From the NCBI GenBank assembly GCA_026225295.1, contig JAMFSN010000332.1, positions 1-47,009 on the forward strand: a DNA stretch of 47,009 bases, read 5' to 3'. Made by a program: the position numbers and the translations under genes. Numbering within the stretch: the stretch's first letter is position 1; every line of letters begins with the position of its first letter. Positions 1-47,009 of the stretch are shown here, one piece after another. The notes beneath the pieces are model-generated. The model had not been told where the DNA came from. It saw only the letters and a program-made list of their open reading frames with translations, and made no database searches. This DNA is from Frankia alni (lineage in GTDB: Bacteria > Actinomycetota > Actinomycetes > Frankiales > Frankiaceae).

Positions 1-44
1 CGCGGCCCGCGACGCCCGCGCCCTGGCGGTCACCTCGCCGTCGT

Positions 45-1295
45 TCAGGCCGACGTGACACCCTCGGTCGCGGCCACCTGGTCGCCGAGATCGCGCACGG
101 CGGGCAGATCGGGCCACCGGCTCGACAGCTCACGACGCAGCTCGTTGACCTGCTGGCGCACGGTGCGGCTCGGCTGGCCGCCCAGCACGTCCAGAGCGGT
201 GCACGCGGCGCTGGCGGCCTGCTCCGGGTCGGGGCGGCGGCGGCGGAGGTACGCCCGCCCCAGCGCGGCGTACGTGCCGCCCGCCTGGACGTACCGCCCG
301 GGCTTGCGGGCGAGCATGGCCAGCGACTCGCGGGCGTGGTCCTCGGCGCGTTCGCCGTCGCCCAGGTAGCCGGCGACGATCGCGGCGTAGGCGTGCACGG
401 CTTCCTCGTCAACCATCTCGGGCCCGGGCTGAGGCTCACCCGTCCACACCGACGCCTCCATATCGAGGAGCGCGGCGCGGGCATCGTCGGTCCGGCCGGC
501 CCGGACCGCGGCGCGGGCTTCGCAGGCGGCGAGCTTGGGCCGGATGTAGGGGTCCGCGCGTCCTCGGGCGGCTCCGGCGATGTCGGCGGCTGTCGCGTAG
601 TCGCCGGTGAAGTAGGACAGCATCGAGTCGACAGCGGCGACCGACCCGGCGAGCGGAACGTCGTCGACCTCGGCCGCGTGCTGACCGGCCAGCGACAGGT
701 ACGCCCCCGCGGCCCGGTCGTCGCCGGTCGCGAACCCGATCTGCCCGGCGTAGTAGGCGTACTGGCCAGCGAGCAGCGTCAGGCGGCGGCGGACCATTGG
801 CGATAGTCGCGAGTCGAGCAGCATCTCGACGTCACGCCACCCGGTCTCAACCCGCGGTGCGAGCGTCGCGTACGGGGTGACGGGGTAGTCGGCCGCGAGG
901 GCCTGGACGTCGGCGGCCAGCTCCCGCACGGTCATCGGGGTGGGGTCCGCGCGCGCGATCCGGTTGGAAATCTCGGTGGCGAACGCGGCACCGCCCAGCG
1001 CGAGCGCTTCCCGCCGGTTCACCGCATCCCCGCTTCCGGCGTCGGTGACGCCTGCCCGTTCAGCCTGCCGGCGCAGCCACGTCCGCCCGCGCAGCTCGAC
1101 GAGGCTTCCTCCGGCGCCGAGCTCCCGGTCAAGGGCTCTGACTGCTTCCTCCGACGGTAGCCGTTCCCCGGCTTCGATCTTGGACACGTAGTCGCGTCCG
1201 TAACCGACCCGGGCCGCAAGTTCCCGCTGGGATATCCCGAGCACATTCCGGCGTTGCCGCAGGTCACGGCGTAGTTCGGTGCCGTCATCGGCCAC
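45..1295 (-). CDS. XRE-family helix-turn-helix regulator with helical-repeat C-terminus
   Basis: Putative DNA-binding regulator of about 416 residues. The N-terminal 60 residues form a classic Cro/CI-type helix-turn-helix (core SQRELAARVGYGRDYVSKIE). The remaining roughly 350 residues are Ala/Leu/Arg-rich and helical, like the TPR-type sensor halves of many actinobacterial XRE regulators. A longer reading from GTG at 1355 is open, but GTG at 1295 is preceded by an AGGAG seven bases upstream, and the longer version would read through the inverted repeats at 1314-1358, so 1295 is preferred. The gene is divergent from two small genes starting at 1447 and 1639; the repeats between them are likely its operator, suggesting autoregulation and control of that pair. 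Family assignment is firm; ligand and targets are unknown. Confidence 0.85.
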   Translation of the reverse strand: MADDGTELRRDLRQRRNVLGISQRELAARVGYGRDYVSKIEAGERLPSEEAVRALDRELGAGGSLVELRGRTWLRRQAERAGVTDAGSGDAVNRREALALGGAAFATEISNRIARADPTPMTVRELAADVQALAADYPVTPYATLAPRVETGWRDVEMLLDSRLSPMVRRRLTLLAGQYAYYAGQIGFATGDDRAAGAYLSLAGQHAAEVDDVPLAGSVAAVDSMLSYFTGDYATAADIAGAARGRADPYIRPKLAACEARAAVRAGRTDDARAALLDMEASVWTGEPQPGPEMVDEEAVHAYAAIVAGYLGDGERAEDHARESLAMLARKPGRYVQAGGTYAALGRAYLRRRRPDPEQAASAACTALDVLGGQPSRTVRQQVNELRRELSSRWPDLPAVRDLGDQVAATEGVTSA

Positions 1296-1313
1296 GGCGT
1301 CGCTCCTGCCCTG

Positions 1314-1358
1314 CCGGGGGTGACAGCACGCGTCACCCCCGGTGACCGTCGTCACCGG
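1314..1358. promoter_or_regulatory. Overlapping inverted repeats between divergent XRE and small genes
   Basis: Two inverted repeats overlap. The first has perfect 11-bp arms (1314-1324 and 1332-1342, CCGGGGGTGAC type) around a 7-nt spacer. The second has perfect 8-bp arms (1339-1346 and 1351-1358, CCGGTGAC) around a 4-nt spacer. GGTGAC or its complement thus occurs four times in 45 bp. Position just upstream of the regulator start and facing the divergent small genes suggests an operator; function is inferred. Confidence 0.5.
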
Positions 1359-1446
1359 ATTGGATCGACCCTCCCACCCGCGGTGAGGTGCCTCGTGTCG
1401 GAACGGTAGCTGCCCTGTGTCGGGGCGTCAGCGAGTCGGGGGAAAC

Positions 1447-1626
1447 GTGACCACCACCCAGGATGGCAGGCGGCAGGTCGGCAACGGAGGCGGCCGGCAC
1501 ACGGTCGTGGTACTCACCGACGGGGAGCCGTCGGGCGTCATCATGGCGTTCCCGTCGGCCGCCGACTCCACCGTCTGGGCGAAGGACGAAGGCCTCGGCG
1601 AGTACCGGGTCGCACCCCACCAATGA
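1447..1626 (+). CDS. Small hypothetical protein beside XRE regulator
   Basis: A 59-residue protein of unknown function. The GTG start at 1447 is preceded directly by a GGGGGAAA ribosome site. An in-frame upstream ATG at 1417 lacks such a site. The middle of the protein (HTVVVLTDGEPSGVIMAFPS) looks like a beta-rich segment followed by an acidic, Trp-containing tail. It lies 12 bp upstream of a second small gene, so the two are probably one transcript, and both are divergent from the XRE regulator. In actinobacteria such regulators are often paired with tiny partner proteins (for example DUF397), but I do not see the DUF397 signature here. Codon use matches the neighbours, so it is probably real. 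Confidence 0.55.
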   Translation: MTTTQDGRRQVGNGGGRHTVVVLTDGEPSGVIMAFPSAADSTVWAKDEGLGEYRVAPHQ

Positions 1627-1638
1627 CCGGGAGATCCG

Positions 1639-1878
1639 ATGGAACAGGCCAGCGGCAGCGAGGAATCGGAGCCAGGGGTGACGGTCCGCGTCCGCGAGGG
1701 TCGGTACGAGGTCTACGCGGCATCCGGGACGCCGGCCGGGGAGCTGGCCGCGACGATCACCCGGATCGTGCCCACCGACGCGGCTTTGTACGAGGCGTTC
1801 GGGGGCGATGACTACGGCGAGATGCTGATCGTCTTCCGGCCGCCGGCCGCCGGGCCGGGAACCGTCCCACCCGAGTGA
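1639..1878 (+). CDS. Small hypothetical protein, second of pair
   Basis: A 79-residue acidic protein of unknown function starting at ATG 1639 behind a GGGAG ribosome site located in the end of the preceding gene (gap 12 bp). The order of short segments (GVTVRVREGRYEVYAASG, then ELAATITRIVPTDAALYEAF, then EMLIVFRPP) suggests a small alpha/beta fold. No recognised domain. It is probably co-transcribed with the 59-residue gene and regulated from the inverted repeats near 1340. No toxin-antitoxin signature was recognised. Confidence 0.55.
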   Translation: MEQASGSEESEPGVTVRVREGRYEVYAASGTPAGELAATITRIVPTDAALYEAFGGDDYGEMLIVFRPPAAGPGTVPPE

Positions 1879-1947
1879 CACCGCCCGGTTGCTCGACGCC
1901 TACCCGACCGCGTACGGCTTCGTGGTCGTCGCGCGGAAGCGGTGACG

Positions 1948-1985
1948 GCCGGAAGCAGGGACCGCCGGAAGCAGGGACCGCCGGA
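1948..1985. repeat. 16-bp tandem repeat, 2.4 copies
   Basis: GCCGGAAGCAGGGACC occurs at 1948-1963 and 1964-1979, followed by the first six bases of a third copy. It lies in the gap upstream of the DUF2530 gene. The unit is not a multiple of three, consistent with non-coding DNA. Confidence 0.85.
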
Positions 1986-2014
1986 CCGGCCGGACCCGGG
2001 TAGGTTCGACGGGC

Positions 2015-2248
2015 ATGAACGCGGATCGGGCCGAACTGGAGCCGCTGCCCTACGACGGAGTGCTGTCGGTGACCGTCGGCACGGCCGGGTGGCTGGTCGC
2101 CCTGATCGTGATGCTGCCGTTCCACCACCGGCTGGAGGACGACGGGCGCCTGTGGTGGATCGCCACCGCGGCCACCGGCTTCGGGCTCGGCCTGCTCGGC
2201 ATCCTGTACTGCATCCGCCGGCGGTCCCGCCTCCGTCGAGCGGACTGA
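2015..2248 (+). CDS. DUF2530-type small membrane protein
   Basis: A 77-residue protein with two membrane-spanning segments (about residues 19-38 and 46-66) separated by a short charged loop (HHRLEDDGR), and an Arg-rich C-terminal tail. The N-terminal LEPLPYDGVLSVTVGTAGW pattern and overall length match the actinobacterial DUF2530 family, whose function is not known. ATG at 2015 has no clear ribosome site; instead a TAGGTT hexamer lies 8 nt upstream, the geometry expected of a nearly leaderless transcript. The gene is convergent with the large sacsin-like gene. Confidence 0.75.
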   Translation: MNADRAELEPLPYDGVLSVTVGTAGWLVALIVMLPFHHRLEDDGRLWWIATAATGFGLGLLGILYCIRRRSRLRRAD

Positions 2249-2267
2249 ATCCGGGCCGCCGGTCCGA

Positions 2268-5200
2268 TCAGTGGTGATCGAGGTCGTCCTCGGCCGCCCG
2301 GGCGGCCGCGCCGCCCGGATCGCGCAGCCGCGCGGCCCAGGCGTGTCGACGCGACCAGGTTCCGGCCCGCCAGGCGAGCGCCCGACCGAGTGCGTCCGGC
2401 CCGGCCGCCGTCGCGACGTGGATGTTGCCCCCGACGCCGCCGACCACCCGCCAGCCGACCGGGACCGGGCGCCCGTCGACATCCCGGACGACCAGCTGCT
2501 CGTGCTCGACGTAGGGGGTGCCGTCGGGAGCCGTCCGGGCGATGGCGGCGGGGTCCGGCTCCGGGTGCCCACCACCGTCCGCCGCCCCGACCAGGCCGCT
2601 CGCGAGCGGCAGATCGAGCACCTCGGCCACCGTCGACGCGGCCGGCAACGCCACCCGCAGCCCGGCCCGCCCGCCCAGCAGGGGGAGCAGATCGGGGGCG
2701 TCGACGACCACCGCGTCCGGCGCGGCCACCACGCCGTCCGGGGTGCGCACGGTGAGCGGGGGCGCGAAGCCACCGTCCCCGTTCTCGTCGCGGGCCCCGA
2801 GGTCGGACAGCGCCGCCGCGGCCGCGGCGTACAGCGCGCGGGCGTGCCCCCAGTCGACGTCGCGCTCGGCGTCGCCGAGCCGGTCGAGCAGATCGAGGGT
2901 GGCTTCGGGGTCGGTCAGGATCTCCGCGATCCGCAGCTTGCCACCCAACGCCCGCAGGAGTGCCAGTGGCACGCCCGGCAGCGCGACGACCGGGTCGTAC
3001 AGGCCGGTCAGGGGCGGGTCGGCGCCGGCCAGCACCAGCTCGCCGGGTGGGCGGGTCGCCGCCGGCCCGGCGGCGCGGTCGGGGTCGGCGGCGCGGTCGG
3101 GGTCGTTGACCGGCAGCCGGGCGAACCGCGACAGCCACCAGCGGGTGTAGTTGGGCTCGGGGGCGAGCACCACCTCCAGCCGCCCCGGCCGGGCCAGCTC
3201 GCGCAGGGCGAGCGGCCAGGCGTCGTCGGCGACCAGTTCCAGGTCCCGGATGGCCGCGAACTCGGCCACGGTGGGCGGGAAGGGGTCCCCGGAGTCGTCG
3301 CCGTCGGCCACCTCGTCGACCCACCGGTCGCTGGCGTCCAGCTCCAGCAGAACCGGGTCGTCCAGGTCGATGCGCACGTCCGGGGCCCGCAGCACGGTGA
3401 ACGTGGACACCACCCCGACCGCCTCGAGCACCTCGTTCGGCCAGGCGTCGGCAACCGCGCCCGCGAGCACGCCGAACGGGGCGTCCGGGGTCACGATCCC
3501 GGCCAGCGGCCCGTCGGGCCGCAGCAGTTCGCCGGCCGGGACCAGCTCCCCGTCCGCGTCGGGTAGCAGGAGCTCACTGAGCCACGGGAACTCCCGGGCC
3601 GCCTCGTCGGGGCTCAGCCGGGCATCGCGGACCAGGGCCAGCACGGCGGTGGCCAGGTGCTGCTCGGCGTCGGGGCCGGGCGGCAGATCGGCGACCGGGT
3701 CGGGGCTGGTCACCGCCTCTTCCACGGCCGGGTCACCCAGGATTCCGCGCGGGGTCCCCTCGACCGCGCCGAGCGTCCGGAGCAGCTCGCGGGCCGATCC
3801 CACGCAGGCGTCCGGGTGCACGACCCGCAGGTCGAGCCCGGACCGCAGGAGAGCCTCCACGTCGAGTTCCGCGGTCGGCAGCAGCAGGCCGCGCGGCCCG
3901 GTGACCCGCCGGACGCCGCCCCCGGTCGGCCCGTCGTCCCCGTCGCCGGAGCCGGTCGGTTCGGCCAGCGGGACCGGGAGGGCCCCCAGCGCGTCCCGGT
4001 CGGGAGCCGGCGCGATCGCGGTGTAGAGGGACGCCCACCAGGCCGCCGGCCGCTCCAGCCCGGTGACCAGCTCGACGACGTCCGCGGTGGACAGTCGCCG
4101 GACCCCCAGAGCAGCCAGTGAAGCGGTCCACGACCGGGCGCCGAACTCCGGCGGCAGGAGTCCGTCCACATCGGCCAGCACGGCGGTGACCGGGCCGGCG
4201 GCCGGCCCCAGATCGAGTACCCGGCAGTCGCGGCCCCGGCGTCCACCGGGCAGCATCGCCGCGTCGGCGATCAGACGGGTGATCTCGTCCCGGAGTCGAC
4301 CGTCGGCCTCGCCGGCCGGCAATCCGACCGGGACCAGGCTCAACGCGACCAGCGGCCCGGCTCCGGCCCGGGCCGGAGCCGCCGCTCCGTCGCCGGTCGG
4401 GGCGGATGACGGCTGGTCGGCGACCACCCACCAGCCGGTCACCGGGTCATCAGCGGCAGCCTTCGCGGCGGCCGGGGCGGGTGTTTCACGTGGATCATCG
4501 CCGCCGAGCAGGGTCGCGAGCTCGACGACGGCTTCGGCGGTCCGCTCGAGCAGCCAGTCGCGCAACGGGCCGGGCGCCGACCGGCGACGGGACGGCTCGA
4601 GCGGAAGGTTCACGCTCACCAGGGCGGGCACCGACAGCGGCTCGTCGGTCGGTTGGGGGGCCCGCAGGACGAGCGGCGCGCCGGCCGGCCAGTCCTCACC
4701 GGGAGCGGGCACCATCGCGCGGGCCTCGTACGAGGTCCGCCCGCGCTCCTCGACCGGCCGGTCGGCCAGCAGTTCGGTCGGAATAGTGCCGCGCCGGACC
4801 CGGCCGACCCACCGGCGACCGGCCAGAACGGCCACCTCGGTGTCGCCCCGCTGCTCCCAGTCGCACCGCAGGACCCGGGTGGTTCCGTCGCCCGGCTCCA
4901 CGACGATCTCCTCGATGCCCGGCAGCGTCAGCGGCAGGGTCGGATCGAGGTCGTTGAGCAGGCGGCGGGCCAGGTCGAGCGCGGCCGCGTCCCGGAGGGG
5001 CAGCCGGACCACCGTGTCGTACCCGGCCGGCGGTGGGGCCTCGTCGTCGGCCGGGAAGGGCAGGCGCAGCACCGGTACGGCGCCGTCCCGCCGGTGCAGT
5101 TCGTCGGCCAGCGAGTCGATCGTGGCCGCGGCGGACCGCGTCCCGTCGGCGGACCAGCGGACACCGCCGGTCCGCGGGGAGAACACCGCCGGCGCGTCGG

Positions 5201-5696
5201 TCACGGCCAGGACCGCGGTGAAGCCGACCCCGAAGCGACCGACCGCCGCCGTGTCCCGTTTCGCCGAGGCCCGCAGCGTCGAGAGGGCTTCGACGCCGGC
5301 CGTGGCCAGCGGCGCGCCGGTGTTCGACACCTCCAGCACCCCCCGGTCCGGCGACAGGTGCAGCCGGACCCGCGCGCCGACGCCGGCCAGCCGGGCCGCG
5401 TCCGCCGCGTTCTGCAGCAGTTCGACGGCCAGCCGGTCCCGGTAGGCGCCGAGGGCGGCGTCCTCCTCGGCGTTCGCGTCCTCCCGGAACCGGGCCGGTG
5501 AGGCCGACCAGGCAGCCAGGACGTGTCGACGGACGGCGGCGGTCCCGAAGGGATCACCGGGCGTCCCGACCCCATCGGTCGCCGACGGGCCTCGGGTCGG
5601 CCGTCCGTCGGGGCGGTGGCGTCCGTCGGGGGTCGGCTGGCCGTCGGGGGTCGGCCGGCCGTCGGGGGTCGGCCGGCCGTCCGTGCTCAGGGTCAT
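2268..5696 (-). CDS. Sacsin-type GHKL ATPase domain protein, large
   Basis: A 1142-residue cytoplasmic protein. Residues about 60-260 carry an HSP90/sacsin-like (GHKL) ATP-binding domain: N-box LLQNAADA at 93-100, SNTGAPL at 124-130 and the glycine loop GRFGVGF at 153-159. The rest is a long Asp/Leu/Pro-rich region without a recognised catalytic domain, as in other bacterial 'sacsin N-terminal ATP-binding-like' proteins. The first 35 residues contain near-identical PTPDGR repeats from 21-bp tandem duplications (about 5600-5690). In several actinobacteria a protein of this type lies near purF; a chaperone-like role is inferred from the fold only. It is divergent from the sterol-carrier protein, with the two 5' ends nearly abutting. 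An internal start after the repeats cannot be excluded. Confidence 0.85.
5600..5690. repeat. 21-bp in-frame tandem repeat in 5' end of sacsin-like gene
   Basis: Three to four near-identical 21-bp units of the type GGCCGTCGGGGGTCGGCCGG encode the Pro-Thr-Pro-Asp-Gly-Arg repeats of the protein's N-terminal tail. The unit keeps the frame. Confidence 0.8.
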
Positions 5697-5733
5697 GTCC
5701 CCATCGTGGACCGGGCCCGGGCAGGATGACGGG

Positions 5734-6501
5734 GTGGCTCCCCGGCGACGTGATCATCCCCGGCTCGCGGTGGCCGTCAGCCGGCAGTGGCAGCGGGTCG
5801 TGGACGCCGTCGACGCGCTGCCGGCTGCGGCCTTCGTGGCTCCGTCCCGCCTCCCCGGCTGGACCACGGCGGACCTGATCGCCCATCTGGCCCGGTCGGT
5901 GACGGCGTTGATGGAAGGCCTGGCCGCCCCGCCGCCGGCCACCGTCGGGCCGACCGCGGTCGACTATCTGACCGGGGTGCCGGGCGTCGCGGACCAGATC
6001 GCCGACCGGGCCCGGCGGGAATCAGCCGGCCGCACCCCCGACGCGCTGCGGGACCGGCTGCGGTCCGACGTCCGGTCGGTGGCCGTGAGCCTGGCCGACG
6101 AGCCCGATCTCGACCGCCTCGTCGCCACCCGGGCCGGTGGCATGCGGCTGGGCGACTACCTGGTCACCCGGGCCGTCGAAGGGGTCGTGCATGGCCTTGA
6201 CCTGGGGGTCGAGCCCGACCGGGACGCCACCGCGATCGTGGTCCGGACCCTGACCGGGTTGCTGGCCGAGCGTCAGCCCGGTCATTCGGTGGAGGTCCGG
6301 GTACCGCCGTATGCGGCGGTGCAGGCGGTGGCCGGTCCCCGCCACACCCGGGGTACCCCACCGAACATCGTGGAGGCCGATCCGGTGGCGTTCCTCGAGG
6401 TGGCCACCGGCCGGGTCGACTGGGCGGACCTGGTCGCGACCGGGAAGATCCGGGCCAGCGGTTCGCGGGCCGACCTGAGCGACTATCTGCCGTTGCTGTA
6501 G
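5734..6501 (+). CDS. Sterol-carrier / maleylpyruvate isomerase-like (DinB fold) protein
   Basis: About 255 residues. The N-terminal half is a DinB/MDMPI-type four-helix domain with the usual metal-ligand positions: His in [14 protein letters not shown] and the Glu/His pair in [14 protein letters not shown]. The C-terminal part ([14 protein letters not shown] to the final SDYLPLL) is the SCP2-like domain typical of actinobacterial 'sterol carrier family' proteins. Relatives include mycothiol-dependent isomerases, so thiol-dependent chemistry is possible but the substrate is unknown. GTG at 5734 follows an AGGATGACGG sequence and is preferred; an in-frame GTG at 5683 overlaps the divergent gene's start. 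In many actinobacteria this gene lies just upstream of purF, as here. Confidence 0.8.
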
Positions 6502-6992
6502 CGCGTCATCGCCGACGCGACCATCGCCCGCGTGACCGGGCCTGCGGACCCCCGCGGTGGCCCCTATGGGGCACTTCCGTATGGTGATCCGAAACACGTA
6601 GTGCCGGGTGGATGGCGCGCCCCCCAGCGCGCCATCCACCCGGTCCCGTCGCGTCGCGAGCCCGGCGATGGCCCCCCAGCACATCGCCGCCGCGACACCA
6701 CGGACGTTTCGCCGGGCCGGTGGCGCGCCCCCCGCGCACCACCAGCCTGACGTTTAGCGGAAACGATCCCGTCCCCCCCAGGCCCCCCCGGTGGGAACGT
6801 TCCGCGACCAGGCCGTCGGTGTCTTCCGGCGTGGTGTGGAAGTAATGGTGCCGAGCGGCGGACTTCGCGAACAGAACACCCCCGCACCAGAGCAGGGATG
6901 CTCCACCGATGTGAGAGTCTTGGTCCCGGAGTGTCGCACTGCCCCACTACTGTCGCTACCGAGGTGTCACGTCGAAAGGACGAGCGAACCCG
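6502..6992. other. Intergenic region without a supported gene
   Basis: 491 bp between the sterol-carrier gene and the FHA-like gene. It contains a very stable hairpin (6604-6643) and a likely promoter region for the downstream gene, but no reading frame with convincing codon use or ribosome site on either strand. Confidence 0.6.
6604..6643. terminator. Perfect 17-bp hairpin, probable terminator
   Basis: Arms 6604-6620 and 6627-6643 are perfectly complementary (CCGGGTGGATGGCGCGC type), with a 6-nt C-rich loop. No T tract follows, as is common in high-GC actinobacteria. Placed about 100 bp after the sterol-carrier gene; a terminator or RNA-processing hairpin is inferred. Confidence 0.5.
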
Positions 6993-7991
6993 ATGGCCGG
7001 CCCGGACTCTAGACGAGGTGGTTCCCCGCCACCGGTTGGTGTCGCGCGCGTCGTCGCGGGGGGTCGGGGCTGGGTGCTCGGGCCCCGTGCCCGGCTGAGT
7101 TTCGGTCGGGCCGGATGTGACGTGCCGTTCGGCACCACTCCGCAGGATCTGATGATTTCCCGCTCGGCCGGTGTTCTGGCCGAGAGCGAAGGGGCGATCG
7201 TCGTCCGTAACACCGGTCGCCATCCGCTCCTGCTGCTGTCGTCGGACGGCAACGCGCAGATGATCCTCGCGCCGAGCACCGCGCAGTCGGCGGGCATGCG
7301 GGAGTTCCACATCGTCGCCGTCGGAACTCATGGTCAGCGCCATGAGATCAAGGTCATCCACCTGCGGGGCGGGGGGCCCAACCAGCCGGGGCAGGACACG
7401 GTCCAGCCCTCCATGCACCTCACTCCCACCGAGCGCCGGTTGCTGGCTGCGCTGTGTGAGAGCCGGTTGCGGACCGGTAACCCGCATGAGCCGTTCCCGA
7501 CCTATCGCGAGATCGCGTTGCGGGTCAAGCGGGACGACAACTACGTCCGGTCGCGCCTCGCGACGGTGCGCAACAACCTGGCCGGGCTCGGCGTGCCCGG
7601 GCTGGCCCGCGAGGAGCCGGGCGGGCCGCCCCGGCGGCTGCCGGACTACATCGTGCGGCTCGGCGAGTGGGTGATTGCCGCCGGGTTGATCACCCGCACC
7701 GATCTGATCATGCTCGACTCCGGGTCGGCCGGGTCCTCGGGGCCGTCGGCGCCGGTCGAGGTGTTGGCGGCCGACGAGGCCCGGTCGGCCAAGGGGCCCG
7801 ACCCGGCCCGCGGCGGGCCGTCCGGACCGCCGACCTCACCGCCGAAGCAGGCGTCCGGCGATCGGCTGTCCTCCGATGGGCCGGCCGCGGGTGCGTCGTC
7901 GCCGGAACCGGGGCCGGTACCGCCCGCGCAGTCCGGCTCGCCCCGGCGGCCTTCCTCGGCCCGCTCGGCCGCCCACCGGCCGTCCGGCTGA
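6993..7991 (+). CDS. FHA-like domain protein with winged-helix segment
   Basis: 332 residues. Residues about 20-125 resemble a forkhead-associated beta-sandwich (WVLGPRARLSFGRAGCDVPF, then SRSAGVLAESEGAIVVRNTG). Residues about 140-225 begin LTPTERRLLAALCE and continue with a helix-turn-helix-like stretch (YREIALRVKRDDNYVRSRLA), as in actinobacterial FHA plus winged-helix proteins. The last 100 residues are a low-complexity Pro/Ser/Ala tail. The start has a GAAAGGACGAG ribosome site. It may sense a phospho-threonine partner and bind DNA; both are inferred from the domains. It precedes purF by about 210 bp in the same direction. Confidence 0.7.
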   Translation: MAGPDSRRGGSPPPVGVARVVAGGRGWVLGPRARLSFGRAGCDVPFGTTPQDLMISRSAGVLAESEGAIVVRNTGRHPLLLLSSDGNAQMILAPSTAQSAGMREFHIVAVGTHGQRHEIKVIHLRGGGPNQPGQDTVQPSMHLTPTERRLLAALCESRLRTGNPHEPFPTYREIALRVKRDDNYVRSRLATVRNNLAGLGVPGLAREEPGGPPRRLPDYIVRLGEWVIAAGLITRTDLIMLDSGSAGSSGPSAPVEVLAADEARSAKGPDPARGGPSGPPTSPPKQASGDRLSSDGPAAGASSPEPGPVPPAQSGSPRRPSSARSAAHRPSG

Positions 7992-8144
7992 TCCGCCGGG
8001 ACCGCGGGCCGGCGGCGGGACACGCTGGACGAAACGGCTCCCCGGCCCGTCCGCTGCTAGCGTGGGTGGTCCGGTGCCTGTTCCCGCCGGTTGCTCCACC
8101 AGCAGTGCCGTTTCCTGACGTCCCGCGGCTCAGATCGCCTGGCT

Positions 8145-8170
8145 GTTCGTGACAGTTCGTGCTGTTCGTG
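8145..8170 (+). promoter_or_regulatory. Three phased GTTCGTG repeats upstream of purF
   Basis: GTTCGTG occurs at 8145-8151, 8155-8161 and 8164-8170, at spacings of 10 and 9 bp, so the copies lie on nearly one helix face. The block ends about 30 bp before the purF start. A regulator-binding site is inferred; no known purine operator is recognised. Confidence 0.35.
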
Positions 8171-8201
8171 ATACCTCGTGCTTGATCCCGGAGGAGCCAC
8201 G

Positions 8202-9800
8202 GTGGCCGACACCGAAGCCCTGCCAGCATCCACCGACCCGGACCCCGCCCCCCGGGACGCCTGCGGCGTCTTTGGCGTCTGGGCACCCGACGAAGAGGTC
8301 TCGAAGCTCGCGTACTACGGCATCTATGCGCTGCAGCACCGCGGCCAGGAAGCCGCCGGGATAGCGGTCGCGGACGGCCGTTCGATTCTCGTCTACAAGG
8401 ATCTCGGGCTGGTCGCCCAGGTCTTCGACGAGATCACCCTGGGCAGTCTGCAGGGTCATCTGGCCGTCGGCCACACCCGGTACTCGACGACCGGGTCCTG
8501 CACCTGGGAGAACGCCCAGCCGTCCTACCGTTCGTCGCCCGCCTTCGGGGACGTCGCCCTCGGGCACAACGGCAACCTGACCAACACCGCCGAGCTGGCC
8601 GCTCGGCTCGCCTCGGGTCCGGGCGACCCGATGGGTTCGACCACCGACTCCGACCTCATCACCGCGATGTTGGCCGCTCACCCCGGGCCGACCCTGACCG
8701 ACGCGGCGGCCGACGTCCTGTCCCTGCTGCGGGGGGCTTTCTCCCTGGTCTTCTGCGACAGCTCGACCCTCTACGCGGCGCGCGACCCGCACGGGGTCCG
8801 CCCACTGGTGCTCGGCCGGCTGATCTCCGAAGGGATAGAAACGGGCTGGGTGGTGGCCAGTGAGACGGCCGCCCTCGACATCGTCGGGGCCCGGTTCATC
8901 CGCGAGGTCGACCCGGGCGAGCTGGTGACGATCGACGCCGACGGCGTCCGGTCGCGGCACTTCGCCCCGGTCACCCGGCACGGCTGCCTGTTCGAATACG
9001 TCTACCTGGCCCGCCCGGACACGACCATTGCCGGCCGGTCGGTCAACGCGACCCGGGTCGAGGTCGGTCGGGTGCTGGCCCGGGAAGCGCCGGCCGTCGC
9101 CGACCTGGTCATTCCGGTCCCGCAGTCCGGAGTGCCGGCCGCGGTCGGGTTCGCCGAGGCCAGCGGGATCCCCTACGGCGACGGACTGGTCAAGAACCCC
9201 TACGTGGGGCGGACCTTCATCCAGCCGTCGCAGACGATCCGGCAGCTGGGGATCCGGTTGAAGCTCAACCCCCTGCGGGATGTGATCGCCGGCCGGCGCC
9301 TGGTGGTCGTCGACGACTCGATCGTGCGCGGCAACACCCAGCAGGCCCTGGTCAAAATGCTGCGGGAGGCCGGCGCGACCGAGGTGCACGTGCGCATCTC
9401 GTCCCCCCCGGTGCGCTGGCCGTGCTTCTACGGCATCGACTTCGCCAGCCGCGCGGAACTGATCGCCAATGGGCTCGGGGTGGAACAGATCCGGGCCCTG
9501 CTGGGCGCCGACTCGCTGTCCTACGTCTCATTGGACGGACTGGTCGCCGCGTCCCGGCAGCCGGCCGACGAGTTGTGCCGGGCCTGCTTCGACGGGATCT
9601 ACCCGGTGCCGCTGCCGGCCGTCGGGCACCAGGGCAAGTACCTGCTCGAGGGGCTCGGCCGGGAGGTCACCGGCGGGATGAACGGCGGGGACCCGTCGCC
9701 CGACGATCTGGTGGTGCTCAGCGACCTGGACCCGCTCGGTGAGGTCAGCGTCGAGGAATTCCTGGTCGACGGCCAGCCGGCCGGCTTCCTGCGACCGTGA
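8202..9800 (+). CDS. purF: Amidophosphoribosyltransferase
   Basis: Catalyses the first committed step of de novo purine synthesis: PRPP plus glutamine to 5-phosphoribosylamine. About 532 residues from GTG 8202, which follows a GGAGGAG site; a longer frame opens at 8178. The N-terminal nucleophile is Cys21 in DACGVFGVW, preceded by a 20-residue propeptide, as in the Bacillus-type enzyme that is self-processed. The glutaminase half is followed by the PRPP-binding motif VVVDDSIVRGNT (about 368-379). Cysteines in RHGCLFEY, RWPCFYG and CRACF match the four ligands of the [4Fe-4S] cluster of this class. It overlaps purM by four bases (GTGA), implying coupled translation. Phased repeats upstream may regulate it. 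Confidence 0.97.
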   Translation: MADTEALPASTDPDPAPRDACGVFGVWAPDEEVSKLAYYGIYALQHRGQEAAGIAVADGRSILVYKDLGLVAQVFDEITLGSLQGHLAVGHTRYSTTGSCTWENAQPSYRSSPAFGDVALGHNGNLTNTAELAARLASGPGDPMGSTTDSDLITAMLAAHPGPTLTDAAADVLSLLRGAFSLVFCDSSTLYAARDPHGVRPLVLGRLISEGIETGWVVASETAALDIVGARFIREVDPGELVTIDADGVRSRHFAPVTRHGCLFEYVYLARPDTTIAGRSVNATRVEVGRVLAREAPAVADLVIPVPQSGVPAAVGFAEASGIPYGDGLVKNPYVGRTFIQPSQTIRQLGIRLKLNPLRDVIAGRRLVVVDDSIVRGNTQQALVKMLREAGATEVHVRISSPPVRWPCFYGIDFASRAELIANGLGVEQIRALLGADSLSYVSLDGLVAASRQPADELCRACFDGIYPVPLPAVGHQGKYLLEGLGREVTGGMNGGDPSPDDLVVLSDLDPLGEVSVEEFLVDGQPAGFLRP

Positions 9801-10930
9801 CCGCGGACGCCGACGCGCCGGTCGACTACCGGGCCGCCGGGGTCGACGTCGACGCCGGTGAGCGGGCCGTCGAACTCATGCGGGCCAGTGTGGCGCGGAC
9901 CCGGCGGCCGGAGGTGGTCGGCGGGCTGGGCGGCTTCGCCGGGTTGTTCGCGCTGGATCCGGGCCGGTACCGGGCGCCCCTGCTCGCGTCGTCCACCGAC
10001 GGCGTCGGTACCAAGATCGCCATTGCCCGGGCGTTGGACGTGCACGACACGATCGGGCTCGATCTGGTCGGCATGGTCGTCGACGACCTGGTCGTCTGCG
10101 GGGCCGAGCCGCTGTTCCTGCTCGACTACATCGCGTGCGGCGCGCTGGTCCCGGAACGCGTCGCGGCGATCGTGACCGGCATCGCCGCCGGCTGCGAGCA
10201 GGCCGGCTGTGCCCTGGTCGGCGGGGAGACCGCGGAGCATCCCGGGTTGATGGCCCCTGACGACTACGACGTGGCCGGGACCGGGATCGGGGTCGTCGAG
10301 GCGGACGCGGTGCTCGGGCCGGAACGGGTCCGGTCCGGCGACGCCCTCATCGCGATGGCTTCCTCGGGGCTGCACTCGAACGGGTACTCGCTGGTCCGCC
10401 ACGCGTTGTTCGGTCCGGTCGAGGCCGGCCGGCCGGGGGGGCTGTCGGTGGCGGCGCGGGCCAGCCTGGACGCGGTCGTCCCGGAACTCGGCGGGACCCT
10501 CGGCGAGGCGCTGCTGACGCCGACCCGGATCTACGCCCGCGACTGCCTGGCGCTGGCCGCCGCCGGTGGGGTGCGCACGTTCGCGCACATCACCGGGGGT
10601 GGACTGGCGGCCAACCTGGCCCGGGTCATACCGGCCGGCCGGCTCGCGACGGTTGAGCGGCGGACCTGGACGCGGTCCCCGATCTTCGACTACGTGGCCG
10701 CCCGCGGTGGCGTGCCGTCGGACGCCGTGGAGGCCACCTTCAACCTGGGGGTCGGGATGATCGCCGTGGTCGCGCCCGAAAGCGCCGCGGCCGCTGTGGC
10801 GCTGCTCGGCGAGCGCGGAGTGCCGGCCTGGGTGGCGGGCGACGTCGCGGCGGAGCCGGACGCCGGTGAAGGCGCGGCCGATGATGCCGGGCCGGGACGG
10901 GCGCGGCTGGTGGGAAGGCACGCGGGCTGA
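9797..10930 (+). CDS. purM: Phosphoribosylformylglycinamidine cyclo-ligase
   Basis: Converts FGAM to 5-aminoimidazole ribonucleotide using ATP (AIR synthetase, fifth step of IMP synthesis). 377 residues, slightly longer than usual because of an acidic/Gly-rich C-terminal tail. The hallmark ATP/substrate loop STDGVGTK is at 66-73; the PurM-type core continues with DLVGMVVDDLVVCGAEPLF, ALVGGETAEHPG and HITGGGLAANLAR. GTG start overlaps the purF stop by four bases, so the two form one operon. The usual actinobacterial neighbour DUF3073 is not adjacent here but about 7 kb downstream, beyond an insert of four genes. Confidence 0.97.
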   Translation: MTADADAPVDYRAAGVDVDAGERAVELMRASVARTRRPEVVGGLGGFAGLFALDPGRYRAPLLASSTDGVGTKIAIARALDVHDTIGLDLVGMVVDDLVVCGAEPLFLLDYIACGALVPERVAAIVTGIAAGCEQAGCALVGGETAEHPGLMAPDDYDVAGTGIGVVEADAVLGPERVRSGDALIAMASSGLHSNGYSLVRHALFGPVEAGRPGGLSVAARASLDAVVPELGGTLGEALLTPTRIYARDCLALAAAGGVRTFAHITGGGLAANLARVIPAGRLATVERRTWTRSPIFDYVAARGGVPSDAVEATFNLGVGMIAVVAPESAAAAVALLGERGVPAWVAGDVAAEPDAGEGAADDAGPGRARLVGRHAG

Positions 10931-11019
10931 GTCGCTCGTCCACCCACTGGTCACCGTGGGTGTCGGTCGCCGCCCGTCGGAACCGGTCGCCGGGGGGTGG
11001 CCTAGGTTCGGGCGCTGTG

Positions 11020-12174
11020 ATGGGCATCCGGGGCCGGTGGACGGTCCGGAGCCTGTCCGCCCGAGCCGCGCTCGTCCTCGTCGTCGGATTCGCGGGCGTC
11101 GGATTCGCGGGCGTCGGATTCGCGGGCGCGACCGCGGCGGGTGCGCACGCCGCGCCGCCGGCCCCGGTCGCGGCCGCGGCCGGGGCCGGGGCGACCTCGG
11201 GAGCGGGGTGGGCGCCGGAGTGGCGGGCCACCTTCGCGGCCGGATCCCTACCGGCCGGCTGCCGGCCCTACAACGGCCCGTACGGCGGCGGGGCCAGTTA
11301 CTGGACGCCCGCCGACGTCGTCGTGTCCGGCGGGCTGCTGCGGCTGGTCACGCGCCGTGAAGCGGTCGGCGGCAAGCAGTACACGACCGGAGCGATCGGC
11401 TGCCAGAGCCGGCCCCAGACGTACGGCCGGTGGACCGTGCGGGCCCGCATCCCGCGCGGGCGGGGCATCGACAGCGGCTTCTCGCTCTGGCCGACCACCG
11501 GCGGTGAGGGGAGCTGGTCGGGGGTCGAGCTGCTCGCGCCCGGCCCGGAAACGGCCTACGTCACGAACGGCTACGGCGGCGGGACCATCCGCGCGAACAG
11601 CGTCGGGACCTTTTCCGACGCCTTCCACACCTACGTGCTGACCTGGACGCCGACGGGTGTTTCCCTGACGGTCGACGGTCGGGTGCTCTACCGCGGGCCG
11701 CAGTCCTACGCCGGGCCGCGCTGGCTGGCCATCCAGGTCAACAACGGCGACGCGCTGACCGGCGTGCCCGACGCGGCCACGCCGCTGCCGGCCGAGTTCC
11801 AGATCGCCGGCATCACCGTCGAGCGGTACCGGCCCGGATCGGCCGCCCCCGCGTCGTCCCGGCCGGCGGCCGCCGCGCCCGGGGCGACCGGAGCGGGTGC
11901 TGGGCCCGGGGCCCTGGTCGCCCTGCTGACCGCCGACGGCGCCCACCCGGCCGTGACCGGCCCGCCGGCGGTGGGCGCCCACCCGGTCGGTGCCCAGGCG
12001 GTCGCGTCGCCGTCGACGGTCCCGGCGACCCGGCACGGCTCCGGAACCGGCCGCCGGGTGCTCGGCATCGCAGCCCTGGTTGCGCTGGTGGCCGCCGCGC
12101 TTACCGCCGGCCTGTGGGCGTTGCTGCGGCGCCGCCATCCGAGCCTGTTGCCGCACCACAAACGACCCGACTGA
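11020..12174 (+). CDS. Secreted, membrane-anchored GH16-fold protein lacking catalytic acids
   Basis: About 384 residues. A signal peptide (about residues 1-43) contains three VGFAG repeats. Residues about 65-280 match a GH16 jelly-roll (YGRWTVRARIPRGRGIDSGFSLWP; FHTYVLTWTPTGVSLTVDG). A low-complexity Ala/Pro/Gly linker follows, then a C-terminal membrane helix (GIAALVALVAAALTAGLWALL) and a basic tail, so the domain is probably tethered outside the cell. At the place of the GH16 catalytic motif ExDxxE the sequence reads SWSGVELLAPG: both catalytic Glu positions appear to be Gly and Ala. It may bind rather than cut glycans. GTG 11017 or ATG 11020 may start the protein; a TAGGTT hexamer sits 8 nt before 11017. 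Confidence 0.75.
   Translation: MGIRGRWTVRSLSARAALVLVVGFAGVGFAGVGFAGATAAGAHAAPPAPVAAAAGAGATSGAGWAPEWRATFAAGSLPAGCRPYNGPYGGGASYWTPADVVVSGGLLRLVTRREAVGGKQYTTGAIGCQSRPQTYGRWTVRARIPRGRGIDSGFSLWPTTGGEGSWSGVELLAPGPETAYVTNGYGGGTIRANSVGTFSDAFHTYVLTWTPTGVSLTVDGRVLYRGPQSYAGPRWLAIQVNNGDALTGVPDAATPLPAEFQIAGITVERYRPGSAAPASSRPAAAAPGATGAGAGPGALVALLTADGAHPAVTGPPAVGAHPVGAQAVASPSTVPATRHGSGTGRRVLGIAALVALVAAALTAGLWALLRRRHPSLLPHHKRPD
11083..11127. repeat. 15-bp tandem repeat x3 in signal-peptide region
   Basis: Three identical copies of GTCGGATTCGCGGGC at 11083-11097, 11098-11112 and 11113-11127 encode the VGFAG repeats in the hydrophobic core of the signal peptide of the GH16-fold protein. Confidence 0.9.
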
Positions 12175-12186
12175 CGAGCCCGGCCG

Positions 12187-13272
12187 CTACGGGGCGGTGA
12201 CCAGCGAAGCGACGCCCGACCCGCGCACATAGGACGGCAGCGCGCGCAGCTGCGTCCCGTCGCCCTTGAGGTAGTCGTCGAGGAAGCTGATGATCGAATG
12301 CTCCAGGACGGCGGCCGCCGGCGGCGCGAAGATCGAATTGTGATTGGCGCCGTGGAGCGTGACGAAGTACCGCGGCCCGGGCAGGGTGTCGAACGCCCGC
12401 TGGCTGTCGGCGATCGGCACGGTCGGGTCCCGGTCGCCGTGCAGCAGCAGCAGCGGGACGGGCGGGGCCCCGGCGAACGTGCCGGAGAACGGGACCAGGA
12501 CGCCGGCCATCGAGATCACCGCCTTCACCCGGGCGTCGCGGCAGCAGGACAGATAGGCGGCGGCCAGGGTGGTCGCCGCGCCGAGCGAATGGCCGGCGAT
12601 CGCGACGCAGCTCTCCGCCAGGTGCCCGGCCAGCGGGGTACCGGTCTGCCGGTCGAGGGCGGTCGTCGAGGTGATGACGAAGGAGACGTCGGCCGGCTGG
12701 TTCGGCAGGTCGAAGATGTTCCCGGTCGGGCCGCTGCTGAGCGGGAAGGTCGGGGTGGCGACGACGTAGCCGGCCCGGACGAAGGGCTCGGACAAGGTGG
12801 CGGCCACGGAACCGTTGGCGGTGACCCCGTGGGACAACACGATCAGCGGGAACCGGCCCGGGGCGGCCGGTGCGTCGGGGGTGGCGGGCGCGGCGGTGGC
12901 GGTCGATCCGGTGCGGGCCGTGGGGTAGCTGATGGTGACCGGGATGGTGCGGGTCGGCTTGCGCGGCAGATGTCGGGTCGCGTCGGCGTTGGTCGGTCGG
13001 GACCGGTCGACGAACGTGGTGGTGATCCGGCCGACGCCGTATCCGCCGGCCACCGACGCCGCGGGATCACCGGCGGGCAGGCACCCGCTCCGGGCCGCCG
13101 CCGCACCGCTGGCGGCCGTCCGGCTGGCGGGCGCCGATGTCCGGGGCGTGCCGACGGAGGAGCCCGCCGAGCAGCCGGCCGCCAGCGTGGCACCGAGCGC
13201 GATCAGGCCGCCGCCCACCACGAGTCTGGTCCGGCCGTACCGGTTCCTGCGTGAGCTTTGGTAGACCGACAT
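12187..13272 (-). CDS. Alpha/beta hydrolase lipoprotein
   Basis: 361 residues. The N-terminus is a lipoprotein signal (basic start, hydrophobic core LVVGGGLIALGATLAAGC with lipobox LAAGC), so the enzyme is probably tethered to the outer face of the membrane. The catalytic machinery is visible: nucleophile elbow GHSLGAAT, Asp in LLHGDRDPTVP and His in LHGANHNSIF. It resembles the chlorophyllase/PAF-acetylhydrolase/polyester-hydrolase-like branch of the superfamily, with the conserved LIVLSHG oxyanion strand. The substrate is unknown; an ester is expected. It is convergent with the GH16-fold gene and upstream of nothing on its strand in close range. Confidence 0.85.
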   Translation of the reverse strand: MSVYQSSRRNRYGRTRLVVGGGLIALGATLAAGCSAGSSVGTPRTSAPASRTAASGAAAARSGCLPAGDPAASVAGGYGVGRITTTFVDRSRPTNADATRHLPRKPTRTIPVTISYPTARTGSTATAAPATPDAPAAPGRFPLIVLSHGVTANGSVAATLSEPFVRAGYVVATPTFPLSSGPTGNIFDLPNQPADVSFVITSTTALDRQTGTPLAGHLAESCVAIAGHSLGAATTLAAAYLSCCRDARVKAVISMAGVLVPFSGTFAGAPPVPLLLLHGDRDPTVPIADSQRAFDTLPGPRYFVTLHGANHNSIFAPPAAAVLEHSIISFLDDYLKGDGTQLRALPSYVRGSGVASLVTAP

Positions 13273-13371
13273 CCGAGGATCATCGGGCGTGCGGGCCGAT
13301 TCGTCACCAGGTACCGGCCAGATCGGACCACCGGCCCCGGTTCCCGGCGCCGGTGGGCGCGGTCCGGCGGT

Positions 13372-15900
13372 CTAGCCCGTGGCGGGCCGGCGGGGGTGCA
13401 GCGGCAGGATGCGGGCGTCGGGGCCCCGGTCGGTACGCACGGTGTTGGCCTCGTGGTCGAACCAGTCGGTGAGCGCGGCCAGCGGCATGGCCCCCCCGAT
13501 GTGCAGGCCCTGGCCGAAGTCGCAGTGCAGCGCGGCGAGCGCCTCGAGGAGATCCTGGCTCTCGATGCCCTCGGCGACGACCGTCAGCCCCAGACTGTGC
13601 GCGAGCTGGATGGTCGCGGCGACGATCGCGGCGTCACTGCGTTCCAGCAGCAGCCGTTGGACGAAGCCCCGGTCCACCTTGACCTCGTGCAGGACGCACC
13701 GCTGCAGCAACGTCAGGGATGAGTAGCCGGTGCCGAAGTCGTCCACCGCGATCCGGACGCCGATCTCGGACAGCGACACCAGGAGCTGCTTGGCGGTGTC
13801 CGGATCGGCCATCATCGCGGTCTCGGTGATTTCCAACGTCAGCGCCGGCGCTGGGATCTTGTAGGTCAGCAGGAGCTGCGCGACCTCGCCGGGCAGGTCG
13901 GTGTTGAGCAGGTTGCGGGCCGACAGGTTGACCGAAACGCCGACGTCATAGCCGGCCTCGCGCCAGCCGGCGCACGCCTCGAGCGCCTGGCGCAGGATCG
14001 CGCGGGTGAACTCCTGGACGAAGCCGGACTGTTCGACGGCGGGCACGAACGTCTCGGGGGTCAGCAGGCCGCGGACCGGGTGGATCCAGCGGACCAGCGC
14101 CTCGACCCCGGTCACCCGGCCGGTCCGGAGCTCGGTCTGCGGCTGGTAGTAGAGCACCAGCTGGCCCTCGTCGATCGCCGGCCGTAGCTCGGCGACCAGC
14201 GCCAGGCGGTCCAACGTGGAGTCGTCGCGGCTGGCCTTGTACCGCTGCCACCGCGGGTGCGAACCCTTCGCCTTGTACATCGCGATGTCCGCCCGGGAGA
14301 GCAGTTCCTCGACGTTCCGGCCGTCCTCGGGGTAGAGCGCCACGCCGACGGAGCCCTCGACGGCGAGCCGCAGACCGTCCACCTCGACTGGTCGGGCCAG
14401 TACCTCGGCCAGGTCGGCCGCGACCGATTCGGCCTGGGCGGCGTGGTCGATCCCGGTGACCAGGACCGCGAATTCGTCGCCGCCGAGGCGGGTCACGACG
14501 TCGCCGGTCCGGACGCTGTCCCGCAGCCGGTGCGCGACGCCCCGCAGGAGCCGGTCGCCGGCACTGTGTCCGAGAGTGTCGTTGACCTCCTTGAACCGGT
14601 CGAGGTCGATCAGCAGGAGGCCGAAGCAGTCGGGCCCTCCGGCGGCCAGCAACTGGCCGGCGTTCTCGAGCAGCAGGCGCCGGTTGCCCAGCCCCGTCAG
14701 GGCGTCGTGGGTGGCTTCATGCTCCTTTTCGACCGCCTGCCGCCGGGCCTGCTCGTACAAACGACCGCGCACGATGGCCGAGGACAGGGTGTGGGCGAAC
14801 GCGGCGAGCACCTGGTCGTCGTGCTCGGTCCACGCGACCGGGCTGGCGAAGGTCAGCTGCAGTTCGCCGATGGGTAGCCGGCCAGCTATCAGCGGCGCGT
14901 TCCGGCCGCTGATGTTGGTGGATCGGGTCCGGTGCCGCAGGGCGGTCAGGCGGGACCGCGCGGCCTCCGGCGCCGGCGGCGGCTTGGGCTCAGCCGACAG
15001 CTCGGCCAGTTCCTCGGCCGAGACCGGGTCGAGCTGGACGTTCACCGTCGTCGCTCCGAAAAGCTGACCAGCCCGCTCGTGGACCCGGGACAGCCCGGTG
15101 CGATCGTCGAAATCGGCGAGATCCTTCGCCGCGGCGTTGAGTTCCCGCCAGTCGTTGCGCTGCTCGACCGACCGTACGTTCGCCCGGTACGCGCTCCACA
15201 TGCCCAGCAGCACCGGTGGTACGACGACCAGGGCGATCGGATTCCAGTGGGCCAGGGCCAGGATCATCACGCCGACCGTCGCGGAGCCGGCCGCCATGGG
15301 AATCCGCCGGGATGTGAAGGCCTCCAGCAGTTGGGTAGGCCACGACAGGCCGGAGGCGGCGCTCACCACGGCCGTCACCGGGATCAGGGTCCAGATGCCG
15401 TAGGCGACGGCGCCCGCGGCCGCGGCCGGATAGCCGGCGGCGGCCGGCAGCGCCGCGGTTCCCCCGATCGCGTGGGCGACCAGGCATCCGAGGCTGACCC
15501 CCACGGCCATCGCCGCGCCGTTGAAGAACGTTTTGATCGGCCCCATCGGCCGGATCGCATAAAGCGCCAGGACCACCGCGGTCACCGTCGGGACCAGCCA
15601 GAAGCCGGGCAGGATGGCCAACGCCAGGACAAAGGTCGCTTCGCCGGTGGCCATCGACACGCGCTGGCCCTGCACACGGATGCGCAGCAGCGGCATCTCG
15701 CCGAGGAAGATCACGCCGGCGGCGGCCGCGAAGGCCGTGACGGACGGAACCGGTCGGCTCGAGGCGATGAGCGACGTGATCGCGATGCAGATCAGCCCGG
15801 CGACGTAGACGGTCGCCACCACGAGGTTGACGTTGCGGGCCCGTGCGGCGATCGGGGAGAGCCCGGCGGGGGCCGGCGTCCTGGGCGGCGCTCCGGACAT
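13372..15900 (-). CDS. Membrane GAF-GGDEF-EAL protein (c-di-GMP synthesis/hydrolysis)
   Basis: 842 residues. Residues about 25-220 hold several membrane helices. A GAF-like region (about 245-400) precedes a diguanylate cyclase domain with an intact GGDEF motif (about residue 471) and an upstream RTGD product-inhibition site. The C-terminal EAL phosphodiesterase domain has VEALVRW, VNLSARNL, EITETAMM, DDFGTGYSS, KVDRGF and AEGIES, so its metal ligands and general base look intact. Both activities are therefore possible; the net direction is unknown. Start ATG 15900 follows GAGGGGCAGG. The 500-bp region upstream has no gene and contains a promoter-like pair, a seven-codon reading frame and a palindrome, suggesting leader-mediated control. 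Confidence 0.93.
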   Translation of the reverse strand: MSGAPPRTPAPAGLSPIAARARNVNLVVATVYVAGLICIAITSLIASSRPVPSVTAFAAAAGVIFLGEMPLLRIRVQGQRVSMATGEATFVLALAILPGFWLVPTVTAVVLALYAIRPMGPIKTFFNGAAMAVGVSLGCLVAHAIGGTAALPAAAGYPAAAAGAVAYGIWTLIPVTAVVSAASGLSWPTQLLEAFTSRRIPMAAGSATVGVMILALAHWNPIALVVVPPVLLGMWSAYRANVRSVEQRNDWRELNAAAKDLADFDDRTGLSRVHERAGQLFGATTVNVQLDPVSAEELAELSAEPKPPPAPEAARSRLTALRHRTRSTNISGRNAPLIAGRLPIGELQLTFASPVAWTEHDDQVLAAFAHTLSSAIVRGRLYEQARRQAVEKEHEATHDALTGLGNRRLLLENAGQLLAAGGPDCFGLLLIDLDRFKEVNDTLGHSAGDRLLRGVAHRLRDSVRTGDVVTRLGGDEFAVLVTGIDHAAQAESVAADLAEVLARPVEVDGLRLAVEGSVGVALYPEDGRNVEELLSRADIAMYKAKGSHPRWQRYKASRDDSTLDRLALVAELRPAIDEGQLVLYYQPQTELRTGRVTGVEALVRWIHPVRGLLTPETFVPAVEQSGFVQEFTRAILRQALEACAGWREAGYDVGVSVNLSARNLLNTDLPGEVAQLLLTYKIPAPALTLEITETAMMADPDTAKQLLVSLSEIGVRIAVDDFGTGYSSLTLLQRCVLHEVKVDRGFVQRLLLERSDAAIVAATIQLAHSLGLTVVAEGIESQDLLEALAALHCDFGQGLHIGGAMPLAALTDWFDHEANTVRTDRGPDARILPLHPRRPATG

Positions 15901-16063
15901 GGGACCTGCCCCTCGCCTCGACGTTCCATCGGGCGGTCAGGTCGTAATCTGCCCCACCCGGATGACCCTGCGTCGTGGGCCCCGGGAGATCCGGATCTGG
16001 TGCGTAGTGGACATCGAACCCAAGGGACCCGAATCAGTATCCCATGGGGCGCGCAGAACGCGG

Positions 16064-16097
16064 CGACAGGGGGCGACCACGTGGTCGTCCCCTGTCG
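16064..16097. promoter_or_regulatory. 34-nt palindrome in GGDEF-EAL leader
   Basis: Halves 16064-16080 and 16081-16097 are complementary over 17 positions except for one G/T pairing, centred on CACGTG. In RNA it would give a long stable hairpin about 165 nt before the GGDEF-EAL start; in DNA it could be an operator. No T tract follows. Confidence 0.5.
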
Positions 16098-16192
16098 TAC
16101 CGGCCTGCCGGAGTGGTTGCTCCGTTGATGGCTCAGATGTCGTTTGTCCCTTTACGATCCTGGCGATTCGAAGGTTTTGTGTCCGAGTGGGT

Positions 16193-16216
16193 TCAGCCCC
16201 AGATCCAGTTGCTCAC
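16193..16216 (-). promoter_or_regulatory. Candidate Trp-rich leader peptide MSNWIWG
   Basis: On the minus strand a near-perfect ribosome site (AAAGGAGG, 16222-16229) is followed at ideal spacing by GTG (16216) and only six more codons, giving MSNWIWG, then TGA. Two of seven codons are Trp. A minus-one slip at the GGGG run would continue the frame as GLNPLGHKTFESPGS before TAA. It may be a regulatory leader peptide for the GGDEF-EAL gene 293 bp downstream, or the broken start of a former small gene. Inferred from sequence only. Confidence 0.35.
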
Positions 16217-16358
16217 GGTACCCTCCTTTCGACGCTTAGTAGTCACCGCGGAGCGCGAGCGTTGTGGTCCGTCGCGGCGTGATGAACAGCGAATCGATTA
16301 CTGGATGTCAGCGATGCGATCGGGTTGCGCGCGCCGCCCGGCTCGTTTCGCTGCTTTC

Positions 16359-16386
16359 AGATTAGCCCGGACGTCACTTAAAGCAA
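16359..16386 (-). promoter_or_regulatory. Promoter-like -35/-10 pair for GGDEF-EAL leader
   Basis: On the minus strand TTGCTT (16381-16386) and TAATCT (16359-16364) are separated by 16 nt, a good match to a vegetative actinobacterial promoter. The predicted transcript would start near 16352 and have a leader of about 450 nt before the GGDEF-EAL gene. Confidence 0.4.
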
Positions 16387-16398
16387 TCCTCTGACTCG

Positions 16399-16422
16399 TT
16401 TCAGTGACTAAGAGTCACGAAA
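16399..16422. terminator. Hairpin over stop codon of MFS gene
   Basis: TTTC-A-GTGACT / AGTCAC-GAAA arms (ten pairs, one bulged A, AAG loop) span the TGA of the MFS gene. No T tract follows, so termination is uncertain. Confidence 0.35.
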
Positions 16423-17773
16423 TGTCAGGTTTTTGTCCGAACTTGAGAGCCTGCACGACGTTTGTCCGGGGCCAGGTGGCCCACAGTCCGATCACCGCGC
16501 AGGAGCCGGCCGCACCGGCCAGCGTGACTACCGTCCGTGGTGCGAGATGGTCGGCGGCCACACCGGCGACCAACAGTCCGGCGGCCTGGGCGAGTTGCAG
16601 CCCGGCCGACGCCACCCCGAACGCCTGGGCGCGCATCTCGTTTTTCGTCGCGCGCACGAACGCGGCATTGGCCGGCAGGTTGAACGCCAGTCCGCTGCCG
16701 GCCAGCCCCCACAGGGCCATGAGCCCCGGGACGCTGGGGACGAGTGCGGTCAGGCCCAACGCGCCGGTCCCCGCCAGGGCCAGCGGGAGCATCAGCGCGA
16801 GCTGGCCAGCCAGGGGGAGCAGTCGGCCCACGGCGAAGGTGCCGGCGAAGACCCCCAGCGGGACAGCCGCCGTGAGCAGACCGGCGTCGAGGTTCGCCCG
16901 ACCGTGGCGGTGGGCGATCGCGACCGCCAGGCCTTCCGGAGCGATGGCGAAGAACACGATGATCCAGACCAGCAGCGCGAGCGAGCGCAGGACCGGGTCG
17001 CCCAGGACGTAGGTGAGGCCGTCGTTCCACCGCGCCCGTTCCGACGGCGCCCGTTCCGACGACTCGGGTTGCGGCGACGCGGGTTGCGGCGACGCGGGTT
17101 CCGGCGTGCTGGGCGAAGTCTGGGTGCCGGGCGGCCGGCGGCGGGCCGGGGGCCGGGGTGCGGCGGCCGGGCGGCTTCGCACGACCAGCAGGAGCATCGC
17201 CGCGGAGACCAGGAATGTCAGGCCGTCGAGGGCCAGGGCGCCGCGGACCCGCAGGGTGGACACGATCACCCCGCCGGCCGCGAACCCGAGCACCTGGCCG
17301 CCCTGGCTGCTCAACTGGGTGAGCGTCGTCGCCGCCACGTAGCGCGGCCCGGTCAGCAGGTCGGCCAGCAAGGCCGAGCGGGCCGCCTCGAACGGTGGCG
17401 CCAGCAGGCTGACCGCGGCGAGCAGCGGCAGCAACACCGCCAACGGGATTCCCGGAACGACCATGAGGGCGACCACCACCGCCCGGGCGATGTCGCACCC
17501 GACCAGCACGTCGCGCCGCGGGTAACGGTCGCCCAGAATGGCCAGCCACGGCGCGGCCAGCCACGGTAAGAGCGTCAGCGCGTACACCAACGCCGACAGC
17601 GCCGCCGAGGACGTGCGGTCGTAGACGAGGATCGCCAAGGCGACCTTCGCGACCTGGTCACCGACGATCGAGGCCAGGTGCGCGAAGTACATCCCTCGGA
17701 ACTCGCGGTTCCGCAGGATTCCGGTCAGGCTGACCGGTGCGTCATCCGGCCGGTCCACGGACGAAGGTGACAT
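16415..17773 (-). CDS. MFS transporter
   Basis: A 452-residue integral membrane protein of the major facilitator superfamily with about 12 hydrophobic segments. It starts with the short cytoplasmic NREFRGMYFAHLASIVGDQ pattern typical of the enterobactin-exporter/drug-efflux-like MFS subgroup, and has the A-motif-like GDRYPRRDVL after the second helix. The central cytoplasmic loop (about residues 200-245) is a Pro/Ser/Gln-rich linker with short repeats. Substrate unknown. There is no ribosome site before ATG 17773; a TAACTT hexamer ends 6 nt upstream, so the transcript may be leaderless. Confidence 0.88.
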   Translation of the reverse strand: MSPSSVDRPDDAPVSLTGILRNREFRGMYFAHLASIVGDQVAKVALAILVYDRTSSAALSALVYALTLLPWLAAPWLAILGDRYPRRDVLVGCDIARAVVVALMVVPGIPLAVLLPLLAAVSLLAPPFEAARSALLADLLTGPRYVAATTLTQLSSQGGQVLGFAAGGVIVSTLRVRGALALDGLTFLVSAAMLLLVVRSRPAAAPRPPARRRPPGTQTSPSTPEPASPQPASPQPESSERAPSERARWNDGLTYVLGDPVLRSLALLVWIIVFFAIAPEGLAVAIAHRHGRANLDAGLLTAAVPLGVFAGTFAVGRLLPLAGQLALMLPLALAGTGALGLTALVPSVPGLMALWGLAGSGLAFNLPANAAFVRATKNEMRAQAFGVASAGLQLAQAAGLLVAGVAADHLAPRTVVTLAGAAGSCAVIGLWATWPRTNVVQALKFGQKPDIS

Positions 17774-17970
17774 AACGCAAAGTTAGCAGTGCGTCACGTT
17801 CCGCAGGTACTACATCGCCGGACCGGCCGTTGACCCACTGGTGATGTTCCCCACGCTGCGTGCCGCAGCATGGGGAGCAACAAACGTCCTACGGTCTCGG
17901 CCGCCGGCTGGACGGGCCAGTCGCTACGGCGAAGCCCGACACCGCGCCATGCCCGCGACCACCCGCAGGA

Positions 17971-18165
17971 TCAATGCGACGTCGACCACTCGTCGTCCTC
18001 GTCCGCGAGATCGCCGTCATCCTCGAAAGCGTCTTCGGTGTTGTGCTCGTGGCTCTCGCCGGTGCCCAGATCGGCCCGAAGCCGATCAAGATCCATGTTC
18101 GGCGAGTTGTACTTCAGGTCCCGAGCGACCTTCGTCTGCTTGGCCTTCGCTCGGCCGCGCCCCAT
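17971..18165 (-). CDS. DUF3073 small protein
   Basis: 64-residue protein with the family's signature N-terminus MGRGRAKAKQTKVARDLKYN, followed by DLDRLRADLG and a very acidic tail. DUF3073 is an actinobacterial family of unknown function; the basic head and acidic tail suggest a nucleic-acid or ribosome-associated role, but this is inference. It has a GAGGGGGTCGAG ribosome site. In Streptomyces it is encoded next to purM; here four unrelated genes separate them. It is divergent from the next gene. Confidence 0.9.
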   Translation of the reverse strand: MGRGRAKAKQTKVARDLKYNSPNMDLDRLRADLGTGESHEHNTEDAFEDDGDLADEDDEWSTSH

Positions 18166-18430
18166 GGCTCGACCCCCTCGGACATGACGACGGGGACCCG
18201 CCCCGATGCTCCGCTATCTCGTGCCTCATGAGACTACAGGGATCGGGCGGTCGTCGGCACGCCAACCCGGACACATCCTGGGGCGTCGTCGAACCGGGCT
18301 TCGGACCCGGCCGGATGAGGTCGGCGGGGTCGCCCCGCCCGGCGTCGGGACCGGCGCGGCCGGCCGCCGGCCGAGACCCGGGGCCCCCGTCCGGCGAACC
18401 CCGATCGATACCCGTGCCAGGATCGACGGT

Positions 18431-19267
18431 GTGGCCCCTGTGGTGAGCCCGGCGGCGTTCCTGCGGGTCTACGAACCGCTGGCGGCGTTCGTTCCGACGG
18501 AACGGGCGCGCTGGGAGCGGTACGCGTCGCGCCCGGACGTCCTGTCCCGGTCGGTCGGGACCCGCCGCGAGCGGGAGTCGTCCCTCGCGGCCGTGATCCG
18601 GCCCTCCCTCGACGTTCAGCGTGAGGGAGCCTTCGTGCACCGCGCGGACGGCCTCGTGTTCGTCTGCCCGTGGAACACGCAGGTGCGGGTCTGGCAGGCG
18701 GCGGTCGAGTTTCGCGACGGCCTGCCGGGCCCGGTGGCCGACGCGTTCCTGCCCCGCCCCCTGGTGGATGCCGGCGAGCGGGAGCTGGGTCGCTGGCGGG
18801 CCCGCCGGCCGACGATCAAGATCTACGTCCAGACCTGCACCTGGCTCGTTCCCCCGCCCTGGTTCGTCGCGTTCGATCCGCGGGAGCGCCTGCTGGTGAC
18901 GGGCGACGCCGCGGAGCGGTCGCTGGTCTACCGGACCCGGATGGGTAACGCGCGGCGCCGGGTCGCCCGGGCGTTGGCCGCTCTCGACACCGTGCGGCAG
19001 AACTCCGGGGACGGCCCGGCGGTCGACGGCCTGCTGGAACTGGGCCGGTGGCTGGAGGAGTTCCACCCCCACAGCCAGGTGGAACTGGACTACGACCGAT
19101 TGGTCGATCTGGTTGACGACGACGAACTGCGGGCCGACACCTCGGTCGCCGACCTCGCCGAGGCCGTGACCGCGCTGGCCGGCGGTCACCCCGACGCGGC
19201 GTCGGAGGCGTACGAGCGGGTCCTTGAGCGGTGGCGGCCTCTGCAGTCCGTGGAGTCTCTGAGCTGA
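18431..19267 (+). CDS. Conserved actinobacterial hypothetical next to bldC
   Basis: About 278 residues, soluble, no recognised catalytic motif. Features include FLRVYEPLAAFVPTERARWE at the N-terminus, FVCPWNTQVRVWQ, and a Trp/Pro-rich TWLVPPPWFVAFDP. The protein ends in an acidic helical region. A protein of similar position and size is found upstream of bldC in Streptomyces (recalled, not checked), so it belongs to the conserved bldC neighbourhood. GTG 18431 follows AGGATCGACG; the frame is open further upstream to 18206, but that segment has poor coding character, and GTG codons at 18440 and 18443 are alternatives. Confidence 0.75.
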   Translation: MAPVVSPAAFLRVYEPLAAFVPTERARWERYASRPDVLSRSVGTRRERESSLAAVIRPSLDVQREGAFVHRADGLVFVCPWNTQVRVWQAAVEFRDGLPGPVADAFLPRPLVDAGERELGRWRARRPTIKIYVQTCTWLVPPPWFVAFDPRERLLVTGDAAERSLVYRTRMGNARRRVARALAALDTVRQNSGDGPAVDGLLELGRWLEEFHPHSQVELDYDRLVDLVDDDELRADTSVADLAEAVTALAGGHPDAASEAYERVLERWRPLQSVESLS

Positions 19268-19518
19268 CCGGCTTGCTCAGTTCTGTGACCGAAAGTACCT
19301 TCTCGCCGGGAACGTGGGGGGTTGCGACCCCGTTGTCTGGGCTGGGGCAGGGCGAGTACCCGTTGGGTTCGGGGGCACGTTGACTCTGTGTATTCGCTCG
19401 GTTCGGACGAGGCGTGACTAGTCAGCAGATGGTCCTGACGTGCCATGTCCGAAATGCCCCCGCAGGATGCACGATCTGTATGGGACGGAGCAACGCTCTG
19501 TGACGGGAGGCCCACACA

Positions 19519-19722
19519 ATGACGACGAGAACGCCAGATGCCGAGCCGCTGTTGACTCCGGCGGAAGTGGCAACGATGTTCCGAGTTGACCCCAAGACGG
19601 TGACTCGCTGGGCGAAGGCCGGCAAGCTCACCTCGATCCGCACCCTCGGTGGCCATCGGCGCTACCGGGAAGCGGAAGTTCGCGCGCTGCTCAAGGGCGT
19701 GCCGAGCGTTGGGGACGTCTGA
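19519..19722 (+). CDS. bldC: BldC, MerR-like developmental regulator
   Basis: A 67-residue single-domain DNA-binding protein that is almost identical, as I recall it, to Streptomyces BldC: LLTPAEVATMFRVDPKTVTR, then WAKAGKLTSIRTLGGHRRYR, the winged-helix core of the MerR/BldC type. In Streptomyces it binds direct repeats cooperatively and delays development by controlling many genes. ATG 19519 follows GGGAGG. Neighbours DUF3073 and the preceding hypothetical are the expected ones. A strong hairpin follows at 19834. Its roles in a non-Streptomyces host may differ. Confidence 0.97.
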   Translation: MTTRTPDAEPLLTPAEVATMFRVDPKTVTRWAKAGKLTSIRTLGGHRRYREAEVRALLKGVPSVGDV

Positions 19723-19833
19723 CGGAAGATCGCCGGGCGACCCGGCCGCGCGTTTGCGCGGCAGGGTTCGTCGCGGGGCTGTGCGCGGGTCACCCGACCA
19801 GCGCACCGCGCCCGGCACTTGTATGACGTGTGA

Positions 19834-19875
19834 CGGACCTTCGGCCAGGTAAGGCACGACCTGGTCGAAGGTCTG
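19834..19875 (+). terminator. Hairpin downstream of bldC
   Basis: Arms 19836-19850 (GACCTTCGGCCAGGT) and 19859-19873 pair over 15 positions with one G/U, extended by two outer pairs, around an 8-nt loop. Located about 110 bp after bldC with no T tract. Probable transcription end for bldC. Confidence 0.5.
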
Positions 19876-20027
19876 ACACGCCTACCGCCCCGGGCTCATT
19901 GCCGGTGCGGCCAACGTTCAGATCAGCGGTCCGAGTCGCTGTGATCTGCGTCACTCAACAACCGCGAGCCTGTTCCCGCTCCCGGTCCGGCGCGACCCGG
20001 CGCGGGCGGCTGCGCGTCCCGGCCGGT

Positions 20028-20053
20028 TTGTCCCCAGGCACCGATTGTCCACA
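20028..20053 (+). promoter_or_regulatory. Pair of DnaA-box-like sites
   Basis: TTGTCCACA at 20045-20053 equals the high-GC actinobacterial DnaA-box consensus, and TTGTCCCCA at 20028-20036 differs at one position; the starts are 17 bp apart in the same orientation. No dnaA, dnaN or AT-rich unwinding region is nearby, so this is not an origin; DnaA titration or regulation is possible, as is chance. Confidence 0.35.
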
Positions 20054-20331
20054 GGTCGGTGGTGCGTTGTTGACCGTCGGTCGGTGGCCGAGCACTGTTG
20101 ACCGCGAACCACAGGCCGTTCGTCGGCGGGGCTACTGATCGGGCCACTACGGCCCGCGCGAGCCCCCGGCCGCATTGCCTGCGCTGCGTACCTTCTGCAA
20201 GAGCTGCCCGGTGCGGTCCGGCCACGACTGGCCGGCGCGCCCGGAGATCCCCGAGCGATGCTCGGCCCAGGTTCCACTCGGCGACGACCGTCGATCTCGG
20301 GTTGTCCCCTCGTGCCGGAGGACCACACCGC

Positions 20332-21135
20332 ATGTCCACCTCGTCCGATCCCGACGGGTTGCTCGACCGCATCCGCAAGCTGCTCGCCAAGGCCGAGGAC
20401 CCGGCCGTCACCCCGGCGGAAGCCGACGCCTACAACGCCAAGGTCGCGGACCTGATCGCCCGCTACGGCGTCGACCGGGCCCTCCTGGCCGCGGTCCAGC
20501 CGGGCACCGACCCGGCCGGTGACGTCCTCATCGCGCTCGATCCGCCCTACGCCCGCGACAAGGCCGGCCTGCTCTGGGCGGTGGCCTCCGCCTTCGGATG
20601 TCGCGCCGTCCGCCGGGAAACCGTCCAGGCCGGCCGGCGGACGGTCGGCCTGCACGTGTTCGGCATGGGTTCCGATCTCCAGCGCACGGACCTGCTGTAC
20701 ACGTCGCTGCTGGTCCAGGCCGCTCACGGGCTGGCGGTCAGCCGTCCCCGCTCCGGTGAGGACGTGCGGGCCTACCGCCGCTCCTGGTACGCGGGGTTCT
20801 CGGGTGCCGTGCACCGCCGCCTCGTGGAGGCGGAGGAGGCCGCCCGGCGGCGGGCGGCCGGCCGGACGGCCGGGGACTCCGGCGCCGATGGGGCCCAGGG
20901 CCGTGGCGGTGGGCACGCCGGGGAGGACTCCGCTCAGGGCCGGTCCCTGGCGCTCGTTCTGGCCGACCGGGCCGATCTGGTGGATCGCCGGCTGTCCACC
21001 GCCTATCCGCGCATCACGTCCTCGAGAGCGCGGACCTTGTCCGGCAGCGGTGCCCCGGCCGGCTTCGCCGCCGGTCAACGCGCGGATCTGGGGGGCGCCC
21101 GACTCGGTGGTCGTGACCCCGGTGCGTTGGGGTAG
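20332..21135 (+). CDS. DUF2786 domain protein
   Basis: 267 residues. The N-terminal 40 residues (LLDRIRKLLAKAEDPAVTPAEADAY, split over two helices, then KVADLIARYGVDRALL) are the DUF2786 signature, found in many actinobacterial and phage-related proteins of unknown function. The middle segment (LHVFGMGSDLQRTDLLYTSLL, RRSWYAGFSGAVHRRL) follows the usual family layout, then a variable Gly/Ala-rich region. ATG 20332 follows CCGGAGGACC. A longer upstream frame is rejected for lack of coding character. Role unknown. Confidence 0.85.
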   Translation: MSTSSDPDGLLDRIRKLLAKAEDPAVTPAEADAYNAKVADLIARYGVDRALLAAVQPGTDPAGDVLIALDPPYARDKAGLLWAVASAFGCRAVRRETVQAGRRTVGLHVFGMGSDLQRTDLLYTSLLVQAAHGLAVSRPRSGEDVRAYRRSWYAGFSGAVHRRLVEAEEAARRRAAGRTAGDSGADGAQGRGGGHAGEDSAQGRSLALVLADRADLVDRRLSTAYPRITSSRARTLSGSGAPAGFAAGQRADLGGARLGGRDPGALG

Positions 21136-21380
21136 CGGTCCGCGGGGCGCCGCTCGGGGTGCGCGGCCGCCAATACCGCTGAGCCGGCGCCACTTCTGGG
21201 GGTGGGTGGATCAATCGGCGGGCCCGCGTTTTCCGAGCGGCGGAGCCCGATTTCCCGGTCCGGGACAGGGTTGTTGTCGACGGAAGATCCAGCCCTTTTA
21301 GGCGTAGGGTGGACTTGTCCGGTGCGACGACATCGTTACTGCCGAGATGCCAGCCGGCCGGCTCAGCGATGGGGATTGTG

Positions 21381-22418
21381 ATGGGCGCCTTGGTAGCCGT
21401 GGTCATCGTCGTGGTCGTTCTCGCCGTGATATTTGCCCTCTCGAGCCTGCGGCGGGTCGAGCAGTACGAGCAGGGAATCGTGTTCCGGTTCGGTCGGGCC
21501 CGGCCAGGAGTGCGTGGTCCAGGCCTCAACAGAATCGTTCCCGGCGTCGACCGCCTGGTAAAGGTCAACATGCAGACCGTCGTCCTCGGCGTCCCGGCCC
21601 AGGGCGCCATCACCAAGGACAACGTGACGTTGACGGTTGACGCGGTCGTCTACTTCAAGGTCATCGACCCGATGAAGGCGATCGTCAAGGTTCGGAACTA
21701 CCCGAACGCGGTCTCCCAGGTTGCCCAGACCTCGCTGCGGTCCGTCATCGGCCGGGCCGATCTGGACACGCTGCTGTCCGATCGTGAGCAGATCAACCTC
21801 CAGCTCAAGAGCGTCATCGACGCTCCGACGGAAGAGCCCTGGGGGCTCCAGATCGAGCGGGTCGAGGTCAAGGACATCGCCCTGCCCGATTCGATGAAGC
21901 GGTCGATGTCCCGCCAGGCCGAGGCTGAACGCGAGCGCCGGGCGCGGGTCATCGCGGCCGACGGCGAGTTCCAGGCGTCGCAGAAGCTGTCCCAGGCCGC
22001 GGAGGCGATGGCCGCCACCCCCGGCGCGCTGCAGCTGCGGTTGCTCCAGACGGTCGTCGACGTGGCGGCGGAGAAGAACAGCACGCTCGTGATGCCGTTC
22101 CCGGTGGAGCTGTTGCGATTCTTCGACCAGGCCACCAACAGTGCCGCGGCCCCGGTCGCACCCGTCGCGCCGGCGGTCACCGACCGGGCCGGAGCAACCG
22201 GGACGGCCCCCGAGCCCTCGACGACACCGCCGGGCTCAGGCCCGGCGGACCCGGGCGCCAGCCCGGCCGACCCGGTTCCGGCCGACCCGGGCACCGGTGT
22301 GGGGGTCGGGTCCTCCGCACGGGACGAAGGAGACCCGGCCGCTGCGGTGGTCCCCGAGTCCGGTGCTCTTTCCGTGGTAGGCAATGGAAACGGGGACAGT
22401 CCGGGCGTCGTCCGCTGA
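21381..22418 (+). CDS. Slipin / SPFH-band 7 membrane protein
   Basis: About 345 residues. An N-terminal membrane anchor (about residues 3-24) leads into a stomatin/prohibitin-like band 7 domain (RRVEQYEQGIVFRFGRARPG, DAVVYFKVIDP, RSVIGRADLDTLLSDRE, GLQIERVEVKDIALPDSMKR), followed by the charged helical segment SRQAEAERERRARVI and a long Pro/Ala/Asp-rich cytoplasmic tail. Slipins form oligomers that organise membrane microdomains and protease partners; no NfeD gene lies beside it. ATG 21381 has a GGGGATT sequence upstream; ATG 21369 and GTG 21309 are in-frame alternatives without ribosome sites. Confidence 0.9.
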   Translation: MGALVAVVIVVVVLAVIFALSSLRRVEQYEQGIVFRFGRARPGVRGPGLNRIVPGVDRLVKVNMQTVVLGVPAQGAITKDNVTLTVDAVVYFKVIDPMKAIVKVRNYPNAVSQVAQTSLRSVIGRADLDTLLSDREQINLQLKSVIDAPTEEPWGLQIERVEVKDIALPDSMKRSMSRQAEAERERRARVIAADGEFQASQKLSQAAEAMAATPGALQLRLLQTVVDVAAEKNSTLVMPFPVELLRFFDQATNSAAAPVAPVAPAVTDRAGATGTAPEPSTTPPGSGPADPGASPADPVPADPGTGVGVGSSARDEGDPAAAVVPESGALSVVGNGNGDSPGVVR

Positions 22419-22628
22419 ATGTCCGGGCGGTGTCCCCAACCCGGGTTCCCGCCCGACGGAAGCCGTCCCGGTCCAGTTCCATCGTTATTTCGGGCGCCGA
22501 GCGTTCTCATCAACGGCTGGCAGGGTAGCCTCGCCCTATACGTCAGCGCCTGTGTTCTCGCCTTGGTCACGCGCCTTCGGCTGCTTCGGGTTCGTTTTCG
22601 CTGAGAAACCCCACCCGAAGGGACCACC

Positions 22629-23738
22629 ATGGCTGTTGATACTGTTGCCGAAATTCGTGAGAAATCGCTCCTGCTGCCCGCTCAACCGGCCGAACAGTGC
22701 GCAGCAGACACAGTCTCCCGTGGCAGTGAATACGCGGAACTATGCCGGTTGGTCAAGAGTTCCGGGTTGATGGACCGGCGGGTCGCGAACTACGTGGCCC
22801 GAATTTCGGGCAACATCGGGCTCCTGGTCGCCGGATGGGCCGTGTTCTTCGAGCTCGGAGACTCCTGGTGGCAGCTGGTAACAGCGGTGTTCCTGGCGGT
22901 GATATTCACCCAACTGGCCTTCATGGGTCATGACGCCGGCCACCGCCAGGTGACGAACTCCCGGCGCAGCAGCCGCGTCCTGGGCCTGCTGCACGGCAAT
23001 CTTCTGACCGGGATGAGCCTCGGCTGGTGGGTCGCGAAGCACAACCGGCACCACAGCCATCCCAATGTGATCGACCGGGATCCGGACGTTGCCACCGGGG
23101 TCTTCGTTTTCATCCCGGACGAGGCCGGCCCCCGACAGGGGCTGGCCCGTTGGTTCACCCGCCACCAGGCGGTTCTGTTCTTCCCGACGCTCCTGCTGGA
23201 GGGTCTCAACCTGCACGTGGCGAGCATCCAGGCCCTGGCCGGACGCCGAGGCCGGGCGATGGCTCTCGAGGTCGTCCTGCTGCTCGTCCACTTCGCCGCG
23301 TACCTCGCGATCGTGCTGCTCGTCCTGTCGCCGGTGAAGGCGATCGTGTTCATCGCCCTGCACCAGGCGCTGTTCGGCCTCTACATGGGCTGCGCCTTCG
23401 CCCCGAACCACAAGGGGATGCTGCTGATCAGCGGCGACGGCCCCGACTACCTGCGGCGCCAGGTCCTGACCTCGCGAAACGTGCGCGGCGGTCGCGTCAC
23501 CGACCTGGTCTTCGGCGGCTTGAACTATCAGATCGAGCACCACCTGTTCCCGAGCATGCCGCGGCCGAATCTGCGCCGGGCCCAGCCGTTGATCCGGGAG
23601 TTCTGCCGGTCCCACGACGTCAGCTACTGCGAGACAGGTGTCCTGGACTCCTATCGTCAGGCGCTGCGCCACCTGCACGACGTGAGCGAGCCGCTGCGTC
23701 GTCCGGTCACCCCCGCTTCGGCTGCCGACGCCGGGTAG
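22629..23738 (+). CDS. Membrane fatty-acid desaturase
   Basis: A 369-residue di-iron integral membrane desaturase. All three histidine boxes are present: HDAGH (about residue 100), HNRHHSH (about 138) and QIEHHLFP (about 303), with paired hydrophobic segments between. It introduces double bonds into acyl chains using O2 and an electron donor; position and acyl carrier are not predictable. The N-terminal 35 residues are an unconserved Ser/Glu-rich extension. ATG 22629 follows CGAAGGGACC. It stands alone with the slipin upstream in the same direction; both act on or in membranes, but the gap of 210 bp argues for separate promoters. Confidence 0.92.
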   Translation: MAVDTVAEIREKSLLLPAQPAEQCAADTVSRGSEYAELCRLVKSSGLMDRRVANYVARISGNIGLLVAGWAVFFELGDSWWQLVTAVFLAVIFTQLAFMGHDAGHRQVTNSRRSSRVLGLLHGNLLTGMSLGWWVAKHNRHHSHPNVIDRDPDVATGVFVFIPDEAGPRQGLARWFTRHQAVLFFPTLLLEGLNLHVASIQALAGRRGRAMALEVVLLLVHFAAYLAIVLLVLSPVKAIVFIALHQALFGLYMGCAFAPNHKGMLLISGDGPDYLRRQVLTSRNVRGGRVTDLVFGGLNYQIEHHLFPSMPRPNLRRAQPLIREFCRSHDVSYCETGVLDSYRQALRHLHDVSEPLRRPVTPASAADAG

Positions 23739-24414
23739 TTCGGCGACGGCCGCGTGGCGACCGACCCGGCTCGGGCTTCCCGCGGTCCCCGGTCGCACGG
23801 GCCGGTCGGCTACCGCCGGGCCTCCGTGGACCGGGTGACCATTCGGCACCAGACCTGTCCGCGTCGCGGAACAGTCACCGAGCCAGCCGTTTCCGGCATC
23901 GTCCCGAGCTTCATCGTCCGGCTTCTGCAACTACCCGCGGTCGGGCCGGTTGATTCGGATGAAAGGGCGCCCGTCGAAACGCTACCGTCCCGTGCCTTTT
24001 CAGGAACGAGGCGGCCCGGTGTCGGGAGGTTGCCATGCACCCCGCCCTTTTCCCGCGCACCGCCGTTCCCCGATCCGCCGTCCACCGCTCCACTTCCCCC
24101 CGGGTCCACGACTCCGCCGCGGCCCGGTCGGAGCGCCATTCTTCGGCTCGGGGCATTCCTGGTGACCGGGGCCGGCCTGCGCGCCGGGCCGGTCGCGAAA
24201 CTGCTCGCCCACACCAGTAGCGACCTCGGATTCAGCGGCGGCTCTGGCCGGCGGTGGCGCGGTCCGGCGTCCCGACGGGAGGGCTCTCCGACCGACGGGC
24301 AGCGCGGCGATCACGACGTTCAGCGCTGATCATCAGTGCGCATTCCGGACTTCACCGGCCGCGGCTGACCGCTGACCGCCGGCCACCCCCAGCCACCGCC
24401 GGCTGGGGGACAGG
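23739..24414. other. Intergenic region without a supported gene
   Basis: 676 bp between the desaturase and the convergent phosphotransferase gene. Several open frames exist on both strands, one of them (61 codons from 24035) even with a GGGAGG site, but their composition is Arg/Ser/Pro-rich and not protein-like. The only clear structure is the hairpin at 24386-24409. Confidence 0.55.
24386..24409. terminator. 9-bp hairpin at convergent gene end
   Basis: Perfect arms CCCCCAGCC (24386-24394) and GGCTGGGGG (24401-24409) with a 6-nt loop, five bases beyond the stop of the leftward phosphotransferase gene. Likely terminator. Confidence 0.55.
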
Positions 24415-25608
24415 TCAGCGGAACGCGGGGGCGAGCGGCAGCGGCTGGTCTCCCCACTCCCGGCGGGTGGCCTCGTGAAGGGCGCCGGCCAGCTCGCGCA
24501 ACGCCGGCATCGGGGCGGTCTGCTCCGTCACCCACCGCAGCCGGTGCTGCAGCAGCGCCCGCCGCCGCGGCACCACGGAACGGCGGGCCGGGTCGGGGGG
24601 CGGCGGATCGCCGTCCAGCGCCGGACCGAGGAACCAGCCGGCCGACACGAAGACCCACGCGAACGCGGCCGCGACCAGGTCGAGGTCGAACCGGGCGGTG
24701 GCCACCGCCGGCACCGTCCGCGCGAGGGTGATCCGCCAGTGATCGAGGGCCCGCGCGGCGACCGCCTCCGGCAACCGCCAGCTGCACCAGCAGGATGGCC
24801 ACGGAACCCGCAGGTAGGCCGCGTCCCAGGCCACGTGGCGGAATTCGGCGCCCTCGAAGTCGAGCAGGGTCATCCCGTGCGGGGTCTCCAGGGCGTTGCT
24901 GGGACAGGTGTCGCCGGGGGTGATTGCCACCGGGCCGCCGGCGGTGACGTCGAGGGCGAGCGGGATCGCGCGCAGCTCCTCGACCGCCGCGGCGGGCAGC
25001 GGGACGTCGAAGCGGGGCAGCGCCCGGCGCAGGCTGGCCACCGCTTCCTCGACCGTCCCGGGGCCGGTGTCGAGGCTCGGTGACCCGAGCGGGGACCGGG
25101 CGGCCAGGCCGTCGGCGAAGGCCGCGCGCAGACCGGCGGTGGCGCCGTGCACCGCCGCGAGGGCTCCTGCCCAGGCCGTCAGGGCGGCTCGGGCCCGGTC
25201 GGGATCCGACCCGAGCAGCCGGTCGGCCACGGTCGGGGCCCGTCCGAGGTCGGGCAGGATGAGCATCGGCGGTTCGGCGCCCGTGGCCAGCACCCGGACG
25301 ACGTTCGGAACGCGGTGGGTGGCCAGGGTGAGCAGCGCCGCCTCTTCCCGGGCCGGGCCCTCGCCGGCCTCCACCGCCACCTTGAGCACCACCGGCCGGT
25401 CGCGACCCTGGTCGTCCCGCACGATCGCCCGCACCACCAGGTTGCGCGGACTGCTGGTCAGACGATCGCCGACGCTGACCGTGACCGGCCCGAGGGTGGG
25501 CGCGAGGGCCGACCGGACCGCGGCCGGCAACGCCTCGATCGTTGACACCGCCGTCGGCCTCCGGACTCGGCCGGTCAGGTCGTGCGAACCGGCTCCCGTG
25601 GGGGCCAT
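24415..25608 (-). CDS. Aminoglycoside phosphotransferase-like kinase
   Basis: About 397 residues of the APH/choline-kinase-like fold. The N-lobe lysine region is VVLKVAVEAGEG, hinge LILPDLGR, catalytic loop TPGDTCPSNAL (in place of the usual HGDxxxxN; the catalytic Asp and Asn are kept but His is replaced by Pro) and metal-binding LLDFEGAEF. The substrate is unknown; in actinobacteria such proteins phosphorylate small metabolites or antibiotics. The frame is open to a TTG at 25668, but ATG 25608 is the first Met codon with a plausible GGATCG sequence upstream. Confidence 0.78.
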   Translation of the reverse strand: MAPTGAGSHDLTGRVRRPTAVSTIEALPAAVRSALAPTLGPVTVSVGDRLTSSPRNLVVRAIVRDDQGRDRPVVLKVAVEAGEGPAREEAALLTLATHRVPNVVRVLATGAEPPMLILPDLGRAPTVADRLLGSDPDRARAALTAWAGALAAVHGATAGLRAAFADGLAARSPLGSPSLDTGPGTVEEAVASLRRALPRFDVPLPAAAVEELRAIPLALDVTAGGPVAITPGDTCPSNALETPHGMTLLDFEGAEFRHVAWDAAYLRVPWPSCWCSWRLPEAVAARALDHWRITLARTVPAVATARFDLDLVAAAFAWVFVSAGWFLGPALDGDPPPPDPARRSVVPRRRALLQHRLRWVTEQTAPMPALRELAGALHEATRREWGDQPLPLAPAFR

Positions 25609-25926
25609 CGATCCGGTAACGCACCAGGGCCGAAACCACCTGGGAATGAAGGCGCGGCCGGGAGCCAAACGGGGGATGGCCCTCGGCCGCTCATGACATC
25701 ATGCCCCAGTCGCCCGTCCCGGTGGAGGGGAACCCACCGAAAGATCAGTCCTACCGTTGTCCGTAGTCGGCTTCGTGGTCTTCCCGCGTGCTCCTCGCTG
25801 GCCCGTTTCCGTGCCCCGAATTCGCTCGGCCCGCCCGTTGCACCGGGCTGAGCTGGGCAATCGTGAAGTTCGTTCGGGATTCTTACTCCTAGATCACGAA
25901 GCGTCGGACGGTATTAGAGTTGCACC
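25609..25926. other. Divergent promoter region, phosphotransferase / LuxR regulator
   Basis: 318 bp separating divergent genes. No supported gene. A TAGAGT hexamer at 25915-25920 lies 6 nt before the LuxR-family GTG start, consistent with a leaderless transcript. A short GTGG/CCAC hairpin occurs near 25729-25746. Confidence 0.5.
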
Positions 25927-28710
25927 GTGATGGGCCGGAGTGAAGCGAAAGGCCGTTCGCGGGATCTGTTTGTCGCCCGTCAGTCGGAGTTGGACCTGCT
26001 TGCCGACGCGGCGGCCCGGGCCGCCGGTGGCGAGGCCCAGTTCGTCCTGGTCTCGGGTCCGTCCGGGATCGGCAAAAGCGTTCTGGTCGCGCACGCGGTC
26101 CGGGCGATGCGCGGGTTTCTGCAGCTCTCGGTGGCCGCCGATGAATTGGACGGACTGGTGGGCTACGCCGCGCTGGGGCAATTGACCCCGGCCCTGGCCC
26201 GGCTCGGCGCGGACGCATTTCCCCTGCTGGCGGCCGGGCCGCCCGCCGAAGCCACGTTCCTGGGGGTGGCCGCCGAACTGGTCCGGATGCTCGGTGACCT
26301 GGAGCCTGGCCGGCCGGTCGTGTTGATCATAGAGGACGGGCACTGGCTGGACAGCCGCTCGGCCCGGGCCGTCCAGCTCGCGGTGCGCCGGCTGGGGATC
26401 GAGCAGGCGCTGGTGATCGTGACGACCCGCGGTGGGTCCCGGCCGGTCGACCTGGCCTGGTCGCGGCTGGCGGCCGCGGACGGGCCGGGGACCCGGATCG
26501 ACCTCGGTCCCCTGACGGTCACCGAGGTCGGCGAGCTGGCCCGGGTGGTGCACGGCCGTCCGCTGCCGCCCACCTCGGCGGTGCGCCTGCACACCCACAC
26601 CGGCGGTCATCCGCTGCACGCCCGGCTCCTGCTCGAGCAGCTGTCCTGGAACCGGCTGGTGTCGATCACCGGTCCGCTGCCCGTTCCCCGGTCGCTGGCC
26701 GACGCGGTGCTGGCCCGGCTGGCCACGGCCTCGGCGCCGGCCCGGGAGCTGGTCATCGCGGTCTCCGTCCTCGGCGGTACGCCTTCGCTGCCGTTGGCCG
26801 CGGCGGTCGCCGGAGTCGATCAGGGAGCGGCGGCGGCCGACGAGGCGGTGTCCGCCGGCCTGCTCGAAGAGGTCGAGGAGGCGGCCGGCCGGGGGCTGGC
26901 GCTGATCCACCCGTTGCTGGCCGGAGCGGTCATGGCCGGCCTGAGCCCTTCCCGCCGACGGGCCGTCCACCTGACCGCGCTGCGGCACGTGCAGGGCGAC
27001 GGGGCCCTCCGGCACCGCGTCGCGGCGGCCCAGGGACCCGACGACGAGCTGGCCCGGGCGCTCATGTCGGCCTCGATCGCCCATCAGGAGGCCGGGCGGC
27101 CGGCGCTCGCGGCGGCCGGGTTCCTGGCCGGCGCGGATGTGACCTCCGACGCGGTCAAGGCGGAGCGGCGCTTTCTGCTCGGGGTCGCGCTGCTGCTCAC
27201 GGCGGGCGACATCGTCCGGGCCAACGAACTGGGCACCCGGGTGCGGGAATGTGACCCGAGCGGGGACCGGGACACCGTCCTGGCCGGCCTGGCCATCTTT
27301 TCCGGCCGGTTCGACGAGGCCGAGCAGTGGCTGGCCGCCGCCGCCCGGCACGCGGCCGGTGGGCAGGACCCCCGGCTGGTGGCGGCGGTCAGTCTGCTCG
27401 GCGCCATCTTGAAGGTGCCGCTCGGGACCGGCGGTCAGGTCGAGGCGGCCGAGGTGCTCGCCAATCCGGCCTCGCCGCCCGACTGGCGGCGCGAGGCGCG
27501 CGTCCTGGGCGCCATGGCCGCCGCCTCGGCCGGCGACCTGGACGGCGGATTCGCCCTGGTGGCCCACCTGCCGCGCGCCGTCTCCCGGGTCGACCCGGAC
27601 GACCTGCCGCTGCTCGGGCTCCGCGGCGGCCTGCAGTTCTGGGCCGGGCGGGAGGAAGCGGCCCTGCGGGACCTGCGGGCCATCGAGGCCGGCATCACCG
27701 ACGGCGCGTCGGTCCAGCTGTTCCTGCCGTTCTCGCTGGCCCTGCTGGCCGAGGCGGAGCTGGCGGTCGGTTTGTGGGACGACGCGACCGCCCACGCCGA
27801 GCTCGCGGTGACGGTCGCCGACGCCGAGGGTCGGGCCATCGCCCTGCCGGTGGTGCACTCGATGGCGGCCCGCGCGCTCGCGGAACAGGGCCAATGGGAC
27901 CAGGCTGCCGAGCACCTCGCGGCCGGCGGGTTCTGGCGGGAGGTGATGCCGTCCCCGGCCAACCAGGTCTACCTGGCGCTCGGGGAGGCGACGCTGGCCC
28001 GGTCCCAGGGTCGACCCCAGGCGGTGCTGGCCGCGCTGGAGCCCCTGGTGGCCAACGGGATCCGGTTCCGCCGGGGCTACTGGCAGGTCCTGCGGGCCGA
28101 GGCGTTGCTGGCCGGCGGATCCGTGGCGGCCGCCCGGGCGCTGGCCGGCGAGCTGGCCGGCGTTCAGCCCGACCGACCGGCGGAGCCCGGCCTGGTCGGG
28201 GTGGACGCGCGCCTGGCCTACGCGCAGGCGTTGCTGGCCGACGGCGACGGTGCCCAGGCCGGCCGGATCGTCACCGAGGTGGCCGACCAGCTGCCGGCCG
28301 GGCGCCCGTTTCCCCGGGCCCGGGTGGATCTGGTGCACGCGTCGGTACTCATGGCCGTCGGTAAGGCCCCGGCCGGGCTGACCGTGATGCAACAGGCGTT
28401 GCGGGGCTTCACCGACCTCGGTGCGCAGCCCTGGGTGGCCCGGTGCGAAGAGGTGCTGGCCGGGGCCGGTGAAACCAGCCGGGCCGGGTGGCGGCGCGTC
28501 GAGGACACGCTGACCCGCCGGGAGCGCGAGGTCGCCAACCTGGCCGCCACCGGACTGTCGAACGCCGAGCTCGCGGCGCACCTGTACGTCAGCCGCAAAG
28601 CGGTGGAGTACCACCTGACCAACGTGTACGCCAAGCTCGGGATCTCCTCCCGACGCCAGCTGCCGACCCGGCTCGACGCCGCGCGGTCCCGGGTCGCCCG
28701 ACCGTCCTGA
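25927..28710 (+). CDS. LuxR-family (LAL) ATPase transcriptional regulator
   Basis: A 927-residue large ATP-binding LuxR regulator. The N-terminal AAA/STAND ATPase has Walker A GPSGIGKS (44-51) and Walker B VVLIIEDGHWLD (about 130). The middle 600 residues are Ala/Leu-rich helical repeats of the TPR type. The C-terminal 65 residues are a GerE/LuxR helix-turn-helix (LTRREREVANLAATGLSNAE, VSRKAVEYHLTNVYAKLGI). Such proteins often activate neighbouring pathways in response to an unknown small molecule; the divergent phosphotransferase is a possible target. Start is GTG 25927 or ATG 25930; no ribosome site is seen, and a TAGAGT hexamer lies 6 nt upstream of GTG. Confidence 0.93.
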   Translation: MMGRSEAKGRSRDLFVARQSELDLLADAAARAAGGEAQFVLVSGPSGIGKSVLVAHAVRAMRGFLQLSVAADELDGLVGYAALGQLTPALARLGADAFPLLAAGPPAEATFLGVAAELVRMLGDLEPGRPVVLIIEDGHWLDSRSARAVQLAVRRLGIEQALVIVTTRGGSRPVDLAWSRLAAADGPGTRIDLGPLTVTEVGELARVVHGRPLPPTSAVRLHTHTGGHPLHARLLLEQLSWNRLVSITGPLPVPRSLADAVLARLATASAPARELVIAVSVLGGTPSLPLAAAVAGVDQGAAAADEAVSAGLLEEVEEAAGRGLALIHPLLAGAVMAGLSPSRRRAVHLTALRHVQGDGALRHRVAAAQGPDDELARALMSASIAHQEAGRPALAAAGFLAGADVTSDAVKAERRFLLGVALLLTAGDIVRANELGTRVRECDPSGDRDTVLAGLAIFSGRFDEAEQWLAAAARHAAGGQDPRLVAAVSLLGAILKVPLGTGGQVEAAEVLANPASPPDWRREARVLGAMAAASAGDLDGGFALVAHLPRAVSRVDPDDLPLLGLRGGLQFWAGREEAALRDLRAIEAGITDGASVQLFLPFSLALLAEAELAVGLWDDATAHAELAVTVADAEGRAIALPVVHSMAARALAEQGQWDQAAEHLAAGGFWREVMPSPANQVYLALGEATLARSQGRPQAVLAALEPLVANGIRFRRGYWQVLRAEALLAGGSVAAARALAGELAGVQPDRPAEPGLVGVDARLAYAQALLADGDGAQAGRIVTEVADQLPAGRPFPRARVDLVHASVLMAVGKAPAGLTVMQQALRGFTDLGAQPWVARCEEVLAGAGETSRAGWRRVEDTLTRREREVANLAATGLSNAELAAHLYVSRKAVEYHLTNVYAKLGISSRRQLPTRLDAARSRVARPS

Positions 28711-28789
28711 CCGACCGTCCTGACCGACCGACCCGGAAACGGAACGTCCCGCGGGAACACCGCTTGCGTCGGCAACCACCTCGGCGGCC

Positions 28790-29170
<381 letters not shown>

Positions 29171-29266
29171 CTAGGGACGCCGAGCCCCCGCTCGGCCATT
29201 CTGGTTTCCCGGAGCGGTACTGGAACGCCCCGGACCGCGATGTCCTCCAGAAAATGGTGGCCCCAC

Positions 29267-29485
29267 ATGCGGGTGGAGATGGAGATTGTCCGAATCGATG
29301 ATCGTTTCGAAGGCACGCTTGCCGAGAGCGGGAGCAACGTCACGGTGCCGTTCTGTGGCGTGCTCGAGCTCATTGCGGCCCTCGAGCAGCTCGACCAGGT
29401 GAATGACGGATCGGGCGGGTCGGGCGGCGACGGGCCGGCGACCGGCCTCAATGACTTCAGCGGTGCCCGTTCGGGGGACGGGTGA
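29267..29485 (+). CDS. Small hypothetical protein with own terminator
   Basis: A 72-residue acidic protein of unknown function. The first 45 residues (MRVEMEIVRIDDRFEGTLAE, then VPFCGVLELIAALEQLDQV) look like a compact beta-hairpin plus helix resembling small actinobacterial proteins with a PFxGxLELLxxLE pattern; the rest is a Gly/Asp/Ser tail. ATG 29267 has only a weak ribosome site (GGTGG); ATG 29240 and 29279 are alternatives. Codon bias is less extreme than in the neighbours. A hairpin followed by TTTT at 29551-29597 supports a real transcript. It follows the monooxygenase relic on the opposite strand. Confidence 0.5.
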   Translation: MRVEMEIVRIDDRFEGTLAESGSNVTVPFCGVLELIAALEQLDQVNDGSGGSGGDGPATGLNDFSGARSGDG

Positions 29486-29550
29486 GGCCGGACCTGTAGA
29501 GGTCGGGCCCGGCTGAGGAAACCTGCGGCACGGGGGTCGCAGGGCGGAAT

Positions 29551-29597
29551 GGGCATGCGGGACGGCGCAACGGGGGTGCTGTTCCGCATGCCCTTTT
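29551..29597 (+). terminator. Intrinsic terminator after small gene
   Basis: Perfect 10-bp arms GGGCATGCGG (29551-29560) and CCGCATGCCC (29584-29593), a 23-nt loop, then TTTT. It is about 65 bp after the small gene's stop and just before the convergent P450 gene's 3' end. Confidence 0.6.
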
Positions 29598-29625
29598 CCC
29601 GACCCCGGGCTTTTCCTGACTCAGG

Positions 29626-31095
29626 TCACGCCGGGCGGTGTCCCGGCGGCCGGCGGTGGGCCGTCATCGGCAGGCCGTCGCGCGGTCGCAACGTCACGAG
29701 CGGCTGCGGGACGATCTCGACGCCCGGGTCGGGCGCGAACGACCAGCGGCGGCTGATGGCCGCCAGCGCCAGCACGCCTTCGGCGTGCGCGAACGTGTTC
29801 CCGATGCACTGGCGGGGGCCGGCGCCGAACGGGAAGTAGGAGTGCCGCGGCTGGCCGGGCGGGGCCGCGCCGACGCCGATGGCCGCCCCCCGCCAGCGCT
29901 CCGGGTCGAACCGGTCGGGGTCCGGCCACCAGCGCTCGTCGCGGTGCACGACCCACTGGCTGAACAGCAGCGTCGAGCCGGCCGGGAGTCGGTAGCCGCC
30001 GACGTCGCGTTCCTCGGTCAGGTGCCGGCCCATCGCCCACACCGGCGGGTAGAGCCGCATCGACTCGCGCAGCACCGCGTCGGTGTAGGGCAGGCGACCC
30101 AGGTCGGCCAGGGCCGGCCGGCGGTCGGCCAGCACATCGTCGAGCTCGGCGTGCATCCGGGCGGCAACCGCTGGTTCCTGCCCGAGCAGATGGTAGGTCC
30201 AGGTCAGCGCGTTGGCGGTCGTCTCGTGCCCGGCCAGCATGATGGTCAGCGCCTCGTCCCGGACCTGGTCGTCGGCCATCCCCGCGCCGGTGTCGGGGTC
30301 CCGGGTGGCCAGCAGCAGGGAGAGCAGGTCGTCGCCGTCGGCGCCGGCCCGGCGGCGGTCCTCGATGAGTTCGTGGACGACCCGGTCGAGCGCTTCGCGG
30401 GCGGCCCGGCGGCGTCGGGGCCCGGCCAGGGGAAGCCGTTCGATCGTCTCGAAGCCCGGGGTCCGGGCCCGACCGGCGGCGGCCATGTTCTCGTCGATCG
30501 CGGTCCGCACGACCGCGACGATCTCGCTGTCCAGGTCCACGCCGAACAGCGTGCGGGCCACGATCGCGAGCGTCATCTCGGTCAGCTCGGCGTGCAGGTC
30601 GAGGGCCTGGCCGTCCCGCCAGGTGGCGGCCGTGGCGTCGGAGATCTGGGCGAACGTGTCGCCGTACCCCTCGATGCGCTGGCGGTGGAACAGCGGCTGC
30701 AGGAGCCGGCGCTGGGTCCGGTGGACGTCGCCCGCGCTGGTCAGCAGCCCCTGGCCGAGCAGCAGGGTCAGCGGTTGGATGACCGTTCCGCCGGCGGTGA
30801 ACCCGCGCCGGACCGCGCCCTTGGCGTGGGTGCGGTTCGACCCGACCAGTCCGTCGCCGATCGCGGCCGGGTCGGCGACCAGGAACGCCGACACGGGCCA
30901 GGAGGTCAGGCGGACGACCGGCCCGTACTCCCGGCGCAGGCGGGTCAGGCCGCCCAGCGGATCACCCCGCAGCATCCGGGCCATCGCGAGCGCCCCGCCG
31001 CGCGGGCCGGGCACCTCGCCGACCCCGCGCAGCGGGGCCGGCGGGCCGCCCTCGGATGTGTCGGGTCGGGCGTTCGGGACGGGGGCGACGGTCAT
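29626..31095 (-). CDS. Cytochrome P450
   Basis: A 489-residue soluble P450 monooxygenase. Visible landmarks: I-helix oxygen-binding AGHETTA (about 286-292), K-helix ESMRLYPP with the ExxR pair (about 342), the PERF-like DRFDPERW, and the heme loop FPFGAGPRQCIGN with the thiolate Cys near residue 429. The layout and the HETT motif resemble the fatty-acid/hydrophobic-substrate type of bacterial P450s. ATG 31095 follows AAGGAG at good spacing; an upstream in-frame start at 31122 lacks one. The gene is 83 bp downstream of the LmeA-like gene, with a triple 15-bp repeat in between, and probably belongs to the same transcription unit as the two-component system. No ferredoxin gene is adjacent. Confidence 0.95.
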   Translation of the reverse strand: MTVAPVPNARPDTSEGGPPAPLRGVGEVPGPRGGALAMARMLRGDPLGGLTRLRREYGPVVRLTSWPVSAFLVADPAAIGDGLVGSNRTHAKGAVRRGFTAGGTVIQPLTLLLGQGLLTSAGDVHRTQRRLLQPLFHRQRIEGYGDTFAQISDATAATWRDGQALDLHAELTEMTLAIVARTLFGVDLDSEIVAVVRTAIDENMAAAGRARTPGFETIERLPLAGPRRRRAAREALDRVVHELIEDRRRAGADGDDLLSLLLATRDPDTGAGMADDQVRDEALTIMLAGHETTANALTWTYHLLGQEPAVAARMHAELDDVLADRRPALADLGRLPYTDAVLRESMRLYPPVWAMGRHLTEERDVGGYRLPAGSTLLFSQWVVHRDERWWPDPDRFDPERWRGAAIGVGAAPPGQPRHSYFPFGAGPRQCIGNTFAHAEGVLALAAISRRWSFAPDPGVEIVPQPLVTLRPRDGLPMTAHRRPPGHRPA

Positions 31096-31122
31096 CGACG
31101 TCTCCTTCGGGAGGTTCGGCAC

Positions 31123-31167
31123 GGGGTGGTTCGGCGCGGGGTGGTTCGGCGCGGGGTGGTTCGGCGC
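31123..31167. repeat. 15-bp tandem repeat x3 between LmeA-like and P450 genes
   Basis: Three identical copies of GGGGTGGTTCGGCGC at 31123-31137, 31138-31152 and 31153-31167, with a degenerate fourth at about 31111-31122. They fill most of the 83-bp gap just upstream of the P450 ribosome site. May be an operator or a slippage product. Confidence 0.85.
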
Positions 31168-31178
31168 GGGGAAGGCGG

Positions 31179-31838
31179 TCAGGACCGGCCGCAGGTCGGA
31201 TGGGCCGCGGCCTGCTGGTTGAAGGACGCGCCGGTCACCGACATCTGGACCCGGGGGCCGCCGTCGCCGGGGGTGATCCCGTCGAGGTGGGCGTCGAACG
31301 GCAGACCGCCGGCCAGCCCTGAGCCACCGGCCGCTCGCGGGAGGCTCGGGCGGCTGCCCGGCGCGTCAGCGAGCCGGGCGAGCACCGTCCCGAGCGGGAC
31401 GGTCGCGGCCAGCGTCGCCGACCCGACGGCCAGCTTCGTCGCGGTCCCGCCGCCCGGCAGACCGGTCAGCGGCGGCAGTCGCAGGTCGTGGAGGTCGACG
31501 GTCACGTCGGTCAGGACGCCCCCCGGGCCGCCCCGACCGGCGGTGACCCGGGCCGACGGGATGCGCCCGGTGACCGCGTCGACCAGGAACGGGAACCCGC
31601 CGACGCGGACCGAGACGCCGTCGCTGAGCGTCCCCAGGCAGGCCAGCCGGGCCGCCAACCGGTGGTCGACGGCCCGGACCAGCAACCGGTCGCCGACCGT
31701 CAGCGCGACGATGACCAGGGCGATCGCGCCGATCACGATCCGGTGCCGGCGACCCGCCGTCCGGACCGCCGGCGGTCGGGTCGGGCCCGGATACTCCCCG
31801 AGATAAGCCGTCATGGGAGGAGCAGACCCCGCCAACAT
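31179..31838 (-). CDS. LmeA-like (DUF2993) phospholipid-binding protein
   Basis: 219 residues with one N-terminal membrane anchor (about residues 34-52) and an extracytoplasmic domain of the DUF2993/LmeA type (ARLACLGTLSDGVSVRVGGFPF, VTVDLHDLRLPPL, ending in VTGASFNQQA). In mycobacteria LmeA binds phospholipids and supports lipomannan elongation; a cell-envelope lipid role is therefore likely, though specific function here is inferred. ATG 31838 follows CGGAG at good spacing. Three 16-bp-spaced repeats (31850-31888) lie immediately upstream, between this gene and the histidine-kinase stop codon, so it may be regulated by the two-component system. Confidence 0.8.
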   Translation of the reverse strand: MLAGSAPPMTAYLGEYPGPTRPPAVRTAGRRHRIVIGAIALVIVALTVGDRLLVRAVDHRLAARLACLGTLSDGVSVRVGGFPFLVDAVTGRIPSARVTAGRGGPGGVLTDVTVDLHDLRLPPLTGLPGGGTATKLAVGSATLAATVPLGTVLARLADAPGSRPSLPRAAGGSGLAGGLPFDAHLDGITPGDGGPRVQMSVTGASFNQQAAAHPTCGRS

Positions 31839-31849
31839 GCGAACTCCGT

Positions 31850-31888
31850 GTCAGCGCCCGCACCTGTCAGCGGCTGACGGCGTCAGCG
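31850..31888 (-). promoter_or_regulatory. Three CGCTGAC direct repeats at 16-bp period
   Basis: In the direction of the downstream gene, CGCTGAC occurs three times (plus-strand GTCAGCG at 31850-31856, 31866-31872 and 31882-31888), each exactly 16 bp apart. The last copy lies 11 bp before the LmeA-like start, partly over the promoter/ribosome-site region, and the first overlaps the kinase stop codon. An inverted GCTGAC also occurs at 31873-31878. A response-regulator operator is inferred. Confidence 0.45.
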
Positions 31889-33085
31889 CTCGGAATCGTC
31901 GTCCGGTCGGGCCGGGCTCACGGGCAGCGTCCGACCCACGGGCAGCGTCCGACCGACGGGCAGCGTCACGGTGACCGCCGTGCCGACGCCGACCGTCGAG
32001 TGCACCTCGGCCCGGCCCCCGTGGGCGGCCGCGGCGGCCGCCACGATCGACATCCCGAGCCCGCTGCCGCCCCGGGTCCGGTCCCGGCTGCCGGACACCC
32101 GGTAGAAGCGGTCGAAGATCCGCTCCACCGCCTCGGGGGGCATCCCCGGCCCGCGGTCGCGGACCTCAAGGTGCACCTCGCTGGCCGTCGACCCGGTGCG
32201 GGTCACCGCGACCGTGACCGACGCGGTGGTCGGGGTATGGACCCGGACGTTGGCCAGCAGGTTTCCGACGATCTGGCGGAGCGCGTCGGCGTCCCCGACG
32301 ATCACGCAGCCGGTCGGAACCACGGCCGTGATGGCGCGATCGGGCTCGACGACCGCCGCATCCGCGACCGCTTCCCGCACGACGAGCGACAGGTCGACCT
32401 CGGTGCGGTCCAGGAGCGGGCGCTCGTCCAGGTGGGCTGGGTCGAGGTGGGCTTCGTCGAGGTGGGCGAGGTAGAGCAGGTCGTCGACGAGCGCCCCCAT
32501 CCGCCGGGTCTCGGCCTGGACCCGGCGCAGCGCGTCGTCGGTCTCCCCGGGCGGGACCGCGCCCTGGCGTAGCAGGTCGACGTACCCGCGCACCGACGTC
32601 AGGGGCGTCCGCAGCTCGTGCGAGGCGTCGGCGACGAAGCGGCGCAACCGCTCCTGCGAACGGCCGCGCTCGTCGAACGCCGCCTGGATCTGGCCGAGCA
32701 TGACGTTGAGCGCGGCGGCCAGCCGACCGGTTTCGGCACGGACCGGGGAAGGTGGGACCCGGCGGGACAGGTCCCCCTCAGCGATCGCCGACGCGGTCTC
32801 GGCGACGTCGCGCAACGGACGCAGACCCCGGCCGAGCATCAGCCAGGCCGAGGACGCGATGACCGCCAGGATCACCACCCCGGCGATGGCTTCGACGGCC
32901 ATCAGGCGGTGCACGGTCGTCGCCACGGACGCCCGGTCGGCCCCGGGCCGGCCGAGCAGGTACGCGCGCAGCACCAGCACGCTGACCAGCGCCGTTCCGC
33001 CGATGCCGACGGTCGTCAGGACGACCAGCCCGGCCAGCAGTCGGACCCGGAGGCTGACGCCGCGGCGGAGGTCAGGTCGCGCCAT
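31883..33085 (-). CDS. Sensor histidine kinase
   Basis: A 400-residue membrane kinase of the OmpR-partner class. Two membrane helices (about 12-37 and 53-73) flank a very short external loop. A HAMP linker follows (GLRPLRDVAETASAIAEGDL), then the dimerisation/phosphoacceptor helix DASHELRTPLTSV (His near residue 155) and the ATPase domain with N-box VGNLLANVRVHTPT, DRGPGMP and GGSGLGMSIV. The C-terminus has in-frame repeats LPVGRT from 18-bp duplications (about 31919-31954). Its start overlaps the response-regulator stop by one base (TGATG), so the pair is co-translated. The stimulus is unknown. Confidence 0.95.
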   Translation of the reverse strand: MARPDLRRGVSLRVRLLAGLVVLTTVGIGGTALVSVLVLRAYLLGRPGADRASVATTVHRLMAVEAIAGVVILAVIASSAWLMLGRGLRPLRDVAETASAIAEGDLSRRVPPSPVRAETGRLAAALNVMLGQIQAAFDERGRSQERLRRFVADASHELRTPLTSVRGYVDLLRQGAVPPGETDDALRRVQAETRRMGALVDDLLYLAHLDEAHLDPAHLDERPLLDRTEVDLSLVVREAVADAAVVEPDRAITAVVPTGCVIVGDADALRQIVGNLLANVRVHTPTTASVTVAVTRTGSTASEVHLEVRDRGPGMPPEAVERIFDRFYRVSGSRDRTRGGSGLGMSIVAAAAAAHGGRAEVHSTVGVGTAVTVTLPVGRTLPVGRTLPVSPARPDDDSER

Positions 33086-33816
33086 CAGGCTGAGCGGTCC
33101 GGCGGGGCCAGCATGTAGCCGAAGCCCCGGTGGGTGGTGATGAGGGGCGGCCCGTGGGCGGCGAGCTTGCGGCGCAGGTAGCTGACGTACTGGTCCACGA
33201 CGGTGTCGCCGCCGGAGAAGTCGTAGGTCCAGACCGCGTCGAGGATCTGGGCCCGGGACAGGACGCGCCGGGGGTTGATCAGCAGATAACGCAGGAGCTT
33301 GAACTCGGTCGGCGACAGATCGAGCGGGACCCCGGCCCGGGTCACCGCGTGGGTGTCCTCGTCGAGCACGACATCGCCGATGGTCAGCACGTGGGCCGGG
33401 CCGGGGGCGCCGCGGTGGGCACGTCGCAGGACCGCCCGCACCCGGGCCACCAGCTCGTCCACCGAGAACGGCTTGGTCACGTAGTCGTCCCCGCCGTAGG
33501 TGAGGCCCGTGACCTTGTCCGCGGGCCCGTGCCGGGCGGTGAGGAAGATGACCGGGACATCGGTGTCCGGCCGGGCGCGCAGCCGCCGGCAGACCTCGAA
33601 TCCGTCGGTGTCGGGCAGCATCACGTCCAGCACGATGAGGTCCGGCCGGGTGGCGGCCACCGCCCTGAGCGCCTCACCGCCGGACGCGGCGGTGACGACG
33701 TCGAAGCCGTGGAACCGCAGCGACATCCGGACCAGGTTCACGATGTTCGGCTCGTCGTCGACGACCAGCACCCGGGGCCGGGGGCCGGCCGCCACCGGGC
33801 TGTCACCCATCCGCAC
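33085..33816 (-). CDS. OmpR/PhoB-family response regulator
   Basis: 243 residues. Receiver domain with acidic pocket VVDDE (about 18-22), phosphoacceptor Asp64 in IVLDVMLPD, and the conserved Lys in YVTKPFS. The C-terminal winged-helix DNA-binding domain has LSPTEFKLLRYLLINPRRVLS-like core and the terminal TVVDQYVSYLRRKL recognition region, ending in the wing THRGFGYML. ATG 33816 follows GAGGAGTGCGG. It is the first gene of a leftward set with the histidine kinase, LmeA-like protein and P450. Its likely targets include its own operon and the repeats near 31850. Confidence 0.96.
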   Translation of the reverse strand: MRMGDSPVAAGPRPRVLVVDDEPNIVNLVRMSLRFHGFDVVTAASGGEALRAVAATRPDLIVLDVMLPDTDGFEVCRRLRARPDTDVPVIFLTARHGPADKVTGLTYGGDDYVTKPFSVDELVARVRAVLRRAHRGAPGPAHVLTIGDVVLDEDTHAVTRAGVPLDLSPTEFKLLRYLLINPRRVLSRAQILDAVWTYDFSGGDTVVDQYVSYLRRKLAAHGPPLITTHRGFGYMLAPPDRSA

Positions 33817-33941
33817 TCCTCGGTCAGGTCGGTGAAATGATCCGGCTGGCCGCCGGAGCTGTCATTTCCGGTGCTTATATTCCGACAAGAACAGGCGGGC
33901 GAAACGCGCAGTGCGGTTCGCGCTGCCCGCTTATCCGGGTC

Positions 33942-34718
33942 TCAGGCGCCGTGCCGGCGTTCCCGGGCCGCATAGCTGCGCAGGGCCCGGAGGAAGTCAA
34001 TTTCCCGGAAGGCCGGCCAGTAGGCCTCGCAGAAGTAGAGCTCGGAATAGGCGCTCTGCCACAGGAGGAAGTTCGACATCCGCTGTTCCCCGCTGGTCCG
34101 GATCACCAGATCCGGGTCGGGCTGCCCGGCGGTGTAGAGGTGACGCGCGATGTCCTCGGTGCTCAGGGTCTCCGCGAGTTCGTCGAGCGTCCCGCCGGTC
34201 GCGGCCTGCTCGTGCAGCAGTGACCGGAGCGCGTCGATGACCTCCTGGCGCCCGCCGTACCCGACCGCCAACGTGACGTGCGCGCCGGTGGTGCACTCGC
34301 GGGTGACCTCGACGGCGTTCTTCAGGGCCCGGGCGGTGCTGTCGGGCAGCACGTCGAGCAGGCCGGCGACGTGGATCTGCCAGCGGGGCTGGGGGGTGGC
34401 CAGCTTGTCCTCGACCACCTGCTCAATGACCTGCATCAGGAACGCGATCTCGGCGTCCTCGCGCTGGCTGAGGTTCTCGGTCGAGCAGACGAAGACCGTG
34501 ACGTGCCGGATTCCCGCCGTCTCGCACCAGGACAGGACGTCTTCCACGTGATCGGCGCCGTATTTGTGACCCAGGCTGGGGTTGGCCATCCCCATCTGGC
34601 GGGCCCACCGGCGGTTCCCGTCCATGATCAGGCCGACGTGTCTGGGCAGCGTCGCGTCCTTCAGTCCGCGGCGCAGCCGGCGGGCGTAGAGGCGATACGC
34701 AAGATCGTCGAAAATCAC
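33942..34718 (-). CDS. cis-Prenyltransferase (isoprenyl/undecaprenyl diphosphate synthase family)
   Basis: 258 residues. It condenses isopentenyl diphosphate with allylic diphosphates in Z configuration. The signature IMDGNRRWA (catalytic Asp33), STENL, YGGRQEVIDA and RTSGEQRMSNFLLWQ are all present. The sequence pattern (WCETAGI, YTAGQPDPDLVIRTSGEQR) resembles the mycobacterial short-chain Z,E-farnesyl diphosphate synthase Rv1086 more than the long-chain enzyme, by recall; product length is not proven. GTG 34718 has no usable ribosome site; a TATGTT hexamer lies 6 nt upstream, suggesting a leaderless transcript. Cytoplasmic, linked to cell-wall lipid carrier supply. Confidence 0.93.
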   Translation of the reverse strand: MIFDDLAYRLYARRLRRGLKDATLPRHVGLIMDGNRRWARQMGMANPSLGHKYGADHVEDVLSWCETAGIRHVTVFVCSTENLSQREDAEIAFLMQVIEQVVEDKLATPQPRWQIHVAGLLDVLPDSTARALKNAVEVTRECTTGAHVTLAVGYGGRQEVIDALRSLLHEQAATGGTLDELAETLSTEDIARHLYTAGQPDPDLVIRTSGEQRMSNFLLWQSAYSELYFCEAYWPAFREIDFLRALRSYAARERRHGA

Positions 34719-34902
34719 TCCGTAAACATATCGTCCGGCACCTGATCGCTGTCATAGCGCGGCGACATTTACCGGTCGCGATCCGGTGGATCGGCCGGCC
34801 GGGCCGCTCCCTGGACAATGATCCGCAACCGTCACCGAATCAGAAATCTTGTTGGTGCCGCTCTTGTCTTCCCGTTCAACCCATGCCCGGTACGACGATC
34901 GG

Positions 34903-35433
34903 TCAGGTCCGCCAGGCGTCGGCGAGCAGCCCGAAGATCGCCTCGTCGAGGAACTCGCCGTCGACCCACGCGGCCCGGCTCAGCGTCCCCTCCCGGGTGA
35001 ATCCGGCGCTCAGCGCGGTGTGGACCATCGCCGCGTTGTCGGCGAGCGTTTCGAGCTGGAGCCGGTGCAGACCGAGCACCGCGAAGCCGTACGTGCACAG
35101 CACGCGGACCGTGTCGATGCCGAAACCGCGCCCCCGGAACGTGGGCCGTAGCGAGATGCCCAGGTGGGCGCTCCGGTTGTGGGCGTCGATCTGCCACAGC
35201 AGCGCCGATCCGGCCAGCTCGCCGTGGTCGAGGGACACCACCGAGAAGCGAGCCGCGTCGTCACCGGGCGGGGCGACCGCGAAGGACGATGCCGCGGTAC
35301 CCGGTGTGACGGGCCGCCAGGGCCGCGAATCGGCCCGTGACCGGGTGGCAACGTCATCGTGGAGCTCGGCGTCCAGGACGGCGACGTCCGATTCGAGCCG
35401 GGCGCGGAGCGCGACCGTGTCTCCTCGCAGCAT
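34903..35433 (-). CDS. GNAT-family N-acetyltransferase (RimJ-like)
   Basis: 176 residues. A single acetyltransferase domain with the coenzyme-A loop LRPTFRGRGFGIDTVRVLCTY-like (R/Q-x-x-G-x-G/A pattern RGRGFG), followed by FAVLGLHRLQLETLADNAAMVHTAL and a C-terminal RAAWVDGEFLDEAIFGLL strand, as in RimJ/RimL-like proteins that acetylate amines or protein N-termini. ATG 35433 follows GGATAGGAACG. Substrate unknown. It is transcribed leftward with the cis-prenyltransferase downstream, but a 184-bp gap and a separate promoter-like region suggest independent expression. Confidence 0.87.
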   Translation of the reverse strand: MLRGDTVALRARLESDVAVLDAELHDDVATRSRADSRPWRPVTPGTAASSFAVAPPGDDAARFSVVSLDHGELAGSALLWQIDAHNRSAHLGISLRPTFRGRGFGIDTVRVLCTYGFAVLGLHRLQLETLADNAAMVHTALSAGFTREGTLSRAAWVDGEFLDEAIFGLLADAWRT

Positions 35434-35591
35434 GGGACGTTCCTATCCACCCGGCACCCGGCGATCAACTCATTTTCCGCGGGTGCGGCCGCGAACTCTT
35501 GCCGGGCTCTGACCTTCCTCACGTCGAACACACATGTCGCCTGGCCAGGCTGCGGGTATCTCATCAGAGCCCCAGCCGGGAGATCCCGCTC

Positions 35592-36824
35592 ATGTCGTAC
35601 CTGCTCGATCCGCCCCCGCCAGCCGATCCCGCGCCAGCCGATCCCCCGCCGCCGGTCCGCCGACCCGGACCCGGGTCCCCCGGCGACCGCCGATCACGGC
35701 GCCGGACACGGCGCGGCCGGACGATGGCCGCCGGGACAGCGGTGCTGGTCGTGGTGGTACTCGCGTTCGGGTTTGCTGCCCTCGGGCGGGCCGGTCGGGG
35801 CGCGGCGAACGGTTCGTCCGGGCCGAGCGCCGCCGCGCCGACCGCCGCCGCCCCGGCGCCGGTCGCGACGGTCGGATCCGGCGCTGGTCCCGGGAGCGTC
35901 CCGGATGACCGGCCGGCCATCGTGGTGCGCGGCTCGAACCTCGCCGATCCGTTCGTTCTGGCCGTCGGCGGGGTGAACTATGCCTACGGGACGAACACGG
36001 TGGCGGGCGGCAACATCCCCGTGCTGCGCAGCACCGACCTGCGGACCTGGCAACCGGTCGGGGACGCCTTGCCGGTGCTGCCCCGGTGGGCCGTCCCCGG
36101 CCAGCTGCTGACCTGGGCCCCGGCGGTCACCCCGGTGACCGGCGGTTTTGTCCTCTATTACACGGCCCGGGACGCCGCCGCCGGCATCCAGTGTATTTCC
36201 GTCGCGACGTCGACCTCGCCGACCGGGCCGTTCGTGGACACCTCGTCCGGCCCCTTGATCTGCCAGACCCCGTCCGGCGGGAGCATCGATCCGAGCCCCT
36301 ACACCGTCGGTACCGACCGTTACCTGACCTGGAAGAGCGAGGGGATCCGGGCCGGGCAGGTCCCGGCGGTGTGGGCCGCCCGGCTGACCGCCGACGGTCG
36401 CCACCGGGCCGGACCGGCGGTCGAGCTGCTCCACCCGACGCTGGCCTGGCAGGACGGCATCGTCGAAGGTCCGGCCATGCTCGTCCGGGACGGCCGTTTC
36501 GACCTGACCTATTCGGCCGGCGACTGGCACAGTCCCGGCTACGCGACCGGCACCGCGGCCTGCGCCGGCCCGCTCGGGCCCTGCACCGCCGCGGCCGAGC
36601 CGTTCCTGCGGACCGGGCCCGACGGCATCGGGCCGGGGGGCGCCGAACCGTTCGTCGCCGCCGACGGGACCGGATGGCTCGCGTTCCACACCTGGAACCG
36701 CCGGGACCCGGCCGCCTCGCCGCACGCCGGGCGGCAACTGGTGCTCGCGCCGTTGACGCCGTCCGGGCCGCCGGCGGTGACGCCGGATCCCACCGTCCGG
36801 ATCGGCCGCACGTTGCCCTCGTAA
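35592..36824 (+). CDS. Membrane-anchored GH43-family glycoside hydrolase
   Basis: About 410 residues. The N-terminal 50 residues are Pro-rich with PADP repeats, then a membrane helix (TMAAGTAVLVVVVLAFGFAA) and a linker, so the catalytic domain (about 115-400) faces outward. It has the five-bladed GH43 features: general base Asp in NLADPFVL, the pKa-tuning Asp in SIDPSPYT and the general acid Glu in IVEGPAML, all at usual spacing. Likely action is on arabinan or xylan-type glycans; specificity is not predictable. ATG 35592 follows GGGAGATCC. Proper catalytic residues contrast with the GH16-fold protein of this window. Confidence 0.85.
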   Translation: MSYLLDPPPPADPAPADPPPPVRRPGPGSPGDRRSRRRTRRGRTMAAGTAVLVVVVLAFGFAALGRAGRGAANGSSGPSAAAPTAAAPAPVATVGSGAGPGSVPDDRPAIVVRGSNLADPFVLAVGGVNYAYGTNTVAGGNIPVLRSTDLRTWQPVGDALPVLPRWAVPGQLLTWAPAVTPVTGGFVLYYTARDAAAGIQCISVATSTSPTGPFVDTSSGPLICQTPSGGSIDPSPYTVGTDRYLTWKSEGIRAGQVPAVWAARLTADGRHRAGPAVELLHPTLAWQDGIVEGPAMLVRDGRFDLTYSAGDWHSPGYATGTAACAGPLGPCTAAAEPFLRTGPDGIGPGGAEPFVAADGTGWLAFHTWNRRDPAASPHAGRQLVLAPLTPSGPPAVTPDPTVRIGRTLPS

Positions 36825-36898
36825 GGCCCCGGTACTGAAATGATCGGACCGGCGCCGATATGCTCCACCGCGCGGTCGTCTGGGTGCGGAGGGTGTCA

Positions 36899-37759
36899 AT
36901 GTCCACGGAGCGATTCCCCGGCTTGAACGTCAGTGGCGCCGCCCCGGTCGCGGGTTGGGCACCGCCGGGGATCGATATTTCGGTTGCCCATCCGGCTCGG
37001 CGGTACGACTACTGGCTGGGCGGGAAAGACAACTTCCCGGCCGACCGCGAGTCCGGCGACGCGGTGGCGGCCGCGTTTCCCGGGGTCCGCGTCGCCGCGG
37101 TCGAGAACCGGGCCTTCATGCGCCGGGTCGCCCGGTTCCTGGCCGCCGAGGCCGGGATCCACCAGTTCCTGGACATCGGGACGGGTATCCCGACCTCACC
37201 GAACCTGCACGAGATCGTCCAGTCGATCACCCCGGCGGCGCGGATCGTCTACGCCGACAACGACCCGATCGTGCTGGCGCACGCCCGGGCCCTCCTGACC
37301 TCCGGGAGCGCGGGCGCGACCGTATATCTGGACGCCGACATCCGCGATCCGGACGCCATCCTGAACCACCCCGAGGTGGCCCGGGTCCTGGACCTCTCGC
37401 AACCGGTCGCGTTGATGATTGTCGCGGTCCTGCATTTCGTCCCGGACAATGACCACCCGGACGAGGTGATCTCCCGGCTCGTCTCGGCCCTGCCGTCCGG
37501 CAGCTATCTTGTGCTGTCCCACGCCACGAGCGACTTCATGCCCCCGGCAACGGCCTCCGACGTGAATGACGCCGACACGGCGACCCGCGTGACGTTCCAG
37601 TTCCGCGGCCACGACGCGTTCGCGCGGTTCTTCGACGGTCTGGAGCTGGTCTCGCCCGGCATCACCTCGGTGGCGCACTGGCGCGCCGACGCGGAGACCC
37701 AACCCCGGCCGACGGCCGCCGACACAGCCGTGTACGGAGCGGTGGCGCGTATCCCGTAG
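36899..37759 (+). CDS. S-adenosyl methyltransferase, PF04672 (DUF574) type
   Basis: 286 residues. The N-terminus VAHPARRYDYWLGGKDNFPADRE (broken here into AHPARRYDYWLGGKDNF) is the hallmark of the actinobacterial SAM-dependent methyltransferase family PF04672. SAM-binding signatures QFLDIGTGIPTSPNLHE, RIVYADNDPIVLAHA and the acidic loop follow, and the C-terminal VAHWRADAE matches the family. Substrate unknown. ATG 36899 follows GGAGGG. It is transcribed in the same direction as the GH43 gene, 74 bp downstream. Confidence 0.92.
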   Translation: MSTERFPGLNVSGAAPVAGWAPPGIDISVAHPARRYDYWLGGKDNFPADRESGDAVAAAFPGVRVAAVENRAFMRRVARFLAAEAGIHQFLDIGTGIPTSPNLHEIVQSITPAARIVYADNDPIVLAHARALLTSGSAGATVYLDADIRDPDAILNHPEVARVLDLSQPVALMIVAVLHFVPDNDHPDEVISRLVSALPSGSYLVLSHATSDFMPPATASDVNDADTATRVTFQFRGHDAFARFFDGLELVSPGITSVAHWRADAETQPRPTAADTAVYGAVARIP

Positions 37760-37792
37760 CGGCCCGGTCGGTCCTACGGTCCGGTCAGCTGG

Positions 37793-38431
37793 TCACACGG
37801 CCCGGGGGCCGGCCAGCAGAGCGACCACCCGCGGCAGGATGACGGCGTTCCAACCGGCCATGTCGATGTGCAGCTTGGGATTCTTACCCGCGGCCCGTTC
37901 CTTGACGGTCCACACCCGGACCTGGCCCTCGCGCAGGTCGGCGCCGGCCAGCTGGTTCCACGGCACCTTCTTGGCGAACGGTTGGTGCTGGCGCAGCCCT
38001 TCGGAGTCGGCGTCGATCCGGGTGGCCGGCAGGCTTCCGAAGACGACCGTTTCACCCATCATGATCGACTGGGTCGCGGTCCGGGCGATCCGGGGGCAGG
38101 CCTCGTTCTCGAGCAGCGTGACCAGCTGGTTCCACGTCTCCCGGGTGTCGTCCAGCTCCGTGCCGCGGCGGTACGCGTCGAACCTGAAGGTGCTTTTCGC
38201 GTCGCCCTGGGCCAACCCGATCGTGTAGCTGGCCTGGTTGATGCGGGTTGCCGCCTTGTAGACGATCCGGTCGAGTTCACCCAGGCGGAAGGTCTGGGAA
38301 CCGATCGAGATCACGTCGCCGGCCGCGACCAGCTCCTTCTTCCCGCTGCGGGCCCGGATCTCGCCGGGCGGGCGCCGCGGCGACGCCGGGGACGCCGGGG
38401 ACGCCGGGGACGGAACCTTCTCGCCTGCCAT
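37793..38431 (-). CDS. Hypothetical protein, possible PH-like fold
   Basis: 212 residues of unknown function. A Ser/Pro/Ala-rich start containing SPASPASPASP (9-bp tandem repeats at 38382-38408) is followed by about 180 residues of alternating beta strands (ELVAAGDVISIGSQTFRLGE, ASYTIGLAQGDAKSTFRFDA), a helix (WNQLVTLLENEACPRIA) and another strand set (VWTVKERAAGKNPKLHID, WNAVILPRVVALL). The pattern recalls bacterial PH-like domains repeated twice, but this is a fold guess. ATG 38431 follows GAGGAG; an upstream start at 38476 is less likely. No membrane segment. Confidence 0.6.
   Translation of the reverse strand: MAGEKVPSPASPASPASPRRPPGEIRARSGKKELVAAGDVISIGSQTFRLGELDRIVYKAATRINQASYTIGLAQGDAKSTFRFDAYRRGTELDDTRETWNQLVTLLENEACPRIARTATQSIMMGETVVFGSLPATRIDADSEGLRQHQPFAKKVPWNQLAGADLREGQVRVWTVKERAAGKNPKLHIDMAGWNAVILPRVVALLAGPRAV
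38382..38408. repeat. 9-bp in-frame tandem repeat x3
   Basis: GACGCCGGG is repeated three times at 38382-38390, 38391-38399 and 38400-38408 within the 5' end of the hypothetical gene and gives the Ser-Pro-Ala repeats of the N-terminus. Confidence 0.85.
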
Positions 38432-38538
38432 GCCGGTCACTCCTCGCCTCGCCCCATCGCCGTCCCTGGAGAGCACGGCCGGGACCGGTCACCGGTTCAC
38501 CGTCGGCCGGGCGGGACCGACCCGCGGCCCCCGGACTG

Positions 38539-39414
38539 CTACGGGCCGATGAGCGGGCGGACCGCACCGGCCACGAACCGGATGAAGCCCTCCGGGTCGG
38601 GCTCGTCACTGGTCGGCTGGAGCACCACGGTGTCGGCGCCGGCCTCGGCCCACTGCCGGACCGCGGCCGCCACCGCCGCCGCATCGCCGGCCACCCCGCC
38701 CTGCGGCGCGGCCGGATAGCGCTGCCCGCGCAGTTCCTCCGCCAGGCGGGGCCCGGCGCCGGGCCCGGTCGCGGCGAGCAGGTAGACGACCAGCGGGTGG
38801 GGGTCGGTACGGCCACCGGTCCGCCGCCCCTCGTCCACCAGCCGGCGGGCGGCCCGCACCCCGTCCGGCGACGTGCCGGCGGTCAGGATCGTCCCGTCGG
38901 CCAGTTCGCCGGACAGCCTCAGCGACCGGGGGCCGGTCACGCCGGCGAAAATCCGGAGCGGGCCGGCCGGTGGCCACTCGAGCCGCACCCCGTCCAGCCG
39001 CACGTAGCGCCCGGTGGTGGTGACGGGCCCACCCCGCAGCAGGCCGCGCAGCGCGGTCAGGTACTCCCGCAGCAAGGTCGCCGGTGAGTCGACCCGCGCC
39101 CCGACCTGGCCCATCCAGTCCTGGACGCCGTGGCCGACCGCCACCGTCACCCGGCCCGGGAACAGCCGGTCCAGGGTGGCCGCCTCCATCGCCGTAAGGG
39201 CGACGTTGCGCAGCGGGACCGGCAGCAGACCGACCCCGATCCGCAGCCGGCTCGTCCCGGCCAGCGCGGCGGCGGCGCTCGCGATACCGCCTTCGAAGAA
39301 GCAGTCCTCCCACAGCCACAGTTCCTCGAGCCCGGCGTCGGCCGCCGCGCCGGCCACCGCGCGGAGCCGCTCCGGTGGCAGCTGCGGCCGGAACACCGCG
39401 CCCAGGACCGTCAC
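38539..39414 (-). CDS. LLM-class flavin (F420-dependent) oxidoreductase
   Basis: 291 residues of the luciferase-like monooxygenase fold. The TIM-barrel pattern is clear: LGAVFRPQLPPERL, ADAGLEELWLWEDC, LRIGVGLLPVPLRNV, ATLDRLFPGRVTVAVGHGV and GPLRIFAGVTGPRSLRL, ending with ADTVVLQPTSDEPD. Many actinobacterial members use F420 rather than FMN; which one applies is not shown by sequence alone. GTG 39414 is the only sensible start. It is transcribed leftward, 31 bp downstream of the nitroreductase gene, so the two may be co-transcribed. Substrate unknown. Confidence 0.88.
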   Translation of the reverse strand: MTVLGAVFRPQLPPERLRAVAGAAADAGLEELWLWEDCFFEGGIASAAAALAGTSRLRIGVGLLPVPLRNVALTAMEAATLDRLFPGRVTVAVGHGVQDWMGQVGARVDSPATLLREYLTALRGLLRGGPVTTTGRYVRLDGVRLEWPPAGPLRIFAGVTGPRSLRLSGELADGTILTAGTSPDGVRAARRLVDEGRRTGGRTDPHPLVVYLLAATGPGAGPRLAEELRGQRYPAAPQGGVAGDAAAVAAAVRQWAEAGADTVVLQPTSDEPDPEGFIRFVAGAVRPLIGP

Positions 39415-39445
39415 GGATTCACCCGCACTCTCGAGGTCGCCCCGC

Positions 39446-40138
39446 TCAGGTGGCGGGTTCGCTGGTGATGAAGGGCGTGTCCCAGGTATTGAGGGACGTC
39501 ACCTTGTGCAGGGGCCGGCGCCGGACCGGTCCGTGCTTGCCGACCGGCCAGCCGACCGAGACCAGGGACGCGATCCGCCAGCCCTCCGGGATGCCGACCT
39601 GATCGCGCAGTTTGTCCTCGGCGAACGTGAACCAGGTGCTCGGGACGGTGCCGAGACCTTCGGCGCGCGCCGCGAGCAGGAAGTTCTGTATCGCCGGGAA
39701 GATCGATCCGCCTTCCAGGAACTCCGGGACGTAGCCGTACACGCGGCAGCAGAACAGGACGTAGACCGGCACGTCCTCGAAGTTGTCGACCAGGTGCAGC
39801 ATGGACCGGGTCAGGCGGGCTTCCCGCGAGTTGTCATCGGCGGCCGGCCGCTCGTCGGTCCCGTAGAAGGCGGAGCGGACCCAGTCCCAGCCTTCGCGGA
39901 ACGCCGGGCCCAGGATCGCGCGGACCTCCGGAGAACGCAGGACCACGAACCGCCACGGTTGGGCGTTCGACCCGGACGGGGCCCAGGTGGCCGCCTCCAG
40001 GCAGCGGGCCAGCACCTCGTCCGACACCGGATCGGGCCGGAACCGGCGCAGTGAGCGGGCGGTGTGCATGCCCTCGCGAAGATCAAGAGGGGGCGGACCG
40101 GACTCCGACTCCGAGCGACCCGGCGCCGAGTGATCCAT
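39446..40138 (-). CDS. Nitroreductase-family flavoprotein
   Basis: About 230 residues. FMN-binding nitroreductase fold: N-terminal TARSLRRFRPDPVSDEVLARCL, WAPSGSNAQPWRFVVLRSPE and the C-terminal LASLVSVGWPVGKHGPVRRRPL (here ASLVSVGWPVGK). Such enzymes reduce nitro groups, quinones or enones with NAD(P)H; physiological substrate unknown. ATG 40138 follows GGAGG at six bases; two upstream ATGs in the frame are too close to or beyond that site. The downstream LLM oxidoreductase is in the same orientation, suggesting a small redox operon. Confidence 0.88.
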   Translation of the reverse strand: MDHSAPGRSESESGPPPLDLREGMHTARSLRRFRPDPVSDEVLARCLEAATWAPSGSNAQPWRFVVLRSPEVRAILGPAFREGWDWVRSAFYGTDERPAADDNSREARLTRSMLHLVDNFEDVPVYVLFCCRVYGYVPEFLEGGSIFPAIQNFLLAARAEGLGTVPSTWFTFAEDKLRDQVGIPEGWRIASLVSVGWPVGKHGPVRRRPLHKVTSLNTWDTPFITSEPAT

Positions 40139-40467
40139 CGTCATCCTCCTTCGGGCCCTGCGCGGACATGAGGGCCAGCCAACCCCCAATCTTGGCCTCG
40201 CTGTCAAACCATCTCGTGGGCCCGCCGACGGGCCCGGGAGTGCCGGCCCGCCGGTCCGCTACGACCCCGCACCAGCACCGGATCGGCTATCTACCAGGGC
40301 AAGTAAACGCATACTCGGCTACCTTGGAAGTGCGTCGACGTTGTTTTAGCGACGCGGACAACTGGATGACGATCGCTCGGAGAGATCTTCGGGCCGGGGC
40401 TCGATCCGACCAACCACGGCGACCTCCACGACAGCCTCCCGTCATCACGGGCTGAGAGGAACCACCC
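40139..40467. other. Divergent promoter region, nitroreductase / amidohydrolase
   Basis: 329 bp between divergent genes; no supported gene. A hairpin with arms GGGCCCG (40218-40224) and CGGGCCC (40229-40235) is present, and the right half is relatively AT-rich, consistent with promoter function. An open frame here on the plus strand has no coding character. Confidence 0.5.
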
Positions 40468-41739
40468 ATGCGTATGGACGACATGATCCTGGTCAGCATC
40501 GACGACCACATGATCGAGCCGCCGGACATGTACAAGAACCACGTCCCCAAGAAGTGGCTTGACCAGGCACCGAAGGTCGTCCGCAACGAGCAGGGCGCCG
40601 ACGAGTGGATGTTCCAGGGTGAGTCGACCTCGACGCCGTTCGGCATGGCGGCCACCGTCGGCTGGCCGCGCGAGGAGTGGGGCTTCAACCCGGGGACCAT
40701 GTCCGAGCTGCGGCCGGCCTGCTTCGACGTGCACGAGCGGGTCCGGGACATGAACGCCAACGGCGTGCTGGCCTCGATGTGTTTCCCGACGATGGCCGGC
40801 TTCAATGCCCGGACCTTCAACGAGGCGCCCAACAAGGAACTCTCGTTGGTCATGCTTCAGGCCTACAACGACTGGCACATCGACGAGTGGTGCGGCGCCT
40901 ACCCGGGCCGGTTCATCCCGCTCGGGGTGGTGCCGTTGTGGGACGTCGACCTGGCCGTCGCCGAGGTCCACCGGATCGCCAAGAAGGGCTGCCGGTCGAT
41001 CAGCTTCCTCGAGGCCCCGCACGCGTTCGGGCTGCCCAGTTTCCTGTCCGGGCACTGGGACCCGATGCTCAAGGCCCTGGTCGAAGAGAACATGATTCTG
41101 TCCCTGCACATCGGGGCGGCCTGGTCGCTCATCACGCTCGCGCCCGAGGCGCCGGTCGACCACCTGATCGTGGTCCCGTCCCAGGCCACCATGCTCACCG
41201 CCCAGGACCTGCTGTTCGGCCCGACGCTGCGGCGCTTCCCCGACCTCAAGGTGGCGCTGTCGGAGGGGGGTATCGGCTGGATCCCCTTCTACCTGGACCG
41301 GGTCGACCGCCACTACCAGAACCAGTCGTGGATCGAGGGCCAGAGCTTCGGCGAGGGCAAGCTTCCGTCGGATGTGTTCCGCGAGCACATCCTGGCCTGC
41401 TACATCACCGACCCGTCCGGGCTCAAGGCCCGCAACGACATCGGGATGGACATCATCGCCTGGGAGTGCGACTACCCCCACACCGACACGACCTGGCCGG
41501 AGTCGCCCGAATACGCCTGGAAGGAATTCCAGGGCGCGGGCTGCTCGGACGAGGACATCCACAAGATCACCTGGCAGAACGCGACCCGGTTCTTCGACTG
41601 GGACCCGTTCGCTCACACGCCGAAGGAGAAGGCGACCGTCGGCGCGCTGCGGGCCCTCGCCACGGACGTGGACGTCACGCGGATGTCCCGGGCCGAGTGG
41701 CGCAAGCGCAACGAAGCCGCCGGCATCGGCACCTTCTGA
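40468..41739 (+). CDS. Amidohydrolase-2 family metal-dependent hydrolase
   Basis: 423 residues of the ACMSD-like TIM-barrel amidohydrolase family. The first strand SIDDHMIEPP carries the DxH metal ligands; further barrel positions include SLHIGAAWS, DLKVALSEGGIGWIP and the catalytic-Asp region AWECDYPHTDTTWP, followed by NATRFFDWDPF. Family members are hydrolases or decarboxylases acting on aromatic, heterocyclic or steroid-ring intermediates; the substrate here is unknown. Start is ATG 40468 (or 40474) after GAGAGGAACC. A very strong GC hairpin follows the stop. Its promoter faces the nitroreductase's. Confidence 0.9.
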   Translation: MRMDDMILVSIDDHMIEPPDMYKNHVPKKWLDQAPKVVRNEQGADEWMFQGESTSTPFGMAATVGWPREEWGFNPGTMSELRPACFDVHERVRDMNANGVLASMCFPTMAGFNARTFNEAPNKELSLVMLQAYNDWHIDEWCGAYPGRFIPLGVVPLWDVDLAVAEVHRIAKKGCRSISFLEAPHAFGLPSFLSGHWDPMLKALVEENMILSLHIGAAWSLITLAPEAPVDHLIVVPSQATMLTAQDLLFGPTLRRFPDLKVALSEGGIGWIPFYLDRVDRHYQNQSWIEGQSFGEGKLPSDVFREHILACYITDPSGLKARNDIGMDIIAWECDYPHTDTTWPESPEYAWKEFQGAGCSDEDIHKITWQNATRFFDWDPFAHTPKEKATVGALRALATDVDVTRMSRAEWRKRNEAAGIGTF

Positions 41740-41777
41740 GCTAACGGCCGAGCGCTCGTCACGCCCTCGTCTCCCTT

Positions 41778-41806
41778 ACGCCGGGCCCCTCCGCGGGGCC
41801 CGGCGT
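41778..41806 (+). terminator. Strong GC hairpin downstream of amidohydrolase gene
   Basis: Perfect 12-bp arms ACGCCGGGCCCC (41778-41789) and GGGGCCCGGCGT (41795-41806) with a 5-nt loop, followed shortly by CTGTTTAC. Likely terminator about 40 bp after the stop codon. Confidence 0.7.
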
Positions 41807-41958
41807 GACCTGTTTACGGACCGACCAGCAAGCTGTGATTCGGCTGCGGAGCGGGCCCTGACGAGTGCCGCCGGGACGGCGCGACGGATCAGTTTGCCCA
41901 GCGTGGGCGGGCGCAATATTGCTTCGACAGGGGTGATCGTCGGGCGTATTGTTCGTAC

Positions 41959-43500
41959 ATGTGTTCGAACTGTTCGGTCGCCGCGGAGGGTGAGATTCGC
42001 CGTCCGGAGCTGCTGCGGGCTTTCGACGTCATGCATGCGCAGTTGGCGGCGCATGGTGATGCGGCGCTGTTTGGGATGACGGATGAGCAGGTGGTGGAGG
42101 CGGTGGAGTCGCGGGAGGCGTTGGTCCGCCGGTTGGACGCGGTCGATGTGGCTCTGGTGCGGGAGTTGAATGTGCGGGGGGTGGACCGCCTGGACGGGAC
42201 GGTGGGGACGGCGGCGCTGTTGCGGGACCGGTTGCTGATCCGCCCCCGGGAGGCGTATGCCCGGGTCCGGCTCGCGGCCGCGTTGGATGGCCAGTACGAC
42301 GCGACCCGCCGGGCCCTCACGGACGCTTTGATTTCCGCGGATCATGCTGGGGTGGTGGTGTCGGTGGCGCGGCGGATCCCGAGCCAGGCCGCGACTCCGG
42401 CGATGCGTGACCGGGTCGAAACGGTGATGTTGGATCTGGCTCGGACGTTGGACCCCGGGGAGCTGCAAAAAGCGGGCCGGGCCCTGTTGCTGATGCTGGA
42501 CCCTGATCATGGGGACGACGACGCGGCCAAACGGGGCCGTCGGACCCTGTCGATGTATGAGCGGGAAGACGGCCTGACCGGGTTGAGCGCCGTCCTGGAC
42601 CCGGAAGGTGCCGCCGTGGTGGCGGCGGCGTTGAATCCGCTCGCCGCCCCGCAACCGCAGGTGGATGGGACACGGGATCCGCGTACGGCGGGACGGCGCC
42701 GGTGTGATGCGCTGATCGAGTTGTGCCGCAAGGTGATGAACGACGGGAACCTACCCACCGCCGGTGGGGAACGGCCCCACATATCGGTCCTGGTCCCCTT
42801 CTCCACCCTGACCGGCGCCCTCAACGAGAAGGACGGCCCGTTCGGCTTCCGGGGCCGCTGCTGGCCCCACCCCGGCACCGCCAGCCCCGACCCCGACCCG
42901 GGAAGCGGCAGCTGGCCGGCCGGCGGCCCAGGCGGCTCGGCCGGTCCCGGCGGCCTCGGCCGCGGGTTCGGCGACGGTCCGGCTCCCGGCGCCGCCCCGG
43001 CTCCCGGGCCGGTGCGGGTCACGATGGCCGACGGCGGACCCGCCTACACCGTCCACGGCGGAACCCCCCTGCCCACCGCCGTCATCAACCGGATCGTCTG
43101 CGACTCCTCCATCCGACGGATCGTGTTCGGACCCCGAAGCGAACTCCTCGACGTCGGCCGGGCCCAACGCACCGCCACCGGCCCCATCCGCGCCGCCGTC
43201 GTCGCCCGCGACCAGATCTGCACGTTCCCCGGCTGTGATCGTCCGGCCAGTTGGACCGAAGCCCACCACCTCATCCACTGGAACGACGACGGGGACACCG
43301 CCGCCGACAATCTGGCCCTCGCCTGCGGCACCCATCATGACGTCGCCCACTACGACGGCTACGACCTACGCCTCGGCCCCGACGGCCGCATCCAATGGCG
43401 CGCACCCCGCAGCATCGACCCCCACCAAACCTGGCGCTCCAACCACCTCCGCGCCGCCCGCGACCCCTACACCCTGCAACCCAACAACCCCGACCCGTAA
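41959..43500 (+). CDS. DUF222 / HNH endonuclease (13E12-like) protein
   Basis: 513 residues. The first 350 form the DUF222 domain of actinobacterial 13E12-repeat proteins (LLRAFDVMHAQLAAHGDAAL through TGLSAVLDPEGAAVVAAALN and RCDALIELCRKV). After a Gly/Pro-rich linker, the C-terminal HNH nuclease motif is intact: ICTFPGCDRPASWTEAHHLI, HWNDDGDTAADNLALACGTHH. These genes are multi-copy in many actinobacteria and are thought to be mobile or recombination-prone, with unproven function. There is no ribosome site; TATTGT lies 6 nt before ATG 41959, suggesting a leaderless transcript. The 5' two thirds are G-rich on this strand and the 3' third C-rich, a sharp switch. Confidence 0.92.
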   Translation: MCSNCSVAAEGEIRRPELLRAFDVMHAQLAAHGDAALFGMTDEQVVEAVESREALVRRLDAVDVALVRELNVRGVDRLDGTVGTAALLRDRLLIRPREAYARVRLAAALDGQYDATRRALTDALISADHAGVVVSVARRIPSQAATPAMRDRVETVMLDLARTLDPGELQKAGRALLLMLDPDHGDDDAAKRGRRTLSMYEREDGLTGLSAVLDPEGAAVVAAALNPLAAPQPQVDGTRDPRTAGRRRCDALIELCRKVMNDGNLPTAGGERPHISVLVPFSTLTGALNEKDGPFGFRGRCWPHPGTASPDPDPGSGSWPAGGPGGSAGPGGLGRGFGDGPAPGAAPAPGPVRVTMADGGPAYTVHGGTPLPTAVINRIVCDSSIRRIVFGPRSELLDVGRAQRTATGPIRAAVVARDQICTFPGCDRPASWTEAHHLIHWNDDGDTAADNLALACGTHHDVAHYDGYDLRLGPDGRIQWRAPRSIDPHQTWRSNHLRAARDPYTLQPNNPDP

Positions 43501-43542
43501 AGGCGCCTGCTCGTCGGAGCCGGTGATCTTTCGGGCGTCCGA

Positions 43543-44019
43543 TCATGCTGCCCCGGGCCGCGACTCCGTCCGGGTTCGGACGGCCGAGAGCAGTCGTCGC
43601 ACGCCCACCACGTGACCGCCGGTGTCGATGACCAGTAGTCGGTAGACGGCGCCCGCGCGGCCGGGAAAGACGGCGCGACTTTCAGCCCGCAGCCGGGTAT
43701 GACCGGCGTCGACCGGGTCAAGCCGGAAGATCAGCGCGTAGGTCGAGAAGTGGTGGCCGCCCTCGAGAGCCAGCTCCGATCCGGTGGTGGCGGCGATCAC
43801 CCGGAAGCCGGGGATCGTCGAGCCTTCGGCCAGAGGACGCGGGGCCGGACGCGGTCACGTCGGCGCACCGGACGAGTCGGGCATAGCCGGCCGCGGGTCG
43901 GCGCGAAAACGTCCGGGTCGACGGTTTCGGTCAGGGCCGGCCAGAACTCGTCGACGCCGGCCGCGATGATGGTGGCGTGTTCGTCGAGGTACGGCAGCGT
44001 GGCGCTCGGCAGCGTGGCT
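43543..44019 (-). pseudogene. Frameshifted SRPBCC/lipid-binding-like gene
   Basis: Three consecutive reading frames on the minus strand together resemble one small protein of about 155 residues. Frame one (about 44019-43900) gives LPYLDEHATIIAAGVDEFWP; frame two (about 43895-43845) gives AAGYARLVRCADVTASGP; frame three (43839-43543) gives RPLAEGSTIPGFRVIAATTG and continues through HHFSTYALIFRLDPVDAG to the end. Each junction is explained by one extra base, near 43895 and 43840. No start codon is seen in frame one, where a 14-bp tandem duplication lies (44020-44047). Either a decayed gene or sequencing errors; the protein resembles polyketide-cyclase/SRPBCC-like hypotheticals. Confidence 0.6.
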
Positions 44020-44047
44020 CTCCTGACCTGCGACTCCTGACCTGCGG
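44020..44047. repeat. 14-bp tandem duplication at broken gene's 5' end
   Basis: CTCCTGACCTGCGA (44020-44033) is followed by CTCCTGACCTGCGG (44034-44047). Nearby CGGCAGCGTGGC is also duplicated (about 43992-44017). These small duplications may have helped to inactivate the pseudogene. Confidence 0.75.
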
Positions 44048-44071
44048 ATGGCTACCGACCGGACGGTGCCG

Positions 44072-44920
44072 CTAGGCGAGCCGGAGCGTGTCCGAACGGG
44101 AGCGGTTGAGACGGTCGAGCACGGCGGCCGTCGCTTCGTCGGCCGGTAGGTAGACGATCAGGCGTTGGTCGTCGTCGGCGGGCAGGTCGAGTGTCTCGTA
44201 CGAGAGACGCAGGTGGCCCCCGTCGGGATGATGCAGCCGGACCACCCCGCTGGGCTTCGGGAGCCCCGGAATGGTGTCCAGGCGACCGGCGAAGGCGTCG
44301 CCGGCGGCGATGGTCAACTCGTCGGTGAACACCGCCACGTGCGGGTCGGCGCGGAACGGCCCTTGTTTGAGGGCGGCGACCTGTTCGTCGGCGACGTGGT
44401 CCCAGTCGGGGTAGGCGGTCCGGGCCCGCTCGTCGGTGAAGACGTACCGGAGGAAACTCGGCGGGGTCGCGTCGAGCAGGCCGATCGGTGCGACCAGACG
44501 CTCGTAACCGGCCGTGTAGGCGAGGATCTCGCTCAGTCGGTTGACCAGGACGGCCGGGGTGGGCTCGAGCCGATCGAGTAGGGCCGCGACCGTGGGACGT
44601 ACCACCCGCGCCGGGCTCCCGTTGCCTTTGCAGCTGAACCGGCCGTCGGCCGCCCTGGTCAGACAGCTCAGGTAGACGCGTTCGCTGGTGGTCAGCCGCA
44701 GGGCATCAGCCAGCGCCGACATGACCATCGGGGACGGCCGGCGGTCGCGCCCCTGCTCGAGGCGGGTCACGTATTCGACGCTCACCCCGGCCAGGGTCGC
44801 GACTTCGGCCCGGCGCAGGCCCGGGGTCCGCCGCCGCGGCCCGGCGGCCAGCCCGACCTGGGCCGGCGAGACGGCCTCGCGACGGGCGCGCAGGAAGCTA
44901 CCCAGCTCGGTGCCGTCCAC
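44072..44920 (-). CDS. MmyB-type helix-turn-helix transcriptional regulator
   Basis: 282 residues. N-terminal HTH (LGSFLRARREAVSPAQVGL, then LRRAEVATLAGVSVEYVTRLEQGRDRRPS) and a C-terminal MmyB/PAS-like ligand-binding domain (PTPAVLVNRLSEILAYTAGYE, then VRLHHPDGGHLRLSYETLDLP, and LIVYLPADE), the usual two-part layout. Such regulators often control a divergent oxidoreductase gene and bind fatty-acid-like or aromatic ligands in the known MmyB structure. Here it is divergent from an LLM-class oxidoreductase, a likely target. GTG 44920 has no ribosome site; TACCGT lies 6 nt upstream, so the transcript may be leaderless. Confidence 0.9.
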   Translation of the reverse strand: MDGTELGSFLRARREAVSPAQVGLAAGPRRRTPGLRRAEVATLAGVSVEYVTRLEQGRDRRPSPMVMSALADALRLTTSERVYLSCLTRAADGRFSCKGNGSPARVVRPTVAALLDRLEPTPAVLVNRLSEILAYTAGYERLVAPIGLLDATPPSFLRYVFTDERARTAYPDWDHVADEQVAALKQGPFRADPHVAVFTDELTIAAGDAFAGRLDTIPGLPKPSGVVRLHHPDGGHLRLSYETLDLPADDDQRLIVYLPADEATAAVLDRLNRSRSDTLRLA

Positions 44921-45040
44921 ATTTCGACGGTAACAGCGGCCGGACCCGGCATCGTGTCCCTGTCACTACCACCCTCGGCCCGGCCTTCCTGGCCCGCGCG
45001 GCCGTTGCCAAGGTGAAACGGGGTGACCGCGATGGTCAGC

Positions 45041-45064
45041 CTGTGGGCCTGTGGGCCTGTGGGC
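45041..45064. repeat. 8-bp tandem repeat x3 before ribosome site
   Basis: CTGTGGGC is repeated three times (45041-45064), directly upstream of the GGGGAGGAAA ribosome site of the LLM oxidoreductase. A unit of eight bases argues that this stretch is not coding and supports the start at 45083. Confidence 0.8.
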
Positions 45065-45082
45065 CGGTGGGGAGGAAACGAC

Positions 45083-45991
45083 ATGGTGGACCGGAAGGCG
45101 CTCTTCGGCTTCGGACTGGAGACCGGCGTCGGCGAGGTGGAGGCGCTGCTGCGCCACGCCACCCAGGCCGATCGGGCCGGGCTCGACCTGGTCTCGGTAT
45201 CCGACCACCCGTACTTCGCGGACCGGCTCGATGCCTACGCGACGCTGGGGGTCATCCTCGGACGGACGACGAACATCGTCGCGGCGGCGAACGTCACGAA
45301 TACGCCGACCCGGCCCGCGCCGATGCTGGCCCGCACGATCACTGCTCTTTCCGCGCTGTCCGGCGGCCGGGTGGCCGTCGGAATCGGGGCCGGCGGTCTG
45401 TGGGCGGACATCGCCAGGCTGGGGATCGAGCCGCTCTCGCCGGCCCGGGCCGTGCGGGCCATGGAGGAGTCGATCCTGGTGATCCGGGCGCTGAGCGGCG
45501 GCGGCGAACCGGTCACCTTCGAGGGGGAGTTCCATCGGGTCGACGGCCTCGTCCCCGCGCCGGTCGCGACTCCGCCGATCTGGACCGGCTCGCTGGGCCC
45601 GAAATCGCTGGCCGTCACCGGACGGCTCGCCGACGGCTGGATCCCCGGCCGCGCCGCCGACTGGCTCAGCTCACGGTTCATCGAGTCCCGGCCCCTCATC
45701 GACGAGGCGGCCGCGGCGGCCGGTCGCGATCCCGCTCAGGTCGCCACGATCTACAACCTCCCGGGCCGGATCACGCCGTCGCCGTTGCCAGCGACCCGGG
45801 ACGATGCCGGTCGGTGGATCGGTGGCTCAGTCAGTCAGTGGGTCGAGGAGCTGACCGGCGCGGTCCTCGAGTTCGGCGCCGGCGGCTTCAGCTACTTCGC
45901 GGTCGAGGACGGAACCCCGCCCGACGTCGCGCTCGGTCGCTGGGCCGGCGAAGTCGTCCCCGCCGTCCGGGCGGCGCTCGGCCGGCCCTGA
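45083..45991 (+). CDS. LLM-class flavin-dependent oxidoreductase
   Basis: About 302 residues of the luciferase-like TIM-barrel fold: ALFGFGLETGVGEVEALLRH, DRAGLDLVSVSDHPYF, TNIVAAANVTNTPTRPAPML, ALSALSGGRVAVGIGAGG, and TPPIWTGSLGPKSLAVTGRL followed by ADGWIPGRAADW. F420 or FMN cofactor; substrate unknown. ATG 45083 follows a perfect GGGGAGGAAA site; an upstream GTG frame at 45023 runs through an 8-bp repeat and is rejected. It is divergent from the MmyB-type regulator, which probably controls it. It is related in fold, not closely in sequence, to the LLM protein at 38539. Confidence 0.9.
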   Translation: MVDRKALFGFGLETGVGEVEALLRHATQADRAGLDLVSVSDHPYFADRLDAYATLGVILGRTTNIVAAANVTNTPTRPAPMLARTITALSALSGGRVAVGIGAGGLWADIARLGIEPLSPARAVRAMEESILVIRALSGGGEPVTFEGEFHRVDGLVPAPVATPPIWTGSLGPKSLAVTGRLADGWIPGRAADWLSSRFIESRPLIDEAAAAAGRDPAQVATIYNLPGRITPSPLPATRDDAGRWIGGSVSQWVEELTGAVLEFGAGGFSYFAVEDGTPPDVALGRWAGEVVPAVRAALGRP

Positions 45992-46007
45992 CTATTGCGG
46001 GCCCGGA

Positions 46008-46520
46008 TCAGGACGCGGCCGGTCCGGGTGTCCGCGCGGCGTGGGCGAGCAGGTAGGACAGCGTCGGTCGGTGGATCAATCCCCTGGCCGACCAGATCGC
46101 CCGGGCGCCGGGGCGGTCGAAGCGGACGAACGTGGCCGCGACGACCCGCCCGTCCGCCACCCGGAAGAGCAGGTGGGACGGCCCGACAACGGCCGACTCC
46201 ACGCCCAGCACGATCGTGTCGCGGGTGGCCAGCACGATCGGCCAGCCCAGGACGTGCTGGGGGGACGGGCGGGGCCCGAGGCGGATGCCGAGTACGAAGC
46301 GCCACCCGATCAGCAGGAACCAGCGCAGCCCCGCCGGAGCGCCCTCGAAGGCGGTCCGCGCCCACTGTTCCGCGGAACGGTCCTCCGTACCCGGATCTAT
46401 CGCGAAAGCGTCCGCGTAGTCCGGGTCGGCCAGGGTGTCGCCCGATCGGGCGGCGGCGTCCGGTTCGACTCGACGGGCCCGACGGTGATCGGCACGCGAC
46501 ATGCCTGAATTGTGGACCAT
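46008..46520 (-). CDS. DUF2867-like hypothetical protein
   Basis: 170 residues, soluble. After a basic N-terminus, the core DYADAFAIDPGTEDRSAEQW, AFEGAPAGLRWFLLIGWRFV, LGIRLGPRPSPQHVLGWPIV and the strand pair SHLLFRVADGRVVAATFVRF, followed by ARAIWSARGLIHRPTLSYLL, matches small actinobacterial DUF2867-like proteins as I recall them; their function is unknown, though a lipid- or hydrophobic-ligand-binding (SRPBCC-like) fold is suspected. ATG 46520 or 46502 may be the start; neither has a strong ribosome site. It is convergent with the LLM oxidoreductase. Confidence 0.7.
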   Translation of the reverse strand: MVHNSGMSRADHRRARRVEPDAAARSGDTLADPDYADAFAIDPGTEDRSAEQWARTAFEGAPAGLRWFLLIGWRFVLGIRLGPRPSPQHVLGWPIVLATRDTIVLGVESAVVGPSHLLFRVADGRVVAATFVRFDRPGARAIWSARGLIHRPTLSYLLAHAARTPGPAAS

Positions 46521-46541
46521 GCTGGATCCGGCGGCGGACGG

Positions 46542-46853
46542 TCAGGCCGGCCCGGCCACCCCCATCAGGTTGCCTTCCGGGTCGGTGAAGTGGCCGACCA
46601 CCAGGTCGCTGCCCGGCGAGCGCTCGGGGCCCATCCGGCGGGTGCCCCCCAGGCTTTCGGCCTTCCGCAGGGCGGCGTCGACATCGGGAACGCCCACGTA
46701 GAACACGACGTGCGGGTCGTAGCCGGGCCCGCCGCCGATGCCGCCCGGAATGGCCGCCCCGGTGTCGGCCGCGCCGGTGCCGGACGCGCCGGTGTCTCCT
46801 CTCGCGTTCGAACTGGACCTTGAGGACCGTACCCCGGACGTTGCTAATAACAA
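46542..46853 (-). pseudogene. Truncated VOC/glyoxalase-superfamily gene
   Basis: The last 70 residues (IPGGIGGGPGYDPHVVFYVG, VPDVDAALRKAESLGGTRRM, DLVVGHFTDPEGNLMGVAG) are a well-preserved C-terminal module of a VOC-family protein, which normally has a second, preceding module (about 120-130 residues in all). Here the upstream 30 codons are a Gly/Ala/Ser/Thr-rich stretch without similarity, and the only starts are TTG 46853 or an out-of-frame GTG. The first module therefore seems deleted. In intact loci, such genes often sit beside an HxlR regulator, as here. Confidence 0.65.
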
Positions 46854-46869
46854 CCACCTAGTTTAGATT
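46841..46869 (+). promoter_or_regulatory. Promoter of HxlR-family gene
   Basis: TTGCTA (46841-46846) and TAGATT (46864-46869) with a 17-nt spacer, in an AT-rich island that contrasts with the GC-rich surroundings, 28 nt before the HxlR start and oriented toward it. Confidence 0.5.
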
Positions 46870-46897
46870 TATATCGAAGTCGAAGAGGGGAGTGATC

Positions 46898-47009
46898 GTG
46901 CCGACCAGCCGGAGCTACGGGGAAGCCTGTGGGATCGCGCGCGCCCTGGACGTCGTCGGCGAACGGTGGGCGCTGCTGCTGGTGCGGGAGCTGCTCCTCG
47001 GGCCCCAGC
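46898..47009 (+). CDS. HxlR-family transcriptional regulator (partial, runs off the end)
   Basis: Only the first 37 codons are in the window. The sequence CGIARALDVVGERWALLLVR, continuing to ELLLGPQ, is the conserved start of the HxlR winged-helix domain. GTG 46898 follows GAGGGGAG. HxlR proteins are redox- or aldehyde-responsive regulators, typically of a divergent oxidoreductase or VOC gene; the divergent VOC gene here is truncated. Confidence 0.88.
   Translation, partial: MPTSRSYGEACGIARALDVVGERWALLLVRELLLGPQ

Follow-up and report, generated by a model that had tools for sequence, protein, structure and literature searches.

The 47,009-nucleotide stretch of Frankia alni DNA analysed here (the window) contains a frame of only seven codons, two of them for tryptophan, ahead of a gene for a GGDEF-EAL protein, and the question raised by this locus is what so short a frame does there. 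A preliminary description likened the arrangement to ribosome-dependent attenuation, which would link translation or tryptophan status to c-di-GMP. From sequence comparisons, we infer that the frame is a real, translated mini-ORF, and the class of such mini-ORFs at GGDEF-EAL genes suggests a very small regulatory gene of a kind not described before. As a leader, it would place a c-di-GMP enzyme under the control of ribosome behavior over some seven codons; as a microgene, it would make c-di-GMP responsive to a gene product among the smallest known.

Leader of the Window Gene

The elements of the locus described here lie on the minus strand. The GGDEF-EAL gene (13372..15900; 842 amino acids, with Pfam GGDEF and EAL domains) starts with the ATG at 15900 and is separated from an MFS transporter gene (16415..17773) by an intergenic stretch of 514 nt (15901..16414). 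Within this stretch lies the mini-ORF VSNWIWG-stop (GTG-AGC-AAC-TGG-ATC-TGG-GGC-TGA; 16193..16216), with Trp at positions −4 and −2 from the stop and the Shine-Dalgarno (SD) sequence AAAGGAGG (16222..16229) 5 nt before the GTG. This confirms the earlier report of an SD and a seven-codon, two-Trp frame, with GTG as the start. The 34-nt palindrome reported with it was also recovered (16064..16097, 95 nt past the mini-ORF stop). It contains one A–C mismatch, has a predicted energy of about −28 kcal/mol, and scores 14, compared with a maximum of 11 among 300 shuffles. The palindrome itself is without a U-tract, and no intrinsic terminator with a U-tract was found in the window scan, though the strong hairpin is present. 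It occurs at a single place in the genome when up to 3 mismatches are allowed. As a repeated element it was rejected, with up to 2 mismatches, at 5 of 35 family genomes versus 1 of 35 for the control.

The promoter-like pair TTGCTT-16-TAATCT is likewise present (16359..16386, about 140 nt before the mini-ORF) and is the sole TTGnnn/TAnnnT pair with a spacing of 15–19 found in the window leader; its PWM score gave p = 0.04 (200 shuffles; uncorrected, 22 tests). However, a stricter sigma-70 scan of the window returned no promoter.

When the 514-nt leader was dinucleotide-shuffled 20,000 times, the combination of AAAGGAGG with a two-Trp mini-ORF arose once, and that with a mini-ORF of any kind 16 times. 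Genome-wide, there are six AAAGGAGG-N4-8-RTG sites versus four for the reversed pattern; therefore, the word itself is not enriched. By inspection, two of the other five sites start long frames, one starts a 47-residue frame resembling one of the long ones, and two lie inside longer open frames. On contig C174 of genome G000, two gene starts 8 kb apart (L131 and L132) share an identical AAAGGAGGAGATCGTG and encode similar proteins, and the second frame ends after 47 codons, an apparent duplicate with a shortened copy.

At the DNA level, the other 34 family genomes gave only short matches to the window leader (best E 8.6e-4), and plasmids gave none. Literal NWIW-type frames occur in 3 of 35 genomes, the window included. 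A covariance search against Rfam 15 yielded no match at the gathering score, with weak matches far below it at E up to 10. In the predicted minimum-energy fold, the Trp-Ile-Trp codons CTGGATCTGG (16199–16208) are fully paired with CCAGATCCGG (15991–16000), the partner nearer the GGDEF-EAL start. A short inverted repeat, GTGACT-CTT-AGTCAC (16404–16418), overlaps the MFS stop codon.

Mini-ORFs Ending in Trp-x-Stop

Homologues of the N-terminal region of the window protein were found in 22 of 393 genomes of the class and none on plasmids. Among 17 aligned N-terminal regions, five match MASE9 weakly and there are a few GAF matches, while the window protein's own region matches neither. Upstream of some of these homologues stand VSLTEKWG-TAA (G045), MSKDWK-TAG (G122), MSKMWA-TGA (G061), MRSTSWN-TAA (G104), MSAHEWL-TAG (G124b) and, with a weak SD, MRGNDWL-TGA (G215b). 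These six, all outside the Protofrankia group considered below, span four further families. Little is shared among the mini-ORFs beyond a second-last Trp, and TGA, TAA and TAG are all used, which argues for a constraint on the peptide or on its termination. Members range from 6 to 15 residues and end in Trp-x-stop. Each member found has one Trp, except in the window, where two are separated by Ile; the 11 SD mini-ORFs upstream of the family that contain Trp all have it at −2, near the peptide end.

No such ORF was found upstream in G183, G192, G127, G067, G084, G044, G054, G124a or G215a, and G136 and G048 were set aside. When further homologues were sought in the family of G122, only G122 and G061, among five, had one. 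Loci L053, L056 and L063 were discarded because they are not ahead of a GGDEF-EAL start, and SD-bearing W-x frames at window position 7351, L277 15352, L152 13585, L154 5706 and L161 719 were taken as background.

The SD mini-ORF rule (4–20 amino acids; five bases of AAAGGAGGTG at a spacing of 4–11) was set after the motif was seen, and WG-stop was widened to W-x-stop midway; the G104, G124b and G040 cases were found afterwards. The rule picks out 20 SD mini-ORFs in the 21 kb preceding 28 family genes, 11 of them with penultimate Trp, compared with 12 and none, respectively, in the 29 kb ahead of 40 other GGDEF-EAL hits. Counted per gene, where roughly 300 nt or more could be scanned, the figures are 9 of 27 family genes versus 0 of 38 other GGDEF-EAL genes (Fisher 1.5e-4). 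With one per lineage, they are 6 of 12 hand-chosen representatives (5.8e-5), and none of 1000 shuffle rounds reached 9/27 or 6/12. The background over 390 kb of G122, G215, G045, G000 and G016 is 3 of 137 with penultimate Trp, all of at least 14 residues. Outside the count of nine stand G008 (where a masked stretch probably breaks the frame), G012 (contig break), G215b (weak SD) and G040 (other strand). Among the 40 control loci, seven (L217–L223) are distant homologues whose match reaches the N-terminal region; none of them has the W-x ORF under the SD mini-ORF rule, some having little upstream sequence.

Relatives in the Protofrankia Group

The comparison set includes one genome of the genus, and the family set includes Frankia and Protofrankia records. 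We use Protofrankia group as a label for G002, G008, G012, G016 and G020, a putative assignment. This group has two GGDEF-EAL paralogues, p1 and p2. The p2 leaders carry one or two SD mini-ORFs of the xGVSWG type in all five species: VNAGVSWG alone; VNTGVSWG with VNAGVSWG; MNNGVSWG with MNGVSWG; MNNGVSWG with MKKNNDEGMNGVSWG; and MNNGVSWG with MRKNDADTNGVSWG. The p2 gene starts 223–623 nt past the first mini-ORF; in G012, mini-ORFs and gene are on separate contigs and are presumably linked across the break. Conversely, the five p1 genes, the nearest orthologues of the window gene, have no such mini-ORF upstream. Conservation in close relatives, which the preliminary description would have had decide the matter, is therefore mixed, failing at p1 and holding at p2 and in the other families that have the mini-ORF.

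Matches to GGNGTNAGYTGGGGNTRA occur in 8 of 393 class genomes, namely the five of the Protofrankia group and G026, G309 and G228; by inspection, the latter three are without the SD-start context and were rejected. The pattern SD-start-TGGGGCTGA has 16 matches, spread over 12 of 35 family genomes. Six of these matches lie in p2 leaders, one is that of the window, and six were dropped as out of frame by inspection. The remaining three, the VTEPTPACLRDRWG frame of three Protofrankia genomes, were set aside because they lie within a stretch that we take to be tmRNA-like.

The p1 genes are preceded by a different conserved leader, riboswitch-like in appearance. Lying directly before the GGDEF-EAL start (L046:7730-7817, L047:7835-7922, L048:7757-7844, L049:5359-5446, L050:7370-7457), it is strongly conserved, and its predicted three-way junction, of 25 pairs with one two-sided change, reaches the ribosome site. 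It had no Rfam match at E up to 5 and is possibly an unrecorded riboswitch-like RNA. Another conserved block, apart from the mini-ORFs, immediately precedes the GGDEF-EAL start of p2 (L152–L155). It contains two similar words, GTAGTACATGATC and GTAGTGAACGATG in G016, and could be an operator or promoter.

A tree of 37 proteins groups the window gene with p1 as sisters, p2 being the next to join, and loss of the mini-ORF in p1 is likely. The mini-ORF label requires 5 changes, compared with 10.3 in shuffles and with 0 of 500 as low, a contrast that is inflated by near-copies and leaves out G040. G045 and G104 form long branches. The Protofrankia group and the other ORF-bearing group are separated by the four control proteins and by several distant homologues; the tree therefore does not establish common descent or a single origin.

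Association with an MFS Gene

A both-strand scan revealed a mini-ORF, MPHNKIWT, in G040 that the same-strand test had missed. It lies on the strand opposite to the GGDEF-EAL gene, about 50–104 nt before possible starts of a divergent MFS gene and on the same strand as the latter. Homologues of the window MFS protein stand beside the module in G040 (43%), G045 (37%, directly after GGDEF-EAL), G061 (43–55%) and G122 (42%), within loci of up to 20 kb. The order is MFS-mini-GGDEF in the window, G122 and G061, mini-GGDEF-MFS in G045, and GGDEF divergent from mini-MFS in G040. Outside G040, module-linked mini-ORFs are upstream of GGDEF-EAL, on its strand. Within loci of the same size, no MFS homologue was found beside the mini-ORF in G104, G124b, G215b or Protofrankia p2. 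At mini-ORF-less loci there was none in p1 (five), G067, G127, G183, G044, G084, G215a, G124a or G192, nor on the short contigs of G136, G048 and G054; those for G067, G044, G084 and G048 are weak negatives, having no GGDEF-EAL hit at E < 1e-30 in the module scan.

The mini-ORF thus belongs to a small module (mini-ORF, MFS, GGDEF-EAL), of which it precedes one gene. The W-x-stop signature together with this module offers a rule for finding cases that gene annotation would normally miss.

Action in Cis or in Trans

We propose, tentatively, that the mini-ORF acts in cis on expression of the downstream module gene, a reading that falls somewhat short of an even chance and that we nevertheless favor, narrowly, over an autonomous micropeptide gene. 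The ribosome may linger on the Trp codon, or while terminating after Trp-x, and a slowed ribosome would alter the output of the downstream module gene. In the window, this effect would run through the leader containing the palindrome. The target would be the membrane-anchored GGDEF-EAL protein in most lineages and the MFS neighbor in G040. Charged tRNA-Trp, a nascent-peptide effect, a release factor or a drug handled by the MFS pump could each cause the slowing. Cis control is suited by the position of the mini-ORF, which in every case found lies ahead of one module gene and on that gene's strand.

Several observations count against it. The first is the strand of the G040 mini-ORF. Hairpins are a second: among 11 leaders tested, the stem after the ORF exceeded all 500 shuffles in only four, G000 (+95), G045 (+35), G122 (+27) and G061 (+23). 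It was borderline in G104 (18/500) and G016 (14/500), with none above shuffles in G124b, G215b, G002, G008 and G020. An antiterminator, sought as pairing of upstream sequence with the 5′ arm in five leaders, did not rise above shuffles in any. Promoter-like sites lie between mini-ORF and gene in G124b (p = 0.01) and G215b (p = 0.03; both uncorrected, 22 tests), and a promoter position common to the leaders was sought and not found. The separate conserved block at the p2 gene and the absence of the mini-ORF from several family genes, p1 included, point the same way. Because the G040 copy leads the MFS gene and gene order varies, our estimate for cis control fell from an even chance to its present level, and that for a microgene rose from unlikely to a realistic possibility.

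An autonomous microgene is thus the strongest competitor, less probable than cis control and still plausible. The SD, the ORF of 6–15 codons and a terminator would form a separate transcript, whose Trp-x peptide would act in trans with the neighbors. Changing gene order, terminator-like hairpins and tandem copies suit this reading: the members remain neighbors although their order and orientation change, a hairpin follows 23–50 nt past the stop in G045, G122, G061 and G104, and in Protofrankia the mini-ORFs occur in tandem and keep a conserved C-terminus with a variable N-terminus. The promoter-like sites that follow the mini-ORF in G124b and in G215b are also consistent with it. However, outside G040 the module-linked mini-ORF always precedes GGDEF-EAL on its strand, the peptide is conserved between families only in Trp-x, MFS homologues are missing beside the mini-ORF in G104, G124b, G215b and Protofrankia p2, and no modifying enzyme was recognized among the 36 ORFs scanned around the window copy. 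It is conceivable, if rather unlikely, that the Trp-x peptide, made directly from a tiny gene of its own, is carried across the membrane by the adjacent MFS protein, if there is one, and perceived by the membrane portion of the adjacent GGDEF-EAL protein; c-di-GMP would thereby follow the peptide.

Classical Trp attenuation, in which the ribosome would wait at TGG when Trp-tRNA is scarce, letting an antiterminator form and coupling c-di-GMP to tryptophan, is improbable. The conserved Trp codon close to the stop, two such codons in the window, a strong hairpin in some leaders and the predicted Trp and Cys leader peptides of Actinobacteria (PMC1262725) are in its favor. Yet most mini-ORFs have one UGG, the window is without a U-tract, no antiterminator exceeds shuffles, and no tryptophan gene is among the scanned window ORFs. 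What survives of the attenuation first proposed is an SD mini-ORF with Trp that recurs as a conserved class across several actinomycete families and in some is followed by a strong hairpin; its Trp-codon run, antiterminator and window U-tract were not found, and in G040 the mini-ORF leads MFS rather than GGDEF-EAL. The link to tryptophan status is not borne out, the common feature being a single second-last Trp and not a run of Trp codons.

A chance pairing of a good SD with a short frame, with the W-x-stop pattern an after-the-fact artefact, is very improbable. The motif was partly defined after inspection, and a few SD-bearing W-x frames occur elsewhere in the loci, but the leader shuffles (1/20,000), the family shuffle rounds (0/1000), the controls (0/38), the mini-ORFs of five Protofrankia-group species and the three cases that turned up after the motif was stated (G104, G124b and G040) argue otherwise. 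Finally, an extra base in the GGGG run does add 15 residues (GLNPLGHKTFESPGS), as the preliminary description held, but its alternative of a decayed or frameshifted small gene can be rejected almost entirely, since the frames of relatives in other genera also terminate at this W-x position, using different stop codons.

Comparison with Known Systems

No leader peptide or attenuator before c-di-GMP genes was among the results listed by a literature search, with most subscription journals outside its scope. If it acts in cis, the mini-ORF would represent a Trp-x-stop class of leader not described before. Whereas the 24 residues of TnaC include Trp12 and Pro24, the peptides here have 6–15 residues with Trp at −2. 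TnaC is described in PMC8429421 as a tryptophan-sensitive ribosome-stalling leader peptide.

Actinobacterial trp leaders, according to PMC1262725, carry UGG doublets or triplets together with poly-U terminators. The mini-ORFs resemble the trp and cys leaders of that source in being short leader ORFs, with regulatory codons near the stop (cys) and hairpins (trp). In contrast to those Trp or Cys runs before amino-acid genes, they mostly have one Trp at −2, precede GGDEF-EAL or MFS genes, and showed no U-tract or antiterminator. Short ORFs before structural genes are abundant in Actinobacteria, and PMC4833913 considers reinitiation at stop-to-start distances of 1–65 bp. The distance to the GGDEF-EAL start here is 75–623 nt (ten leaders with the start set), and in G040 about 50–104 nt to possible MFS starts. 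None of the trp/cys leaders, reinitiation leaders or TnaC fits in full.

Among the 36 window ORFs, Pfam scans found no P450. Biarylitide minimal precursor genes are, according to PMC13417212, tiny ORFs made into RiPPs by dedicated P450 enzymes, and the mini-ORF is like them in its similarly tiny size.
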